This document shows, in pieces, positions 1 through 64,000 of a DNA stretch of 64,000 bases. The first letter of the stretch is position 1; each line of letters begins with the position of its first letter. The stretch covers positions 10,523,001 through 10,587,000 of the forward strand of contig NC_091108.1 of the NCBI RefSeq assembly GCF_024713975.1, in the 5' to 3' direction. The stretch is from Paralichthys olivaceus. Its lineage: Eukaryota > Chordata > Actinopteri > Pleuronectiformes > Paralichthyidae. Made by a program: the position numbers and the translations under genes. The notes under the pieces are model-generated. The model worked only from the letters and a program-made list of their open reading frames with translations, searched no databases and had not been told where the DNA came from.

Positions 1-989
1 CAACAAATGGCTGGAGCCCTTTGGTGATCATCTGCCTGCTGGTGTTTGGGTTCCTGGGGCCTGCAATGGTGGTGATCTTCTGTTCGGTGCAGACCATCTG
101 CGCTCTTCAGAGATCTGGTCAGAACAGCCCTAAGAGCCGGGCCTGTGTGAAGATCATCTACAGCAGCCTTAGCGCCTTCCTGGTGCCTTTCACCCCGAGC
201 CACCTCGGCATCCTCCTGCAGTTCCTGGTGAGAGAAGCTACAAGTAAACTCAACTCTGAAGCTTAAAGTGAAACAAGTTAAAGTAGGGAACAAACAAAGT
301 TGACACAACTATCCCACCTCAAGGTCCATTTAGTAGCTGTTCAGGAGCTTTTGGTCCTATCATCATATCACATCGTATCGTATCATATATCATAACAGAT
401 AGGGTTTTTGTACAGATGTTGGGGAATTGTGAATGTTTAAATTGCCATTTTCCTTTGTGTACTCGAGAGGGAGGCAAGTATAACACAGTTTAATTCCCTA
501 TATTATAATGTTAGAGAAATTGAAAGGGCTCTTCCCTGACCCATACCGCATCCTTCCATTAATTTCCATGGTCATCTGTCCAGTAGCTTTTTGTGTAATC
601 CTGCTAACTAACAAAAAAAAAAGGCAGGGGTGAAAACACAATGTCCTTGGCAGAGGAAGTAACTACAACACCGTCTGCTGCGTTATCTCATCTCACTTCC
701 ATAAAATTTGAAGAACCATTCTCCTCATACATGCAAAGAGCAGAGTTTACTAAATGCTCCTCTCATCCTTCACTAATCACAGGTGCACCAACAATTCATT
801 CAGGACTGCGACAACAAGATCAGGATCAGCCTGTTCATACAGGTAGCCATGTGTCTGTCCAACATCACCTGCTGCCTGGACGCTCTCTGCTACTACTTCA
901 TTGCCCACGAGGTGAGAAACACCAAATACACCTTCAGCATTTCAATGACCAACCTGAGAAGAGCCACGTTCAGCACGTCAGAGGTCTGA
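1..989 (+). CDS. gpr55: GPR55-like G-protein-coupled receptor, 3' end (two coding exons)
   Basis: Partial gene: the 5' part lies before the window. Exon A runs from 1 to 227 and ends at a GTGAGA donor. Exon B is 783-989 after a CACAG acceptor, and the join is in phase 0. The translated part has TM5 (SPLVIICLLVFGFLGPAMVV), an intracellular loop, TM6 ending in FTPSHLGILLQFL, then after the intron VHQQFIQDC and TM7 with NITCCLDALCYYF. The last segment matches the GPR55 pattern around NCCLDxxCYYF and the FLQFLV loop closely, and GPR35 less well. GPR55 is a class A receptor for lysophosphatidylinositol, acting at the plasma membrane through G12/13. It neighbours ITM2C in mammals, as here. The intron between TM6 and TM7 is unusual for this subfamily. 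A different P2Y/LPA-like paralogue is possible. Confidence 0.75.
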
Positions 990-3280
990 ACAGGGACAGT
1001 TTGAGTTAGAACATAATGGCGTCCTCAGGAGGACAGTGAACACGAGTTCTGGCTTCTTAGGTTTTAGCAGGGCAATGAAAGGAACGAAGAGCCAGTACTT
1101 CAAGAGGCTGAAGAAATGGCTGGCAGTGAGTGCAACCTCGATTAAACACAGAGCTGAGAATAATTTTAAGGCTGTCGTGTTAAGAAAAGATCAGATAAAG
1201 GACTGTTTTTGCGATTTGGTCCAATGACAGGAAGGGGATAGACTCTTCTGTAACCTCATTGAGCTCTGAAACCTGAAACAGAGAAAACCACAGCACGAGA
1301 AATGGCTCAAAACATCATCAGGCTGTTCACACTTACAGTGAGAAACTTTGTGTGGGATAGGATTCATTTAAAGCTGCAAGATATTAAGGAGCATTGTCAT
1401 TTTATTTTCTCAAGAAGGAAAGTCAGACATACAGGACAGAAAACGCGCTTTTCAAATCGACCACTAAAGAACAGGGTCGATAAAATTTGGATCAATCTGG
1501 AATAAAAGATATTAAAACTTCTAAAAAGCGACAGGTAAAAAAATCATCATTTAATGATGTGATTTATTTATATATTTGTAAAAATGCAGATTTACATAAA
1601 AATTCTACTTGAAACAAGTAAATAAATTAGACTGAAGCTATTAAATACATTCTTATTAGTAATATTCATTCAAATATTAATTTCCAGATTCATTTATTTA
1701 GTATATGAATAACACCATGTTAGTTGTGATCTTGAAACTGAATTGAATGAATAATTATTTATGTTTCATTATTACATAACAACAGATTTTATCAAACTGA
1801 AATGATCATTTGTTGACTTTTATAATAAATATAAATAATATAAATAAAATCTAATATAAGTATAATTTCAATTTGTGACAGTTATCAGGGCGTTTACTGT
1901 ACATGAATGCTTTTTTATGATGGAGTATAATTTGAATTGTTTTCTAAGACATGATCATCATGTTTTTGTTTACATACTTGTTTTCTTACATTATTTTGTG
2001 TATTTATATTTGTCCTTTTGCACCTGCCTCCTTTCTGCTCCAGTTTTTGTTTCTTAAATTTCTGTGAATTAAGTGCAAGTGTTGATAATGAATAATGCTT
2101 TTTTCATGAAGTCGAGGACTTTATTCAGCTCGACCTGCAGATTTACCTGTGTGCTCTGTAAAATTGAATAATCCAAGATGAAAACCCAATAATGTAAATA
2201 TGTATTTATCAGAGCTTGACAGGAAGATACTGTAGATGTTTTTGTATTAATCCAAAATAAGCTTCAATTAAAGGTTCAGCGTGTAGTATTTAGTGGTGAA
2301 GTTGCATGACGCAGCTGAATGCTTACCTCAGTGTACTCCGATCACTTTCATTGTTTAGTATTTATCTGTGTTCTTACAATCAGTTTTCACAGCCGTTACT
2401 TTATCATTTTAGTACATTGCACTTACGCTTGTGCCTTAGAATTAGAAATAAAGTTGTTTTGAATTTGAATTAGATTTAAATACCCCTCACCTCACCCTCC
2501 TCTTCCAAACTGAAAGAGAACCTGTGGTAGCCTTCAGTTGTCATAACTAGTTTGTCCAGTTTGTAAAAAAGAAAAACATGGCAACCTCCGTAGAGAGGAC
2601 CCACTCGAGTTGTATTTAAATGTAAAGGGTCCATTCTAGGGTATAGAAAACAACAATTCTTACGATTATATAGATGAAACAAACTCGTGAAAACAACTCA
2701 AGCATTATTTTCTATTCAGTTTCTGTCAATAGATCCCTTTCACCTAAATCTTACACACAGAACCTTTAAATGACTTAACAATCATGTTATGACATGACAG
2801 GTGGATCTGTTTGGCCTTTGAAGACAATTACAGAAATGATAACTTAACTTTGAAATCCTCACGGCTTTAATGTAGAAACCAATTTGTCATTTACCATTTT
2901 GTACTGACATATAACTAACCACAAAGTATGAATGATGCGTTATTTTTTTACCATGATGAAGCTGCAGGTTTCTGTTCTGTAAAAACGGGGGAGGACAGCA
3001 ACTGTTTTAAAGCTGATAGGAAGTTCACAAATGAAGATTAAAAACTTGATTTCCCTGTATGAACAATTACTTCCTTTCATATTATTATTCTATTCATGTT
3101 GTGTGGAAAGGTTTATGCCTATTTTGTCAATTTGGTTTTATTGTATTTCACTTAGAATGCATTGTCTCTAACCCAGAATGACAGTAAGAGGAAAACTATC
3201 GAAATTCATTATCCCATTCATTTGTGATAAAATATGATGTAATAAAAAATATATATATAATAAAAAAATAATAATAATAA

Positions 3281-3323
<43 letters not shown>

Positions 3324-3737
3324 GTGAGAGGGCACTGACTTTCTTGAATAGACCATTACTTGGCAAGATGATCCAGATACATTTGTATTGCGACTAGTTC
3401 TAATTATTTCTAATTGTCTTGCTATGCTACTTATCCATTCACACAGTGCATCTATATGTGCAGCACTGTCTTTATCACACATCACTCATGTACAGTCATC
3501 AGGGGTGATTTGGGGCTCAGTATCTTGCAGTGATTCAGTGAGATTATAATCTGCCTCTTGACAATACATCTGTTAACTTGTTCTTGTCTCAGTGACTTGT
3601 CCCTGATGTATTGAGAATAAATACTTCTGCTAAAGAAACCATCATTCCTTCCCCCTGCCAGATTTCCCTCACATTGTATATGTTTTAATGAGTCTGTTGC
3701 AGATTATAACGTAAAAGACAAAACTCAAGTTTGATTA
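990..3737. other. Intergenic, AT-rich
   Basis: No exon is supported between the GPCR stop and the itm2c 3' end. The stretch 1500-2470 is very AT-rich. The tail near 2440-2470 (aaataaagttg followed by gaattt) resembles the 3' end of a retroelement. Short frames on both strands here show no recognisable domain or splice context. Confidence 0.5.
3248..3321. repeat. (AT)n/(ATA)n microsatellite
   Basis: An AT and ATA run, followed by an uninterrupted stretch of TA repeats of about 35 bases. Read on the minus strand it gives a spurious poly-Ile/Tyr frame. It lies in intergenic DNA between the GPCR and itm2c. Confidence 0.95.
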
Positions 3738-3743
3738 TTTATT
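3738..3743 (-). other. Candidate polyadenylation signal of itm2c
   Basis: AATAAA on the minus strand, about 1.1 kb downstream of the itm2c stop. It is the first clear AATAAA on that strand after the stop. A 1.1 kb 3' UTR would be normal, but the site is chosen by position only. Confidence 0.4.
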
Positions 3744-4843
3744 CTTAAAGCAGGAAGATATTACAAGAAAAAACTGTACAGCGAAATCCAAGTTGATGAC
3801 CTGTGAGCACTTTATCACAGGTCTCAACAGAGACTGATTTGCTCCATGATGCACATTAGAAAGACTCCCCAAATCTTAAATTTTTTCAAACTTGGGACAA
3901 ATCAAAATTGTGGTGATAATAATGGCAAAATAGGAAGGATTGGGAGCTGGCAAGAGCTGAAAACAACATACAATTCAAATGAAGAGGAGGAAGAGAATTT
4001 TAGCCTTTGATATCATCAACAGTAAGTGATCTAGACTATAAAGCATTCTCTCTAAATGTCCTATATAGAACACGAAGCACAGGATCGCTGACTGCAGACT
4101 TTGGTTCCTTTTGTCCCTCTGAAGCACTGCTACTAATTACAGTCTAAAGCTTGTAGCCCAGGAGTAGGACGGTGTGACACCAAAGGAAATACAGAGATAA
4201 ACCATAAAGAAATGAACATTCACAAAACAATCTCAGATAAAAATCTATGCATATGCAACAATATGAAATCCAGAAGAAAAGTCAATTTACAGTAGATATT
4301 GCTTAGGAACAATCAAAATTATATACACCATTCATTAATGATAAAAACCAGCAAAGAAACATTTTAACTACATGAGGTATGTTTTGCCGTTTTTCTGACG
4401 TTCAAACTAAATAAAAAGACGATAACAGGAAACAGATATTCACAGGAGTGCACGGGGTAAACAGCTTCCAAGCGTCATTACCATTACCCACAGTGCACTG
4501 GGTTACTAAATATCGACAAGTCGAAAATGAAAATTTAATCAAATGTCATAAACTGACAACACATGAACTTGTATTGCACAACATGACGAGCTACAGATAT
4601 ATCCAAACACATTTATATTGTCAAATATACAGACTAAACTGACTGAATAAAAAAAAGGACTTAAACATTGTACATGAACAATAAGAGTATTCCAAGTTCA
4701 GACAATAGAACAAACATTGAAATTAAAACTGAAACTGTTAGACAAACACTTGCTCTTAAAGTGCAGTTCAAAGACAAAATAATTCAAGAGGTATGATTTG
4801 AAATTGCCTTCAGTGTAGGATGGCTTTGATTTCTGCCTCAGAT

Positions 4844-5727
4844 TTACATCCTGCTGCAGATGACTGTCTCGACCACAAACGTATTCTCGAAGTGACGAAT
4901 GCTGTGGCACTTCTTTGCCTCGCGCCTTTCGATACCTAGAAGAGAAGACGCGTGGAGGAAATCTGATCAGTTCCAAGAATTGAATTACTTGTACAACCAT
5001 CATGCCCACATTGTCCATTATGCATCAGTGATTCCCTAAAACCACATCCATATATGTCCTCAGGGGAAGAGAAAGAGATATCGCTCACACGCATCACTAC
5101 CACCTCCACAGTGTGTGGATGTGTCCACGGCAAATACAAGTGAGTCACAGAGCAGGAAGTTCCCAGGCTGTGCCCACACACACACACAGAGAAATGATAA
5201 TCAGGCTGCAACGCCTTTAAAGGACTGTGAGTGAAGCATTCATTAGGAAGTCCCTTTTTGGTCATTATAGTATTTTTCTGCATGGTCACTCGTTCTCACC
5301 TCACTCCCACACGCTTAAACTAAACGCTGGATTCCCTGCACACGTCACATTACTCCACATCTCACACGAGTGGTGTGAAAGAGGCTGATAAATTAACAGT
5401 AGTTTACCAGCACTCGTTATTTAGCATCTCATCTCGCAAAGAAAAAGAAATGAATGTGTGTACTCACGTCTGTGCTGGTTGCGGCGTTTGAGGCGGTAGG
5501 TTTCTTTGCCGTAGCAGAGTCTGTGGATGAAAGGGCCCAGCTGCCTCATGCTCCTCACCCTCCCCGTCACCACCATCTCCTCCTGGATGATGTAAGTCTG
5601 AGGAAGGTACGTCCCCCTCTGTGGCAAAGAGACACACATGAATCACTCAATTGATCTGTCTGTGGGAGGAACGCTGCACCCAGGGAGAGAGCAAGATGCC
5701 TTCTCTCTCTCTCTCTCTCTCACTCTC

Positions 5728-5786
<59 letters not shown>

Positions 5787-7511
5787 ATCCATTAACAGTG
5801 AATGTAGCGGTCGAGTGCCTCACCTTCACATTGACAAGCAGCTCCCACAGGTTACGTGGAGGCATCACCAAGGTTGTGTTCAGCTCGGTGATGTAGCATT
5901 TGTCCAAAGCAATGTCATGATAAGCTGTGAGTCCCTGGAACAAATAAAAACAGGGTTAAAATCTGTTTAAACACTTAAAAAATGTAACAAGAGGAAACCA
6001 GTGAACAAACAGATGCCTAAACCTACCCTCTGAAAGTCGTGGATGATATCGGCGGGATCACTGCCTCCAAAGTGTGGCACGGGTACGCTGATCTGTTCAT
6101 AGTTGTCGTCAAGGTAGATGCCGACGTTCTCCTCGAGCTCATGCCGGCCCCTCAGAGGAGCGTACACCGAGTCCTCGTAGACAACCCGACAGTGGAACAA
6201 GCTGTCCTCTGGGATCTGCTAATGGGATGCGACGGTGATGAGTTAGCATGGGTAAACAGCTTTTTATATATTCTGTGCTGTCGGTGAAAAGAAAGGAGAG
6301 GGAGGCAGAGTGAACTGACCTGAGGTATGAAGTAGTAGCGATAGACGTAGACGGAGGCCAGCACCAGTCCTGACATGAAAACCACCAGGCCGAAGGTGAG
6401 GCAGCATAGGCCGGTCGGAAACGGCTTCTTGGACCTGACAGGAAGAACCAGCTGCTCCTGTAAAGAAAAGAAAAAGACTGGTTAGAGGACAGATCCGCGT
6501 TACCAATGGGAAGTCAGCTAGTTATCCAGGAACTCAACCTGGATATCATTCCAATTATTAATTCTAGAAAAGATCCCAAGTTTTAAAATTAAGAAAAGGA
6601 TTTGTAGAGTTTTCTATTCGATATAATGATACAGCCACAAAAGACATGTGGCTTAGATTTCTGTGCCATGTCTTAGTGTAAGTGTGATGTAATGAAGCGC
6701 TGCCAGAGCACACTGTGAAAATGTGATGTAGTCAACGGAGCACACGCTTTTTCATCCAACTTTAGGAGAAATATTGGCAGCATGAAATGAATCATGTCCA
6801 CTTCTATGATGGAGCGTCAGCAGAGTTTTACGTCCAGCCGTGCTTTCCTGTACAAGGTCCAAAATTGTAACAGAGTTAATTCTGACGACAGGAGGTTGCC
6901 AAGTTGTTAGTCAAGCACGGGGATCTGTTAGACGTAGGAAGGAGTGGAATGAGACATGCCAGATGCCCACCCACAGTCTCTCAGTCAATCTGCCTCTCCC
7001 TACTACTGTTGCTATGGAGAGCAGAAGCGGGGAGAGCAGATTGTGCCAGGCACTGACGGAAATGCTGGCACGTGTTCGTCTGGGTCTATTCTTAGAGGCC
7101 TACTTCCACACTCCATATTTGCAGTTTTTTCTCTGCTACCCAAAGAGAAAGTCGAAATGGGAGCATCTACGTGGAGCGGGAGTCCCTAAGCAGAGGCGGA
7201 CGTATTAATAGAGCGACACACGCTGGCTCTGACGCCGGACCTACTGTCGCAGCCAATCAGAACACACGTAGCCTTTGACATCATGCGTGTTGTATTAATG
7301 TGGACGTAAGAGGTTAGGAAATAGGTTCGCAGAAGAGATGGATGCGTCATCAAGTGATCTTGGCTCACAGGAAAAGGCTTAGACAGGCGTCCATTGTGTG
7401 CCAGATATCTAATTATGTATAATTTCTGGGAGGTAGCCAAGAGGGGAGGATAAGAAAAGGTAGAAAAGGTTACCTGACTTCCTCTATTCAGTCTGTCTAT
7501 CCCTCTATCTC

Positions 7512-7561
<50 letters not shown>

Positions 7562-8611
7562 CATCAATCACTGATCTGAAACTAAGGACCTAGAAACGGC
7601 CATGTTGCAGATTATGTTCAGGGTATCAGAAGCTCAGTTTCTCTGAAACCTCTGGTCCTTTAACTGATTACAGATCTACTCAATTGGTTTTGTGTGGTAA
7701 ATGAAGAGTTGGTAAAACTAGTAAAACTGATGCATGAGTCAGTTTTTTTCATGTGGACCTCTGTCTTTTTATGAATGCCAATCCAGAGACAGAATTAAAA
7801 AGCTTATCTGTCTTTAGACCACGTTTGCATACAACAGACAGCACAGACAGTAATCCTGGATTTACCATCCTCTCTCATTGGCCCTCTCCAGCGCAACCTG
7901 CAGGATTCACGTGATATAACACCCTGTGACGTCACTTGACTGCTGCTGCAGTGGCATCTGACAGCTCTGTTGTTTTCTCATTTCAACAAAGGACAGGGGG
8001 GACAAACACTGAGACTAGTCCCACACATGATAAAGAGGACAGGAGAGCGTCTTCCTGTCTATGTGAAAACTGTATAAACCATAGTATAAACCCATTAAAA
8101 CGATGGTGTCACTTTGTGCTGAGGGCTCACACAGGACTGCACATCTGCTGTGTGCACCTTACAGAGGCGAACAAGGTGACGTAATGTCAACATCCCCAGG
8201 CTGAGATGACCCCTTGTTATTGTGATATCACTGCACAGTGACATTTTAAAGATGCACCAAGAGAAAGCAAACAACAACTTGTCTGTGATTTGATTCCCAT
8301 CTTTTCCCATACATGCAGCTGCATCAAGGTTATAGAAAAAATAAATAAGGTGTTTTTTTTTGCACAAATAAAAGACATGAAGCGATCAAGCGATTATCGG
8401 TAAAGATACAAATCAAACATCCCAGGAGAGAGTAAACAGTTAAGCTTTAGCAGAGGCTGCTACACACAAACCAGACACACACAACACGAGATAAAGAAAG
8501 ACCAAATAAAGTGTGCAAACTCACGTGAGCCTGAGGGACAATGATCTTGTCTTCGTCTGTCTCTTTGTCGGGCTTCTGCGCCGCAACAGTCTGGAAAGTG
8601 ATCTTCACCAT
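4844..8611 (-). CDS. itm2c: Integral membrane protein 2C (BRI3), six exons
   Basis: Coding exons on the minus strand: 8611-8525, 6457-6320, 6215-6027, 5934-5824, 5618-5468 and 4935-4844. They total 768 nt and 255 aa, and all junctions are GT-AG and in phase. ITM2C is a type II membrane protein that binds APP and limits its processing. The N terminus MVKITFQTVA is the family start. A single TM lies at about 45-69 (GLVVFMSGLVLASVYVYRYY). The lumenal part has the VPVPHFGGSDPADIIHDFQ motif, a glycosylation sequon NTT, and the BRICHOS region with RGTYLPQTYIIQEEMVVT. Basic pairs at the C terminus (RRIERR) mark the furin site. Cleavage would release a 25-residue peptide with Cys-CHSIRHFENTFVVETVIC spacing. 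Human ITM2C is 267 aa. The neighbouring GPR55-like gene supports orthology. Intron 1 (6458-8524) and the other introns hold microsatellites. Confidence 0.95.
5702..5783. repeat. (CT)n microsatellite in itm2c intron 4
   Basis: About 80 bases of CT with two CA interruptions, inside the short intron between exons 4 and 5 of itm2c (5619-5823). On the transcribed strand it reads as (GA)n, about 80 bases upstream of the exon 5 acceptor. Confidence 0.95.
7500..7561. repeat. (ATCT)n microsatellite in itm2c intron 1
   Basis: Around 14 tandem ATCT units, ending at ccatcaatc. It lies within the long first intron of itm2c and overlaps no coding sequence. Confidence 0.95.
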
Positions 8612-8800
8612 GTCTGATTGTTCGGTGTGTGTGTGTGTGAGTGTAAATGTGTTGTTCTTTTTTTGTTGTTGTTGCTTTGTCTCGTTTGTGGTTCGCTGCG
8701 CTGCTTCCCTCTCCACCGGACAGGGCTGGTTCTTATAGCGGCGGAGCAGCGTCGCCCCCGGGACTCAGTGACCTCAGCAGCGCGTCTCCTCTGACGAACG
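8612..8800 (-). promoter_or_regulatory. itm2c promoter and 5' UTR
   Basis: On the minus strand a TATAAG element lies at 8737-8732, in a GC-rich block (8740-8860) upstream of the ATG at 8611. A start site about 25-30 bases further would leave a 5' UTR of roughly 95 bases. The UTR contains a (GT)n/(CA)n run and an AAC-rich stretch. The promoter is inferred from sequence alone. Confidence 0.5.
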
Positions 8801-9282
8801 AGCGCTGTGTGGGTCTGGAGGAAAAACCGCCTCGCCGCTGTCAAAATAAGAGTCCTCATCCGGTTGACACGCTTCTATGTAACACGTAACACGGTCCGTT
8901 TCCTTTTTGGTAAACGGTCAAATATCCACGTTTGATGTAAAGTTATCTGGAGGGAGAAGTTCGCATTTTATTTCCAGTTTTACGTCTGGTGACATGCCGC
9001 ACGCTCTTATTGTGAAGGCTAGTGCCAGATATGGTAGTGCTTTCCGTATTTATTTAAAGCTGCATCGCCTTTTTTCTCAACCATGTCAGAGTTCTCAACA
9101 CTATCATCCGGAAACGTAGGGATGTTCCAACTCTCAGATAACTGCTGCACTGCAACAAAGTTAGCACCAGGTTACTACTACTGACACTAGTGAAGTAATT
9201 CATGACTCCGGTACTGACAATAATGTGTCTCAGTTTGAGTGTTTACTGTGTAATATAGCGTTGCAATGACATTTTGTGTGAA

Positions 9283-9791
9283 TAATTTAAAGAAAAAAAA
9301 ATTCAAATGTATTCATTATCTGCTCACCGCTGTGCTGATGGAGGGGTGGGTGAAAGTGTTTGAGTCCACAAAACACTTCTGGAGTTTCAGGGGTAAACGG
9401 GGTTGCAGCCAAATCAAATACAATTGAACTAAATGGTGACCAAATCTTCAAACGTGAAAAAAAACAACAGAAATAGTAGATAAAATGTCTCCATACTGAT
9501 CCTGTGGTGTCCAATGTCCAAGTGTCCATTCAAATTCGACTTGAAACAAGGTCATTTAAGCCTAAATGTCCTCTCTGATCCACGAACGAATGCGGCTCCA
9601 GAAGACGACTATTGAGGAAATTTAGGCCAAAAACATGGTGTAAATTATGCCATTTTGTTTTTATACAACGCTGTTTACCCTGTATTTCCAAAAGTGTATT
9701 GTGGACTCAAACACTTCACCCACCCTTCCATCAAAACAGTGGTGAGAAAATATTGAGTGAATGTTAATTTTAGGGTGAACTATCCCTTTAA
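9283..9791. mobile_element. Non-autonomous DNA transposon (MITE-like) with long inverted repeats
   Basis: The segment 9320-9405 (ctgatggaggggtgggtga, then gtgtttgagtccaca and ggggtaaacgg) recurs in inverted orientation at 9665-9745 (gactcaaacacttcaccca, then ttccatc). Roughly 80 bases pair with few mismatches. The outer ends also pair: TTAAAG on the left and CTTTAA on the right, with the right end reading gggtgaactatcccttta. Such ends are typical of short fish MITEs. The element is about 510 bp and has no coding capacity. A TTAA target is possible but not proven. Confidence 0.75.
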
Positions 9792-11058
9792 GTGGTTGTT
9801 AAAACTAATACTCTTGTCACTGGCTGTGGTTTGAACGTGGAGTTTCATTTTTATTTTTCTGTAGCTATACTCATTAAAACCGCCTTCCCTCAGGCCCTAA
9901 CATTCATATGGTAACAGAGAAATAACCACAAACCAACCTACATGTACTCCTGCACATTTCCCTTCCACATGCAAATTGCACAACACATGCAAATTTGCAC
10001 AGGGATACACACATGCAGCCCTCGTCACCATATGAGAACAGTCATGACAGTGTGTCTGTGTGAATCAGTACGGATATAGCTCACAATGTGTTGAACTTGG
10101 ACAATACATGTTATTGGAGTTGATGATACAACAATGAAAATAGCTGAAAAGCGCCACTTATAAAGATACTGTAGACAGACAAAATGTGTGAGCGGGGATT
10201 ATTTGTCTTTTTTGCCACTGCACCAGACTCAGCAGTGTTTTCAGGCCACTTGGGTTCAGACCATTACACACATGAGAGTGAGGTACTTTACAAATAGCTC
10301 TCAGTTTCCTTACAAAAGTGGAGCATTAGCCTGGTATTCATTGGAGGACTGATGGCTCACAATCAAGTATGAAACAGGCCTGGCTGACTAATGATGCAAT
10401 GTGAGAATTGGCAGATACATGGCCCATAGTGGTGAGCACTCTGAGAGGCGTAAGTGCCACTTTGCTGTGTTCAACTATGTTCTCTTCTCAAATTCTGTCT
10501 GTAGTGAAAGCAGCACATTGTGTACATAGTTCTATATGTTTAATATTTTATTCCCTATTGTACTTTCAATTGCTATTTTGTCTATAGCTCTTTTTCTGCT
10601 GCTGTAACACTTCATTTTTAAATGTTGTTTCGTTTTCACTTTTTTTATTTGTCCTTTTAGTGGAGTACTTTGTATCGGCTGTTTTGAAAGGGGCAACATA
10701 AATAAAGTTTGTATTATCTTATCTGGGCATAAAAGGGCAAATACTGACATCTTAGTGTTATTATTTATTCATACTTCATTTGAAAATAGCTGAAATCAAT
10801 TAAAACACATTTGGACCCTGACATTTTTTGTTTGTTACTGTTATTGTTAAGGTAAGATTAGATCAGATAAAATCTTATTGATCCACAGCCCGGGGACATT
10901 CAGTTGTTACAACAGCATATTTTCTGCAAATAGTGCAAACAGTATGAGGAGAGTGACATGAGAAAAAAAACAGTGCAGTATTTTATTCTTAATTTCAGAT
11001 TGGGGTTGTAGAGTCTGACAGGAGTGGGAATGAAGGACCTGCAGAAGCGTTTTCCTTC
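9792..11058. other. Intergenic with retroelement tail fragments
   Basis: No gene seen. Two stretches look like 3' tails of fish non-LTR elements. 10680-10730 carries acataaataaagtttgtatt followed by atcttatct. 10850-10925 carries agattagatcagataaaatc, then ttgatccacag and acattcagttgttacaacag. The second has a relative at 14900-14990 in this window (gggaaattcagttgcttcag). Confidence 0.5.
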
Positions 11059-11600
11059 TTGTTATTGTTGTGGGTTTTGTATTATTTCCTGTTGTTGTTT
11101 ATGTTGTTATTGTTGTGGATTTTGTTTAGTTCCTGTTGTTTGTGTTGTTATTGTTGTGGGTTTTGTATCATTTCCTGTTGTTTGTGTTATTGTTGTGGAT
11201 TTTGTTTATTTCCTGCTGTTGTTTATGTTGTTATTGATGTGGGTTTTGTATTATTTCCTGTTGTATGTGTTATTGATGTGGGTTTTGTATTATTTCCTGT
11301 TGTTTGTATTATTGTTGTGGGTTTTGTATTATTTCCTGTTGTATGTGTTATTGTTGTGGGTTTTGTATTATTTCCTGTTGTTTGTGTTGTTATTGTTGTG
11401 GGTTTTGTATTATTTCCTGTTGTTTGTGTTGTTATTGTTGTGGGTTTTGTATTATTTCCTGTTGTTTGTGTTGTTATTGTTGTAGGTTTTGTATTATTTC
11501 CTGTTGTTTGTGTTGTCATTGTTGTGGATTTTGTATTATTTCCTGTTTGTGTTCTCATTGTTGTGGATTTTGTATTATTTCCTGTTGTTGTTTCATGTGT
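11059..11600. repeat. 13-copy minisatellite upstream of hes6
   Basis: Tandem array with a unit of about 39-45 bases (mostly 42) built on tttcctgttgtttgtgttgt followed by tattgttgtgggttttgtat. Copies begin near 11085, 11130, 11171, 11208, 11251, 11291, 11331, 11369, 11411, 11453, 11495, 11537 and 11576. Central copies are nearly identical and flanking ones diverge. Because most units are multiples of three, frames on both strands stay open. On the minus strand this gives a 14-residue Thr/Asn repeat with NNT sequons. On the plus strand it gives hydrophobic repeats. I see no splice or start context and call it non-coding. Confidence 0.92.
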
Positions 11601-11699
11601 TGTCTATTTGTTTGTAAATGCAAGAAACAGAAAAATGACTGGGGGTGAAAGGAGCTTTATTACATGTGAACAGTCTGTGTGTCTCAGGGAGATGAGCAG

Positions 11700-12002
11700 C
11701 AGACTTTCATGTGCACGTGCGGATCTTCACACTGGGACAAAAGCTAACATGACCACTGGCGAGTACGAGCGTTGCGCGTCCTCGATGCGTGTCCATCTCG
11801 GCCATTCACATGTAAATGAGCGGTGGTATAAACCCAGCTCTCGCCCCCTCGGAGCCGCATTGACGAGCCCAGACTCCCTGCAAGCCCGCGGCCATCTGTC
11901 CCCCCACCAACGGGCAGTAACGGCTCTCTGGATTAAACTCCCACCTCCGGTCCTCTGCGGGCTCCTGTGCAGCAGCGTCCGGGTCAAACTCCCCCAACAA
12001 AC
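11700..12002 (+). promoter_or_regulatory. hes6 promoter and 5' UTR
   Basis: TATAAA at 11827-11832 (ggtggtataaaccc) lies 171 bases before the ATG. A start site near 11858 would leave a 5' UTR of about 145 bases. The region is GC-rich compared with its surroundings and begins only 100 bases after the minisatellite. The TATA box with spacing to the ATG is the evidence; no experimental start is implied. Confidence 0.6.
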
Positions 12003-13234
12003 ATGGCCCCCATCCGGAGCAACACACACGGTGATGACTGCGGCAGGTCCGACAGGAAGGTAAGGACTCCCGAGGACGCTTTGTAGTGAACTTCTCTGTG
12101 TGAACTAAAGTGCTCACTCCTTGTCTCGTGCCGGCAGATGAGGAAGCCTCTGGTGGAGAAGAAGAGGAGAGCGCGCATCAATGAAAGTTTGCAGGAACTC
12201 CGAGTTCTCGTCGCGGACACAGACGTAAGACAACGTGGATGTGTTTGGATCACAAGGCGGTGTCCTTGCTGGGACGTCAGCTGAGCTGGTGTGTGGTGGT
12301 TCTGTTCGGCTTGTGTTGCTTACTTTGTTTTGTGTTGGCTTCCCGGTGCAGTTGCAATCAAAGATGGAGAACGCGGAGGTGCTGGAGATGACAGTGAAAC
12401 GGGTGGAGAACATTCTGAAGAACAGGGCTCAAGGTACAAACTTTTTATAGGATCAATTAAAGTTACACTTCACTTAAACCTTAAACTTTTAAATTCAGCA
12501 TATTTCGAAGAATAATTTGGCTTAAACCTGTGACTTTTAAAATCAGCATACTTCTAATGTATGATTCCTGCACCAAGCATTATAGTTATTTAGTTTGATA
12601 AAGTAGTTCTTAACAGTAACAGAGTAATAATATTCTTATGCTACTCCAGCCACAGGTGCTCTTGTGCATCTTCAGCTCAGCCAATCAGAACAAAGACGGA
12701 AGTTTGTAACATTTCATTGAATGTTTTTAAGCTTAAATTAAAATTAGAAAATAAAAATACATCTCAGATGCATCATGGTAACTTTTGTTTGAATGGTGGA
12801 TGTTCTGTGTCTCCTCAGAAGTGGATGCAGTGAACAGGGAGGCCTGCGAGCGGTTTTCAGCGGGCTACATCCAGTGTATGCACGACGTGCACGCCTTCAT
12901 GTCCAGCTGCCCTGGGATTGACCCAGCAGAGGCTGCAGAGCTGCTGAACCACCTCCTGGAGAGCATGCCCCTGAACGACGAAGACTACCTCCGGGGGATG
13001 CTGCCCGACGGCGGCCTGGCGGACTGCCCCCCCGGCAGCAACAGCACTTGGTCCCTGTCCGAGAGCATGTACGCGGCCCTGGTGTCTCCGGCCCCGTCCA
13101 CCACCTCCACCGACGACCTCTGCTCCGACCTGGATGACACGGATTCCGAGCAAAGCCACATCTCTTCGTCAGAGGAGGCCGACGGCCAGGATGTGTCTTT
13201 CACTTACTCCAAGTCAATGTGGAGACCCTGGTAG
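12003..13234 (+). CDS. hes6: Hes6/Her13-type bHLH-Orange transcriptional regulator
   Basis: Four exons: 12003-12059, 12138-12224, 12352-12433 and 12819-13234. All are GT-AG, giving 642 nt and 213 aa. The bHLH begins in exon 2: KPLVEKKRRARINESLQELR is the basic region and helix 1. A short loop follows, then helix 2 (MENAEVLEMTVKRVENIL) in exon 3. The Orange domain is in exon 4 (ERFSAGYIQCMHDVHAFMSS, then AELLNHLLESMPL). The protein ends WRPW, the Groucho/TLE-binding tetrapeptide. The short loop and the exact helix sequences match HES6 rather than HES1/5/7. HES6 acts in the nucleus downstream of proneural and Notch signalling; fish hes6/her13 works with Her1/Her7 in the segmentation clock. It is convergent with per2, as HES6-PER2 linkage in human 2q37 would predict. 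Confidence 0.95.
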
Positions 13235-13656
13235 ACCGAGTTTTTAAAAAGGAGCAGCAAAGTGTACTAGATGTTTTTTTTATTGTTTGTGGTAGGATGT
13301 GAGTTAGACCTCAGTAGGTAACAAAACACTGCTGACATCTGTGAAACTTGATGGAAGGTATTTTAGAAGCTCTTTGTAAAGTTATTCTACAATTTAACTA
13401 AAATGTATTTAAAGTATGTAAGTAAATGTGTTGTAGAGGTCAGGGTCTTCATTTGGAAATGTATAGGCCTTGCCTTCTGTGAAGGGGGTAAATGCATATG
13501 TAAATATTTACTTGTTGAATATGAATGGCTGTATAGAAGATAGCTGTCCCATTAGAAATGGATTGTTAGTTGTGTGTAAATAATTCCATATTTAGTATAT
13601 TTTAAAGGTTTCTATTGTGTCTGTTATTAGGCTACTTCATCTTGATTTTGATTTTC

Positions 13657-13662
13657 ATTAAA
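13657..13662 (+). other. Candidate polyadenylation signal of hes6
   Basis: ATTAAA, a common variant signal, lies about 420 bases after the hes6 stop in a T-rich context. It gives a 3' UTR of ordinary length. Confidence 0.5.
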
Positions 13663-16600
13663 CATCTTTTTGACAAATCACTTGTTCCCAATCGCATTGG
13701 TGCAGCAGCAGCTTTATGAAAGAAAGACACATTTCACACAAAAGGATCCCACCAACCACCCACCCGCAGCTGTTTTCAAGATATTAGTTATTACTCTGCG
13801 ACTGTAGGCCATTTGTGTGCAGCATCTCTCCAAGACCCCTTAGCACATCGTAGACATTTGTGAGGTGTGAAATGAGTCATCCGCTCGCTCCTTATATAGG
13901 CCGCGCCGAGGACTCGACACGTGGGTTTTATAACTTCGGCTTCTCGAGTTTTAAAAATAACTGAGCACAAATAACTTGCTCAGTCATGATTCTGACCACT
14001 TTCTTCCTATAAAATATGTAGTATTTTGTCAAAGAGCATTGAATTTATGAAATTTATTAAAAAACTATATATAGAAGTCTGTGTTTATTACCTTATACTA
14101 GCTGGAGAAGGCGGCCAAAACAGCCATGCAAATCACAGAGACGCTTTCAAAACCTGCATCTGTAGCTTCTTAGACGTAACCTGTGTGGATGGTTTCAACC
14201 ACAGACACTGTTCTGCCTCTGCACAATCAGCTCCTACAGCTACAAATGAATAAGAAAAGACACCAATCCGTCTGTAGTGAAATGTCTCGTCTGGTGTTCC
14301 TGTGATGTTCACGCCGAGTGTCGTTTCTCTCACCGTCAACAGTCTTAAAACACCCGCAGTGAGAGGGATCTGTGGTGAAACGACAAGAGAGAGAGAAAAG
14401 ATTAATACAATGAGCCTTGAGGTATTAGACACGACATGTTCCCAGAGACTATACTAAGTACTCTAGTGTTGTATTTAAGCACAATTCCTTAAATGATTGT
14501 AGTTAACATATGTTCATTCATTTGTATCCAAAACACAAATATATAGGACATCAAGTAAAGAGGTTCAGCATGTTGTGGTAGTACTTATACTTTATATGTG
14601 TATTATATCTTTCTTGACACTAACACCCCACTACAGGAATACTTTCTTCTCTACTCTATTTATCTGTCAGCTACAGTTACAACTTGTTTTTTCCAAACAA
14701 GCCTGCTTACAACAAAACAAATATATGACCAGCTTATAAGTTATGATGAGATCTGCCTTGATATTTTACTGTTTTTGTTTTCCATATATTTCTTTATCGC
14801 TTATGTGGCCTTTTAGTCAACTGCCCTGTTGGGTTTTTATTCATTAATTTTTTTTATTTTTTTGGGGGGGGGTTACTTCTACCTCTAACATTGTTAAAAG
14901 AGTGCGATATAGATAAAGTTTATTATTACTATATACGATCAGCTACAGCATCCTGATACTGGGAAATTCAGTTGCTTCAGCAGCAGATAGTCAAAAAGAG
15001 GTAGAAAATAAAAGAGGTAATAAGAAAAATAGCAATTAAAGAAAATTCAGAGAATATGAATAATATAGATATATTGTTTGTAAAGAATTATAAAAAAAAG
15101 TATAAGCCATTATCTTTCCTGTTTTTTATACTGTATAGCTTTTATTCAATTCATATTTTTCTATACTTTTTAAATTACTTACACTTATGTATTGAATCTT
15201 ACTTATTATTTCTTTACTGATATAAATATGATCAAGTATGATGTTATATTTTACTCATTACTTCTCCCTTGATACTTCAGCTAACTTAATGATAAGTGCA
15301 ATACTTTTAACAGTTCAGTTCCCATTAAGGATTATTATTATCATGATTATTGAAGATATTTAAGAAAGATGTTTCACCAGGGATGATGAACTTGTGTCTT
15401 GAATGAGTGTATGCGTGTGTGCGGTGACACCGGATTTGCGGGGTCCCTGGAGGTGTGAAGGGCCGCTGCGGGGGGGGCAGGTTGTAAATGTTCACACATG
15501 GAAGGTGTGAACAGGGGCCGCTTTGATCAGGTACTGAGCGTCTGTCTGCCGGGACACACTCATTTACATGGGGAAGGTGAATGTCATGACTTCAGGACAG
15601 AGGAGGAGAAAGTCTGCGGACATGGCAGCGACTGTTACTTTGATTCGTGTGTCTCAATCTCGTGGTAGAATTGTGCAAACGTGAAGACGCAGTTTGACCC
15701 AGTTCAAGATGTCAAGCATCGATCTGCTGCAAACAGACGATAGTTTCTTGGGTCGTTGACACTTAATAATTGATCATCGACCGGCGATCAGTTTTATTAG
15801 CAGTCCATTTTAACCCGTGCGATGTCACATGTCAACAATATGAGCGAAATGAACACATCTACCACTTCACTTCAAACTAGGCAACATTTGATTTATTTAT
15901 TTTTTAAAAAAAAGGAGAAACAAATAAAGGAAATGCATTTAAAAATAAAAGGTGTATTTGCCGTCAGTGTCTGTTCACATAACAGAAAAGACAAAAGACA
16001 AATGAAAAGAGATAAGAGCACTGTTTCTTCTTCTTCCTTTAGTTTAAAGTGACACGGCATCAAAGTGAAGAAGTCTCCACACAGTCACCTGGCATCTGTC
16101 TGAGCTGCTTTACACCCGTGCAATAACCCTAAAGTCTGACTTCTGAGGCCACCACACGTTTGTTCTGGCTCCTGGTCGCTCCCACAGGATGCTCCTCTCC
16201 ATATTTATGAGGGGGCGACATCAGACCAGCTCTCAAGTGTCATGTGGCACACTTTTAAAACTGGGCAGAGCCTCCATATTCCCTCTTTACATTCAACACC
16301 CACCATAAACTGCGGCAGTCCAGGCTGGGAAGTGTCCTAATTGCACAAAAAAAAAAGTTGTTACGGTGAATATTCTATTTGTGGCCCTGTCCTCCATCAT
16401 AACTTAAAAACACATAAATATAACAGAAATGATTTTATGTAAAAATATATATGCATATATATGAGTCATGGAGTGTTACAAACATTTCCATGAGCACTGG
16501 AGTAACAGTATAGAACCTGAATGTCAGAGATAGTGAATGCCTCACAGCTGAACACGAATGCCAAATCAGCTGGTAGACTGAAAAGAAAGAACTCCTATAG

Positions 16601-17147
16601 CCGCACTGCAGGCTGCTCCAAATACCAGAGAGGGAGAGTTTCAATATTAAATGTTGTCATTCAATATTATAAGAAATGATATAACTTACAGAGCTTACAA
16701 TGCAACATCCTGACCAAGACATTTCTGCACAAATAGTAGTTTTTAAATGTTTTGAATCCATAATTTTTAATAGATTGTCTTTGCATTGTGATTTTACTCC
16801 TGTCTGAGCACGTCTCCCACCCCTGCTGAGGATGGAGGTAGTGAAAATCTTCAGAAACTCGTGGATGAGTCCGTGCCTGCGCTCTGTAAGTAAGGAACTG
16901 TCATCACAAAATACTGAAATCACACATGATCAGAGCGGCTAATTCACCCCTTCATTTGAGTAAAGCAGCCTTTCACTCAGTGTTTGTTTGACCTCTTCAC
17001 ATTGTCTTCTATCTGCGCATCTGTGCCAAAGTGCTGCGCAGAAACAAATGGAAAAGAACACGCTCTGTCATAGAGCCCAGCAACCCTCGCTAGCACCAAC
17101 AAAATCCTGCCTGCTGTGGCTTGTAAATATATTAAAATAAAATGTTA
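13663..17147. other. Intergenic gap between convergent hes6 and per2
   Basis: No coding exon is supported. 13863-13935 is promoter-like: T-box-type AGGTGTGAAA, an AP-1-like TGAGTCAT, CCTTATATAGG and CACGTG. 14820-14995 carries retroelement tail sequence (gatatagataaagtttatta, then gggaaattcagttgcttcag). 15440-15660 is a GC-rich island in AT-rich surroundings, with T-box-like sites. The rest is AT-rich filler. Confidence 0.5.
15489..15513. promoter_or_regulatory. Perfect 9-bp inverted repeat with T-box half-sites
   Basis: TGTTCACAC at 15489-15497 and GTGTGAACA at 15505-15513 are exact reverse complements across a 7-base spacer. The right arm contains the T-box half-site core AGGTGTGAA. A further AGGTGTGAAG lies at 15451-15460. 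The Brachyury/Tbx palindrome is built from two such half-sites. Function is inferred. Confidence 0.4.
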
Positions 17148-17153
17148 TTTATT
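17148..17153 (-). other. Candidate polyadenylation signal of per2
   Basis: AATAAA on the minus strand, about 100 bases after the per2 stop. A 3' UTR this short would be unusual for a clock gene, so a distal signal further downstream (lower coordinates) is also possible. Confidence 0.4.
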
Positions 17154-17249
17154 TTCTCTGATATTTTAACAGGTACGACTCTTGAAACAGCAAGACAGAG
17201 ACAGGAATGAAGATTTTTATGTGAAGTCCATCTTCAAAGTCAATCAAAG

Positions 17250-20200
17250 TCACTCTGAAAATCTTGAGCAGTTCATTGTCTGGCTGATGTGCGTCTGAGA
17301 GCTGGAGACAAGCGACGGGCAGTGGCAGGAAGCAACATCCGTGTTTAACAGCTTTTCTCTGGGCCTCTGCTGGCTGCCGACCTCCCCCGTCTCCGTGTCA
17401 CTGATGTCCAGGTCTGGCTGATACTCCGACATCGCTGCTGCTGCTGCTGCTGATGATGATGATGATACTGCAGCTGCCTCTGAGGTGCCGTCACAGCAGG
17501 AGCACACCTGGAAAACACACACACAGGTTTGCATGAGTAATTAAAGCAAGAGGGTGTCTCACATGTTCATTTGAGAAAAATAAGCTGTTTTCAGACATGA
17601 ACTTTGGAGAATGACCAGAAAATTGCGTCTGGACATTTTGTCTTTCACGTATAAAGAAGACAGCAGGAGATTGTATGACTCAGGACAACAGGAACATTTC
17701 TGGAACATTCAGGTGAAGGGTGGCGTCTTGGTAGAGCAGCAGGAGTCGGTACATAATTTATGAATTACTTTGCTGTTATCACCAAAACAAATTGTCGAAT
17801 CTTGTCTTTCCGACATTCTTAAAAAATCTAAATTATCCGAAAAACTGCTGAATGTTAAATGAAAATTTAATAGAAATATCAACCAATAAATATATTCATC
17901 ACATCTATAATTCTCATTCCAATAATGGACTATAAATATTCTACCTTGATGTCTATGGCCTTGGGTAGACTTCCATTCTTTATCCAGGGGTGGACCTCCA
18001 TCAGCTCCTTCTTCTGCTCCTCTGAGAAGCACGGCTGGTTCTTGTGCATCAGCCGCAGCTTCTCTCTGTCCTCTCTGAGCACTTGCTGGATGTTACTGCA
18101 CATACAAGCAAACCCACAAACAGCCATTCAGCACACCAGCCAACAGTTGTATCTGACAGCACTTTATGTGGGTCAGGGTGAACTCTGAACACTAGAGGAT
18201 CACTTCTTCTGACAACAACAAAGAAAAGGTTGGTTTCAAGCTATTTGTCTCCGCCACTTCCTGCAACACTTGAGAAAAATCAGATTCTGCTGCTAATCAT
18301 CTGCTGAGTCCCATTCACTGTCTGGCTTCTCTTATCTATCAATTGTGCTGATGTAAGGGTGCCATCTGGTGGTTATAACTATCACTACATCCATAGAGGT
18401 CCAATGTGAGAAGCTGATTCTTGTTCATCTTTTTGGGCCTTTGTTTTGCCTGTCATGCACAAAGGCACAGAGACAGTAAACCCTGAGGGAAATACAAACA
18501 GTTGAAAAAAAAAACAAGCTATAATAGTATGGAGGAGTTATGAAATTGGAGTTAAGACATATTTCTGTATTTAATTCTATTACCTGAAGACAGTAAAATG
18601 CAAACAGAGAAACTTAGAAAAAGTTCCAAAGAATTAATTATTAACAATACCACCATCTACTGAATTTCAGCTCTCAGCTCCCAGTGATAAAACTTTGAGA
18701 TGTGAGCCAAGCCAGGGTGCAGATATGTTATGGTGTAATAACATAAGAGACCTCTAACTTGATTGTATAGCTGTGTGCAGCGCTATTTGTTTGTGCACTC
18801 GTGCAGTCGTCCGTAACGCTTTTCTCGTCCACGCAGACAGTGGGACCTCATCGTTTCAGCTGCAGTTTTGCTCCAAGTAGCATACAATGCAGTTCTCTCG
18901 CTCATGCAAGAGCCACTAGCCCGTGCCATGAGCAGCCACAGCGGGTCCAACAGTACATACCTAATAAAGTGTTCGCTCTGCTCCATGTCTACGGGCCTTG
19001 CGTCGCTGCCGCTCAGATGACCTTTGACCTTCTGGCTGTTCTGGGACGAGTCCACGCTGCCAAAGTATTTACTGCTGTTGTTGCTTCCTGAAAACCAACA
19101 GGGGAGTGTCACACGATTTTATTTATCACAAAAACACAGTAACTTTGTCACACCTGAGGAGTCGAGATTGACTTGACTTTACACATAACAGAGCAACACA
19201 ACAGCAAAAAACTCAAATTACAACAAAGCTGATGTGACTTGTTGTAACTTTGTTCTGCTGATTTCCCCTGAGGTTGTGTTCTTTTTATCTAATGCTGTCC
19301 ATGAGATGTAGAAAGTTAAGTTCGTACCTGTTCCACTGGCGGAGGTCCCACTAGCCGACACTCCACTGCCTGATGTCCTGCTCTTAGATGTACCGCTGTT
19401 GGACGTCCCGCTGGCCGAAGTTCCACAACCGTTGGACCCTGAGCCCATGGACCCTGAGGTGGCCGAACCTGTGCCTGAATAAGAGTCCTCTTGGAGCATA
19501 ATGTCCAACATGTCACTGGATAAGGAGTTGGCATCGCTGGTGTTCCCGTCGCCATGTGAGCTTGCCTGAAAAAAACCACAAACAGGAAAACAATAGCATT
19601 AAAGAGCAGCCTGACTTCAGAGATGGACTGCAGCGCTCTTTGTGATACAGGCAGGCCCAGTGTCATGAGTTGTGTTGGGTCTTGCCTCTGCAAATGAAGA
19701 CTCCATTGTCAGTAAATATCTTTAAGGAGCATGGAAATGAGTCTGCCTCACCGATAACCAGGTGCACCATAGCACACCATTAAAGGTTGAGCTCAGTTAG
19801 CAACATGACAGTGATCTCGATCCATCTCCTGCTGATTTAAAGGAGAATGTAAAATATATTTATGTTCAAGTGAAAAGATCAATTTGTAACAGTGATAGCT
19901 GCAAACATACTTTGTGTGTTCCTGGTCATGTCTTAGCACAAAACAACACAGAGAAAACAACAGCATGTCCCCACTGATGCTAAAAATGGTGTTATTAATG
20001 TGGTTCAAGCCTCGGATGCCCTGCATGCAAAATCAAAGAGTGGATGAACAATATGTGCATAAAATCATACAGTACTAATGTGATAAACAAAGATGTTCTA
20101 TTACCGATACCAGCAAAGGAAATGCCTCTGATACAGCTGAAAATGTCGAGTCGGGCATCGGTGAGTACTGATCCGATACCACTTCTTTAAAGTGTGTTAG

Positions 20201-23200
20201 TTTCACCCAGATAAAACTGCAATTTTCTTTTCCTGGAGAAAACATCTTGATGAAGAAGGGATTTCCGGTAGTGTGTCAGTTAGAGCTACTTAAAATATCA
20301 GTAATTTGGCAATATTTCATGAAACGTAGCAACATGAACTGTATGCAGGACTTCAGGTTTAAGGTATTTAAAGGAAGTAATTGTTGTGGTTTCCCCAAGT
20401 TTGTTTTCTTTTTCAGTTTTTACTGTCAAACTAGATAATTAAAGGAGTTCTATGGCATTTATGTATGTATTTCTTTTTTGAAGGGTTTAACCTGAGCCAG
20501 ACCGTACAACAATAACAGCAGCCATCACTTCTGTACAGGGTTAGTAGCATACTACTGTTATAACATATTATATATCTTGTTATATTTTCAAATGTACTGG
20601 TACTGGATCAGTACACGAGATCAGAAGATACACAAAGTCCAGGTTTCAGAATCAGCATTGTGAAGGTAAAAATGGTATCGGAACATCTCTAGCTATGATG
20701 TTTTGTTTGTTTTAACTTGTTAGACATTTTTTAGCAATTCTGTGAATTCTCGTTTTCTTACGTTTCTCAGTCTCATGCGTTATAATGCTACGTAATATAT
20801 TTTCTGGAACAGACAAGGGTAGTGCAAATCATAAGTCATGAAGAGGAATACTAAGAGAAACTTTTACAGACATATTTGACATATGGATTCGGGGAGAAAT
20901 GGGATTTGTGTATAGGTTTTCTGATGAGTCTCCTACCTCATTGCTGTAAGCCCTCAGCCTAGAGAACACTTTATCCCAAGACAAACGCTCACAGGCACAG
21001 CACGTGCACTCGCAAAACAACGGTCCAGGTGGACCAAGGAGACTGAGAGACGGCTAAAGGGATAATAACATCAAGTGTTAATACCCTTGGCCACATTTCA
21101 TCGGAGTAGTCGAGATGGATTTGACTTTACATATGGCAGAGCAATACAACATTAAAATACTGGCACTTTAACTGAGGAATCACTGTGAGGATGGCATTAC
21201 ATCACAGAGGGCTAAGAGATAAAAGATTATTGGGGGACCATGCCACAGCCTCCCTATGGGGGTCCACACAAGCCTCAATGAAAAAGTTCAGTGAGACATT
21301 TACATTTTATCCTGACAGTTTAAGGAGAATATCAGTAACACGCTTCGGAAGACATGGGGAGGAAAGCAGAGAGAAAGAAGACAGCAACAGAAAGAGGGTT
21401 ATTTCCTTGTTTACTGGCTTCGGCTCCCTCACCTTGGCTTGAGTGCCACTTGCTCCCTTGTCCCTTTCAGCGGGGTTCCCTTGTCCTCCAGGTGGCAGCA
21501 CTGTGTTGTCCAGGAGGTCAACAGACAGCTCCAGCTCCAGCAGATTGAGGGGTGAGCTGCAGCCAGACTGGAACAGAGGTGGGGATGCCTGTCCTCCTCC
21601 CAATCCAGACTGGGGCGTCGAGGGGCGAGACTGGGCCTCCACCAGGCCCTTTGGGATTTCCGAGGATAGAGGGAGGTGGTACGATTGGGTAAGGTAACCT
21701 GCCTGAGGAGCAAAAAGGTTCTGGGGGCTGAAGGGATTCTGGACACCAAAGGAGGGTTGAACCATGAAGGTGCCCTGGCCTGGAAAGGCAGCCTGACAAA
21801 AAGGCTGTGTTTGGGTGGTGAAGCCTCCAGTCTCTGCATGGTACACTGGCTGTGGTGGTTGAGGCCCGGGGGGCATTGCAGAGTACATGTAGTTCGGCAG
21901 CATCAAAGCCACAATGGGGGTGACCATGGGGGCAGCGAAGGGAACAGGATGGATGGATGGCTGGCAGGGAGGGGCTTGGGTAGCCTGGTTGTCCCCAAAA
22001 TTTGCTAGAGGGGGATCTGTGCTAGTCACTATGGAAGCAGGTGTGGGGTAACCCTGGAGTGGGTAGCCTGGCATCATGGCAGGGTAGGCCATGGAATACG
22101 GGGACTGCGAGGTGTCAGAGGAGGACCAAGACGTGGGGTTAAGACCATGGATTAGACGAGGTGGCCGCAGATGCTGTTGACTGTGATGGGACACCGTACT
22201 GTCCGAGGACACAACCTGCCTCGCTCGCTTCGACTTGGTCTTCTTATTTCGTGTTCCTCGGCGTGTGACGGGCTCTGCAGCCAGTCCAGGCTGTTTGAAC
22301 GGTCGAGCAGCGGGCACAGCTGGAGGGTAGACAAGAACAAAAGCTGTTGAGTGATTAGTGATTTTGAGATTTTCATTTTTCGTTTGTTCCAAATCATCAA
22401 CTACTTCTGCCTCTTGCCCCATATGACTTCTCTTAAGTGACGTTGCCACACTCCCAGTTCTTACAAATGACATTGCTGAGCCCAAAATATTAATGCAGAT
22501 TAAAGTTATAACCATAAATTGTGATGTATGATCGTGATGATATGTCAGTGTGGTGTTCAGTGGTACCATCGCTGGAGGTCTGCTCTCGCTGGCGTTCCAG
22601 GTACTCAGAGCAGTTTGCTTTCAGCGTTGTGAGTCTACGGAGCTCTTTGAAGTGATGAAGGAAGGCCTGCTCCTCCTTCTGCGTGTGGGCCGCCAAAACC
22701 TGCTTGGTCAGCCCCAGTTTCTTGTAGGACTCCCTCTCCTGACTGGGAGGTGAAACAGCACGAGCAGGAGTCCTAGAGTTCTGGCAGGATTCTGCCATTT
22801 CCCCCGCTCCTGGTACATCCTCTATGATCTCTGCGAGGATGACAGAGGGGAAACTACTTTAAACACACAGTCCAGTAATGACAGGTGAAACGTTTGCAGT
22901 GAAAATGATAAAAAGCATTGAACAGGCACGGTAGTGGCCTGTAAAATAATGGCTCATTGTAACTGTAGGTGTAGTATTTACTACATCATCAGGTACTCAT
23001 TGGTTAGTGCCTTCAGAAAGTACTTCTGTTTCATATTTGCCCCAAATTAGAGAGAGATTTCCTCGTTTTCCATTTATCGTTGTCATTAGAGTGGCCATTG
23101 AGCAATCTCTACAAACTCAACCTTTAAATCTGGATCCTTTTTTCTTCTGATCTGATATAATAAATATGCAGTAACAGATGACAGTATTTTGAAGATAAAA

Positions 23201-26200
23201 TACTTTTCACTGCACTGTACCTGACTCTGGCTGAGGTTTCTTGTCTCCAACATGCACTATGGTGCTACTGTAGCTACACTGGCTGGTGATGGACACCACA
23301 CTCTCCGGTTTGTTAGGTACAGGCAGGGGCAGCGAAGTGCCAACTACTGCAGTGGCGGCATCACTGGACTTTTTGTCTCGACCATCCAAAGTAGAAACAC
23401 CAGACTGATCCTTTAACAAAGCTGGTTCTGCCAAAGAGAACAGAGAAGAAGACATACTGACACTGCATTCTTAATGTAGAGCCTGAGAGAGTTTAAAGAG
23501 CAAAGTGTGAAGGGATTAGAAGCTTTATGTGATGATGATGTGACTATAAGTTTCCTTTCAAGTTGTAAACAGAAGCAGTGCCACACCTTCAGACAACTGT
23601 ATGTCGTTGGCCCCTTTCTGTTTGTCCTCATTTGAGTTAGAGGACGTGGTGTTGGAAGAAGAGTGACACTTCCTCTTCATGTTGATGGGAACATTACAGC
23701 TCTCCAAATACCTGCAAGAATCACAACAACACACTGATCAGTTTACCATCTGTCACTGTCAAGTAGTTTTCAGCAAGAATAATGAAACCAGCGGAGAAAT
23801 ATTCGATGTTGGAGTTTTCTGTCAAAACATTTGCTATTTCACTGAAATAGTCCCATACATATAAGGAAGACTGTATATTCAGTGAAGTTCTAAGCAGATG
23901 ACCTTCTTATTTTTGTCAGAAGACCATTTTTATCATACATATAACATTAAAGTGTACAAGGCTGGATATAAAATCTGTCTTTATATTATATATAGGATAT
24001 TCAGGGATGACGGATACTAGTCCTCAAAATCATGTCAACTTTGTACCTGACGACGCTGTCCAAACAGCTGATCTGCTGGTAGGAGTAGACAGTCTGGTCG
24101 TTGAATGCCAGCTCCTCCTGGAAAGATGTCCGATTCTCCTCCATAGACCACGGCTCCTTCCAGTTGAGAGGGGTGGCCGGTTCTTTGGGCCGCACCACAG
24201 CTGAGCTCTTCTGAACAGACTCTACTGGGGAGAGGCCAGTGTTTAGGGGACAGCAGGGCTTACACGGCATATATCATTATTTGCTTACATTTTACACACA
24301 AATATGCATCTGCAGCTTATCAGCTGGACTTACTGCTGATGCTTTTCTTGTTGTCTTGTTTGGTTGTCTGCTGCTCCTGACACTTCTGAAGGTGAACGCC
24401 TTTGCAGATTTCCTGAAAAGTTCGCTGTGAGATAGAGACAAGACGCTGCGGTCAGAAAAAATCCAATTTATAATATTTTTTTCAATGTTTTGTGTTTTAT
24501 ATTTTATTTAAATTTGGTTGTGGTTCTCATATAAGCATGTATTTTGCATTTATGCGGTGTGGAATAAACTAAACAGAACTATAATATGATTATTGATATC
24601 GGCATTTGATTTATCCCAAATGATGATGATCAAATAGATACATTATAAATAGATAAACTATACAACTAACTAAATCAAATCTGTTGTATCAATAATTCTG
24701 ATAATGTGAATAAGTTAAACTCTGAACACAAAGTGAAAAAATCAGCCTCAACAATCAAGAGTTATGCTTAAGTCAGGACTATGGACCATTATTGTATGAT
24801 CTTGTCCAGGTATGGCCACCTTGTATATTATTGGTACTCACAGGTCTGGCTTTGCTGCTCAGTTCCTCCTCCTCCCACAGCATCTTGCCCTTGTTAATGC
24901 TCTCACTTGACGAGGACATTCCCAGAAGGTGGTCATTGCTGTTCAGACTTCCGTGGCCACTGGACCCACTGTTATGAACCGGCTAATCAGAGACAAAGAG
25001 AGGGAAGATTAAAAATGAGAAGATGATGTAGAACTGCCTAAAATAATCTGTCTCTTCGACTCCTCCTGGATTTTATTTAATTTGATTTGTCTTTTGAAAG
25101 GATGATGTAGCTCTAATCCCTCAGCTCTGCCTTCGCCACAACGAGCTTCTAGGATTTATCACGGCTAAAAGATTCTGCCTTCTTTCATAATCAATACTTA
25201 ACATCCTACATTTCCTTTATTTCTCATCCTCCCTCACCTGTAGCAGGAGGCGGTGGATCTGCTCGGTAATCTCCTGGATGTCAGGGTCCATGGTCTTTGT
25301 CCCCCCGACAGACAAGGCCGGGGCCACGAAAACATCTTCATTCACGGGGCCCCTGTTGGACAACGATGAACATCAATCGATGAAGATCAGAAACATTCAG
25401 ACTACCTATCTGTTTAGATATTCACAAGACTGATACTCACATGCGGACTTTGTGTCTCCCGATGACAAAAGAGACCTTGCGGCTCCAGGGGTTGACAAAA
25501 CTGGACCAGCTGGTGTCGAGGATGATGTACTCTCCGTTCCGTGCACAGAAGCGGATTGATGAGTGGTCAAACGGCTGCCCTGCGTACTGAAGGACTATAC
25601 ACAGAACCCAAAAAACACAAGTTAGAACAGCTTGTGGATAGATTTGCAGAAATTCTTTCTTGATCTTTTCAATTCTGCAGACTCACTCTTTCTGTGGATG
25701 GCCATCATGATGGGTCGGTCGTTGGGATGCAGGTGGAGGAGGAATGGTGTGCCAATCAAGTCCTGAGGGAGGTACCCGAGGAGAGGAACAGCCCTGATAC
25801 AAATAAAAAATGTATCATCTCAGTTAGTTAGTATCGCACTGTCCTTGTGTGACTTGATGCAAATACTCAAAACTATTTTTTAAAAGCATTTCTGTCGTTT
25901 CTTACCGCTCATCGACATCCTGGAACACGCAACTGGGAGTGTGTGTGGTGGTGAAGATCCGCTTGTCTGTTGGAATTCTGGGTGCTTTAAAGAAAGAAAA
26001 TTGGTAACATTGTGAAAAGTGCCTTGTCTAAAATAAAATATAGGAGAAATGGTAAAAATATAATTGATAGAAGGAAGTGTGCCTGGAAAACAAATAGAAA
26101 TGTGATATTAAATAGTGTTCTTCCCCAAAACCTGCAGTCAGGTACTTACCATCATAACCAGAGTGAACCCTCTCAGCCAGGAGGAGGCAGCAGAACTGGT

Positions 26201-27691
26201 CCTCAGCGTGGACGGTGTCCTGAACCTTCATCCGATATGGCGTCATGCGGAATGGATAGTACTGTATGTTGCCCTCACGCTCTTTACCACCGCTGTAATT
26301 TAAAATGTAGAAGAAGAGCTAAGTTAAACAGGGATGGTCTATTCATAAATACTCTCAATTAAGGTTTATGGATTTCAATTTCCCAAACACATGGGGGCGC
26401 TGTGTGGTTATTTTCCATCCATCAACCCAACCATCTCTGTGTACAGTCAATGAGTAAATTAATGTTGTGTGGTTGTGCATGTGTGTTTTAAATGGGCGTG
26501 TGCAGAGCGATCTTTAGGCCAAATGGTTAGAGTGAAAGCCAAGTGACTACAACGTTCGATGTTCTACTGTGGCCGTGGACCATGGTTCCCCCCCTCTCTC
26601 TCTTCCCCCATGTTTCCTGTTTGCCTCTGTGTACGTGTGTACGTGTGTGTGTGTGTGTGTGTATCTATATGTATGTGGCAATTGCCTGGAAAAAGCATTC
26701 AATTACGCTTTACCCGCTTATGATGTCACAAAATAATTGAAAGGCATGTGAAGAACGGAAGCATGAATTAATAACACAGGTCTGAGCAGCAGATGGACCA
26801 ACGCCCACTCACCTGATACGACAGAAGAAGGATTTCTCCTGCATGCAGTCAGGTGGGGATGACTCTGAAAGGGGTAAAGAAAAATGTTTTAATTCAGAGG
26901 TAACATTATCCAGACCGTATGCTGGTGGGGGTCTCGGCTCCTGCAGGCAATCAAGCTTTAATTAGCTCTATAAAAACTAAAACACAATTTAGGAGAACAG
27001 CTCTGCACTCAATGCAAAGAATTTACTCCAAATTGAGTTCTTTATTCATTTCCAGGCATACAGGGTTCAAAGCGAAACAGAAAAAGTGCAGCTCTGGGTC
27101 TGATGTTTATCAAGTTGTGTTGTTTTTGTACCTGCTCCGGTGCACATGCTCCATGACGGCAGGCGGTACGGCGTTGTGAAGCTGTAAAACACGCTAACAT
27201 CCTGCGGTGTCAGGAACTCCACAAATTTGGTGTTTTTGAACACGTCTCTTTTGCAGTTGAGGATGGAGGCAGCCTGATCAGAAATGTAGACGATGCGTCC
27301 TGTGATCAGAGACACTGCGACTGCAAAAATGTCCTGCGGAACACAAAATACAAATTTGTGGAATGAATAAAAAAAATGCTTGAATGCAGTAACATAACAT
27401 TTTTTGGGTTCAAACCTTATTCAAGCAAAGTTGACAAAATCATGAATTGTTAGTGTTGTCAAAGCATTTATTGATTTAAGCATCTATAAAGAACATAGAT
27501 ATCAGTATTGTGGTGAAAATAATTACCATAGACTGTTTATACAGATGGATGACAGTATAGATTGTACATCCCACCTCCTTCAAGTAAGTGGAGGGAACCA
27601 AGCAAAAAAGTCGAAGTACACGTCAAATAGTAGTTCATCAACAATAACACTTATGTCGGTTCAAGTGTAAACTTTTCTGCTAATTTTAATT

Positions 27692-27732
<41 letters not shown>

Positions 27733-30700
27733 CTATGAACTCAGTGATCATTTACTCAGTTACTCACGTTGTTCTTGAGGGTGTACTCAGATGTAATGCT
27801 GTCTATTTCCTCTATTGTGTAAGAAGATACATCCAGGTCTGAAGGTTGACCGTCATTGATCATCAGAAGCTGGTAATACTCCTCATTGGCTGCAGAAACA
27901 AAGTCAATGTCTGATGAATACATACGTACCGTGAACAGCAGATAATCTACACACTGTAGTCATGTTTTAATGATGACATATTTCTCTGTGTTGCATTAAA
28001 ATACATACAACTGAATCTGTTCAACTGAACCTCTACCTGCTCATCTCTCTCCACAAAAAAACATCCTTACTGTTCAAACTGTGTCTTTAGTGCTTTCATT
28101 GCATTACCATTAGCTGCTTACACGTTCTGATAACCAGCAGCTTTATTTATGCATTGAGTTTTCAAAAAGCGCAGCCTTACCTTGCACCTGTTTGACACAG
28201 CGCAGCGCGTACTTCAGCATGTTTAACGTGGAGGACTTGTTATTGCGTCTCTTTTCAGCAGGCAGGTGAAGCTTCAGCTCTTTCAGGGTTTTAATCACCT
28301 CCTTCTGCGTCTTGGCTTTGGCGGACTCCTGACTACTGTGGGTTGCACAAAGACACAGTAGCCAATCAGATTTGTAACAAGGAAAAATGTCCCACAAAAG
28401 AGATTAAACAATGAAAGTAGAAGATAATTCACAATGCACGATAATTAGAGCCTGTTTGATTAGGGTTAGGCTGATGCCTTTCACAGACACATCAGTATCT
28501 GTGCTTATGCCGATATGAAAACTTTTAGGATTCAGTGCCATTTTTTTCTTGAGATATTTAATCAAATATATCAGTATGCTCATTTTTTTACCTCCTAATA
28601 TCTGTATCGGCATTGCCCCCAAAAATCGGTCGACCTCCAATGATTTTATAAGTCTGATCTAAAAATGAGACTTTAAGGTGATGTGTGTTTTCAGCCTCGG
28701 TTACTGAACTTACCTGCAGCCGCTGGTCGAAGGGTTGTCCTGCTCTGAGCTCAGCAGACTGAAGGCGTTTGAACTGCTGGGAGGAGATGGACTGTGGGAG
28801 TTGGAGCTGTGGGGGAGATGAGGACAAGTGAACATTAGACAGAAAAATAGAGGAAAACTAAAATGTCACTCAGTGAAGCCCACCCCTCCGCCAAGGCTCC
28901 AACAGTCCTCGAGGATATTAAAAAGTACCCCCAGCTTTACAACGTGGGGTGTTGATAAGGTGTGCCAAAAAAAGCTCTGCAGATTTCTGTCTTTGTGGGC
29001 GTGAGTGGGGGGGAACAGCCTGTATGCTTGACTTCTCATTTAGGAGCCAGGTAACAGAAGAAATCACACTTTAAATCTGAGGTCAGTCTCACCCCCCTGA
29101 GGACCGTAAGTGCATCTAGCACCCGCTGTGCTGCACAGCACTAAAATAGTAAGAGCTGCAGACTGAATACATCTGACAGCAGGGTTGCTGCTGGAAATTC
29201 TGGTTCCACTGGAACAGTGAAGGTCTAAAATCCCTTCTTGACTCCAGGTCTCCTACTATGAAAAAGGTCTATTATTATTATTATTGTTATTAATTGCAAT
29301 TCAAAATGTGAGACATATATAGGACATATAATGGCCCAATTAAGAGGATTCTCGAACATCAAGCAAAATATATTATTATAGATACTATATATTTCATGTG
29401 ACCGGGACATTACAGGTTGGTTACGAGCAGAAGAGGGAGGGACAGGCTGTATTATAGGTAATGGAGTTCAGTATCAGTGTTTATGGTGGGAGCCAGCTGC
29501 CAAGTGTAGGAAGAAGTGTAGTGTAGAAGTAAAGAAGAAGATGAATTACTATCATCATCATTTTGACCACAGTCCGTTTTGCTAATTTTTAAAAAAATAA
29601 AAATAAAGTGGAGCTAGTTTAATTCAAGGCCATGAACTGTGAATGTGTGGGAACTGGACTCTTCCACTGAAATGTGTGGGTACGTAGTCCACTGCATTAG
29701 CAAGCAAGATTAACCAAAGTCTATTAACTGATTCGTCCATTTGCTGCTATGAATAACCTGCTTACCTGGCTAAGAAAAGAAAAAACCTTCACAAATAGCC
29801 TCCCTCAGGCAGGTAAAGCCTCCGGGACCCAAGAATACAACAGCTGGTTTTAGACCGGACATGTATTAGTGTTAGAGGAAGAGGAAGTTCTGTTTTAGAT
29901 TCGGCTCTCTGCCGCGTGTCTCCTCTCAAGGTGAAGATCAGGGCAAGGTGGCTCCGTTAGAGTCAAAAACTTTCCACTGACAGAAAGAGTGAACGTTTGA
30001 CGTTCATCCCGTCTCCAGAGGAGACATGAATAACACAGTGACACAGCTGCATGTGAATAAAACAAAGAGGAGCAGCAGAGGGCTAAACGTCTGATGCGTT
30101 TTTCCATTCTGTACAACAGCTACAAATGAACTATATGCCTATAAATAATAAAATAAATTTCTGGTTGAGCATTTACAATATGAGGTTTCCAATAGTTTAA
30201 ATGATAATTGGTGCCGTAGAGAGAGCATGGACATGAAGATTTCTCACCTGACAAAAAAAGAAACCTGTACAATGAGTGTGAAGAGCAGGTTTAAGCAGAG
30301 ATATGTTTTAGAGTTGGATCAACAGTCTCTTGAGTTGAAAAATGATGATACAAATTCAGCAAGTCTTTGGTCGCTTTGCTCAGGTTTGTGTGTGTGTGTT
30401 TTTGTGACCTACTGCATTAGCCTACAAGCTTATCAGCGCACTAATACACTAAAACCAGCAGCTCTCAACAGACTCGGACTGACCTCTCAGATTGTTGGTA
30501 TAAATAACAGGATTAAGTGACTATGTAAAGACACAGCATTTGCAAATAGCCTCTCCAAGCACAACCAGGTACCTAATTAAACTTGTCTTGTAAATAAAGT
30601 TTGTCTGATACATCTGTACAATGACATGTTTAGCTTCTGTTGAGCCGATAAAAACCTGTGTCTACTTCAAAGTCATTTGATGCAGGAGTCAATGCAGAAA

Positions 30701-31935
30701 AAAAAGTTAGCGGGTGTTAGTGGATATAACTCAGAAAGATTTATTGATATTCTATTATATATAGCATCAACACGTATATGGGTGTGAATGAACTCAAAGT
30801 TTCCTTGAACCTTGAGGCTACATTGCCGTTGCAGGAGTGGTTTATAAAAGACAAAGTTTAAATTAGAAGTTTACTGCAGAGAGGGAGTGGTGGGAGACAG
30901 TGAAGAGGGTGAGGTAGGAGAGGCAGGGTAGGGAATGAGAGAAAAACGCAGATCTGCTCGTTCCACCCAGTAATAAACAGAGACAAATACCACGTTGCCG
31001 TGGCAATACCAAGGAGATGAAAAGTGTGACTCAACCAATCTGGTATTAAGAGGAATCCAGCAAACCAGATGACATCAATCCAATCCTCCGGAAACTAGTT
31101 TTTATTAATTTTATATCCACTCTGCACTCCCACTGCATTGTTTTTGTCAAGCTGTATCCATGTCCACACAATTCTTAGTGCGTCATGGAAATATTTTGTC
31201 CTAGTGATTAAAGTTAATTCCTACTTCTGTAGTAGAGTATGCTGTAAAGAGAAAACTTAGAGAGCTAGAGCAAATGAGGGGCTACACACGTGGAAAACCC
31301 TTTTAGAATGAGAATTCCTGTTGCTGGCCATCACTGATGCCTTGGCTCACTGAGACATTAGTCAACTCAGACAGACACGTTTGGAGATTTTATGAATATG
31401 TGAAGATTAACCATGAGGGCAAAAGGAAGAAAAAATGAAGCACTCCGCTCCACGGCCCAATTATCATTAAATCAAACATCACTGACCTTTTGTTGCTTTC
31501 AGAAGATTCCAGCAGTGCAGAGTCTTTGCTGTTTCCATTTGAACTGCCCATTGACCCGTGGCCGTGGCTGTCGTTGCCTTGACTCTCGTTGCCGTGACTC
31601 TCATTGCTGTGCGATTCGGTCCCGCTCCCACTTGACCCGCTGCTCTTCATCTCCACGTCTTCCACAGGAAGCAAGCGAGAGCGGGTGTTCTTGCGATGGG
31701 TGTGCAGCGAGGCGGGAGGGTCCTGGCCGCTGCTGTCGCTGCCCTCTGAGGGGAGGCCGAGGTCGGGCCCACCTTGGTTGTAACCTCCAATCCTGTGCAG
31801 CTGTGCCATCGAGCTGCACCCGGACGCCCCTCTCGGCATGGAGCTGCAGGACGTGGATGCTCGGCACAGTGAGGCGACATCCTGGTCCTCCAGAATTGGG
31901 AAGTGGTAGGGCTTGGAATCTGAATCTTCAGACAT
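17250..31935 (-). CDS. per2: Period circadian regulator 2 (22 coding exons)
   Basis: Exons (minus strand): 31935-31487, 28806-28714, 28332-28181, 27889-27768, 27333-27132, 26864-26813, 26292-26150, 25984-25906, 25793-25687, 25594-25441, 25352-25238, 24982-24842, 24424-24334, 24224-24047, 23711-23587, 23427-23221, 22830-22567, 22319-21433, 19565-19328, 19087-18886, 18095-17945 and 17507-17250. They total 4410 nt and 1469 aa, all in phase. The ATG is the first in frame ([13 protein letters not shown]); a TAA lies just upstream. PER2 is the light- and clock-regulated partner of CRY that represses CLOCK-BMAL1. Exon 3 holds the helical region ([20 protein letters not shown]). PAS-A spans exons 4-7 and PAS-B/PAC exons 8-11. 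IHRLLLQ and the degron-like SSGHGSLNS follow. The CK1/FASP cluster is in exon 16 ([18 protein letters not shown]). The Pro-rich region is exon 18, and the CRY-binding C terminus is exons 20-21 ([19 protein letters not shown]). Human PER2 is 1255 aa; the excess is Ser/Gly-rich sequence. The linkage to hes6 favours per2 over per1 or per3. Confidence 0.96.
17437..17467. repeat. Trinucleotide repeat coding Ser/Ala tract in per2 last exon
   Basis: Plus-strand (CTG)n followed by (ATG)n. On the coding strand this is five TCA-type Ser codons and six GCA-type Ala codons ([11 protein letters not shown]), followed by [12 protein letters not shown]. It is an in-frame repeat inside the last coding exon and is prone to length change. 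Confidence 0.85.
20091..20688. mobile_element. hAT-type MITE in per2 intron 18
   Basis: The left end reads agatgttctattaccgatac and the right end, read in reverse, agatgttccgatacc. The interior has gatccgataccac and tactggtactggatcagtac. The ends and the scattered 'ccgatac' words are characteristic of a hAT-like non-autonomous family common in fish. It is about 600 bp and has no transposase. It sits between per2 exons 18 and 19, on neither splice site. No clean target-site duplication is visible. Confidence 0.6.
26632..26663. repeat. (GT)n microsatellite in per2 intron
   Basis: About 30 bases of GT with two ACGT interruptions, inside the intron between per2 exons 6 and 7. Confidence 0.9.
27695..27729. 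repeat. (TA)n microsatellite in per2 intron 4
   Basis: Uninterrupted TA repeat of about 33 bases, ending some 40 bases downstream of the per2 exon 4 donor in transcript sense. Confidence 0.95.
28428..28645. mobile_element. DNA-transposon relic in per2 intron 2
   Basis: On the minus strand the piece begins attggaggtcgaccgattt and contains gccgatacagatatt, then atatcggcataagcac, ending near aggctctaatta. 'Ggtcgaccgat' followed by 'atcggc' words is typical of a short hAT-like fish family. It is about 215 bp, degraded, with no coding capacity. Confidence 0.5.
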
Positions 31936-32053
31936 CAGGAAATGTGCTGCCCTGGGCTTGTTCCAGGTCAATTAGTTGGATGAAGAGAGAACAACAATCA
32001 CCCCATTTTCACAAGGGTCTTGCTGCAAGGAATAGGGGAGGAAGTGGATAGAT
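31936..32053 (-). other. 5' UTR part of the per2 ATG exon
   Basis: On the minus strand a good acceptor (ctctctctcaacag) ends at 32054, and 118 bases of non-coding exon precede the ATG at 31935. A TAA just upstream of the ATG closes the frame. This implies at least one upstream non-coding exon near the promoter at 37.9 kb, with a first intron of about 5.7 kb. Confidence 0.55.
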
Positions 32054-32259
32054 CTGTTGAGAGAGAGGTGTTTCACATGTCAGTACCCATCATGCACTGC
32101 AATTCATTCATAATTTAGATATTGGGAAAACATTAAATACATATATACTTTGGTTTTTAAATGAAAATGTTCTGCTAATTACAAATACAGGCATCCTTTT
32201 TACTTTGATAATATAATACAAGGATGTAGTCGTTCATTTGCACGTGCATACAACCAAGA

Positions 32260-32490
32260 GTGTGGCTCAGGCTGCGATTTTCTGTCTGAACCCGACCAAT
32301 GAAGAGAGATAACGAACCAAGCTCAACCCAAACCTCACAGACTTTCTGTTTTTTGGGTCCAAACCTGATATTTTCCACGATTACAGGCTCGTGCAGTTTA
32401 AAAATTCAATTAGATAGCCAAGCCATTGGGACTGAGCCCGACCCGAACATACATATCAATTCCATGGGCTTGGGTCAGGTATCCACATTC
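32260..32490. mobile_element. Interspersed repeat fragment ('cccgacccgaac' type)
   Basis: Contains gtctgaacccgaccaatgaa, then gggactgagcccgacccgaa and tccatgggcttgggtcaggt. Arrays of 'gacccg' and 'gggcttgggtc' in opposite orientation mark a degraded short DNA transposon family seen widely in fish. It lies in the per2 first intron. Family assignment is from memory of the motif only. Confidence 0.4.
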
Positions 32491-35400
32491 TACACATACA
32501 TTTAAACACACACAGTTCAAACTGATTCAAAGAGACAAATCAATGCCGCACCAATCCTCCTTCAAGTGTCTTTTTGTCTGGTACAGTACAGAGAACAGAG
32601 CAGGGTTTGATCCCTGACCTCTGCAGGTGTTCCTCTGATGTACAAAGTTTGCTGGTCGACAGTTTGGCCTTTGAGAACAGTAGGTCAATCCCATCTGAAC
32701 CTTCCAACCCTTTCAAATGATCATCCATCGTGGAACACATAAAACACTAGACAGCATGCATCTGAATAACACCACAGGTTAATAAAGGCAAACCTTTACA
32801 TATATCTAAAAATATCTGTGGCCTTATGGTGCTGGGTTTTACACACCCTGTCTGAACGCCCAATTTCCTTGCAGCATCAACAGGGACGTGTTTAAAATGG
32901 AAAGTAACCACGAGCAGAGTACAACTTTGAATAAAAAATATAAATACAACATCGACTGACAATTCAATGATAAACCTAAATTGAAGAACAGAAGACATTT
33001 TGAGCAAATATAATCACATAATGTGAAGTTATATGTACTAAAATGGCCAAATGGTTGAGGTAAAAAGTTTGTATGCATTTAGCCTATAATGATACAGAAC
33101 TATGGAAAAGACACCATAGTGACGTAGTCTAACCCAGTGTTTGTTTTACTCTGTGTGAAGCTCTATTTTATTGTAGTAAACATTGTAACTAAGTGAAAAA
33201 CTGATCTGGCCTGATAATTAAGCTCAGATCTGAGATTAAGAGAACAAAGAAACTGTAAACACATAATCCTCTTTCTGGGCAACAGGGTACAGTCACATAA
33301 AAGCCACGCAGCGTGCAAGTATAACCTCTCTGTCCTGGTTGAGAACTTGACTAAGCGCTGGCATATCTTTCTCTCTGCCCTGCAATGGAAAGAATTGTTC
33401 TACCCTACGCTGCTCTGTGTTGTGATAACTTTACCTGCGCTCTACAAAGCTGGAGATGTTTATTGTGTTTATTTAGTTGCCTCACCATGTCAAGCCCTGA
33501 GTGTCAAATTCAGGCAAGCACAAAGATATGTTACGTAGGTTGTACAGACTGTGACGCTCACGTTGTCTTTTGTTTTGCTTGTGACCCATTGAAAGACTGT
33601 GTACAGCATGTGAAAGGCAGAGAATGCTTCCAAATTATAGGGCTCCAATGGCCACTTTCATTTTGGACTTGCTACCAAGTTCCATGTGTGACAAGTCAAA
33701 CATTAGAAAGTCAACAAAACAACTGCAAGATGCAATATATACAGGAGGGAAACTCCTGCATGTATGAGTTGAAAAACATAGACTTCTGTATGTAAAGATC
33801 AATGACGTGACAGATCCAAGCCAAATGATGTGCATCCTAAATCGCATTGCAATCGTCAACTTTCACGACACCGACAACTGATTCTTCAGTTCAGGGTTCT
33901 GTGTACTGAGTCGAGCTTCACTGACCGACAGGTTTATAGGCACTGCACATCTCAAACAGCTGGTCACTCGAAAGAATAGTCACACTTTTGCCAAACCTTT
34001 ATCGCAAGGTGACTACAGTCAAACATGTCCCTCACTGATCCACTCATACTGTAGGGGGTTTTCGTCTCTGCTGCTGTCTGAATTGGGTCAGTGTGTGCTG
34101 ACAACATAAGCCCCCCCTCTTGGGAGTGAGCGCGGTACAATAGACAGAGCTGTGAGTTTGGGAATTACCTGCCTTCTGCGCAAAATGCAGCACTTAAGAT
34201 CAGCTTGGTGATTAAGGCTGTTTTCTGGAGAATCAAATAATCATAACAGGCCTTTGATTACACATAGTGGAAAATCTAACTGGGAGATATTACTCACCAT
34301 CTGAACTGTTCTGCACAGACTGCTGACCAGGGTCAGTTATTCTTTTTGGCAAGTGCTGCAGCAGAAGTGACTACAACTCAAAGAGTTCATACAAGTTACA
34401 ACCACTACTGTGCTAAAATCCATTAATTATTCCCTAGGAAATCAATGAAATGTGCATCCACCAGATTTTTACGTAACACTGCAGAAAAACCAACCAACCA
34501 CAGAAGGACAGGGTGAAAACATGTTCTCCTTGGTGGAGGTAATTAGTATTTAGCGCAGGGCAAATATAGACCTCCTCCATCAATGACATGGTGAGAGTAA
34601 GTCAATAATACTTTGTTGTTAAACAAACTCCACATCTCTTAAATGTAGGTCACAAGACTCCAATACATAACTGTCTCAAATCCACTGTGCAGACTGTATA
34701 ATGGATTTGTTTCTGTTTGCCTGTCCCTAACACTCTTCTGTAGCTTTTGTATAAACACAGGCCTTGACACACATAAATCTCAGGTATGATGCTTTTCCTA
34801 CCAAAGTGCACAGCGGCCGGCAGCAGGTGAAAGAGGCAGTTACATCAGTAAAGTGGAGGAAAATCGTGGAGCAGTTGGCTAACAAGGTAGATGAGAGAAA
34901 CACAATCACAGGTTGCGTACATTTTGCTCTACTCGGGCACTGACACCCTTTTTAATGCAATCAAAGAGTCATTCTGGGCCCTTGGGAACATGTTGCTTTG
35001 GAAAAAGGAACAGTCCATTCAGACAGGACTTTTAACCATTAAAGCTAAAGTTGTCATCAAGGTTGGAACATTTAAATTTGATCAGGGTTGTTGCTGGCAC
35101 AAGTGATTACGACAAGAAATGTCCACATATATGTCAAGTGATTCATTCTTTCAAGTATGGGGTTTAATCAGATTTTGCAGTGAAGGTCGTGGTAAACCAA
35201 TTATATACCTCCTCATTGTGCTTGCACAATGGAAAAGAAGTATCGATATAGTATATATATTGAACAAAAGGAAAAAGAGAAAACATTTTGTTCTTCTGCC
35301 AAATTAATTTTAACTTTTGCTTAAGGCAGCATATTGTTAGTACTGACTTAAGAGGCTTTCATTACTGCCAGTAATGGAAAATTCAATACTGAAACATAAA

Positions 35401-37200
35401 CTTAGATCTCATTACACAGACCTGCAGCTTATAACATGTTAGTTTAACAATCATGTGTTCAAGAGGATTGTGATGTTTAAAACAGCTCCGTTTCTGGAGG
35501 AGACTCATCACACAAACCAAAGACCTTCACAGAATGCATTCATGCTTTAAGCTGCTACCTCATCATCATCATCTCATGTATTAAACTCTGCACTGTGCTC
35601 TGATCAGATTGTGTCATCAGAAGTTATCTTATACAACCACGTGCAGCGGTGCCTGCAGTTTTATAACAGTGGGGAGGCATTCATTCACTTATGTAAGTTT
35701 ACAACGAGTGAGTCCAGAACGTGCAACACTGCACTGATTTATTCATGGGTGGTGCATGACCCCAAAACAGCAGTCTACAGGGCCAGGGCCACTTTAAGAT
35801 ATTTATGACGTCAAAGCTATGTTAACCTTTAACTGCGCAAACTGCAGCAATGGCTTTTAATCTCTGACTGCAGCAGGATATTAAATCTCAACACCACAAG
35901 TAAGCTCTGATACACATTTCATCTGGATTCATTGTGTAACAGGCCATTGTTTGGGAGAAGATAGGACAGCTTGGTTTAATGCAGCTGATCAAAGTGCAGC
36001 AGAATCGTCATCAATAAGAAATGAGACTACAGTTTTTATAGGATAAATTACGCAGCCCTGCATGATATTAGACTAAACCAAGTCTCTGAATGGATTCTTA
36101 GGTAACTACTCAGACGTAGCTGTTAGTATCTAACCCCTTACAGCAGCAGCAGTAAACTTTCATGTGAAGACATGACTGAACGTTGGTTTACAGCTTGTTT
36201 CTGCTTGACCTACATCTATCTTCAGTGACATCTTAGAAAGCTGTGATGGATCTGTTGCACACTACACTCTATGCACTGTACTAAACCCTCCAACACCACC
36301 TAAGGCTTTATCAAATTTTCCTCGTGGCTCAGTAAAAAATGTTTAAAGGCGTCCTCTGTGACATGATCTGCTCTGAAGTAGAAAAAAGTGGGCAGGGAAA
36401 TATGTACCAGAACTCTCAAACAGGTCTACATGACTTCTCCCTCAACAGCTTTACATGTGTCAGTCCAATTTCCTCCTCCCTCTTCTGAGCACAAAGCGAA
36501 AGCTGAACATGTTTCTCAACATGTCATAAACAGCACAGTGCTGCACTATAATTCACACAGAGAAACACTGTTGGGTTCTATGTTTCAAATGCTGACATCC
36601 TGAATGGTTTTTTTTCTCCATGAGCAGAGAATACAAACAACTGATAAACAGCAAATCTGAGGTTTATCAATTAGGTATTATACCTCCTCCCTGTGCTTGA
36701 ACAATTTACAGCCCATTCTTATCAAAAGCCCATCAATAAAAAAAAACAAGTATTCCAATGCAGACTAGGATATCAGAAGTAAAAGTGTAATTATCAAAAT
36801 AAAGTTATTTCATTTGAGTTTAAACTCCAGCAATGCTTACAGTGAGTGAAGGTTGTGATCTTCAACTCCTCCAAACTTGAGAAACAGCAAAAACATTTTA
36901 TAAATCTGAGGTAAAACATCAAAACCAATTACGTGTTATCCTATGAACTGTGTTGCATAAATATAATATCATTGTATATTGGACTTTTGCTGTATTACTA
37001 CTGGTGAAAATCAAACAGCATGAATTATTGATATTGATAAAAGGGCTCGTGTCATGAGAACAGCCTCAGATATTCAACATTACAAACATAATCCGATTTT
37101 TTTTTACGTGCACTTGATTCTCTTGCCAATTCTCCTGCATTTAAATAGCGATGGAAATGAATTTCATAACCAGACCTGCAAGGAAATACTCGCAACTCAC
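32491..37200 (-). other. Long 5' intron of per2
   Basis: About 4.7 kb with no coding exon that I can support on either strand. Short frames here lack splice context and known motifs. It is interpreted as the intron between the per2 non-coding first exon and the ATG exon. Confidence 0.5.
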
Positions 37201-37256
37201 TTGAAGCCACAAACATCAATATTGTGAATGGACGCTTCCATGAGGCAGCGGGTCCT

Positions 37257-37496
37257 TTATGTAAGTGGTGGTCTTCTTCCGTGGCCGAGACAATAACGCA
37301 AACTGGCCTGAAGCAGCATGACAGTCTCATATCTGTGTCTGCTGCTGCTGCTGCACAGGGAGGTTTATGTAAGGAGTCATTTTCATGTGACACACACTGA
37401 CACCACACGTCCACACACCACACAGAAGCAGCGTTCGCGGTCCACTCCTCAGCACCGTCACCTCAACTACGTGACGCCTTCACTGCCCTTACATAA
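37257..37496. promoter_or_regulatory. Three D-box octamers in the per2 5' region
   Basis: Perfect D-boxes: TTATGTAA at 37257-37264, TTATGTAA at 37365-37372 and TTACATAA (its reverse complement) at 37489-37496. The last lies next to a GC box (gtgggcggg, 37499-37507) and a CACGTA/TGACG element (37469-37476). D-boxes bind PAR-bZIP factors (TEF, DBP, HLF) and E4BP4, and mediate light induction in fish. They lie 0.4-0.85 kb downstream, in gene sense, of the E/D-box core at 38.1 kb. Confidence 0.55.
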
Positions 37497-37849
37497 AAGT
37501 GGGCGGGAGTGTGCTGTAGTCTACTGACCGAGTCTGACCCACAAACTGACACAGTTATGCAACTTTCACGCTTCGTCCATTCAAACCGACTCTTCGCACA
37601 TTCTCACTGCGGCTCGTTCACAGTGTTGTCATCTCCATTAAAGACGTTTTTAAAAAAACAACAACAACGACGCTGAACGCCAGAGCTCGAGCGAACAAAT
37701 TAAAAACCCACCAACCTCTCAGGAACAGCTGCCGTGTGGCTCCCGGTGCGTCCGTGGGATAAACCCGTGTTCAAATGGAGGTTGTGTGTTGTCGGTTCCG
37801 GCTCACGGATGCCTCTGGTTCTGAGTCAGTCAGACACGCCGCGTTCTGC

Positions 37850-38115
37850 CGCTGAAGTTTCCGCTCAAGCCGGGACTGAGATCTGAATCTCCAGCGGAGC
37901 TAGTGACCTCATTCCGTGCTCCGCTCCGAGCTCCGCCTGCCTCCGTACGGCCTATTGGTCCAGAAAGCTGCTCGTCACTACGTCACGGCGCTCTGGACCA
38001 ATCGGCGCCTCGCGCCTCCACGGGCGCGGTCGAGGCAGTCGCCGGTCCGCGCTGCGATTGGTCAGCGGTGCAGCCACGCCCTTTACATAAGGATGTCACC
38101 GCTTTCACGTGGTAA
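37850..38115 (-). promoter_or_regulatory. per2 promoter with E-box/D-box light-responsive module
   Basis: A GC-rich block with the E-box CACGTG at 38106-38111 and the D-box TTACATAA at 38083-38090, 15 bases apart. Three CCAAT boxes follow (38057-38061, 37998-38002, 37954-37958), with a CRE-like TACGTCA at 37979-37985. In gene sense the order is E-box, D-box, CCAAT boxes, then the likely start at about 37.85-37.92 kb. The zebrafish per2 light-responsive module is a closely spaced E-box and D-box near the start site, conserved across vertebrates. There is no TATA box. A possible first-exon donor (ccgtgagcc) lies near 37807. Confidence 0.75.
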
Positions 38116-38639
38116 CCCACGGCCACCGCCGGCGCGAGGGAGGCGAGAGCAAATCACCGGGAAGCAGCTGCCGGTGAACGGAGCGATGCCGATGGTTGGC
38201 TCCGCGCGGCTCCACGCTGTTATCTAAACGGTTATACAAGTGTGGTCGTGGCCGCTGTGGCTCAACTGATTGGTGCGCAGTCATTCAGGCTGCAGAGAAG
38301 TCTCTCCTCGACTCTCGTAAAGAAATGTGATATGACATAAGGGGCTTTATATCCTCACTGTTATTTCATATGCGGAGAATTCAGCCTTATATAAAAATGA
38401 AGTGGTGTTAGTGCTGATTCTGCAGCTGCACTGCGTCGTATGACGTTCAGAACAACAACAACGCTGAGTGTGTCCCGATGCACAGATGTGTTGTTTATGT
38501 CTATACAGCCTATAAATATTACCTATAAATACATCACATTGATTGTACATAGCCTATGTATACATATATTTTTTAACTTTCAGATATCAAAATGTCATAT
38601 ATATGGATGGATAATGTCTATACGTCATACATTTATATA

Positions 38640-39000
38640 AATATATACATTTAATTAACACACACACACATACATAAATATATATATATATATATACACA
38701 TATATATGTATGAGCGATAGAATTTGATAATTGACAACTGCATTGGGTCTAACAGAGTCACATTAAATAACAGAAAAACTAGATTTTTATATATTACAAA
38801 TATATAGCATATTTTTTACATTATATTTAATACATTTGTATATATATATTAACATAATAGTGGTTTTAATTGTATGACACAAACATATATGTATAAATGT
38901 GTATATTTATTTATGATAAATAAAGTCAGATGAAATATATCACACACACACACACACACAGACACAGACACACACACAGACAGACACACACACACACACT
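38640..39000. repeat. AT/CA microsatellite cluster
   Basis: (CA)n and (TA)n runs at 38658-38710, then AT-rich sequence, then a (CA)n run with CAGA interruptions at 38941-38999. It lies upstream of the per2 promoter. Confidence 0.9.
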
Positions 39001-39304
39001 CCTTGGGTTGTGGATTCTGTTCTTTAAAGTTAGTGACATCTCCCCCTAGTGGCTGGGTCTGGTTTGGACCTCCGCCAGATGCAGGTCAAATCACTTGCCA
39101 GTGGTGAATTTACTGACTTTGGCAGTAATGGTTTGTTAACTGATACCAACAATGCAAACAGTTTGTATCTTTAATTACACTGTCTAATAGTATGTGATGG
39201 AATTTATGAACTTGATATCCCTCTGATCATCGTTATGTGTGGTTGTATTTATTGACTGCCTGCATTTTGACATTTCTCTCTGACTTTCTGTTTATGTCAC
39301 GATG

Positions 39305-39510
39305 AGGGGCTGGAGCATTTTCCAACTCATTTTCCAAGTGGCAGGACCCTGGACAGGTTGCTAGAGTCTATCATAAGTCTAAACTATGTCGACTTCCACG
39401 TTACGCCCACCTTTAGGATATTTGGAATCTCCACGTCAGGACTGTGTGAGGAGACAGAGCACGTGGAGGAAACAAACGCAGGGAGACGCTTCCACACCAG
39501 TTTAGTCACA
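39305..39510 (+). mobile_element. LINE (L2/CR1-like) 3' fragment
   Basis: Contains tggcaggaccctggacaggt, then ttaggatatttggaatctc and gactgtgtgaggagacagag followed by gtggaggaaacaaacgcagg. These words recall the common fish non-LTR 3' region ('ccctggacaggt', 'gactgtgggaggaaac', 'acgcagacacggggag'). It is truncated and diverged. The short open frame here is an accident. Confidence 0.55.
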
Positions 39511-40406
39511 GAGAGAATTTTGAATAGCTTATCACCGATCGATTATGCACCACAATAAAATAACAGAAACAGAAAGATGAGACTGTGCACTATAAACAAT
39601 GAGGTGTAGAGCTAAAGTAAAAGTGTCTCTTGCTTTTATAATATTTATTTCCATCCTGGCACAATAGTGAGGAACTAACCTGCCACACTTATTGACATCC
39701 ATTCACACATTTAGACGGATGCTGTGTCACTGTCTTGCCATCTGCTCTGGGCAGAGATGCCACAAATAGAGAAGAATAAGTAGTAAGAAGTTATTTCTTG
39801 TTTGCATTGATCCGTAAATGGGATTTACCATGTTGTTATAGTTGAAAAAAATCATGACTGTATGGTTAGTGCTTTCAAAATGTATAAAACGTAACAAATG
39901 GAAGTAAAAAAAATCCTGATAACATATTGATTATATACAATATAATAACATAGAGAGCAGGTAATAGTCTAATGCTGTGAGTCTTTGTCACTAAAACAAA
40001 ACAGTGTTCACAAAAAAAGTCGTGCAAAATTGTTGATGTCTTGATTTCTTCATCATCTAATTCCATGCGCAGGTTTACAGATGGAGCATAGTCTGTAGTG
40101 TGATTTATACCCATATAGAAAAACAAGTTTCCACATAAGGAACAGATCACCAGATGGCAGGAAGCACTCGCCAGTTCTGACTGGTGCTGGTTGCCTCGTG
40201 CTCTGTGGTGGGCTGAGCCATTGCAATAGGAAAAAGGTGAGAGGGCGCATGAAAGTGCCAAGCATGTGTGACCCCAGAAACAACCCCAGCTGCATCCTCC
40301 TCCACTCACACGTTCATGTGGGATGAATGTTGTACATGAACAAAATTAGTCAAAATCATACATGCTGCTGTAACACAGGAATTTCCCAGTTATGGATCAG
40401 CAAAGT

Positions 40407-40456
40407 CCATCCATCCATCCATCCCGCTCTCCCTGCCTCCATCGCTCCATCCATCT
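40407..40456. repeat. (TCCA)n imperfect tetranucleotide repeat
   Basis: Four perfect TCCA units, then ctccctgcctccatcgctcc and two further units. No gene context. Confidence 0.85.
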
Positions 40457-41181
40457 AAAGCATTTTCACTTTCAAATAGATCCTATAGAAATGATTTGAA
40501 GCAGATCTAATATGGAGCTACGTTTGGGGCAGCTACTGCAAAGGCTTGATCGCCTCTGGTTATGAGCACAGTTTTAAGCACATCCAGGAGCAGCTGACTT
40601 CAGCCCTCTAACTGGAGAGCTAAGCCTGGCTCCCAACATTTGAAAAACCCACCAACACAACATATTATAGAATGAAGAAGAAATTTACAAACATCCCAAT
40701 TCACAGTGAAAGAAAAGGAACTGACATTAATTATATGGTAGGTGGCCCAATCTGTGTGTAATCATTAGGCCATGAATAAGTTGATACATAGACGTTGTGA
40801 GTACAATAGAACAAAGAACAGTATACTCCCACAGGATAAGACAGTCTGCAGTCATCCTCCCTCCCTGACACGCGCAGGGCAATTTCCACAGTAACAGTAG
40901 TTTGAACCACGTCACTGGTACAGATCCAGAGAGGATAAGAGAGGCAGATAATGAGGGATAGTTTCCCACCAGGCAACAGATAATAGCAGCACTGCCCACG
41001 CTCCATTATTTTACATTTGAGTGCTTCTCGCACGTGAGGAAAGACGTAGCTGACGGAAACTGTAGATTTGGGACTTGGGTAGTGACTGAAGAAAGAAAAA
41101 CGACAGATAAGGTGATTTAAGGAATTAAATATATTGCTGGATGTTTTGATGACACTGACATTAATTGATTGATTGTTTATA

Positions 41182-41335
41182 GGAAAATACAGTATAACAA
41201 ACCTCCAGTATATTAACAATAGGGAATGTACAGTATAATATACCTTAAGTACATTAATTATAGAGAAAATACAGTTTAACAAAATATTAATTACAGGGAA
41301 AATACAGTATACCATATAACCAGTACATTAACAAT
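41182..41335. repeat. Degenerate tandem repeat, about 50-bp unit
   Basis: Three to four imperfect copies of a unit built from gggaaaatacagtataa followed by ccagtacattaacaat. AT-rich, with open frames on the minus strand that I regard as spurious. It lies in the gap between per2 and slc12a9. Confidence 0.65.
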
Positions 41336-41529
41336 CAGGAACAGTTCAACACAGAGCTGCTGAAGTCTGTTTGATGTGTTAATACAGGTGAGAATATTCA
41401 ATAAATCTGTGTTTGTATTGAAGGTGAAACACTCAGTGACGTCCACTCTTTGTGTAGGGGGCCCTTCTGCCCCATTCAACAAGACACCTCAGTGCTTTTG
41501 TTTCTGTTTTGTTCATAATTGCCAGCCTA

Positions 41530-43430
41530 ATAAAGGCTTTTAACACTTTTCACACATCATCAAATTTCCATCCCACATTCAATCAGCCGGAAGTGATTCA
41601 GTCCCTTCCTCCTGGCTGTGAGAACGGGGCAATCACCCTCACACTGACAGAGCTGTGGAAAAAAGGCCTGAATTAGCTTTTTTCACTGCATTTTTTGCAT
41701 GTAGGACAGTGATACATGCTGTGCTCCATTATATTTAAGCAGGCATCTGGGTAACTTGCATGACGGGGATTCCATTTATAGGCCCCAGAGCCCATGCAGG
41801 CTGCCTATGTCTGTGAACCTGCTCCCCCTCACATGCAGTTTGTCTGACGCGTGGGCGGGTGTCAGTGCTCCTATATGAGAACTCACTCTGCCGCAAACGT
41901 GACGTACGCCGCAGATGGCGTTCTCACTTCCTCAGAAGTTATTCTAGCTGTTGCTCATCGCCACCAAACGGCAGTGAGCCAGTGAGAAAATGCACGTGCC
42001 AGGTTAGTTTTTCATGCCCAGGTGACAGCATTAGACTATGCAAAGAGGATTATGGAAGTATGAAGCCCAGAATTTACACAGCAGCAAATTACAGCGTAAA
42101 CACAAACATTAGGGGGTGTTAAACTACTTAGGAGATTAGAAGAACTTTATCTTTACATTTCTGTAGTTTACTACCACCACTCCTGAGCCTGTAAAGTCAT
42201 ACATCTTCACACAAGACATTACTCCAAAGTGATTTTAAAAGGTTATTATATTTGTGATACTTGTTCCCGGTCATTCTTGTAATATCAATCCATTTACATC
42301 ACATTTCCAGCAAGACCTCGATTCACATATGGTTGATCTGGGGGTCAGGTGACAGGATGTTCCTGATCCTTTTACAGCTCTAGGCAGAAACTAGATATTA
42401 GCAGGCTACAAGCACCGTCGCATTACTGGCAACGATGTTTGGCCACTTTTACAAATTAAGTGGATAAGGTGCATTAATGCCATTAAGATTAAATACCATC
42501 TCTTCAGCAATAGAATTGAGCTAATTTATTGGCCCATGATAAATATTTATTAGAGATTCTATTAGCAGTCAGTAAAAAAAGCTGGAACATGTCACGGATA
42601 TAGTCCAACAAAGACAACCTGACTAGGTATTATGACTCAGGTTCAAACCATGGAGAGAATGACATTTTTTGCTAAATCTGCAGTTTAAAAAGGTTTTGCA
42701 GTAAAGAGAAAAATGGATTCAGTATGAGTCAGACCGTGACAATTACTGATTCATCAACGTATGAACGGACAAGCAGCAGTTTTCTAAAGAACTAAAACAC
42801 CAGGTACATTTACCTCATTCACTCCTCTTTCTTCAAACACAAGCCTAGCAGAACACCTCCGTGTCTTTAATATTCATTATGTCTTTCCTCCATCAATAAA
42901 TCTCCTCCTCTCAGTCCCTCACCAGTCGGAAGTGATTCAGTCCTTCCATCTTTCTACTTGTTGGCTTGGGCGGAAGACGAGCATGGTGCTGAATCTGATG
43001 CCAAAAATGGCCCTGACAATTTGAGCAGATCTACCTGCGCGTCATTTTCAAATAATTAGTGTTTGTAAATGAGTAGGGATGAAAATGTTAAACTCCATTT
43101 TGTCTGAAATGCCCATATTTCCTCCACAGCCTGTGAACGCAAGATCCCATAATAGTTCTTGGAGCCCAATCTGCCTCCATCTGTGAGCACACTCCCTCCC
43201 ACATGCAATTTGATTGTGATGTGTAAGTGGGTGTCGTTATTCCTCCGGCACAAGCAGCATTTTTTTCAAATCAAACGTGACATATGCTGCAGATGACGTC
43301 GGCTCTTTCAGTAGGAGCAGTCTCACAATTGCCCACCATACACAGTTCCTGTGCCAAATAAAATGTGCGTCATTCAGGTAGTTTTCAGAGCATGATGACC
43401 AATACTCCTTCAGGATTATGTCCAAGCTTT
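41530..43430. repeat. Diverged tandem duplication, about 0.5 kb, two copies
   Basis: Copy A (41545-42040) and copy B (42885-43410) share ordered blocks. Both have ggaagtgattcagtcc (41589 and 42928). Both then have a cacatgca-tttg block, a gtgggtgtc-like block, caaacgtgac followed by gcagatg (41894 and 43272), and a final aaaatg-caggt-agttttc block. The offset drifts from 1339 to 1378 bases, so indels have accumulated. No coding content is seen in either copy. The order of blocks argues for duplication rather than chance. Confidence 0.65.
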
Positions 43431-44879
43431 TAATATTTACATTCTCACTTTTTCCTTTTTCTTTCAGTCAAAACCCTTCAGATTGTGAGGCCTATGCCAG
43501 ACAATCATCTTTAAAATACCACATCCAGTTTTCATAAGCTTCTATGTCCTTGGGCCCCTCAACTGAACTCCTCTGGGGTCCCGCTAAACATCACATCAAT
43601 TTAGATCTTCTGCCATGTCTTTGAACCCTTTCACCACCAGCCTTGTCTGGTCTCCATATAAGGATTTCCTATACAGCTAATGGAATAACTGCTGCTAAAT
43701 GATTAAACATCTTTTTCATTGTTCACACAAACAAAAATTGTCATTTCTTTTCAAGCATCTCTCTGTAAGCTTCTCTTGCTTAAAATAATTTGTCAAATGA
43801 AAAACCAAACGACAGGGGTTATGGTTAGAATATTGTATTTCAATTATGTGCCTAATTGGTGACTTACTTTATTAGTGTGGAGTATCAATAAGTATTTTTT
43901 TTATCTCCTTTTGTTAGTGCTTTCTCTTTACTGTGGTCTACCTTACCTTGATAATTGATTGAATGCATGTTACTCACGTGGAACAGTGCGTGCAAGGAAC
44001 ATGCATCATGTGTGAGGAATGAATTGAATTAATGAATTTGTCATTGCCAGAAATGTCATTCTGGTCAGGTATATTAAGACAATCCCACAATTTCTGCTCC
44101 TCTGGGGAATAAACAGGAAGCAGCCTCACATCTTTTTGTCTTTTTTTTTTTACACTGTTTACATTCCATTCATATGTTTCCATATTTATTATCCATACAC
44201 TTAAGTATTGCATGTTACTAATTACTTACTGATGCCTATACTATTGTAAAACAACACATTCCCCCATTGTGGGACTAGTAAATGATCATCTGATCAAGTC
44301 TCATTTATTATGGTTACTTTTGTTAAGTTGTGTATTTTAACTTATTATTGCCTCTGCCGAGTGTGTATTTCACTATTCTCTTTTTGATCCTAGGCCGGGC
44401 GTTACACAGTAAACTTCACTACAGTGGGACTAATAAAGAACTAATCTTATACTCAACAAATGTTATAGTTCTTTTAAATAATTTTGTACCATTCACGACA
44501 CACCCTTAAGAGACAACATCTTGTAAACATTACAATCCAAGATTTACATATAAACCTTCAACAGAAAACCTGGGAGTAAAGTACATAATCATCAACTGGC
44601 TTAAGCACTGATAATACAGTATACCAGCAGCCCAGTCAAGTAAAGACAGACTTGCTACAACAATAATCCCCATAAAACTAAGCATATATCGCCCTCTGCT
44701 GGTAACCAACAGACAAGTCCTGGGTATGACTGCTGAGCAAACTGAATAAATGGATTGAAAGTTTCCTGTTGAATACAGGCGATGAATAAAGAGATGATTA
44801 CTTACAACTGACTTTAACACTGCTAATTTGTAAATTAAACAGTTGTAAAGAAAAACAAGTAATACAACAATTCAGTCAA
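43431..44879. other. Intergenic with retroelement tails
   Basis: No exon supported. 44250-44290 (cccccattgtgggactagta) and 44400-44450 (acagtgggactaataaagaa, then atcttata) are similar to each other. They resemble 3' tails of fish LINEs that end 'gtgggactaataaaggttatctta'. Confidence 0.5.
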
Positions 44880-44885
44880 TTTATT
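44880..44885 (-). other. Candidate polyadenylation signal of slc12a9
   Basis: AATAAA on the minus strand, 340 bases after the slc12a9 stop codon and the nearest clear signal. Confidence 0.5.
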
Positions 44886-45223
44886 TTTCTAATAAACAAA
44901 CATACAACACAACAAACAAAGCTCAGTCCCCATGTTTAAACTGTACTTTACAAAATGCAATGGAAAGAAACTAGAGCACAGGACTAATTCTTCAGGAAGG
45001 GAAGGAATCGCAAAAACCTTTCCTCCTTTCGCTCCACAAAAAGTGCAAATATTTTATGCAGAGTAATCGCAGAAGTAATCTAATGAAATCCATTTTGTAT
45101 TGAGTTATTGAATTAAAGGAAAACATATGTGGTTGACGGCTTGAATATCAGGTGAATTAATTGGTGGCAAAAGGCAGTTCCATGGAGGAACGGTGCAGAT
45201 TTGATGGAGTTGGTAGTAAAAAT

Positions 45224-48200
45224 CTAGAGATCGGTAGTGACCACAGGAGTGACTCCATGAATGAGCAATGTTGGGCCGAGGTCTCGACTCAACAGTTCCA
45301 CCTGGTGCAGGTAGGCACGGTAACGGTTTATGTCTGCAGGTGGGCGAGGCAAATACAGGAAACGCACAGCAGGTTTAGGGGCTCCGTGTCGGAGAATTAG
45401 ATTGTTGACGGCACAGATGTATTCATCCGTGAGCTGAGCAGCATTATTGGGGAACATTTCATTGCCATCTTCCTTTTGAGCTCTTTCTTCTTGCTCCATC
45501 TTCTCCTCACTCTGCGCAGACTCTGCCAGATTCCCTTTCTCCCGCTCTCCTTGTCTCTGCCAGTGAAGCGCTACCACCTCGTCCCAAGCCACCATCTGCA
45601 CGTGAGCTGAGATTCTTAGCTTCTTAAGCATCACCCTGAGCTTCGTCTCCTCCTCTACCTGCAGACTGCAACCAGCCTCCACGCACAGGAAGAGGCGGAG
45701 TCTTGCCTGGTTCCAGGCACGAGTCTCTTGCAGAACGCAGGCCAGCTGCAGGAGGAACAGTGAGCAGATGTCAACGTAGCCATGGCTGTCTGGTTGAAGC
45801 AGATTCAGAGGCCACACATCGACGAAGGGCCCCATCATGCTTTGGTGGCCTGCAATCTTTCTTCCAGAACCCAAGACCTCCTCCCGGTTGAACTGATCAA
45901 AGTAACGAGCCAGTGTCACATTCTTCCCCATTTTAACAGCGTCGGCAATCACCGACACGTATTCCTCTTCCTGAAAATCTTTGGTTTGCTCCACGCCCCG
46001 CACACTGGGGAAGAAAGGGGACCGCTGCTCCCTGGGGTCTTTGGTTAGACAGACAGTATCCAAACCGTAGCCTGTAGACAGAATAATTTTACCTTGGAGG
46101 TTGTCTTGTGGGGTGCAGTCATCATAGAAACCCAGGATAATGGTGTTTGGCCGCATTCCACCTTGACACAGACATAAGTATCAAATTTGCATCTTTGATA
46201 ATAACTGTAAGGCTTCTTCGTGTGATACATTATCAAAATTCTATCGAAATCAACATTGTACAGCAATAAGGTAAACCTGCCTACCAAATCCTGTAATGAA
46301 AAGCAGGTTCTGAACTCCGTGTCGGACAGAGTCAGCTAGGGTGAGGTTGACAAATGCCTTGATGTTTAGATGATCTACTAGAGACAGCCAGGATTCATAA
46401 CAGCTTTGCAATGGATCAGAGGGCAGCCCGTCTGCAGAGAGAAAAGACAATCATCTCATTCCCTCAAGGGCAACATGTGTTTGTTGTGACAAGCAGGTGT
46501 GTGTGCGTGTGTGTGTGTGTGTGTGTGTGGCCCCGCTCAGACCTTGTATTAAAATAAAACAAAAACAAACAAATCAACATATGGACACAGAAGCATAAAA
46601 ATATGTTTGAATGATTGTAAAACTGTGGCGGGTTAGAAGACATTAGATGAGTAGGCCGTCCTTCATATTTGGATGCATTTGTGGTCACACAGAAAAGAGT
46701 GTGACCACATGTCCCGTACCACCTGTGAATGTGGTTTGAGTGTTCAGATCACAGGATGCATTTGGGTGCATTCAGACCTGTTTTACCAATTTGTGATCAG
46801 ATTACTCAGGACAGATGTTAATACCAGGTCTGAATTATTTCAAATTGTGCGTGTGTGTGACACTTTAACCAGACTATGAAAACTAAAAAATAAGTCATTG
46901 AAATTGATACCTCAGTCCTACATTGTTCATATTTAGAGTTACTACCACCTTTAAAAAAAAAAAAAAAAAAAAAGTCAATAGTAAAACCTACAGAACTACT
47001 ACAATTCTAAAAATATAAATTTTGGAATCAAATGATGTATATTTGCTTCTTACCTAGTAAACCCAGCTTCACATGTCCCAATACATAGAGGCCACTCTTC
47101 TTCAAGTCATTAATGAAAGTAATGAGACCCGTACAGCTGCGAGGGTTCGCCACCATCAGCAGGACCTGGGGCCTCCAGAACTTCACGTGGTCTTTACGTA
47201 CATCCAACATCAACAGGTACTTACGCACCTGAGCCAATCAAAGATGAGAAAGAGAGAAGTGCTGTTGAAGTAGATAATGGAAACTCTAATTAATATTGTT
47301 GATGCAGGACAGATGGTTGGTTTGTGACTTTGGACCTGGTGGAAGATGAGAGCCTGGCTGATGTATCCCCAGTTGCTGATGGGGCCAAAGTAGTGGATCA
47401 GCATCAAGAGCAGCAGCATAAAGGCAATGCTGGCAAAGGCATAAATGGCACTGATCAGAAACATCATGACCAAGCAGCCAAGGATGCCCAGTGTGCAGGT
47501 GTGCCAGGTAAAACAGCGGAATGAGGGTCTAAATCAAAAGAAAAGAGAATGACTGAGTAGGACAATAACCTCTGATCATGTTTTTGAAAATGAAATCCAG
47601 AACCGGAAGCTTAGTTCACAACAATATCCTACACTTTACCTGAAGTTTGGTGCAGAAGCCCATTCAAGAGCCAAACAGGCCAGGTTCACAGCAGCATAGA
47701 CCAACAGGAAGAAGATGGTTACAATACCAGCTATGGTGTTCAATTTACCTGCAAACAGCACCACCTAGTGGCAGAAATAAAGAACATAATTTGCCTTACA
47801 CTAAATTCAAAGCATCAGTAAAGAAATAGACAGATATGCCACAATGCCAACCTAAATGTTGTTGTTGTGAATTCAGCTTTATTTCATAAATGTGAAAAAT
47901 GTCTCATCAATAGTTTTGAATAACTTGTTTGTTTTAGTATTTTTTTCCTATTTTGTATATTTACTCTGGATATTTTTGATCTGATTGTATTTGATATAAT
48001 ACCAGTTTTATAAAATACACGATTACTAAAATGATTGATAGCTGCAGCTCTTCACTTACAAATGTTCAGCCAATACAAAGTAGATCAGAGGACCAAAATC
48101 TGGTATCTACTTAGATGGTCCACTTTCTAAAGCTTAAAGCTCTGAATATATAATAGAATTTTTAAGAGCTTGTATAAAACCCTGAATGAAATAATTCTGA

Positions 48201-51200
48201 CCTGGCATCACTAATATTTCTTAATGCATAATGGTACAAATTAATTATTACATTATATTTAAATGGTGACTAATTAATTTCACAAGCCAAACTTTTACAA
48301 CTGGGTCATCAATCAAACAAATGATAAGAGCTACATAAAACAGGAAGTGGTTCCAGATGAGGGCAAGGGAAGTGACATCAGTGTAATAATCTCACCTGTA
48401 CCAGCAACCAGGAGACAAGCACCGAGGCCCAGGGGTTCCCACTCCGAGATGTTTTCCTGGCCAGAGCCAGAACACCACCTGTACAGATATACAACATTAA
48501 CAAAATCACAAAAGTCACCCGGTCTGTTATTGCTCATCATCAAATAAACGGCTGAGTCATCCTGTCTTAAGCAAAACCCACAATGAGGGAATTTTTCTTC
48601 TGAGAAATCAACACTGCGAGCCATCTGCTGTCAAACGATACTTTCTAAGCTAACATACAGTAGAAAAATGAGACATGATGAAATTAATAACAAGGGTCAG
48701 TTTGTCACATTTTAGATGGAAGCCTCTTCAACAGATGGCTGATGATTAAAAAGAGTGACTCAGCTTCGTAGAAGACCAGCTGGAGTTGGATTCGCTGTCA
48801 TGTACACTGGATCAACCATTTAGTCCTGATCATAACCTGAACAAGCAAGATTAAAATGTAATGCCTCTCACTACAGAAAGGGGCGGAATAATTTCACTTG
48901 TCAAAACTACACCTGGCATTCTACTGTTTGAGGAATTTTGACTTCCAAACAAATCCAAGCGCAAAGGTTTTTCCTGCATGCACAGAAACAGCGCGAGGAC
49001 AAGAGCCGAAGCTGGAACACAAAGCTTGAGCACAAGGAGAGCAAACCTAAGCACAAGTAGGGGCCATTTGAGTTTGAGCGTAGGGTTTTGTGTGAAGCAT
49101 TTCAAAATCTGAATGTGAAATCTGCAAGTCCTGCTTTCAATCTTAAAGACTGCACTCTTAAATAAAGATTAGAAAAACAACCATTAGACAGCTGGCATTC
49201 CGAATATTGTGCAGCTAGACACATGAGCAAGAGTCTCACCAAACAGGTTGTCTTTGGACAATGCATAAAGGATCCTGGAAGCTCCAATCAGATTACTCAT
49301 GGCAGCAGATATAGTGGAGGAGTAAACACCGACTGTCACCATGGGCGGCCATACATTGATGTCTCCCAGGAAACTGTAGTCTTTTTGGAGCAGGCGACTA
49401 CGAATGGCAGAAAAAAATAATAAAAGATTCTGAAGATTATCGTGTGTGTGTGTTAATAACAAATTTATTTTAAATAAATATTGATTGTGATCACATTCAA
49501 GGTACTTGAACCATTGAGCATAATCTCAAACATCAACTACAATCATCCATCTCTTAAAAAAGTATATTGCAAATATTTAGTTAACACGAAGGTAAATTTA
49601 ATTACAGATCAGTCTCTGATGCACATTATCAGACACTATTGCACCAATAGAAAGCTTTGAGTTACATTTGATCTTATTTGTGCTCATTCAATTCAAGTAT
49701 CTTTGACAATGTGTGACTTACCGGTCACAGGACCAAGCAGCCAGAAGACTCAGCACATTGTATGTGATGAAAGTTATAAGGACAGCTGCAAGGGTTCCTC
49801 TTGGGATAGAATAGCTGGGGTTTTTCAAGTCACCTGCAAATCACATGACAGGAACGCATCTTTAGTTTTGGCCTCTATACTACCACCATCCCAGCACTAG
49901 CACTCAGTTCACTTTGGTGGAAAAGGACTATAGGAGGGTAGATCAGCTGATTGGAAGAGGAGGTACAGATACCAACACAGGCTTTGCTGAATTAAAGAAA
50001 AGTTGCAGTCTATTGCAGATATTAACACTCTTACCCGACATGTTGGAGCCTGCCATTATTCCAGTGCAACCATTGAACATGACAGCAAACACTGTGGTAA
50101 AACTCATCATGGCACCGGTGGTGTAGTCCACTGTATAATTGGCTGGAGGGAGTGACAGGAGACTTGATCATTTATACATGTCAGAGTTCAGCTGTGCAAA
50201 TAGGAAGCTACGGCACATTAGATAACAGATGAATGTTGTGAACCAACTAACCCGGGCTGATATTGCATATTTTTTATAAATGTCCAACATTGTTGTAAAA
50301 TATGCAGCCATTACTTTTGAAACAATAACAGCAACATATTCAACACTTACGCAAGAGGTTACTCTGCAAGGTGTGGAGTTGGAATCCAGTAAAATTGGCT
50401 ATTGTCAGGCTGGTGCTGTTAACAGAGGTATCAGGCAAAATCACTCCAACAGGCCCAACGATGAAGAAACTGATGAAAATGGACACAAGGACTGTTGTGA
50501 CTATGATGAAAATTATAAAGGCAGCCTTGGCATAGATGTGGGCTCCCACCTGTGATGACAAACACAATGCATTGAGGTATTAGTGGCAAATATGTAAATA
50601 TACTTATGACAAAAATGTATCTGCATTTACAAAGATTGAGTATAATGAAAATAATGACAGCTCACCAAGCAGACAAGGAAACACAAAAAGAGCAGGCCAG
50701 TGCCATAAAGCACAGACCACAAGTATCCTGAAGGCAGCACCTGATGTGGCCCTGCAGAAGCTGCAGCACCCTCTGAGGGAGGACAAGAAACCAGGGTTAT
50801 CTAATACATCAATATACTTACATGCCTGACTGTCTCACTACGTCTGATGGACCTCACCTTCTGGGATGCCAAAGACCGACATGATAGCCTCAACCAGACC
50901 CAAAACATAGAGAGCACTGCCACACACGTTGGCAAAGAAAAACATGATCCCGATGCTGCCACCAAACTCTGGACCCAGGGCTCGGCTTATCATGTCTGGG
51001 GAGCCAAGTTTAGGAGTTTCCCCAGAATCCAGATTCATAAATGTGGAAAAAAAGACTGGACGCCACATCTCACTTAATAAATGGACGAAGATCAACCCCA
51101 AGCCAGATTCACAGATATACACACAAGTGAGGCTTTTAAGATTCAGGCAAAGTCTCAACAAAGGATACAGTAGGCACCTCCAGCATCTAAAGCCCCATTG

Positions 51201-52243
51201 GTGGAGATGGCACACACAGAGAGCACAGTCATGGTGATAATGAAGTAGGCCACCAGGAACATGGCAATAGACTGATAGAGCCCTGCTTGTCCCACAACAA
51301 ATCCTGTAAGCAGAGGGAGGAAATCTTACATTTATAATGCGATTTATGCATTTAGTACATGTTTTTATAATTTGTAATGAAGCATGTAGCTTTACCATTG
51401 TTTAGAAAAGAGTCTGGATTTATTTTTAACTCTAATTGATGATTTAATAAATGTATAACTTCAGTCATTTCGCGAAGAAATAGTTAAAGTATTTGCTTAC
51501 AACTTTTAGAAATCACATTTGTATCTTATCCAATCAGCTGCAACCATTAGTTGAATGACTAATCATAACCTCCGCTCTAAGAAAGCTAATTTTTTACAAA
51601 AACTACAGAAGATATTTGATATTTGATTCACTTCTCAGATATGAATCATGGATCTAGAAAACAAATCATGCATTCATAGAGGATTGATATTTATGAGTGT
51701 GTGCAATTTAGCGTAGATCCAATTAAAAATCTGGATCTCGTGAATTTAAATGTGATTTAAACAGAACATCTTCGGGTTGTCAATGTGAGCCGGGATTTTA
51801 AGAGTTAACAGATTAAATGATGAACTTATACAGGAAACAACATGCGCATTAAGCTTTAGATGCAGCTCTAAATTCACTGGCTCACCTTTGGCACTACATG
51901 AATTGAGTTAATAGCAAACTCTTGTATCTGCTTTGTTTACCTGAGGTAAATTAAGCGAAAGGTTTTTTTTTTAAACTGGACTTAGATTTTTTTTATTCCC
52001 GTTAAAATGTTTTGAAGTAGTCGCCTCCTCGTTCTCACCTATTCGCAGAAACACGACGACGCTGAACATGGACAGCAGAGTCGGTGTGACCACTCCGAAC
52101 AGCACACCGAGCTTTCGGGCGGGCTTCTCCCCGGACCCTCTGCCGTCCCTGCCCACCTTGGCTCTGCCGTGTTTGGAGACGTCTGTCGGCTCATGGCCAC
52201 TGGCGGTGAGTCGGTAATGTAGCAGGGGAGCCTTCTCTGACAT
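45224..52243 (-). CDS. slc12a9: Solute carrier family 12 member 9 (14 exons)
   Basis: Exons (minus strand): 52243-52039, 51303-51169, 50995-50858, 50772-50666, 50549-50351, 50142-50035, 49833-49722, 49397-49240, 48478-48396, 47764-47640, 47528-47336, 47228-47054, 46431-46285 and 46161-45224. They total 2823 nt and 940 aa, all in phase; human is about 914 aa. SLC12A9 (CIP1) is a cation-chloride-cotransporter-family membrane protein. Seen motifs are [20 protein letters not shown] then [13 protein letters not shown] (TM1), [20 protein letters not shown], the core [32 protein letters not shown], and the C-terminal [19 protein letters not shown] and [18 protein letters not shown]. About 12 TM segments lie in residues 45-520, followed by a cytosolic domain. 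Exon 2 is taken to the GTATCC donor because only this restores AYY. An acidic Glu-rich insert lies near residue 850. A CCAAT-like ATTGG and CRE-like sites lie upstream (52380-52420). Confidence 0.97.
46497..46529. repeat. (GT)n microsatellite in slc12a9 intron 12
   Basis: About 33 bases of GT, with one GC interruption, in the intron between exons 12 and 13. A pure A run of about 22 bases follows at 46951-46973 in the same intron. Confidence 0.9.
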
Positions 52244-52420
52244 GGCGGCTTTAACGGTGACGCTTCCAGCTAAAACTCTTTCAGCTAGTGGCTACTGTCT
52301 GGGAGCTACGGTGCTCAAGCTAGCGTTAGCTTCCCGAGCTACCGCCATTCACCTCCGTCCGACTCACCTGTACAGCTGATGACGTTTAATGAGCTGCAAA
52401 ATGACGCCACTTCCTGCAAT
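52244..52420 (-). promoter_or_regulatory. slc12a9 promoter region
   Basis: Immediately upstream of the ATG on the minus strand. It has a TATA-less, moderately GC-rich stretch. An inverted CCAAT (ATTGG) and an ETS-like cttcctg lie near 52410-52425. Two TGACG half-CRE words lie at 52379-52410. Inferred from composition and motifs. Confidence 0.4.
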
Positions 52421-52429
52421 TGGCTGGTG

Positions 52430-53454
52430 TCGTCACTCACTACTTGATTAGTATCCGCCTCAAGCTAAAAGCCCACCTGTTAGCATTAGCATAACAACAG
52501 CACATGCTGAAACCTAACAGGCTAGCAATAAAAGAAGCAAAGAGCTAGCTCACCTTGAATCAAAACACTGTTCTATCTAACTTATCACCCAACACACTAA
52601 ATAGGTGTGATTACATAATTGGTGTAACACATAATTGTTTATTGCATATTACATCATAAAGGTTTTTGTCATAATAAACAACATTGATATTGATATAGGG
52701 TTGCACACGTATTTTTTACATGCAGACATTCACAAAGAAACTATGGTGGATTTGCTGAATCGGAAAAATATACATAGGAACATATACATATATATACAGC
52801 AAATCATCACGTTTAAAATAAAAATATAAACAGTTCTATAAGTGCAATAAGGGCAAAAACCAACAGCTTATTAAATTCATACCAGTAGAGTATAGCATTA
52901 TTTCCCAGTCTTCATTATTCTTAAGTATTAAGTGTTGTTGATAAGTATGATGTGATGTTTTTTCTTTATGTATATTAATTGAAGTGCAATGAAGCAATGT
53001 AACCACATTGTATCACTAATTTTATAAGGAGTAAAACAACTCTTTCGTGAAAACATGAACTAAAAATACCAAGAGACTTTCTTTGTTCTGGCCATGTGAT
53101 AATCCATAAGATTGCTCTCTTAACATTGAACAATCATTTGGATTTCAATACATTTGCAAACAGTGCAGACAAGGGAAAGCTGCCTCCAAGCTACATGTAA
53201 AAAGAAAAGCTACTTGCCTTTCAGCAGATTGTAGGCTTGTATTGGTCGTATATGCCTAAAATTCTATTCAACACATCCTTAGCTTTATATAGAATGATAC
53301 AACAATACCTCCCTCAGATAAGTCCACAATGCTCATCATCGCAGATACATTTCTGCTTTTTGCCCTTAAAATGTGAGTCTGTCAATAACAAGATTTAATA
53401 GTATCAGGGTGAGGAGGAAGTCCAGATCAATCCTGCTGTTTTGCGCTGGTGGAA
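52430..53454. other. Intergenic between slc12a9 and thpo
   Basis: AT-rich, with no exon on either strand that I can support. A D-box-like octamer (TTACATAA at 52612) looks like a chance match in AT-rich DNA. Confidence 0.5.
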
Positions 53455-53460
53455 TTTATT
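53455..53460 (-). other. Candidate polyadenylation signal of thpo
   Basis: AATAAA on the minus strand about 75 bases after the thpo stop. It implies a very short 3' UTR; others further on are possible. Confidence 0.4.
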
Positions 53461-53533
53461 GACTTGGGGCTCCCAAGTTTAATCCATCCCATCATTTGTG
53501 AAGAATAATGGGTCCACCAAAGTTGTTAGTGTG

Positions 53534-55366
53534 TCACTTGTGAGTGCATCTGTCTTCCAGATTAATCATGAGCTTCTCCAGTTTGCCTGAGATCAGCTGG
53601 TTGTATCTCAGGAGGACTGTGCTCAGACTCTGCGACCTCTGAGGAACACAAGACAATGATGGAGTCACCACTGGCCCCTGTTGGTCCAAAAAGAAATCAG
53701 AACGATGAAGAATGTTTTAAAATGAACAGACAGAGTGTGGTCAAAATTGTGAAAAGGTGGCTTGACATCAAATCATAACCATAAAAAGTTCAAACTTTAA
53801 TGCTGTAAAAACTAATTTTTGACAATAGAAAGCAATCAATCAATACAATTTTATTTGTATAGCCTATATTCACAAATCACATCCTCTGCCCTTAACCCTC
53901 AACAAAAGTAAGGAAAAACAAAAAAAAAATGTAGAAACCTCAGAGAGAGCAACGTGAGGGATCCCTCGGCTATGACAGACAAAAGTACATAGATGCCACG
54001 TGATCCGCAAAATAAGTTTTCAAATTGGAGGTTATTATGTAAAACATTGATTGCAGGACATCCATCTTGCCCATGTAAGACTTTTGGGAATACTGTCTCA
54101 CTGGGAAAGTATGCGTTGCTATCTTTTTCTTGTCCTGAGGAAGGAAGTGTCGAGGTCAAACAACATAACATCATCAGTCCCATGGCACAGATATTCCAGT
54201 GCCATAGTTTATGAGGAATCAGGACAATACTGACTCAGGAAACTGACAATACCTCTGAATCAAATAAAAAACAGTTTTCAGTCACTTTGCACAACATTTT
54301 CCTCAACCGCAATGTTTGTTGTAATTTGTTTGAGTGTTAGTGACAATAACATATACAGAACAGTTAGCTTTGATTTGGTCTGACACCTAAACGTTTCATT
54401 GATCCTGAAATGTTATTTTAATCTTGTCATGTACTGTACATTTATTTTTTGACCTGTAAATCACCACATCCATGCTTAATAAGAACGCTTTTCTCTTGTC
54501 TGCTGATTATGACCATGACAGCTTCTTACACTCAGCTGAAGGTTTGTGAGAATGACCAGGTAGTTGTTGATGTTGTTCTCCAATCTCTGCAGCAGTGAAT
54601 TGCCACATCCTGGCTGACTCAGGGCCCTCATGACCTTCACACCTTCAATAAGAAGCCTCAAGGATGCAATGATGTCTCCTCTCCTCTCCTGGTACTGCAG
54701 TAACACATGCACAGAAAAAGACGACAAAACAGTTTTCAGAGCAAATAATTAAAACAAGAGTAACCACTAGAATCAATAGTAAACATGTAATAAATCCACT
54801 ATGGTAGAGGATTTTGGATGCAAACATGTGCTAACGTACTGATTTGTTTTCCCAAGATGCTACATGAAGCTCCGTGCAGGGCAGCTGAACCGGTGTGGGA
54901 AGGGTCATGATGGCATTGCAGTCACTCTGCCAAGGAGGAGACATGGAAAAGAGGTGACAGTCGCCAGACAAGCGGGTGAGAGACCGACTGATGGGAGACT
55001 TCAGGTAACAACAGATAAACAGAACAATACATCAGCCCAGCAGGGCGGAAGAGCCACAGAGGACCGTTGGAAAAGCGTATCTGTCAACTGTAAAAAAGAA
55101 AAGAAAAACTCACCAGTGCTCTCTCCATTTCTGCCACAATATTCAAAACCCTTCTGGCGGTTCGATTACACACAAAGTCTATGGGTTTAGTATCAGCATC
55201 CCACACCTCAGAGGCTACCATACAGAGCAGCAGGAGTCCTGCACCAACACAGAAACACACGTTGAAGTAGTGGCACCACCTGCAAGCTTATTTAGTTTAT
55301 AGCACTAATGTCTTCATGAGTAAAACCTCGATTAGTTTAGGCTCACTACTCACTGCTTAAAGCCAT
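53534..55366 (-). CDS. thpo: Thrombopoietin (five coding exons)
   Basis: Exons (minus strand): 55366-55354, 55238-55114, 54926-54840, 54694-54530 and 53677-53534. They total 534 nt and 177 aa, all GT-AG and in phase. The signal peptide is MALSRLLLLCMVASEV. The four-helix cytokine has Cys28, Cys49, Cys105 and Cys174 at the positions of the two THPO disulphides (7-151 and 29-85 in human mature numbering). Two further Cys (63, 140) are extra. The run DIIASLRLLIEGVKVMRALS, followed by PGC-SLLQRL, aligns with the human DILGAV-LLLEGV-AAR-QL-PSC-SLL pattern. ISGKLEKLM matches LRGKVRFLL. Sequons are NRT (29) and NKS (73). EPO, its paralogue, has a CxxxC pair that is absent here. THPO is secreted and drives thrombocyte/megakaryocyte development via MPL. 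Unlike the mammalian protein (353 aa) there is no long glycosylated tail. The neighbouring clcn2 matches human 3q27 linkage. Confidence 0.85.
53827..53965. mobile_element. Fish interspersed repeat fragment in thpo intron 4
   Basis: Contains agcaatcaatcaatacaatt, then ttatttgtatagcctatatt and cacaaatcacatcctctgcc, then gtagaaacctcagagagagc followed by gggatccctc. This is a familiar dispersed repeat of percomorph genomes ('caatttttatttgtatagcc', 'cacaaatcac', 'cctcagagagagcaac', 'gagggatccc'). The middle is deleted. It lies in the intron between thpo exons 4 and 5. Family name not assigned. Confidence 0.6.
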
Positions 55367-55600
55367 GCCCTGCTCAGCCTCTCCCGATGAGTCCACATTT
55401 GTTCCATCAAGAGATTTGCCAGGTGGAAAAATGCGTTGGTCCACTGTAGTGTAGGTGCAGTGTGTCCTTTTCGTGTTCGCTTTTGATTTCCCACCTTCTC
55501 ATTCAGTGCTGGGAAGTGCGAGTGTTATCTGGCCTGAGAGCAGGATGCGCTCCAACTTCCCTGCTGCGCAGCATAACAAAACTATATAGGCTGAGAATGG
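55367..55600 (-). promoter_or_regulatory. thpo promoter and 5' UTR
   Basis: A TATATAG box lies on the minus strand at 55588-55582, 216 bases upstream of the ATG. An expected start near 55555 leaves a 5' UTR of about 190 bases. The UTR carries an out-of-frame ATG upstream (ATGGAACAAATGTGG) closed by a TAA that overlaps the main ORF start. Confidence 0.5.
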
Positions 55601-56549
55601 CATTTCATTGGTATTAGCCCGGATGATTTTGCTTCTCGTCTGGCCAGAGTTGGCTTTCGGAACGTTACGGGGACAGCGTGCTTGCTGACTAAAAGGTTAA
55701 TGATTTATTATTGTGAAAGACTCAATTTGCTCAGCTGAAACAAAATCCAGTCACTAGCTGGAGGGTATTTACTTTTTGTCAAGGTTTGCCCTGGCCAATA
55801 GTGGTTGCATGGGTTAATATAACTCACAAAACTGATGTCAGAGGGAGCCACCCGGCCCACACAACATGTGGGTGTGTGTGTGGCAGGGCTGTGCTTGTGG
55901 TGACTAATGCACGTATACAAGTGTATGTGTAATTTGTTTTAGACACTCACAAACCTGTCCTGAAGGTTGTTGGCAAGCTAGATTGTTTCACTTTTTGTTT
56001 TTATAAAATCTTAATCTTAACAATAGTTCCATCCTGGATATTTATTTTGGAACCTTTTGTTTTAATAATTAGACTCAAATTTTGAGCAAGCTGTATTGTC
56101 TATTTGTCTGGTATAATCCATTAGTGTAATAGCCTTACTGCTTTACCTTATACTATTTATCAACCAGGAGGAGAAGTGAGGATCCATACCCGGATACATG
56201 AAATCATCCACGAGGGTGTAATGCCAGGGGGCCGCAGCTGGAGGACGTGGTGACGCACCAATTCAATTGGCATGAGGGGGGGGTTTCAAAGACAAGGAAA
56301 AGAGAAAACATAGGGGAATGCAGCATCCATCATCATTTAAGACACACGTGCTCACCTCCATCCCCCAGCCTGGACATGACTGAGCCGCTGCTCTCCTCAA
56401 TTTGCGCCAAAGCTGTTTACGTGTGCCATGCATGATCAAGACGCATGGCGCCCAATAATAGACCTTAAAGGGTGTGAGTGTGTGTGTCTGTCACATTCAA
56501 GGAGAGGGAGAGAAGGGGAGAGATGCAGAGAAACGAGGAGAGCATGAAC

Positions 56550-57209
56550 ACTAAACACGTGTTCTGTTTTCTTCCCTCAAAGCCTGCACCTATCTCTGCA
56601 GACAATCCCGACCGCCGGTAATTAAGACGAATGCGCGCCGCGGCTCCGCAGATAATGACCGGAGCGCCTGGATTTCTGCACACAAGGAGAAAACTGCGGG
56701 CCATGGCACTGACACCATACCCGCATTGCATCACGGACACGACACCCGGTACCCCGCTGTTTCCCTCCCACTTCATCTGGAGCCGATGAGGAGACCGTAG
56801 CTTCTCATCTTAGAGTTTCTTCGACTCACAGCCCCATGCAGCTGCGGCAGCTCCCGGTCTCCAACGCTGCCTGCTCCGCTGTGCGCAGCTCCGGAGGCGC
56901 GACGCCGGTAATCACGCGCCGTGTTGACAACTTTGGCGCGGTGCTATATGGATTGCGCACCAGCAACAGGCCAGTCTCTGGGATCTACTGAGATTTTCTC
57001 TCCCGTAAAGTGAAGTGTTATCTCCGGGAGTCTTCCGTAGCCTGATCACATCATCGTTCAAGAGTGCGAAGCAACCTGTAGCTGCGTGCATCTTTATGTC
57101 TGGCATTATCCCGCGAAGGCGCAATGAAGGGACACAGCTGACGGTTTTGAATCTGCAGCCCGAGGAAAAGAGAGGAAATAGAAGATCAGGAAAGTAACCC
57201 CAGTGGGAA
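56550..57209 (+). other. GC-rich probable first exon (clcn2 5' UTR or unknown transcript)
   Basis: A CpG-dense block at 56590-57010 contains TATATGG at 56945-56951. It is followed by an exon-like stretch that ends in a strong donor (gggaaac then gtaagtat) at 57210. Several ATGs occur, none with a long or recognisable frame. The nearest plausible acceptor is at 60347, upstream of the clcn2 ATG, so it could be the clcn2 non-coding first exon. It could also belong to an unrelated transcript. No domain is recognised. Confidence 0.4.
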
Positions 57210-60200
57210 ACGTAAGTATTCTGCGACCTGACAGGATGGTTCACTGTCTCTTTTCTCTATATGAAGTGCCAAATCCATGCGTATCTCCAGAACTTTGTCC
57301 AGACCAAGCTCAAGGGCAAACATTAATTGAAGGTCTGATTGGGTTGAGGTTTATTTTGCTTATTATTTTGCTTATTTCCCATAATGTCGAAGTATTTTCT
57401 AATGACTTACAATTGAGAAACTTGCCACACAAAACAGGTGGTTGTACATCTTAGGACTCATCAAGGACTCAAGGTCCTTGTAGTTGGCTTATGTGTATAA
57501 AGGTATTGTAAAATAGATGTGTGATGAAATGCACACATTTATGTCGATGTCAGATTAAATCATTTGATTATTTATTACTTTTAGGCCCATTATAAAAAGA
57601 ACTTTCCCAATGATAGAACATTATTGTCTTAAATTATACTCCCCTAATCCAAACCCCTTATAATCACATATTAAGGTCTGGCAAATACATGTGATAATTT
57701 TCTCATGCTTTCTTATCCTGCGGACAATGAGCCTTCATAAGACAAACAAACAAATGATCTTTCTCCTCACTGTCCTAACAGGCACATGGAGACATGTTAT
57801 TTTTCCTCTTGCATGCTGGTACCACACTGACCTCCATACAGATGTGGATGGTGTATGTGAATCCTGTGGAGATGGAGAGATGTGGGTCAGTGGGCTGGTG
57901 CTTGGGGCTGCAGAGCACCCAGTTCCTTTGCTGCCGGGGCCACGATACCTCTGTCTGTCTCTCTGTGGCTGCCAGCTATACCTATTCAAATGAAGGTGCA
58001 CTGTGACATTTTTATTTGGCCCTTACAGGAGAGCGATATGATGTGAGGACAGGTTGTTTCCCCTAGGTGTATATGAACCTGTGGTGCATAATTAATGACC
58101 TCTGTGATGGAAAGTGTGTGTTTGCTCCTGCAGTGGTCCCAGAGGTCCCCGTTCACTCTGGTGCCTGGGGTCCAGCACTTTGAACTGGTTGCTGACAGCC
58201 AATCAGCTTTGGTCTGTCACAGGACTGTTTTATCTATGAGCCAGTCATGGCGTTGTCTCCTAGAGGAATTGAGTGTTTTATCTGTAAAAGATCAGTTAGT
58301 TTGATATTCAAATTTGCTCTGGCCTGTGACCAGTTAAATCCTTCAATGTGATAACATCAGTTTGAATTCATTAGTGACCCACTGTTTAGGTACAGTTCCA
58401 TAACAGTGCAATAAATCAATCGTTTTGGCCTAAGCAAATCCTGAACACCTGAAAATTTAAACAATCTGAATTTTCCATCCAACTGAAGGTCCATTGGTGG
58501 ACATGACGGATGTTTGGCTCCTGAAGAAGCAGCAGCGAATCCTTGGAATAGAGTTATCTTTCAGGTGTGAGGCTCACTTGGCAATGCATCTTTCAGTGAA
58601 ACAGATTTCACTGCCAGTGGATAGCACATCCAAAAAGCCTTTAGTGAAGGCCCAGAGAGGTGAACACACAGTTAAAAGGTATTATTTGAGGAAAGGAAAT
58701 TATCTGAAAGTGCAACAAACCTTGATGTCGCAACTTTAAAAATAACATTCATTGTCTTAAACTACTTTTTGACATGCAATGAACTCTGTACACTCTCCTG
58801 AATTTTCCAGAGGGGCTGTGTATGAGAACGTTTTTCCTGCCAGCCCCCAAGTAAAGAATCTTAAAAAATTGCAGAATGAGACCCTGTGAGAATACAGTAG
58901 GAAAATATCTGGAAAATTCACAGTGAACGAGTGGGCATGTCGATTAAGTTTGTAACACACGATGAGCATGAGAGCAGAAGAATACAAATATCTCAGGATG
59001 AAATATGCACGTAGATGATGTCGAAGATTATATCAACTTGGAAATACAACTGGATTCAAGAGCTGTTTTGCAGATGAGGGCCAACGCCAGTGTTGATGTG
59101 TTGCAAACAAAATGAATGTGAATTACGCAGCGGAATTTGTACATCATGTCTTGCCTCCTGCTGCTCTACCCAGACGCCAACCTTCATCTGAACGCACCAG
59201 AGATTTTCCCTGTTGTTGTGACTGTGTCTGACTCAGACAATCCCCTGCTGCGTTCTTCATATGTGAAAGACAAAGCCCGGATCGTGTCTGCAACCAATTA
59301 TCCAGACATTTTGTGGAGTCCATGTCTGAAAACAGCGTTAGTGAGGTGTTGGACCAGTGAGATGTCCTCTAGATGTTGTCTTCTGCATGGGAGAGGCAAA
59401 GAAATTTGTGAAGGTAAAATAGGGGACCTTTGAAGCCTTTACATTTTCTTTAGCTATCCCTCAGCCAAACAGTTCATCACTCAAAAATCACTTATATTTT
59501 CCCCTCAAGGCCAGGGTGCGTATTGCCTTCACGCTGGAAAGAATCACAGTGTCACTGTCATTCTTGTTCAGTTTGCATAATTAGGTAAATTCAAGGAGTA
59601 AAGGAAGAAAACATTTGTACATTTAGAGGGGTATTGCATATTTTACACTTGAAGTTTAGTCTATTTGTCATGGGGGTGTGTATCCTACATAACCTGTGTC
59701 AACAGTTGCATGAACTCCGACTGGAATCTACTTATCCTGTAAAAATAAGTAGTAATGAGCCATTGAATCCACACAATCCAGGCATCTCAACTTCCACTCT
59801 CCAGAAATGAAGCTCAGATACCCTTGATATGAACGCTGCCATTTTGCACAATGGCGATCAGGGAATGGAGTCGCTGTAGCAAGGTCATACACTCGTCCAA
59901 TCACTAGTCAGTCTCAGCTTTCAGTCCAGCTTTTTAACCCTTGTTTTTATAGCAACAAAAAATGAATTAAAGCCTAGTTTACCAGAAAAAGAAATTCCTA
60001 GAATGACAGAAACCATCTTTGGGAAAAATGTATCTGATGCACACTCAATTTGTTGTTTGGTCCATGTCCAATCCATTAACATGGAGCAGGTGGGATTTCT
60101 GACCTAAACTGCCATCAGCCACCAGGTGGTGATTGAGTTGATTTGACTTTACTTTTGGGAGCTGTAACGTTTAGACACAGACTGTGTAATTGTCATATAT

Positions 60201-60347
60201 GTGCGGAATTATAGATCAATTCTCTTGTACTGTGTTAAAAATCTGAAAAACTTTAAATTAAATTAAATTAATTACAAATAATAATGATAAATATTGTAAT
60301 ATAAGAATAGATTTTGTCTGGACAGTCCTTTCTGCGTGTCTGCACAG
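57210..60347 (+). other. Intron or intergenic, no coding exon recognised
   Basis: Frames at 57735-58006, 58494-58739 and 59137-59433 give no protein I recognise and have poor splice context. If the 57209 donor joins the 60347 acceptor, this is a 3.1 kb 5' UTR intron. Confidence 0.4.
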
Positions 60348-60658
60348 GGAACATCAGCAGGTCCAGTACGACTCCAGAGAGACACAGCAGCTCAGTGATT
60401 GTGCAGGAGGGAGGCGGTGTTTTGTAGTCAAACTGCAGCAGAGCTGCTGTGAGAGCAACATCCAGCTGTACCTGCTCTCATCTTGCACACACACTCTCAC
60501 AGAGGCAGCAGCATGCGCTTTGCATCACTCAGGAGAGCTCATGTTAAGGAACCTGTTACTCATGTGATGGCAGCCTGCAGCCATGCTGCATCCTCCTCCA
60601 CGGATTAATTGGCGAGGCGAGTCTCACATCGGGCAACTTAAATGAGGATATTGCAGCA
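60348..60658 (+). other. clcn2 5' UTR exon segment
   Basis: The acceptor tgtctgcacag ends at 60347, after a pyrimidine-rich run. The next 311 bases lead to the clcn2 ATG. An upstream ATG (60642-60644) opens a seven-codon frame (MRILQQW) whose stop at 60663-60665 overlaps the main start codon. Confidence 0.45.
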
Positions 60659-60709
60659 ATGGTGAAGGACAAAGCAGAGAACCGGACGCTCCAGTATCAG
60701 CAAACTTTG
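60659..60709 (+). CDS. clcn2: Chloride channel protein 2, first coding exon (partial gene)
   Basis: ATG at 60659, coding MVKDKAENRTLQYQQTL, then the donor GTGAGT at 60710. In vertebrate CLCN2 the N terminus reads RALQYEQTL followed by MYGRYTQDLG. The fish peptide NRTLQYQQTL matches up to exactly this point, so the next exon should begin MYGRYTQ. I do not see that exon before the window end. ClC-2 is a dimeric, voltage-gated inwardly rectifying chloride channel. The N-terminal cytosolic part encoded here is an inactivation region. THPO and CLCN2 are close neighbours in human 3q27, and here they are divergently arranged. Evidence rests on a 17-residue match plus synteny. Confidence 0.7.
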
Positions 60710-63700
60710 GTGAGTTTGGTCGTGGATGAGGTTTTCAGTCATGTATGGGGCTGTCATGGATTCCTGCCCGGCCGTAGGATGGAGCTGCAGCTGCTGCTTG
60801 CTCAACTGTGTCCTGTATGAGGACAGCAGGAGATTGTGTGTCTGTGCAGCTTGTTAAAGGATATATATAGATCAGTGTAGTGTTTAATGGCTGATTCTCC
60901 TGCTCCCTTATAGTTACTGCTATTGAGCATCCCTCCCACCCTTGATCCACAGGTGTTGCATCACTCTAAGCCTCCCATCCCTCATATTTAATTTAGATTT
61001 CAGATTTTAAACCATGTCAGATTAATTTGTTCAGCTTGAAAATAAAATGCATGTATCTGCCTATCTGCTGATCAAATTAAGTGGAGTCATTATTAAGACG
61101 TTAATATCCTCACCCTGCTTTCTGAGCTCTGTGTATTTTGCTCACGTCCTGTCTTCCTTATCTCCTCTATTTCTCTCGTAGATCTTGTTCCTCCTTATGC
61201 CTCCTCATGTATTCCTCTGTCATCCTCCCCTCAGCCCATCCTGTTTTCCAGAGCGGCCTTTACTGAACTTAAAGTGGATCGTTTCTGAACACACATGCTT
61301 TGTGCACCAGTTTTCCCCCACTCATGTCATTGCAGAAGTGACAGTGATATCCTGGGGTACTTCACACAGGGATATCTATAGTCAGATATGGACAGGCAGG
61401 CAGATAGGCAGGCAGACGGTCAGTCAATGGATTAAAGTGTCCTTCCACCATGATTTGTGTGTGTTTGTGTCTGCACTCTCATCCCCTGTCCTCCGTTCAT
61501 GTCTTTTTGTGTCCAGGAAAACATGTAGGATGACATGCGCGGTCCGTCACTCAGCTGTGCACATGCAACCGTGTTGGGCCTGTGCGATACAGAGGTGTCT
61601 CTCTGCTCATAGTGGTGTGTGACAATCAATGCCGTGCTGTGTGTCTCAGTGTAAAGATCAATAGTAATGTAAAATGGCAGTCGGAGTCTCTGGGGATTGT
61701 AACTCCCTGTCTGCCTCCTCCCTCTCCTCTGATCCACTGACCAAAGCTCTCAGATCAATGGCTTTTTCATTCACTCCCTGTGTATCACAGTCCATTACCC
61801 AAAAATAGATGCAGTTGTGTATGTGTGTTGAAATGCACATGCAAGAATTAGCAGTGGCAGTGCGATTCATCAAACCCCCCCTCAGGTGAAACAGTACTCC
61901 CCTTTCAGAAAACTGAATGACATGAAAAGATTCAGCAGATATCAAACCACAACTTTCTAAAATGAGATAAATGATGGCTTGTGGGGGTTGCAGGTGCATT
62001 GCTACAGTCTAAAATTAGATTCCATTGTTGACAAAAAGATCCTCTGTGTTTTGTTTCCCATCAGTAAGATTCAGAGGCTTTTCAGTCAATCGTTTGCTGG
62101 GTATTCTTTTGGCAGCGCAGAAACATAGCAGGACCAAGCAGATGACACGGAGTTGATAGAGGAAAAAGTAGAGATCTGTCTGATACCTTCTCCAGGAAGG
62201 AGTAACGCAGAAATGATCGTCTCAGCTGTTAAAAATGCAGTGTCCCTCCAGTCTTTGTTCTTTTCTGGCAGCAAGCCTTTTACAGAATCAGCAGCTGATA
62301 GACCGTCTCGTTTACTGAGAAAATGGAACAGAAATAACCTGAAAATTTATGGCTGCTTGAGTTTTATAATCAGCTAGCATTGCTGTGAGAATCCATAAAC
62401 TGAAATGTGGTTGGTATCATAAACGTATCAAACTTAACATCATAAAAGAGCTAACAACTGAATAATTGATATAATTACTTTGCAAATGAAATGATTACAT
62501 TTCCTACTGTGGAAAATCTCCCCTAAAGAATACAATTCAACGTGCAGATGAGATCCATTCATGTATTGTGTAATGAATGTTTCAAACAGATCTATTGGAG
62601 ATTTCATAGAAAGCATTTCACAGTGACCTCAGTGAAACAGGGAATAAACAAGCTATTTATAGCCATTGAGACTTTCATGGACAAAGGAGTGTGTATGAAC
62701 TCAGGACTTAATTATCTCCAGCATGAGGTTATGTTTTCACCTGTCTGTCTGTTTGTTGGTTGTTTGGTTTGTTTGTAACCAGGATTATGCAAAAACAACC
62801 AAATAGATTTCCAAGAAACTTGGTGGAAGGATTTTATATGGGCCAGGGTAGAACCCATTCAAATTTGGTCTGTATCCAGATCAAAGGGCAGATGAGGAAT
62901 GTTTTTTCCCTGAGAATACATGGAACTGGATGTAAGGATGGGGCAGGTAAAGCTTGGATAAGGAGTTTGTCATTGACTGAAAAAAAAAAAAGAGATCGAG
63001 GCTGACAGTGTTCGTGGTGACTTGGTGTCAAAGTGCTGCAGCCCTCCATCTGAAGCCTTTCAAAAGCTTTCAGAAGGTGTGGGAGGTCTGGATGTGTCAC
63101 AGCGTTTGTGTGTGTGCACGTGTTTTCTCTTCTCAGAAGCGTGGGCAAGTTTGCTCCATGGGTCTTGAAAGTGCATTTACATTACTGGTGTGTGTATAAT
63201 TTCTCATTCAAGTGATCTCAGACTTTTGAACCCCTCTGTATGTGCGTGTAGGAGGGTTTGTACCATACCCACACGTACGTATTGTATCTGCCTACGTGTT
63301 AATTGAATGTGTGGAAAGTCTCTGTTAGAGCAGATGTTAGACACAGCATGTTCATGTCCCTCCAGCAGCAGGAGGTTTGAGGGTTTTTTTCTGCCGCTGC
63401 TGCAGGGATCGAAGTCACCTGAAGAGGAAAAGCCGCCACCCAACATCTTCCCTCAGCCCACCTTCCACTCCCCCACCATTGGGCACTGCAGCACCGCAGA
63501 AACGATCCACAGCACACAACATGCTGCTGGTCTTTCTGGATGAATGCATCTGTGTGTTTTGTTTCTGAGCAACCTGCTGCACTGACGACTAAGACACACC
63601 ACTGACAAGATCCAATTCTCACTCTTCTGCATCTGTTTCCATATGTCAGCGGTCGATAAATATTTAAAGTCACACCACCGCACCATTTTTATGTAAAGCA

Positions 63701-64000
63701 CAGATACATAAAGTGGTGCAGGGCAAGACAAGGTGTTATATTCATGCAGTGAGATAGTATCTGCTGCTTTGCCCAATTCAAATTTCTCGTATCGATTATA
63801 GATTTGCCAGACAACTGAAAAATTGAAGGTAAAAAGACAAAATATCTGCATTTGATTCATTTCTAATTCTGCATTATGAACAAAAGCGGATGCATATTAG
63901 TATGTATGATAGAATCAGAGTTGTAAAGCAACATGGAGTGTGCTGTGCAGAATTCAGACAGATTGTCTCCTGAACAACAGTGAACAAGCACCCTGTCCAC
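60710..64000 (+). other. clcn2 first intron, continuing beyond the window
   Basis: No clcn2 exon 2 motif (MYGRYT) is seen in either frame up to 64000. Short frames at 61185, 62760 and 63307 lack family similarity. The Pro-rich frame after a CTGCAG at 63404 is unassigned. Confidence 0.5.
62745..62990 (+). mobile_element. Interspersed fish repeat fragment
   Basis: Contains accaggattatgcaaaaaca, then atttccaagaaacttggtgg and gaaggattttatatgggcca, then agaacccattcaaatttggt and tccagatcaaagggcagatg. This phrase pattern is a dispersed repeat seen in many fish genomes ('atttccatgaaacttggtgg', 'gatccagatcagggggcgga'). Family not assigned. Confidence 0.55.

Follow-up and report, generated by a model that had tools for sequence, protein, structure and literature searches.

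A putative homotypic D-box cluster that may extend the light-responsive module of per2 downstream in Paralichthys olivaceus

The 64-kb stretch of Paralichthys olivaceus DNA analysed here (the window) contains four exact matches to the D-box octamer TTATGTAA/TTACATAA at a Period gene, at 37257 (+), 37365 (+), 37489 (-) and 38083 (-), i.e. precisely where the original prediction had placed four perfect octamers. The box at 38083 is well supported, from its sequence context, as the D-box of the known per2 light-responsive module (LRM). In the reading that we favour, with a probability of roughly 0.6, all four octamers would be sites for PAR-bZIP factors and E4BP4, and together they would form a homotypic cluster that extends the LRM in the downstream direction.

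Results

The Period gene lies on the minus strand and is best read as per2. Its bHLH and PAS-A frames match Period models of Pfam, the PAS-A model being named Per3-like. In comparisons with solved structures PAS-A scored 102 bits for PER2, as against 90 for PER1 and 61 for PER3, and a second PAS piece scored 62, 44 and 36, respectively; for one PAS-B piece PER2 came third of three (PER1 91, PER3 89, PER2 87). The identity as per2, which had been assumed from the outset, is favoured by the two PAS exons, and the promoter and LRM match decides for it. The start codon is predicted in exon 2 (Table 1), therefore the gene runs downward from about 38 kb. A 15-bp tandem repeat (3.7 copies, 31557-31611) is found within the coding frame of the same exon.

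As for the surroundings of the gene, the closest identified neighbour 5' of per2 is an SLC12-type cation-chloride cotransporter gene, represented by pieces at 45224-52291 (minus strand), which also account for all the matches to NCBIfam, a prokaryote library (4 out of 10 pieces matched). On the 3' side there is a piece of a Hairy/her-type gene (12782-13234, plus strand) with a Hairy_orange domain and a frame ending in WRPW, and a tandem array with a 42-bp unit (12.9 copies) occupies positions 11059-11589. A search of the window with Rfam gave zero matches at the gathering threshold, which speaks against an RNA element.

The promoter was compared with that of zebrafish per2, the query being the primers printed in PMC2759001, joined end to end. 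The alignment score was 82 vs 38 for the next best block (31 two-kb blocks scanned on both strands, covering all but the final 2 kb). A CAYGTG E-box is found beside the decamer CTTATGTAAA, and the order E-box, 14 bp, CTTATGTAAA, 20 bp, CCAAT box is shared by the two fish, embedded in a wider proximal promoter homology. Pattern scans for the LRM in two collections intended to be free of fish, one of genomic and one of viral contigs, gave 0 hits, as would be anticipated. The light induction of zebrafish per2 is reported to need both the E-box and the D-box (PMC2759001), and by homology the D-box at 38083, together with its E-box, would confer light inducibility on per2 here as well.

The start site of per2 is predicted near 37937 from the zebrafish decamer (-154 to -145) and equal spacing, an estimate that is extrapolated beyond the end of the alignment (near -110) and is at best accurate to within some tens of bases. 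Just upstream of it there is an inverted 15-nt repeat (37950-37964/37992-38006, 93% complementary) that contains two opposed CCAAT boxes. The original prediction had described the whole cluster as upstream of per2; this holds for the 38083 box, but the remaining three lie downstream of the predicted start. They have in common the decamer TTTATGTAAG, whose three occurrences in the 64 kb all fall inside the same 242 bp. A local duplication was considered as the origin of the downstream boxes and rejected, as the repeat search gave no flank longer than 11 bp that they have in common; the 37489 and 38083 boxes have a 16-nt stretch in common at 81%. By homology, intron 1 or an extended first exon would contain the downstream boxes, or else they would adjoin an alternative first exon. 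Exon 1 of zebrafish per2 is given as 164 bp long (PMC2759001), and donor scoring gave no well-scoring donor at the equivalent exon end in the flounder.

Table 1. Elements of the per2 region; positions refer to the window, and offsets are relative to the predicted start site.
Feature	Position	Strand	Basis or remark
Zebrafish cry1a D-box core TTATACAA	38232..38239	+	upstream of LRM; PMC3516543
D-box variant TTATGTCA	38333..38340	-	upstream of LRM; PMC6687812
Zebrafish per2 proximal promoter homology, 145 bases	38048..38192	-	zebrafish about -254 to -110
LRM E-box CACGTG	38106..38111		14 bp from D-box decamer, spacing as in zebrafish
LRM D-box (CTTATGTAAA at 38082-38091)	38083..38090	-	exact match and zebrafish alignment
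CCAAT box	38057..38061	-	20 bp downstream of D-box decamer, as in zebrafish
D-box variant TTATGCAA	37555..37562	+	top-ranked in mouse DBP/E4BP4 ChIP-Seq; variant ranking of PMC6687812
Downstream D-box 1, decamer TTTATGTAAG	37489..37496	-	about +440
Downstream D-box 2, decamer TTTATGTAAG	37365..37372	+	about +570; E-box-like CATGTG at 37384
Downstream D-box 3, decamer TTTATGTAAG	37257..37264	+	about +675
Fifth perfect octamer (CTTATGTAAG)	35689..35696	+	deeper in predicted per2 intron 1, GC 0.47
per2 exon 2	31487..32053	-	by-eye prediction: acceptor before 32053, ATG 31935, donor GT 31486
Open frame with per2 PAS-A exon	27067..27420	-	Pfam, structure comparison

The octamer is present in 11 copies in the window, both orientations taken together. 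The earlier tally was six, i.e. the four boxes and two others near 1772 and 52612; copies at 1592, 16435, 35689, 54035 and 63689 had been overlooked. The accompanying expectation of about two per window also has to be revised, since dinucleotide-preserving shuffles gave a mean of 3.62. Outside the cluster there are seven octamers, four of them in DNA with a GC content of 0.19-0.33 and the other three in DNA of 0.41-0.47. AT-richness was rejected as the cause of the cluster, because the four boxes sit at GC 0.48-0.68 (the three downstream ones at 0.48-0.54).

The 834-base stretch has a GC content of 0.554 (55%), and the number of copies expected in it, according to a Markov-1 model fitted to the same bases, is therefore 0.0037. 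A clustering scan, in which the model was fitted to each neighbourhood and clusters near tandem arrays were dropped, ranked TTATGTAA first out of 22,946 observed octamer classes (Poisson p 1.5e-8, with 0.0245 copies expected under the smoothed local model). At least three copies within 834 bp were reached by 206 of these classes, and of the 280 classes made of the same letters TTATGTAA alone attains four. When eleven sites are placed at random, a span as tight as the observed one arises with P=0.0025. In 20,000 simulated 1,200-bp regions with the local dinucleotides of this stretch, 236 contained one TTATGTAA and none more than one, as opposed to the four observed.

The same tendency holds for a broader definition of the D-box. 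The seven octamer variants listed in PMC6687812 occur 36 times in the window, and seven of these occurrences fall within 1,100 bp here; the densest span clear of the cluster, starting from about 34.6 kb, contains four, and 0 of 20,000 simulations exceeded three vs the seven observed. The sites are thus in excess of local composition, as one would ask of a homotypic D-box cluster. Further single variants are found at 35629, 35932, 36953 and 39292.

The first rank of TTATGTAA is not isolated, since the runner-up octamer CCGATACC, with three copies at 20.1-20.7 kb, follows close behind (p 2.2e-8). The copies of CCGATACC lie at 20104-20681, i.e. within about 580 bp, and the octamer is absent from the rest of the window. 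One has to consider, then, that the LRM D-box alone might be functional and the three downstream octamers a chance run, which we regard as rather unlikely. The alternatives weighed here and below overlap with the favoured reading, so that their odds do not sum to one. If every octamer and position is searched without guidance (about 2 million comparisons), the significance is of the order of 0.03-0.1 by rough arithmetic, a family-wise probability that is not negligible, CCGATACC clusters nearly as improbably, and the zebrafish minimal promoter is reported to function without the corresponding DNA (PMC2759001). On the other side, not one of the simulated regions attained two copies, and the common decamer TTTATGTAAG, in three copies, is restricted to a single stretch. 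For a motif named beforehand, at a gene whose use of D-boxes is established, the clustering is far stronger evidence; the extra boxes are perfect D-boxes, and their origin by chance is unlikely.

No canonical CACGTG E-box is found beside the three downstream boxes, the one at 38106 being the sole occurrence in 36500-38600, and repeated E/D modules are for this reason unsupported. A CATGTG, which fits CAYGTG, is positioned 11 bp from the 37365 box; the window contains 55 copies of this hexamer.

Discussion

It is useful to compare the flounder arrangement with known D-box systems. Promoters with several D-boxes, D-boxes just past the start and a D-box in the first intron of Per2 have each been reported previously, so each part is already known; the arrangement as a whole looks new. 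In mouse ChIP-Seq the octamer TTATGTAA comes second among functional D-boxes, and the same method places a DBP site at +2.7 kb in intron 1 of mouse Per2 (PMC6687812). In fish cells light is reported to work via D-boxes, with TEF activating per2 (PMC2759001, PMC3516543), and reactive oxygen species (ROS) likewise work via D-boxes (PMC12561580). Zebrafish ddb2 depends on a pair of D-boxes that closely follow its predicted start site (PMC7891740), and hebp2 has three putative D-boxes and one E-box; the hebp2 constructs with mutated sites, single-site ones included, all gave a weaker light response (PMC12561580).

The zebrafish genes ddb2, hebp2, soul5 and abcb6a are thus similar to the flounder locus in as much as they carry two or three D-boxes near the start and are induced by light and ROS (PMC7891740, PMC12561580). 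They are, however, other genes, whereas here the cluster is added to the LRM of a core clock gene. Mouse Per2 is alike in that a D-box or a DBP site lies past the start, separate from the LRM (PMC2759001, PMC6687812), but for the mouse a single D-box is described, and a ChIP site at +2.7 kb, and the flounder has three identical decamers at about +440 to +680. The zebrafish LRM, as described by Vatine 2009 (PMC2759001), is without a further cluster of three perfect D-boxes such as the flounder has. In the titles, abstract openings and text passages of open-licence papers that were examined, we found no D-box cluster downstream of a fish per2 start.

What the three downstream boxes do we infer from these precedents: because multi-D-box promoters, start-proximal D-boxes and D-boxes in Per2 intron 1 are reported elsewhere, the most likely role is extra PAR-bZIP/E4BP4 occupancy that would raise or shape the light induction. 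The octamers are predicted to bind the PAR-bZIP factors TEF, HLF and DBP as well as their competitor E4BP4/NFIL3. While the D-box and E-box of the LRM would drive the induction itself, the three downstream boxes and the TTATGCAA at 37555 would act as a homotypic cluster about 440-680 bp past the predicted start, offering more occupancy for light-induced TEF and hence a greater amplitude or steepness of induction. E4BP4, which in mammals competes for binding and thereby represses (PMC6687812), would compete at the same sites and shut the induction down.

The original prediction of an extended light-response enhancer survives in part. It is supported by the known LRM and by perfect extra D-boxes that are unlikely to be due to chance, but three of the boxes are not upstream and have no CACGTG partner. 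The need for such an enhancer is weakened by the report that a zebrafish construct with 431 bp of upstream sequence and 164 bp of 5' UTR is induced 22-fold by light in the pineal gland (PMC2759001); far-downstream DNA is therefore dispensable in zebrafish. It is conceivable, and we offer it tentatively, that the three TTTATGTAAG boxes and the TTATGCAA box constitute, past the start, an additional light-response enhancer that works without an E-box, or an additional promoter. The light input would then be split between a clock-gated upstream E/D module and a D-only module gated by light and ROS.

The downstream boxes might also serve mainly for repression, with E4BP4 (NFIL3) acting there to damp per2 expression or to bring it to an end. 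In chicken and mouse per2, E4BP4 is reported to suppress through a D-box outside the LRM, the mouse one being in the first intron (PMC2759001), and in a mouse Per2 reporter the mutation of the E4BP4 "B-site", presumably this first-intron D-box, raised expression 1.9-fold (eightfold for the E2 site; PMC8670960). However, the octamer binds activators and repressor alike, so that the sequence cannot discriminate between them, and the D-box role reported in fish is light input (PMC12561580), hence we consider a mainly repressive function unlikely.

Still less probable, in our estimate, is that per2 has another promoter to which the downstream cluster belongs, with an alternative first exon that terminates at a donor near 37200. 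The top-scoring minus-strand 5' splice site in 38000-37100 is indeed CAA/GTGAGT at 37200, which ranks in the top 0.7% of all minus-strand GTs and scores 5.1 vs 4.2 for the exon 2 donor; in addition, CpG-rich DNA extends to about 37400 and a GC box, GGGCGG, adjoins the 37489 box. Nevertheless, the same donor would fit the end of one long exon 1 equally well, and a second LRM-like CACGTG is lacking. A role of the octamers as 5' splice sites or antisense donors (TTAT/GTAAGG), instead of factor sites, is very improbable: GTAAG is donor-like, the three boxes score 3.8, 2.5 and 2.5, and the GT within the 37489 box, which is on the per2 strand, ties for second-best donor in 38000-37100, but two of the three boxes are on the strand opposite to per2, position -1 is T instead of G in all three, and the full TTATGTAA octamer is kept although a donor needs less.

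The favoured reading, i.e. a D-box cluster that extends the LRM downstream, is of interest as per2 is a main path for light resetting of fish clocks. If the cluster is real, constructs of the zebrafish type, which include no more than 164 bp of exon 1, would leave out some of the light input here, and the number of D-boxes would be a simple evolutionary handle on the strength of the light response of the clock across habitats.
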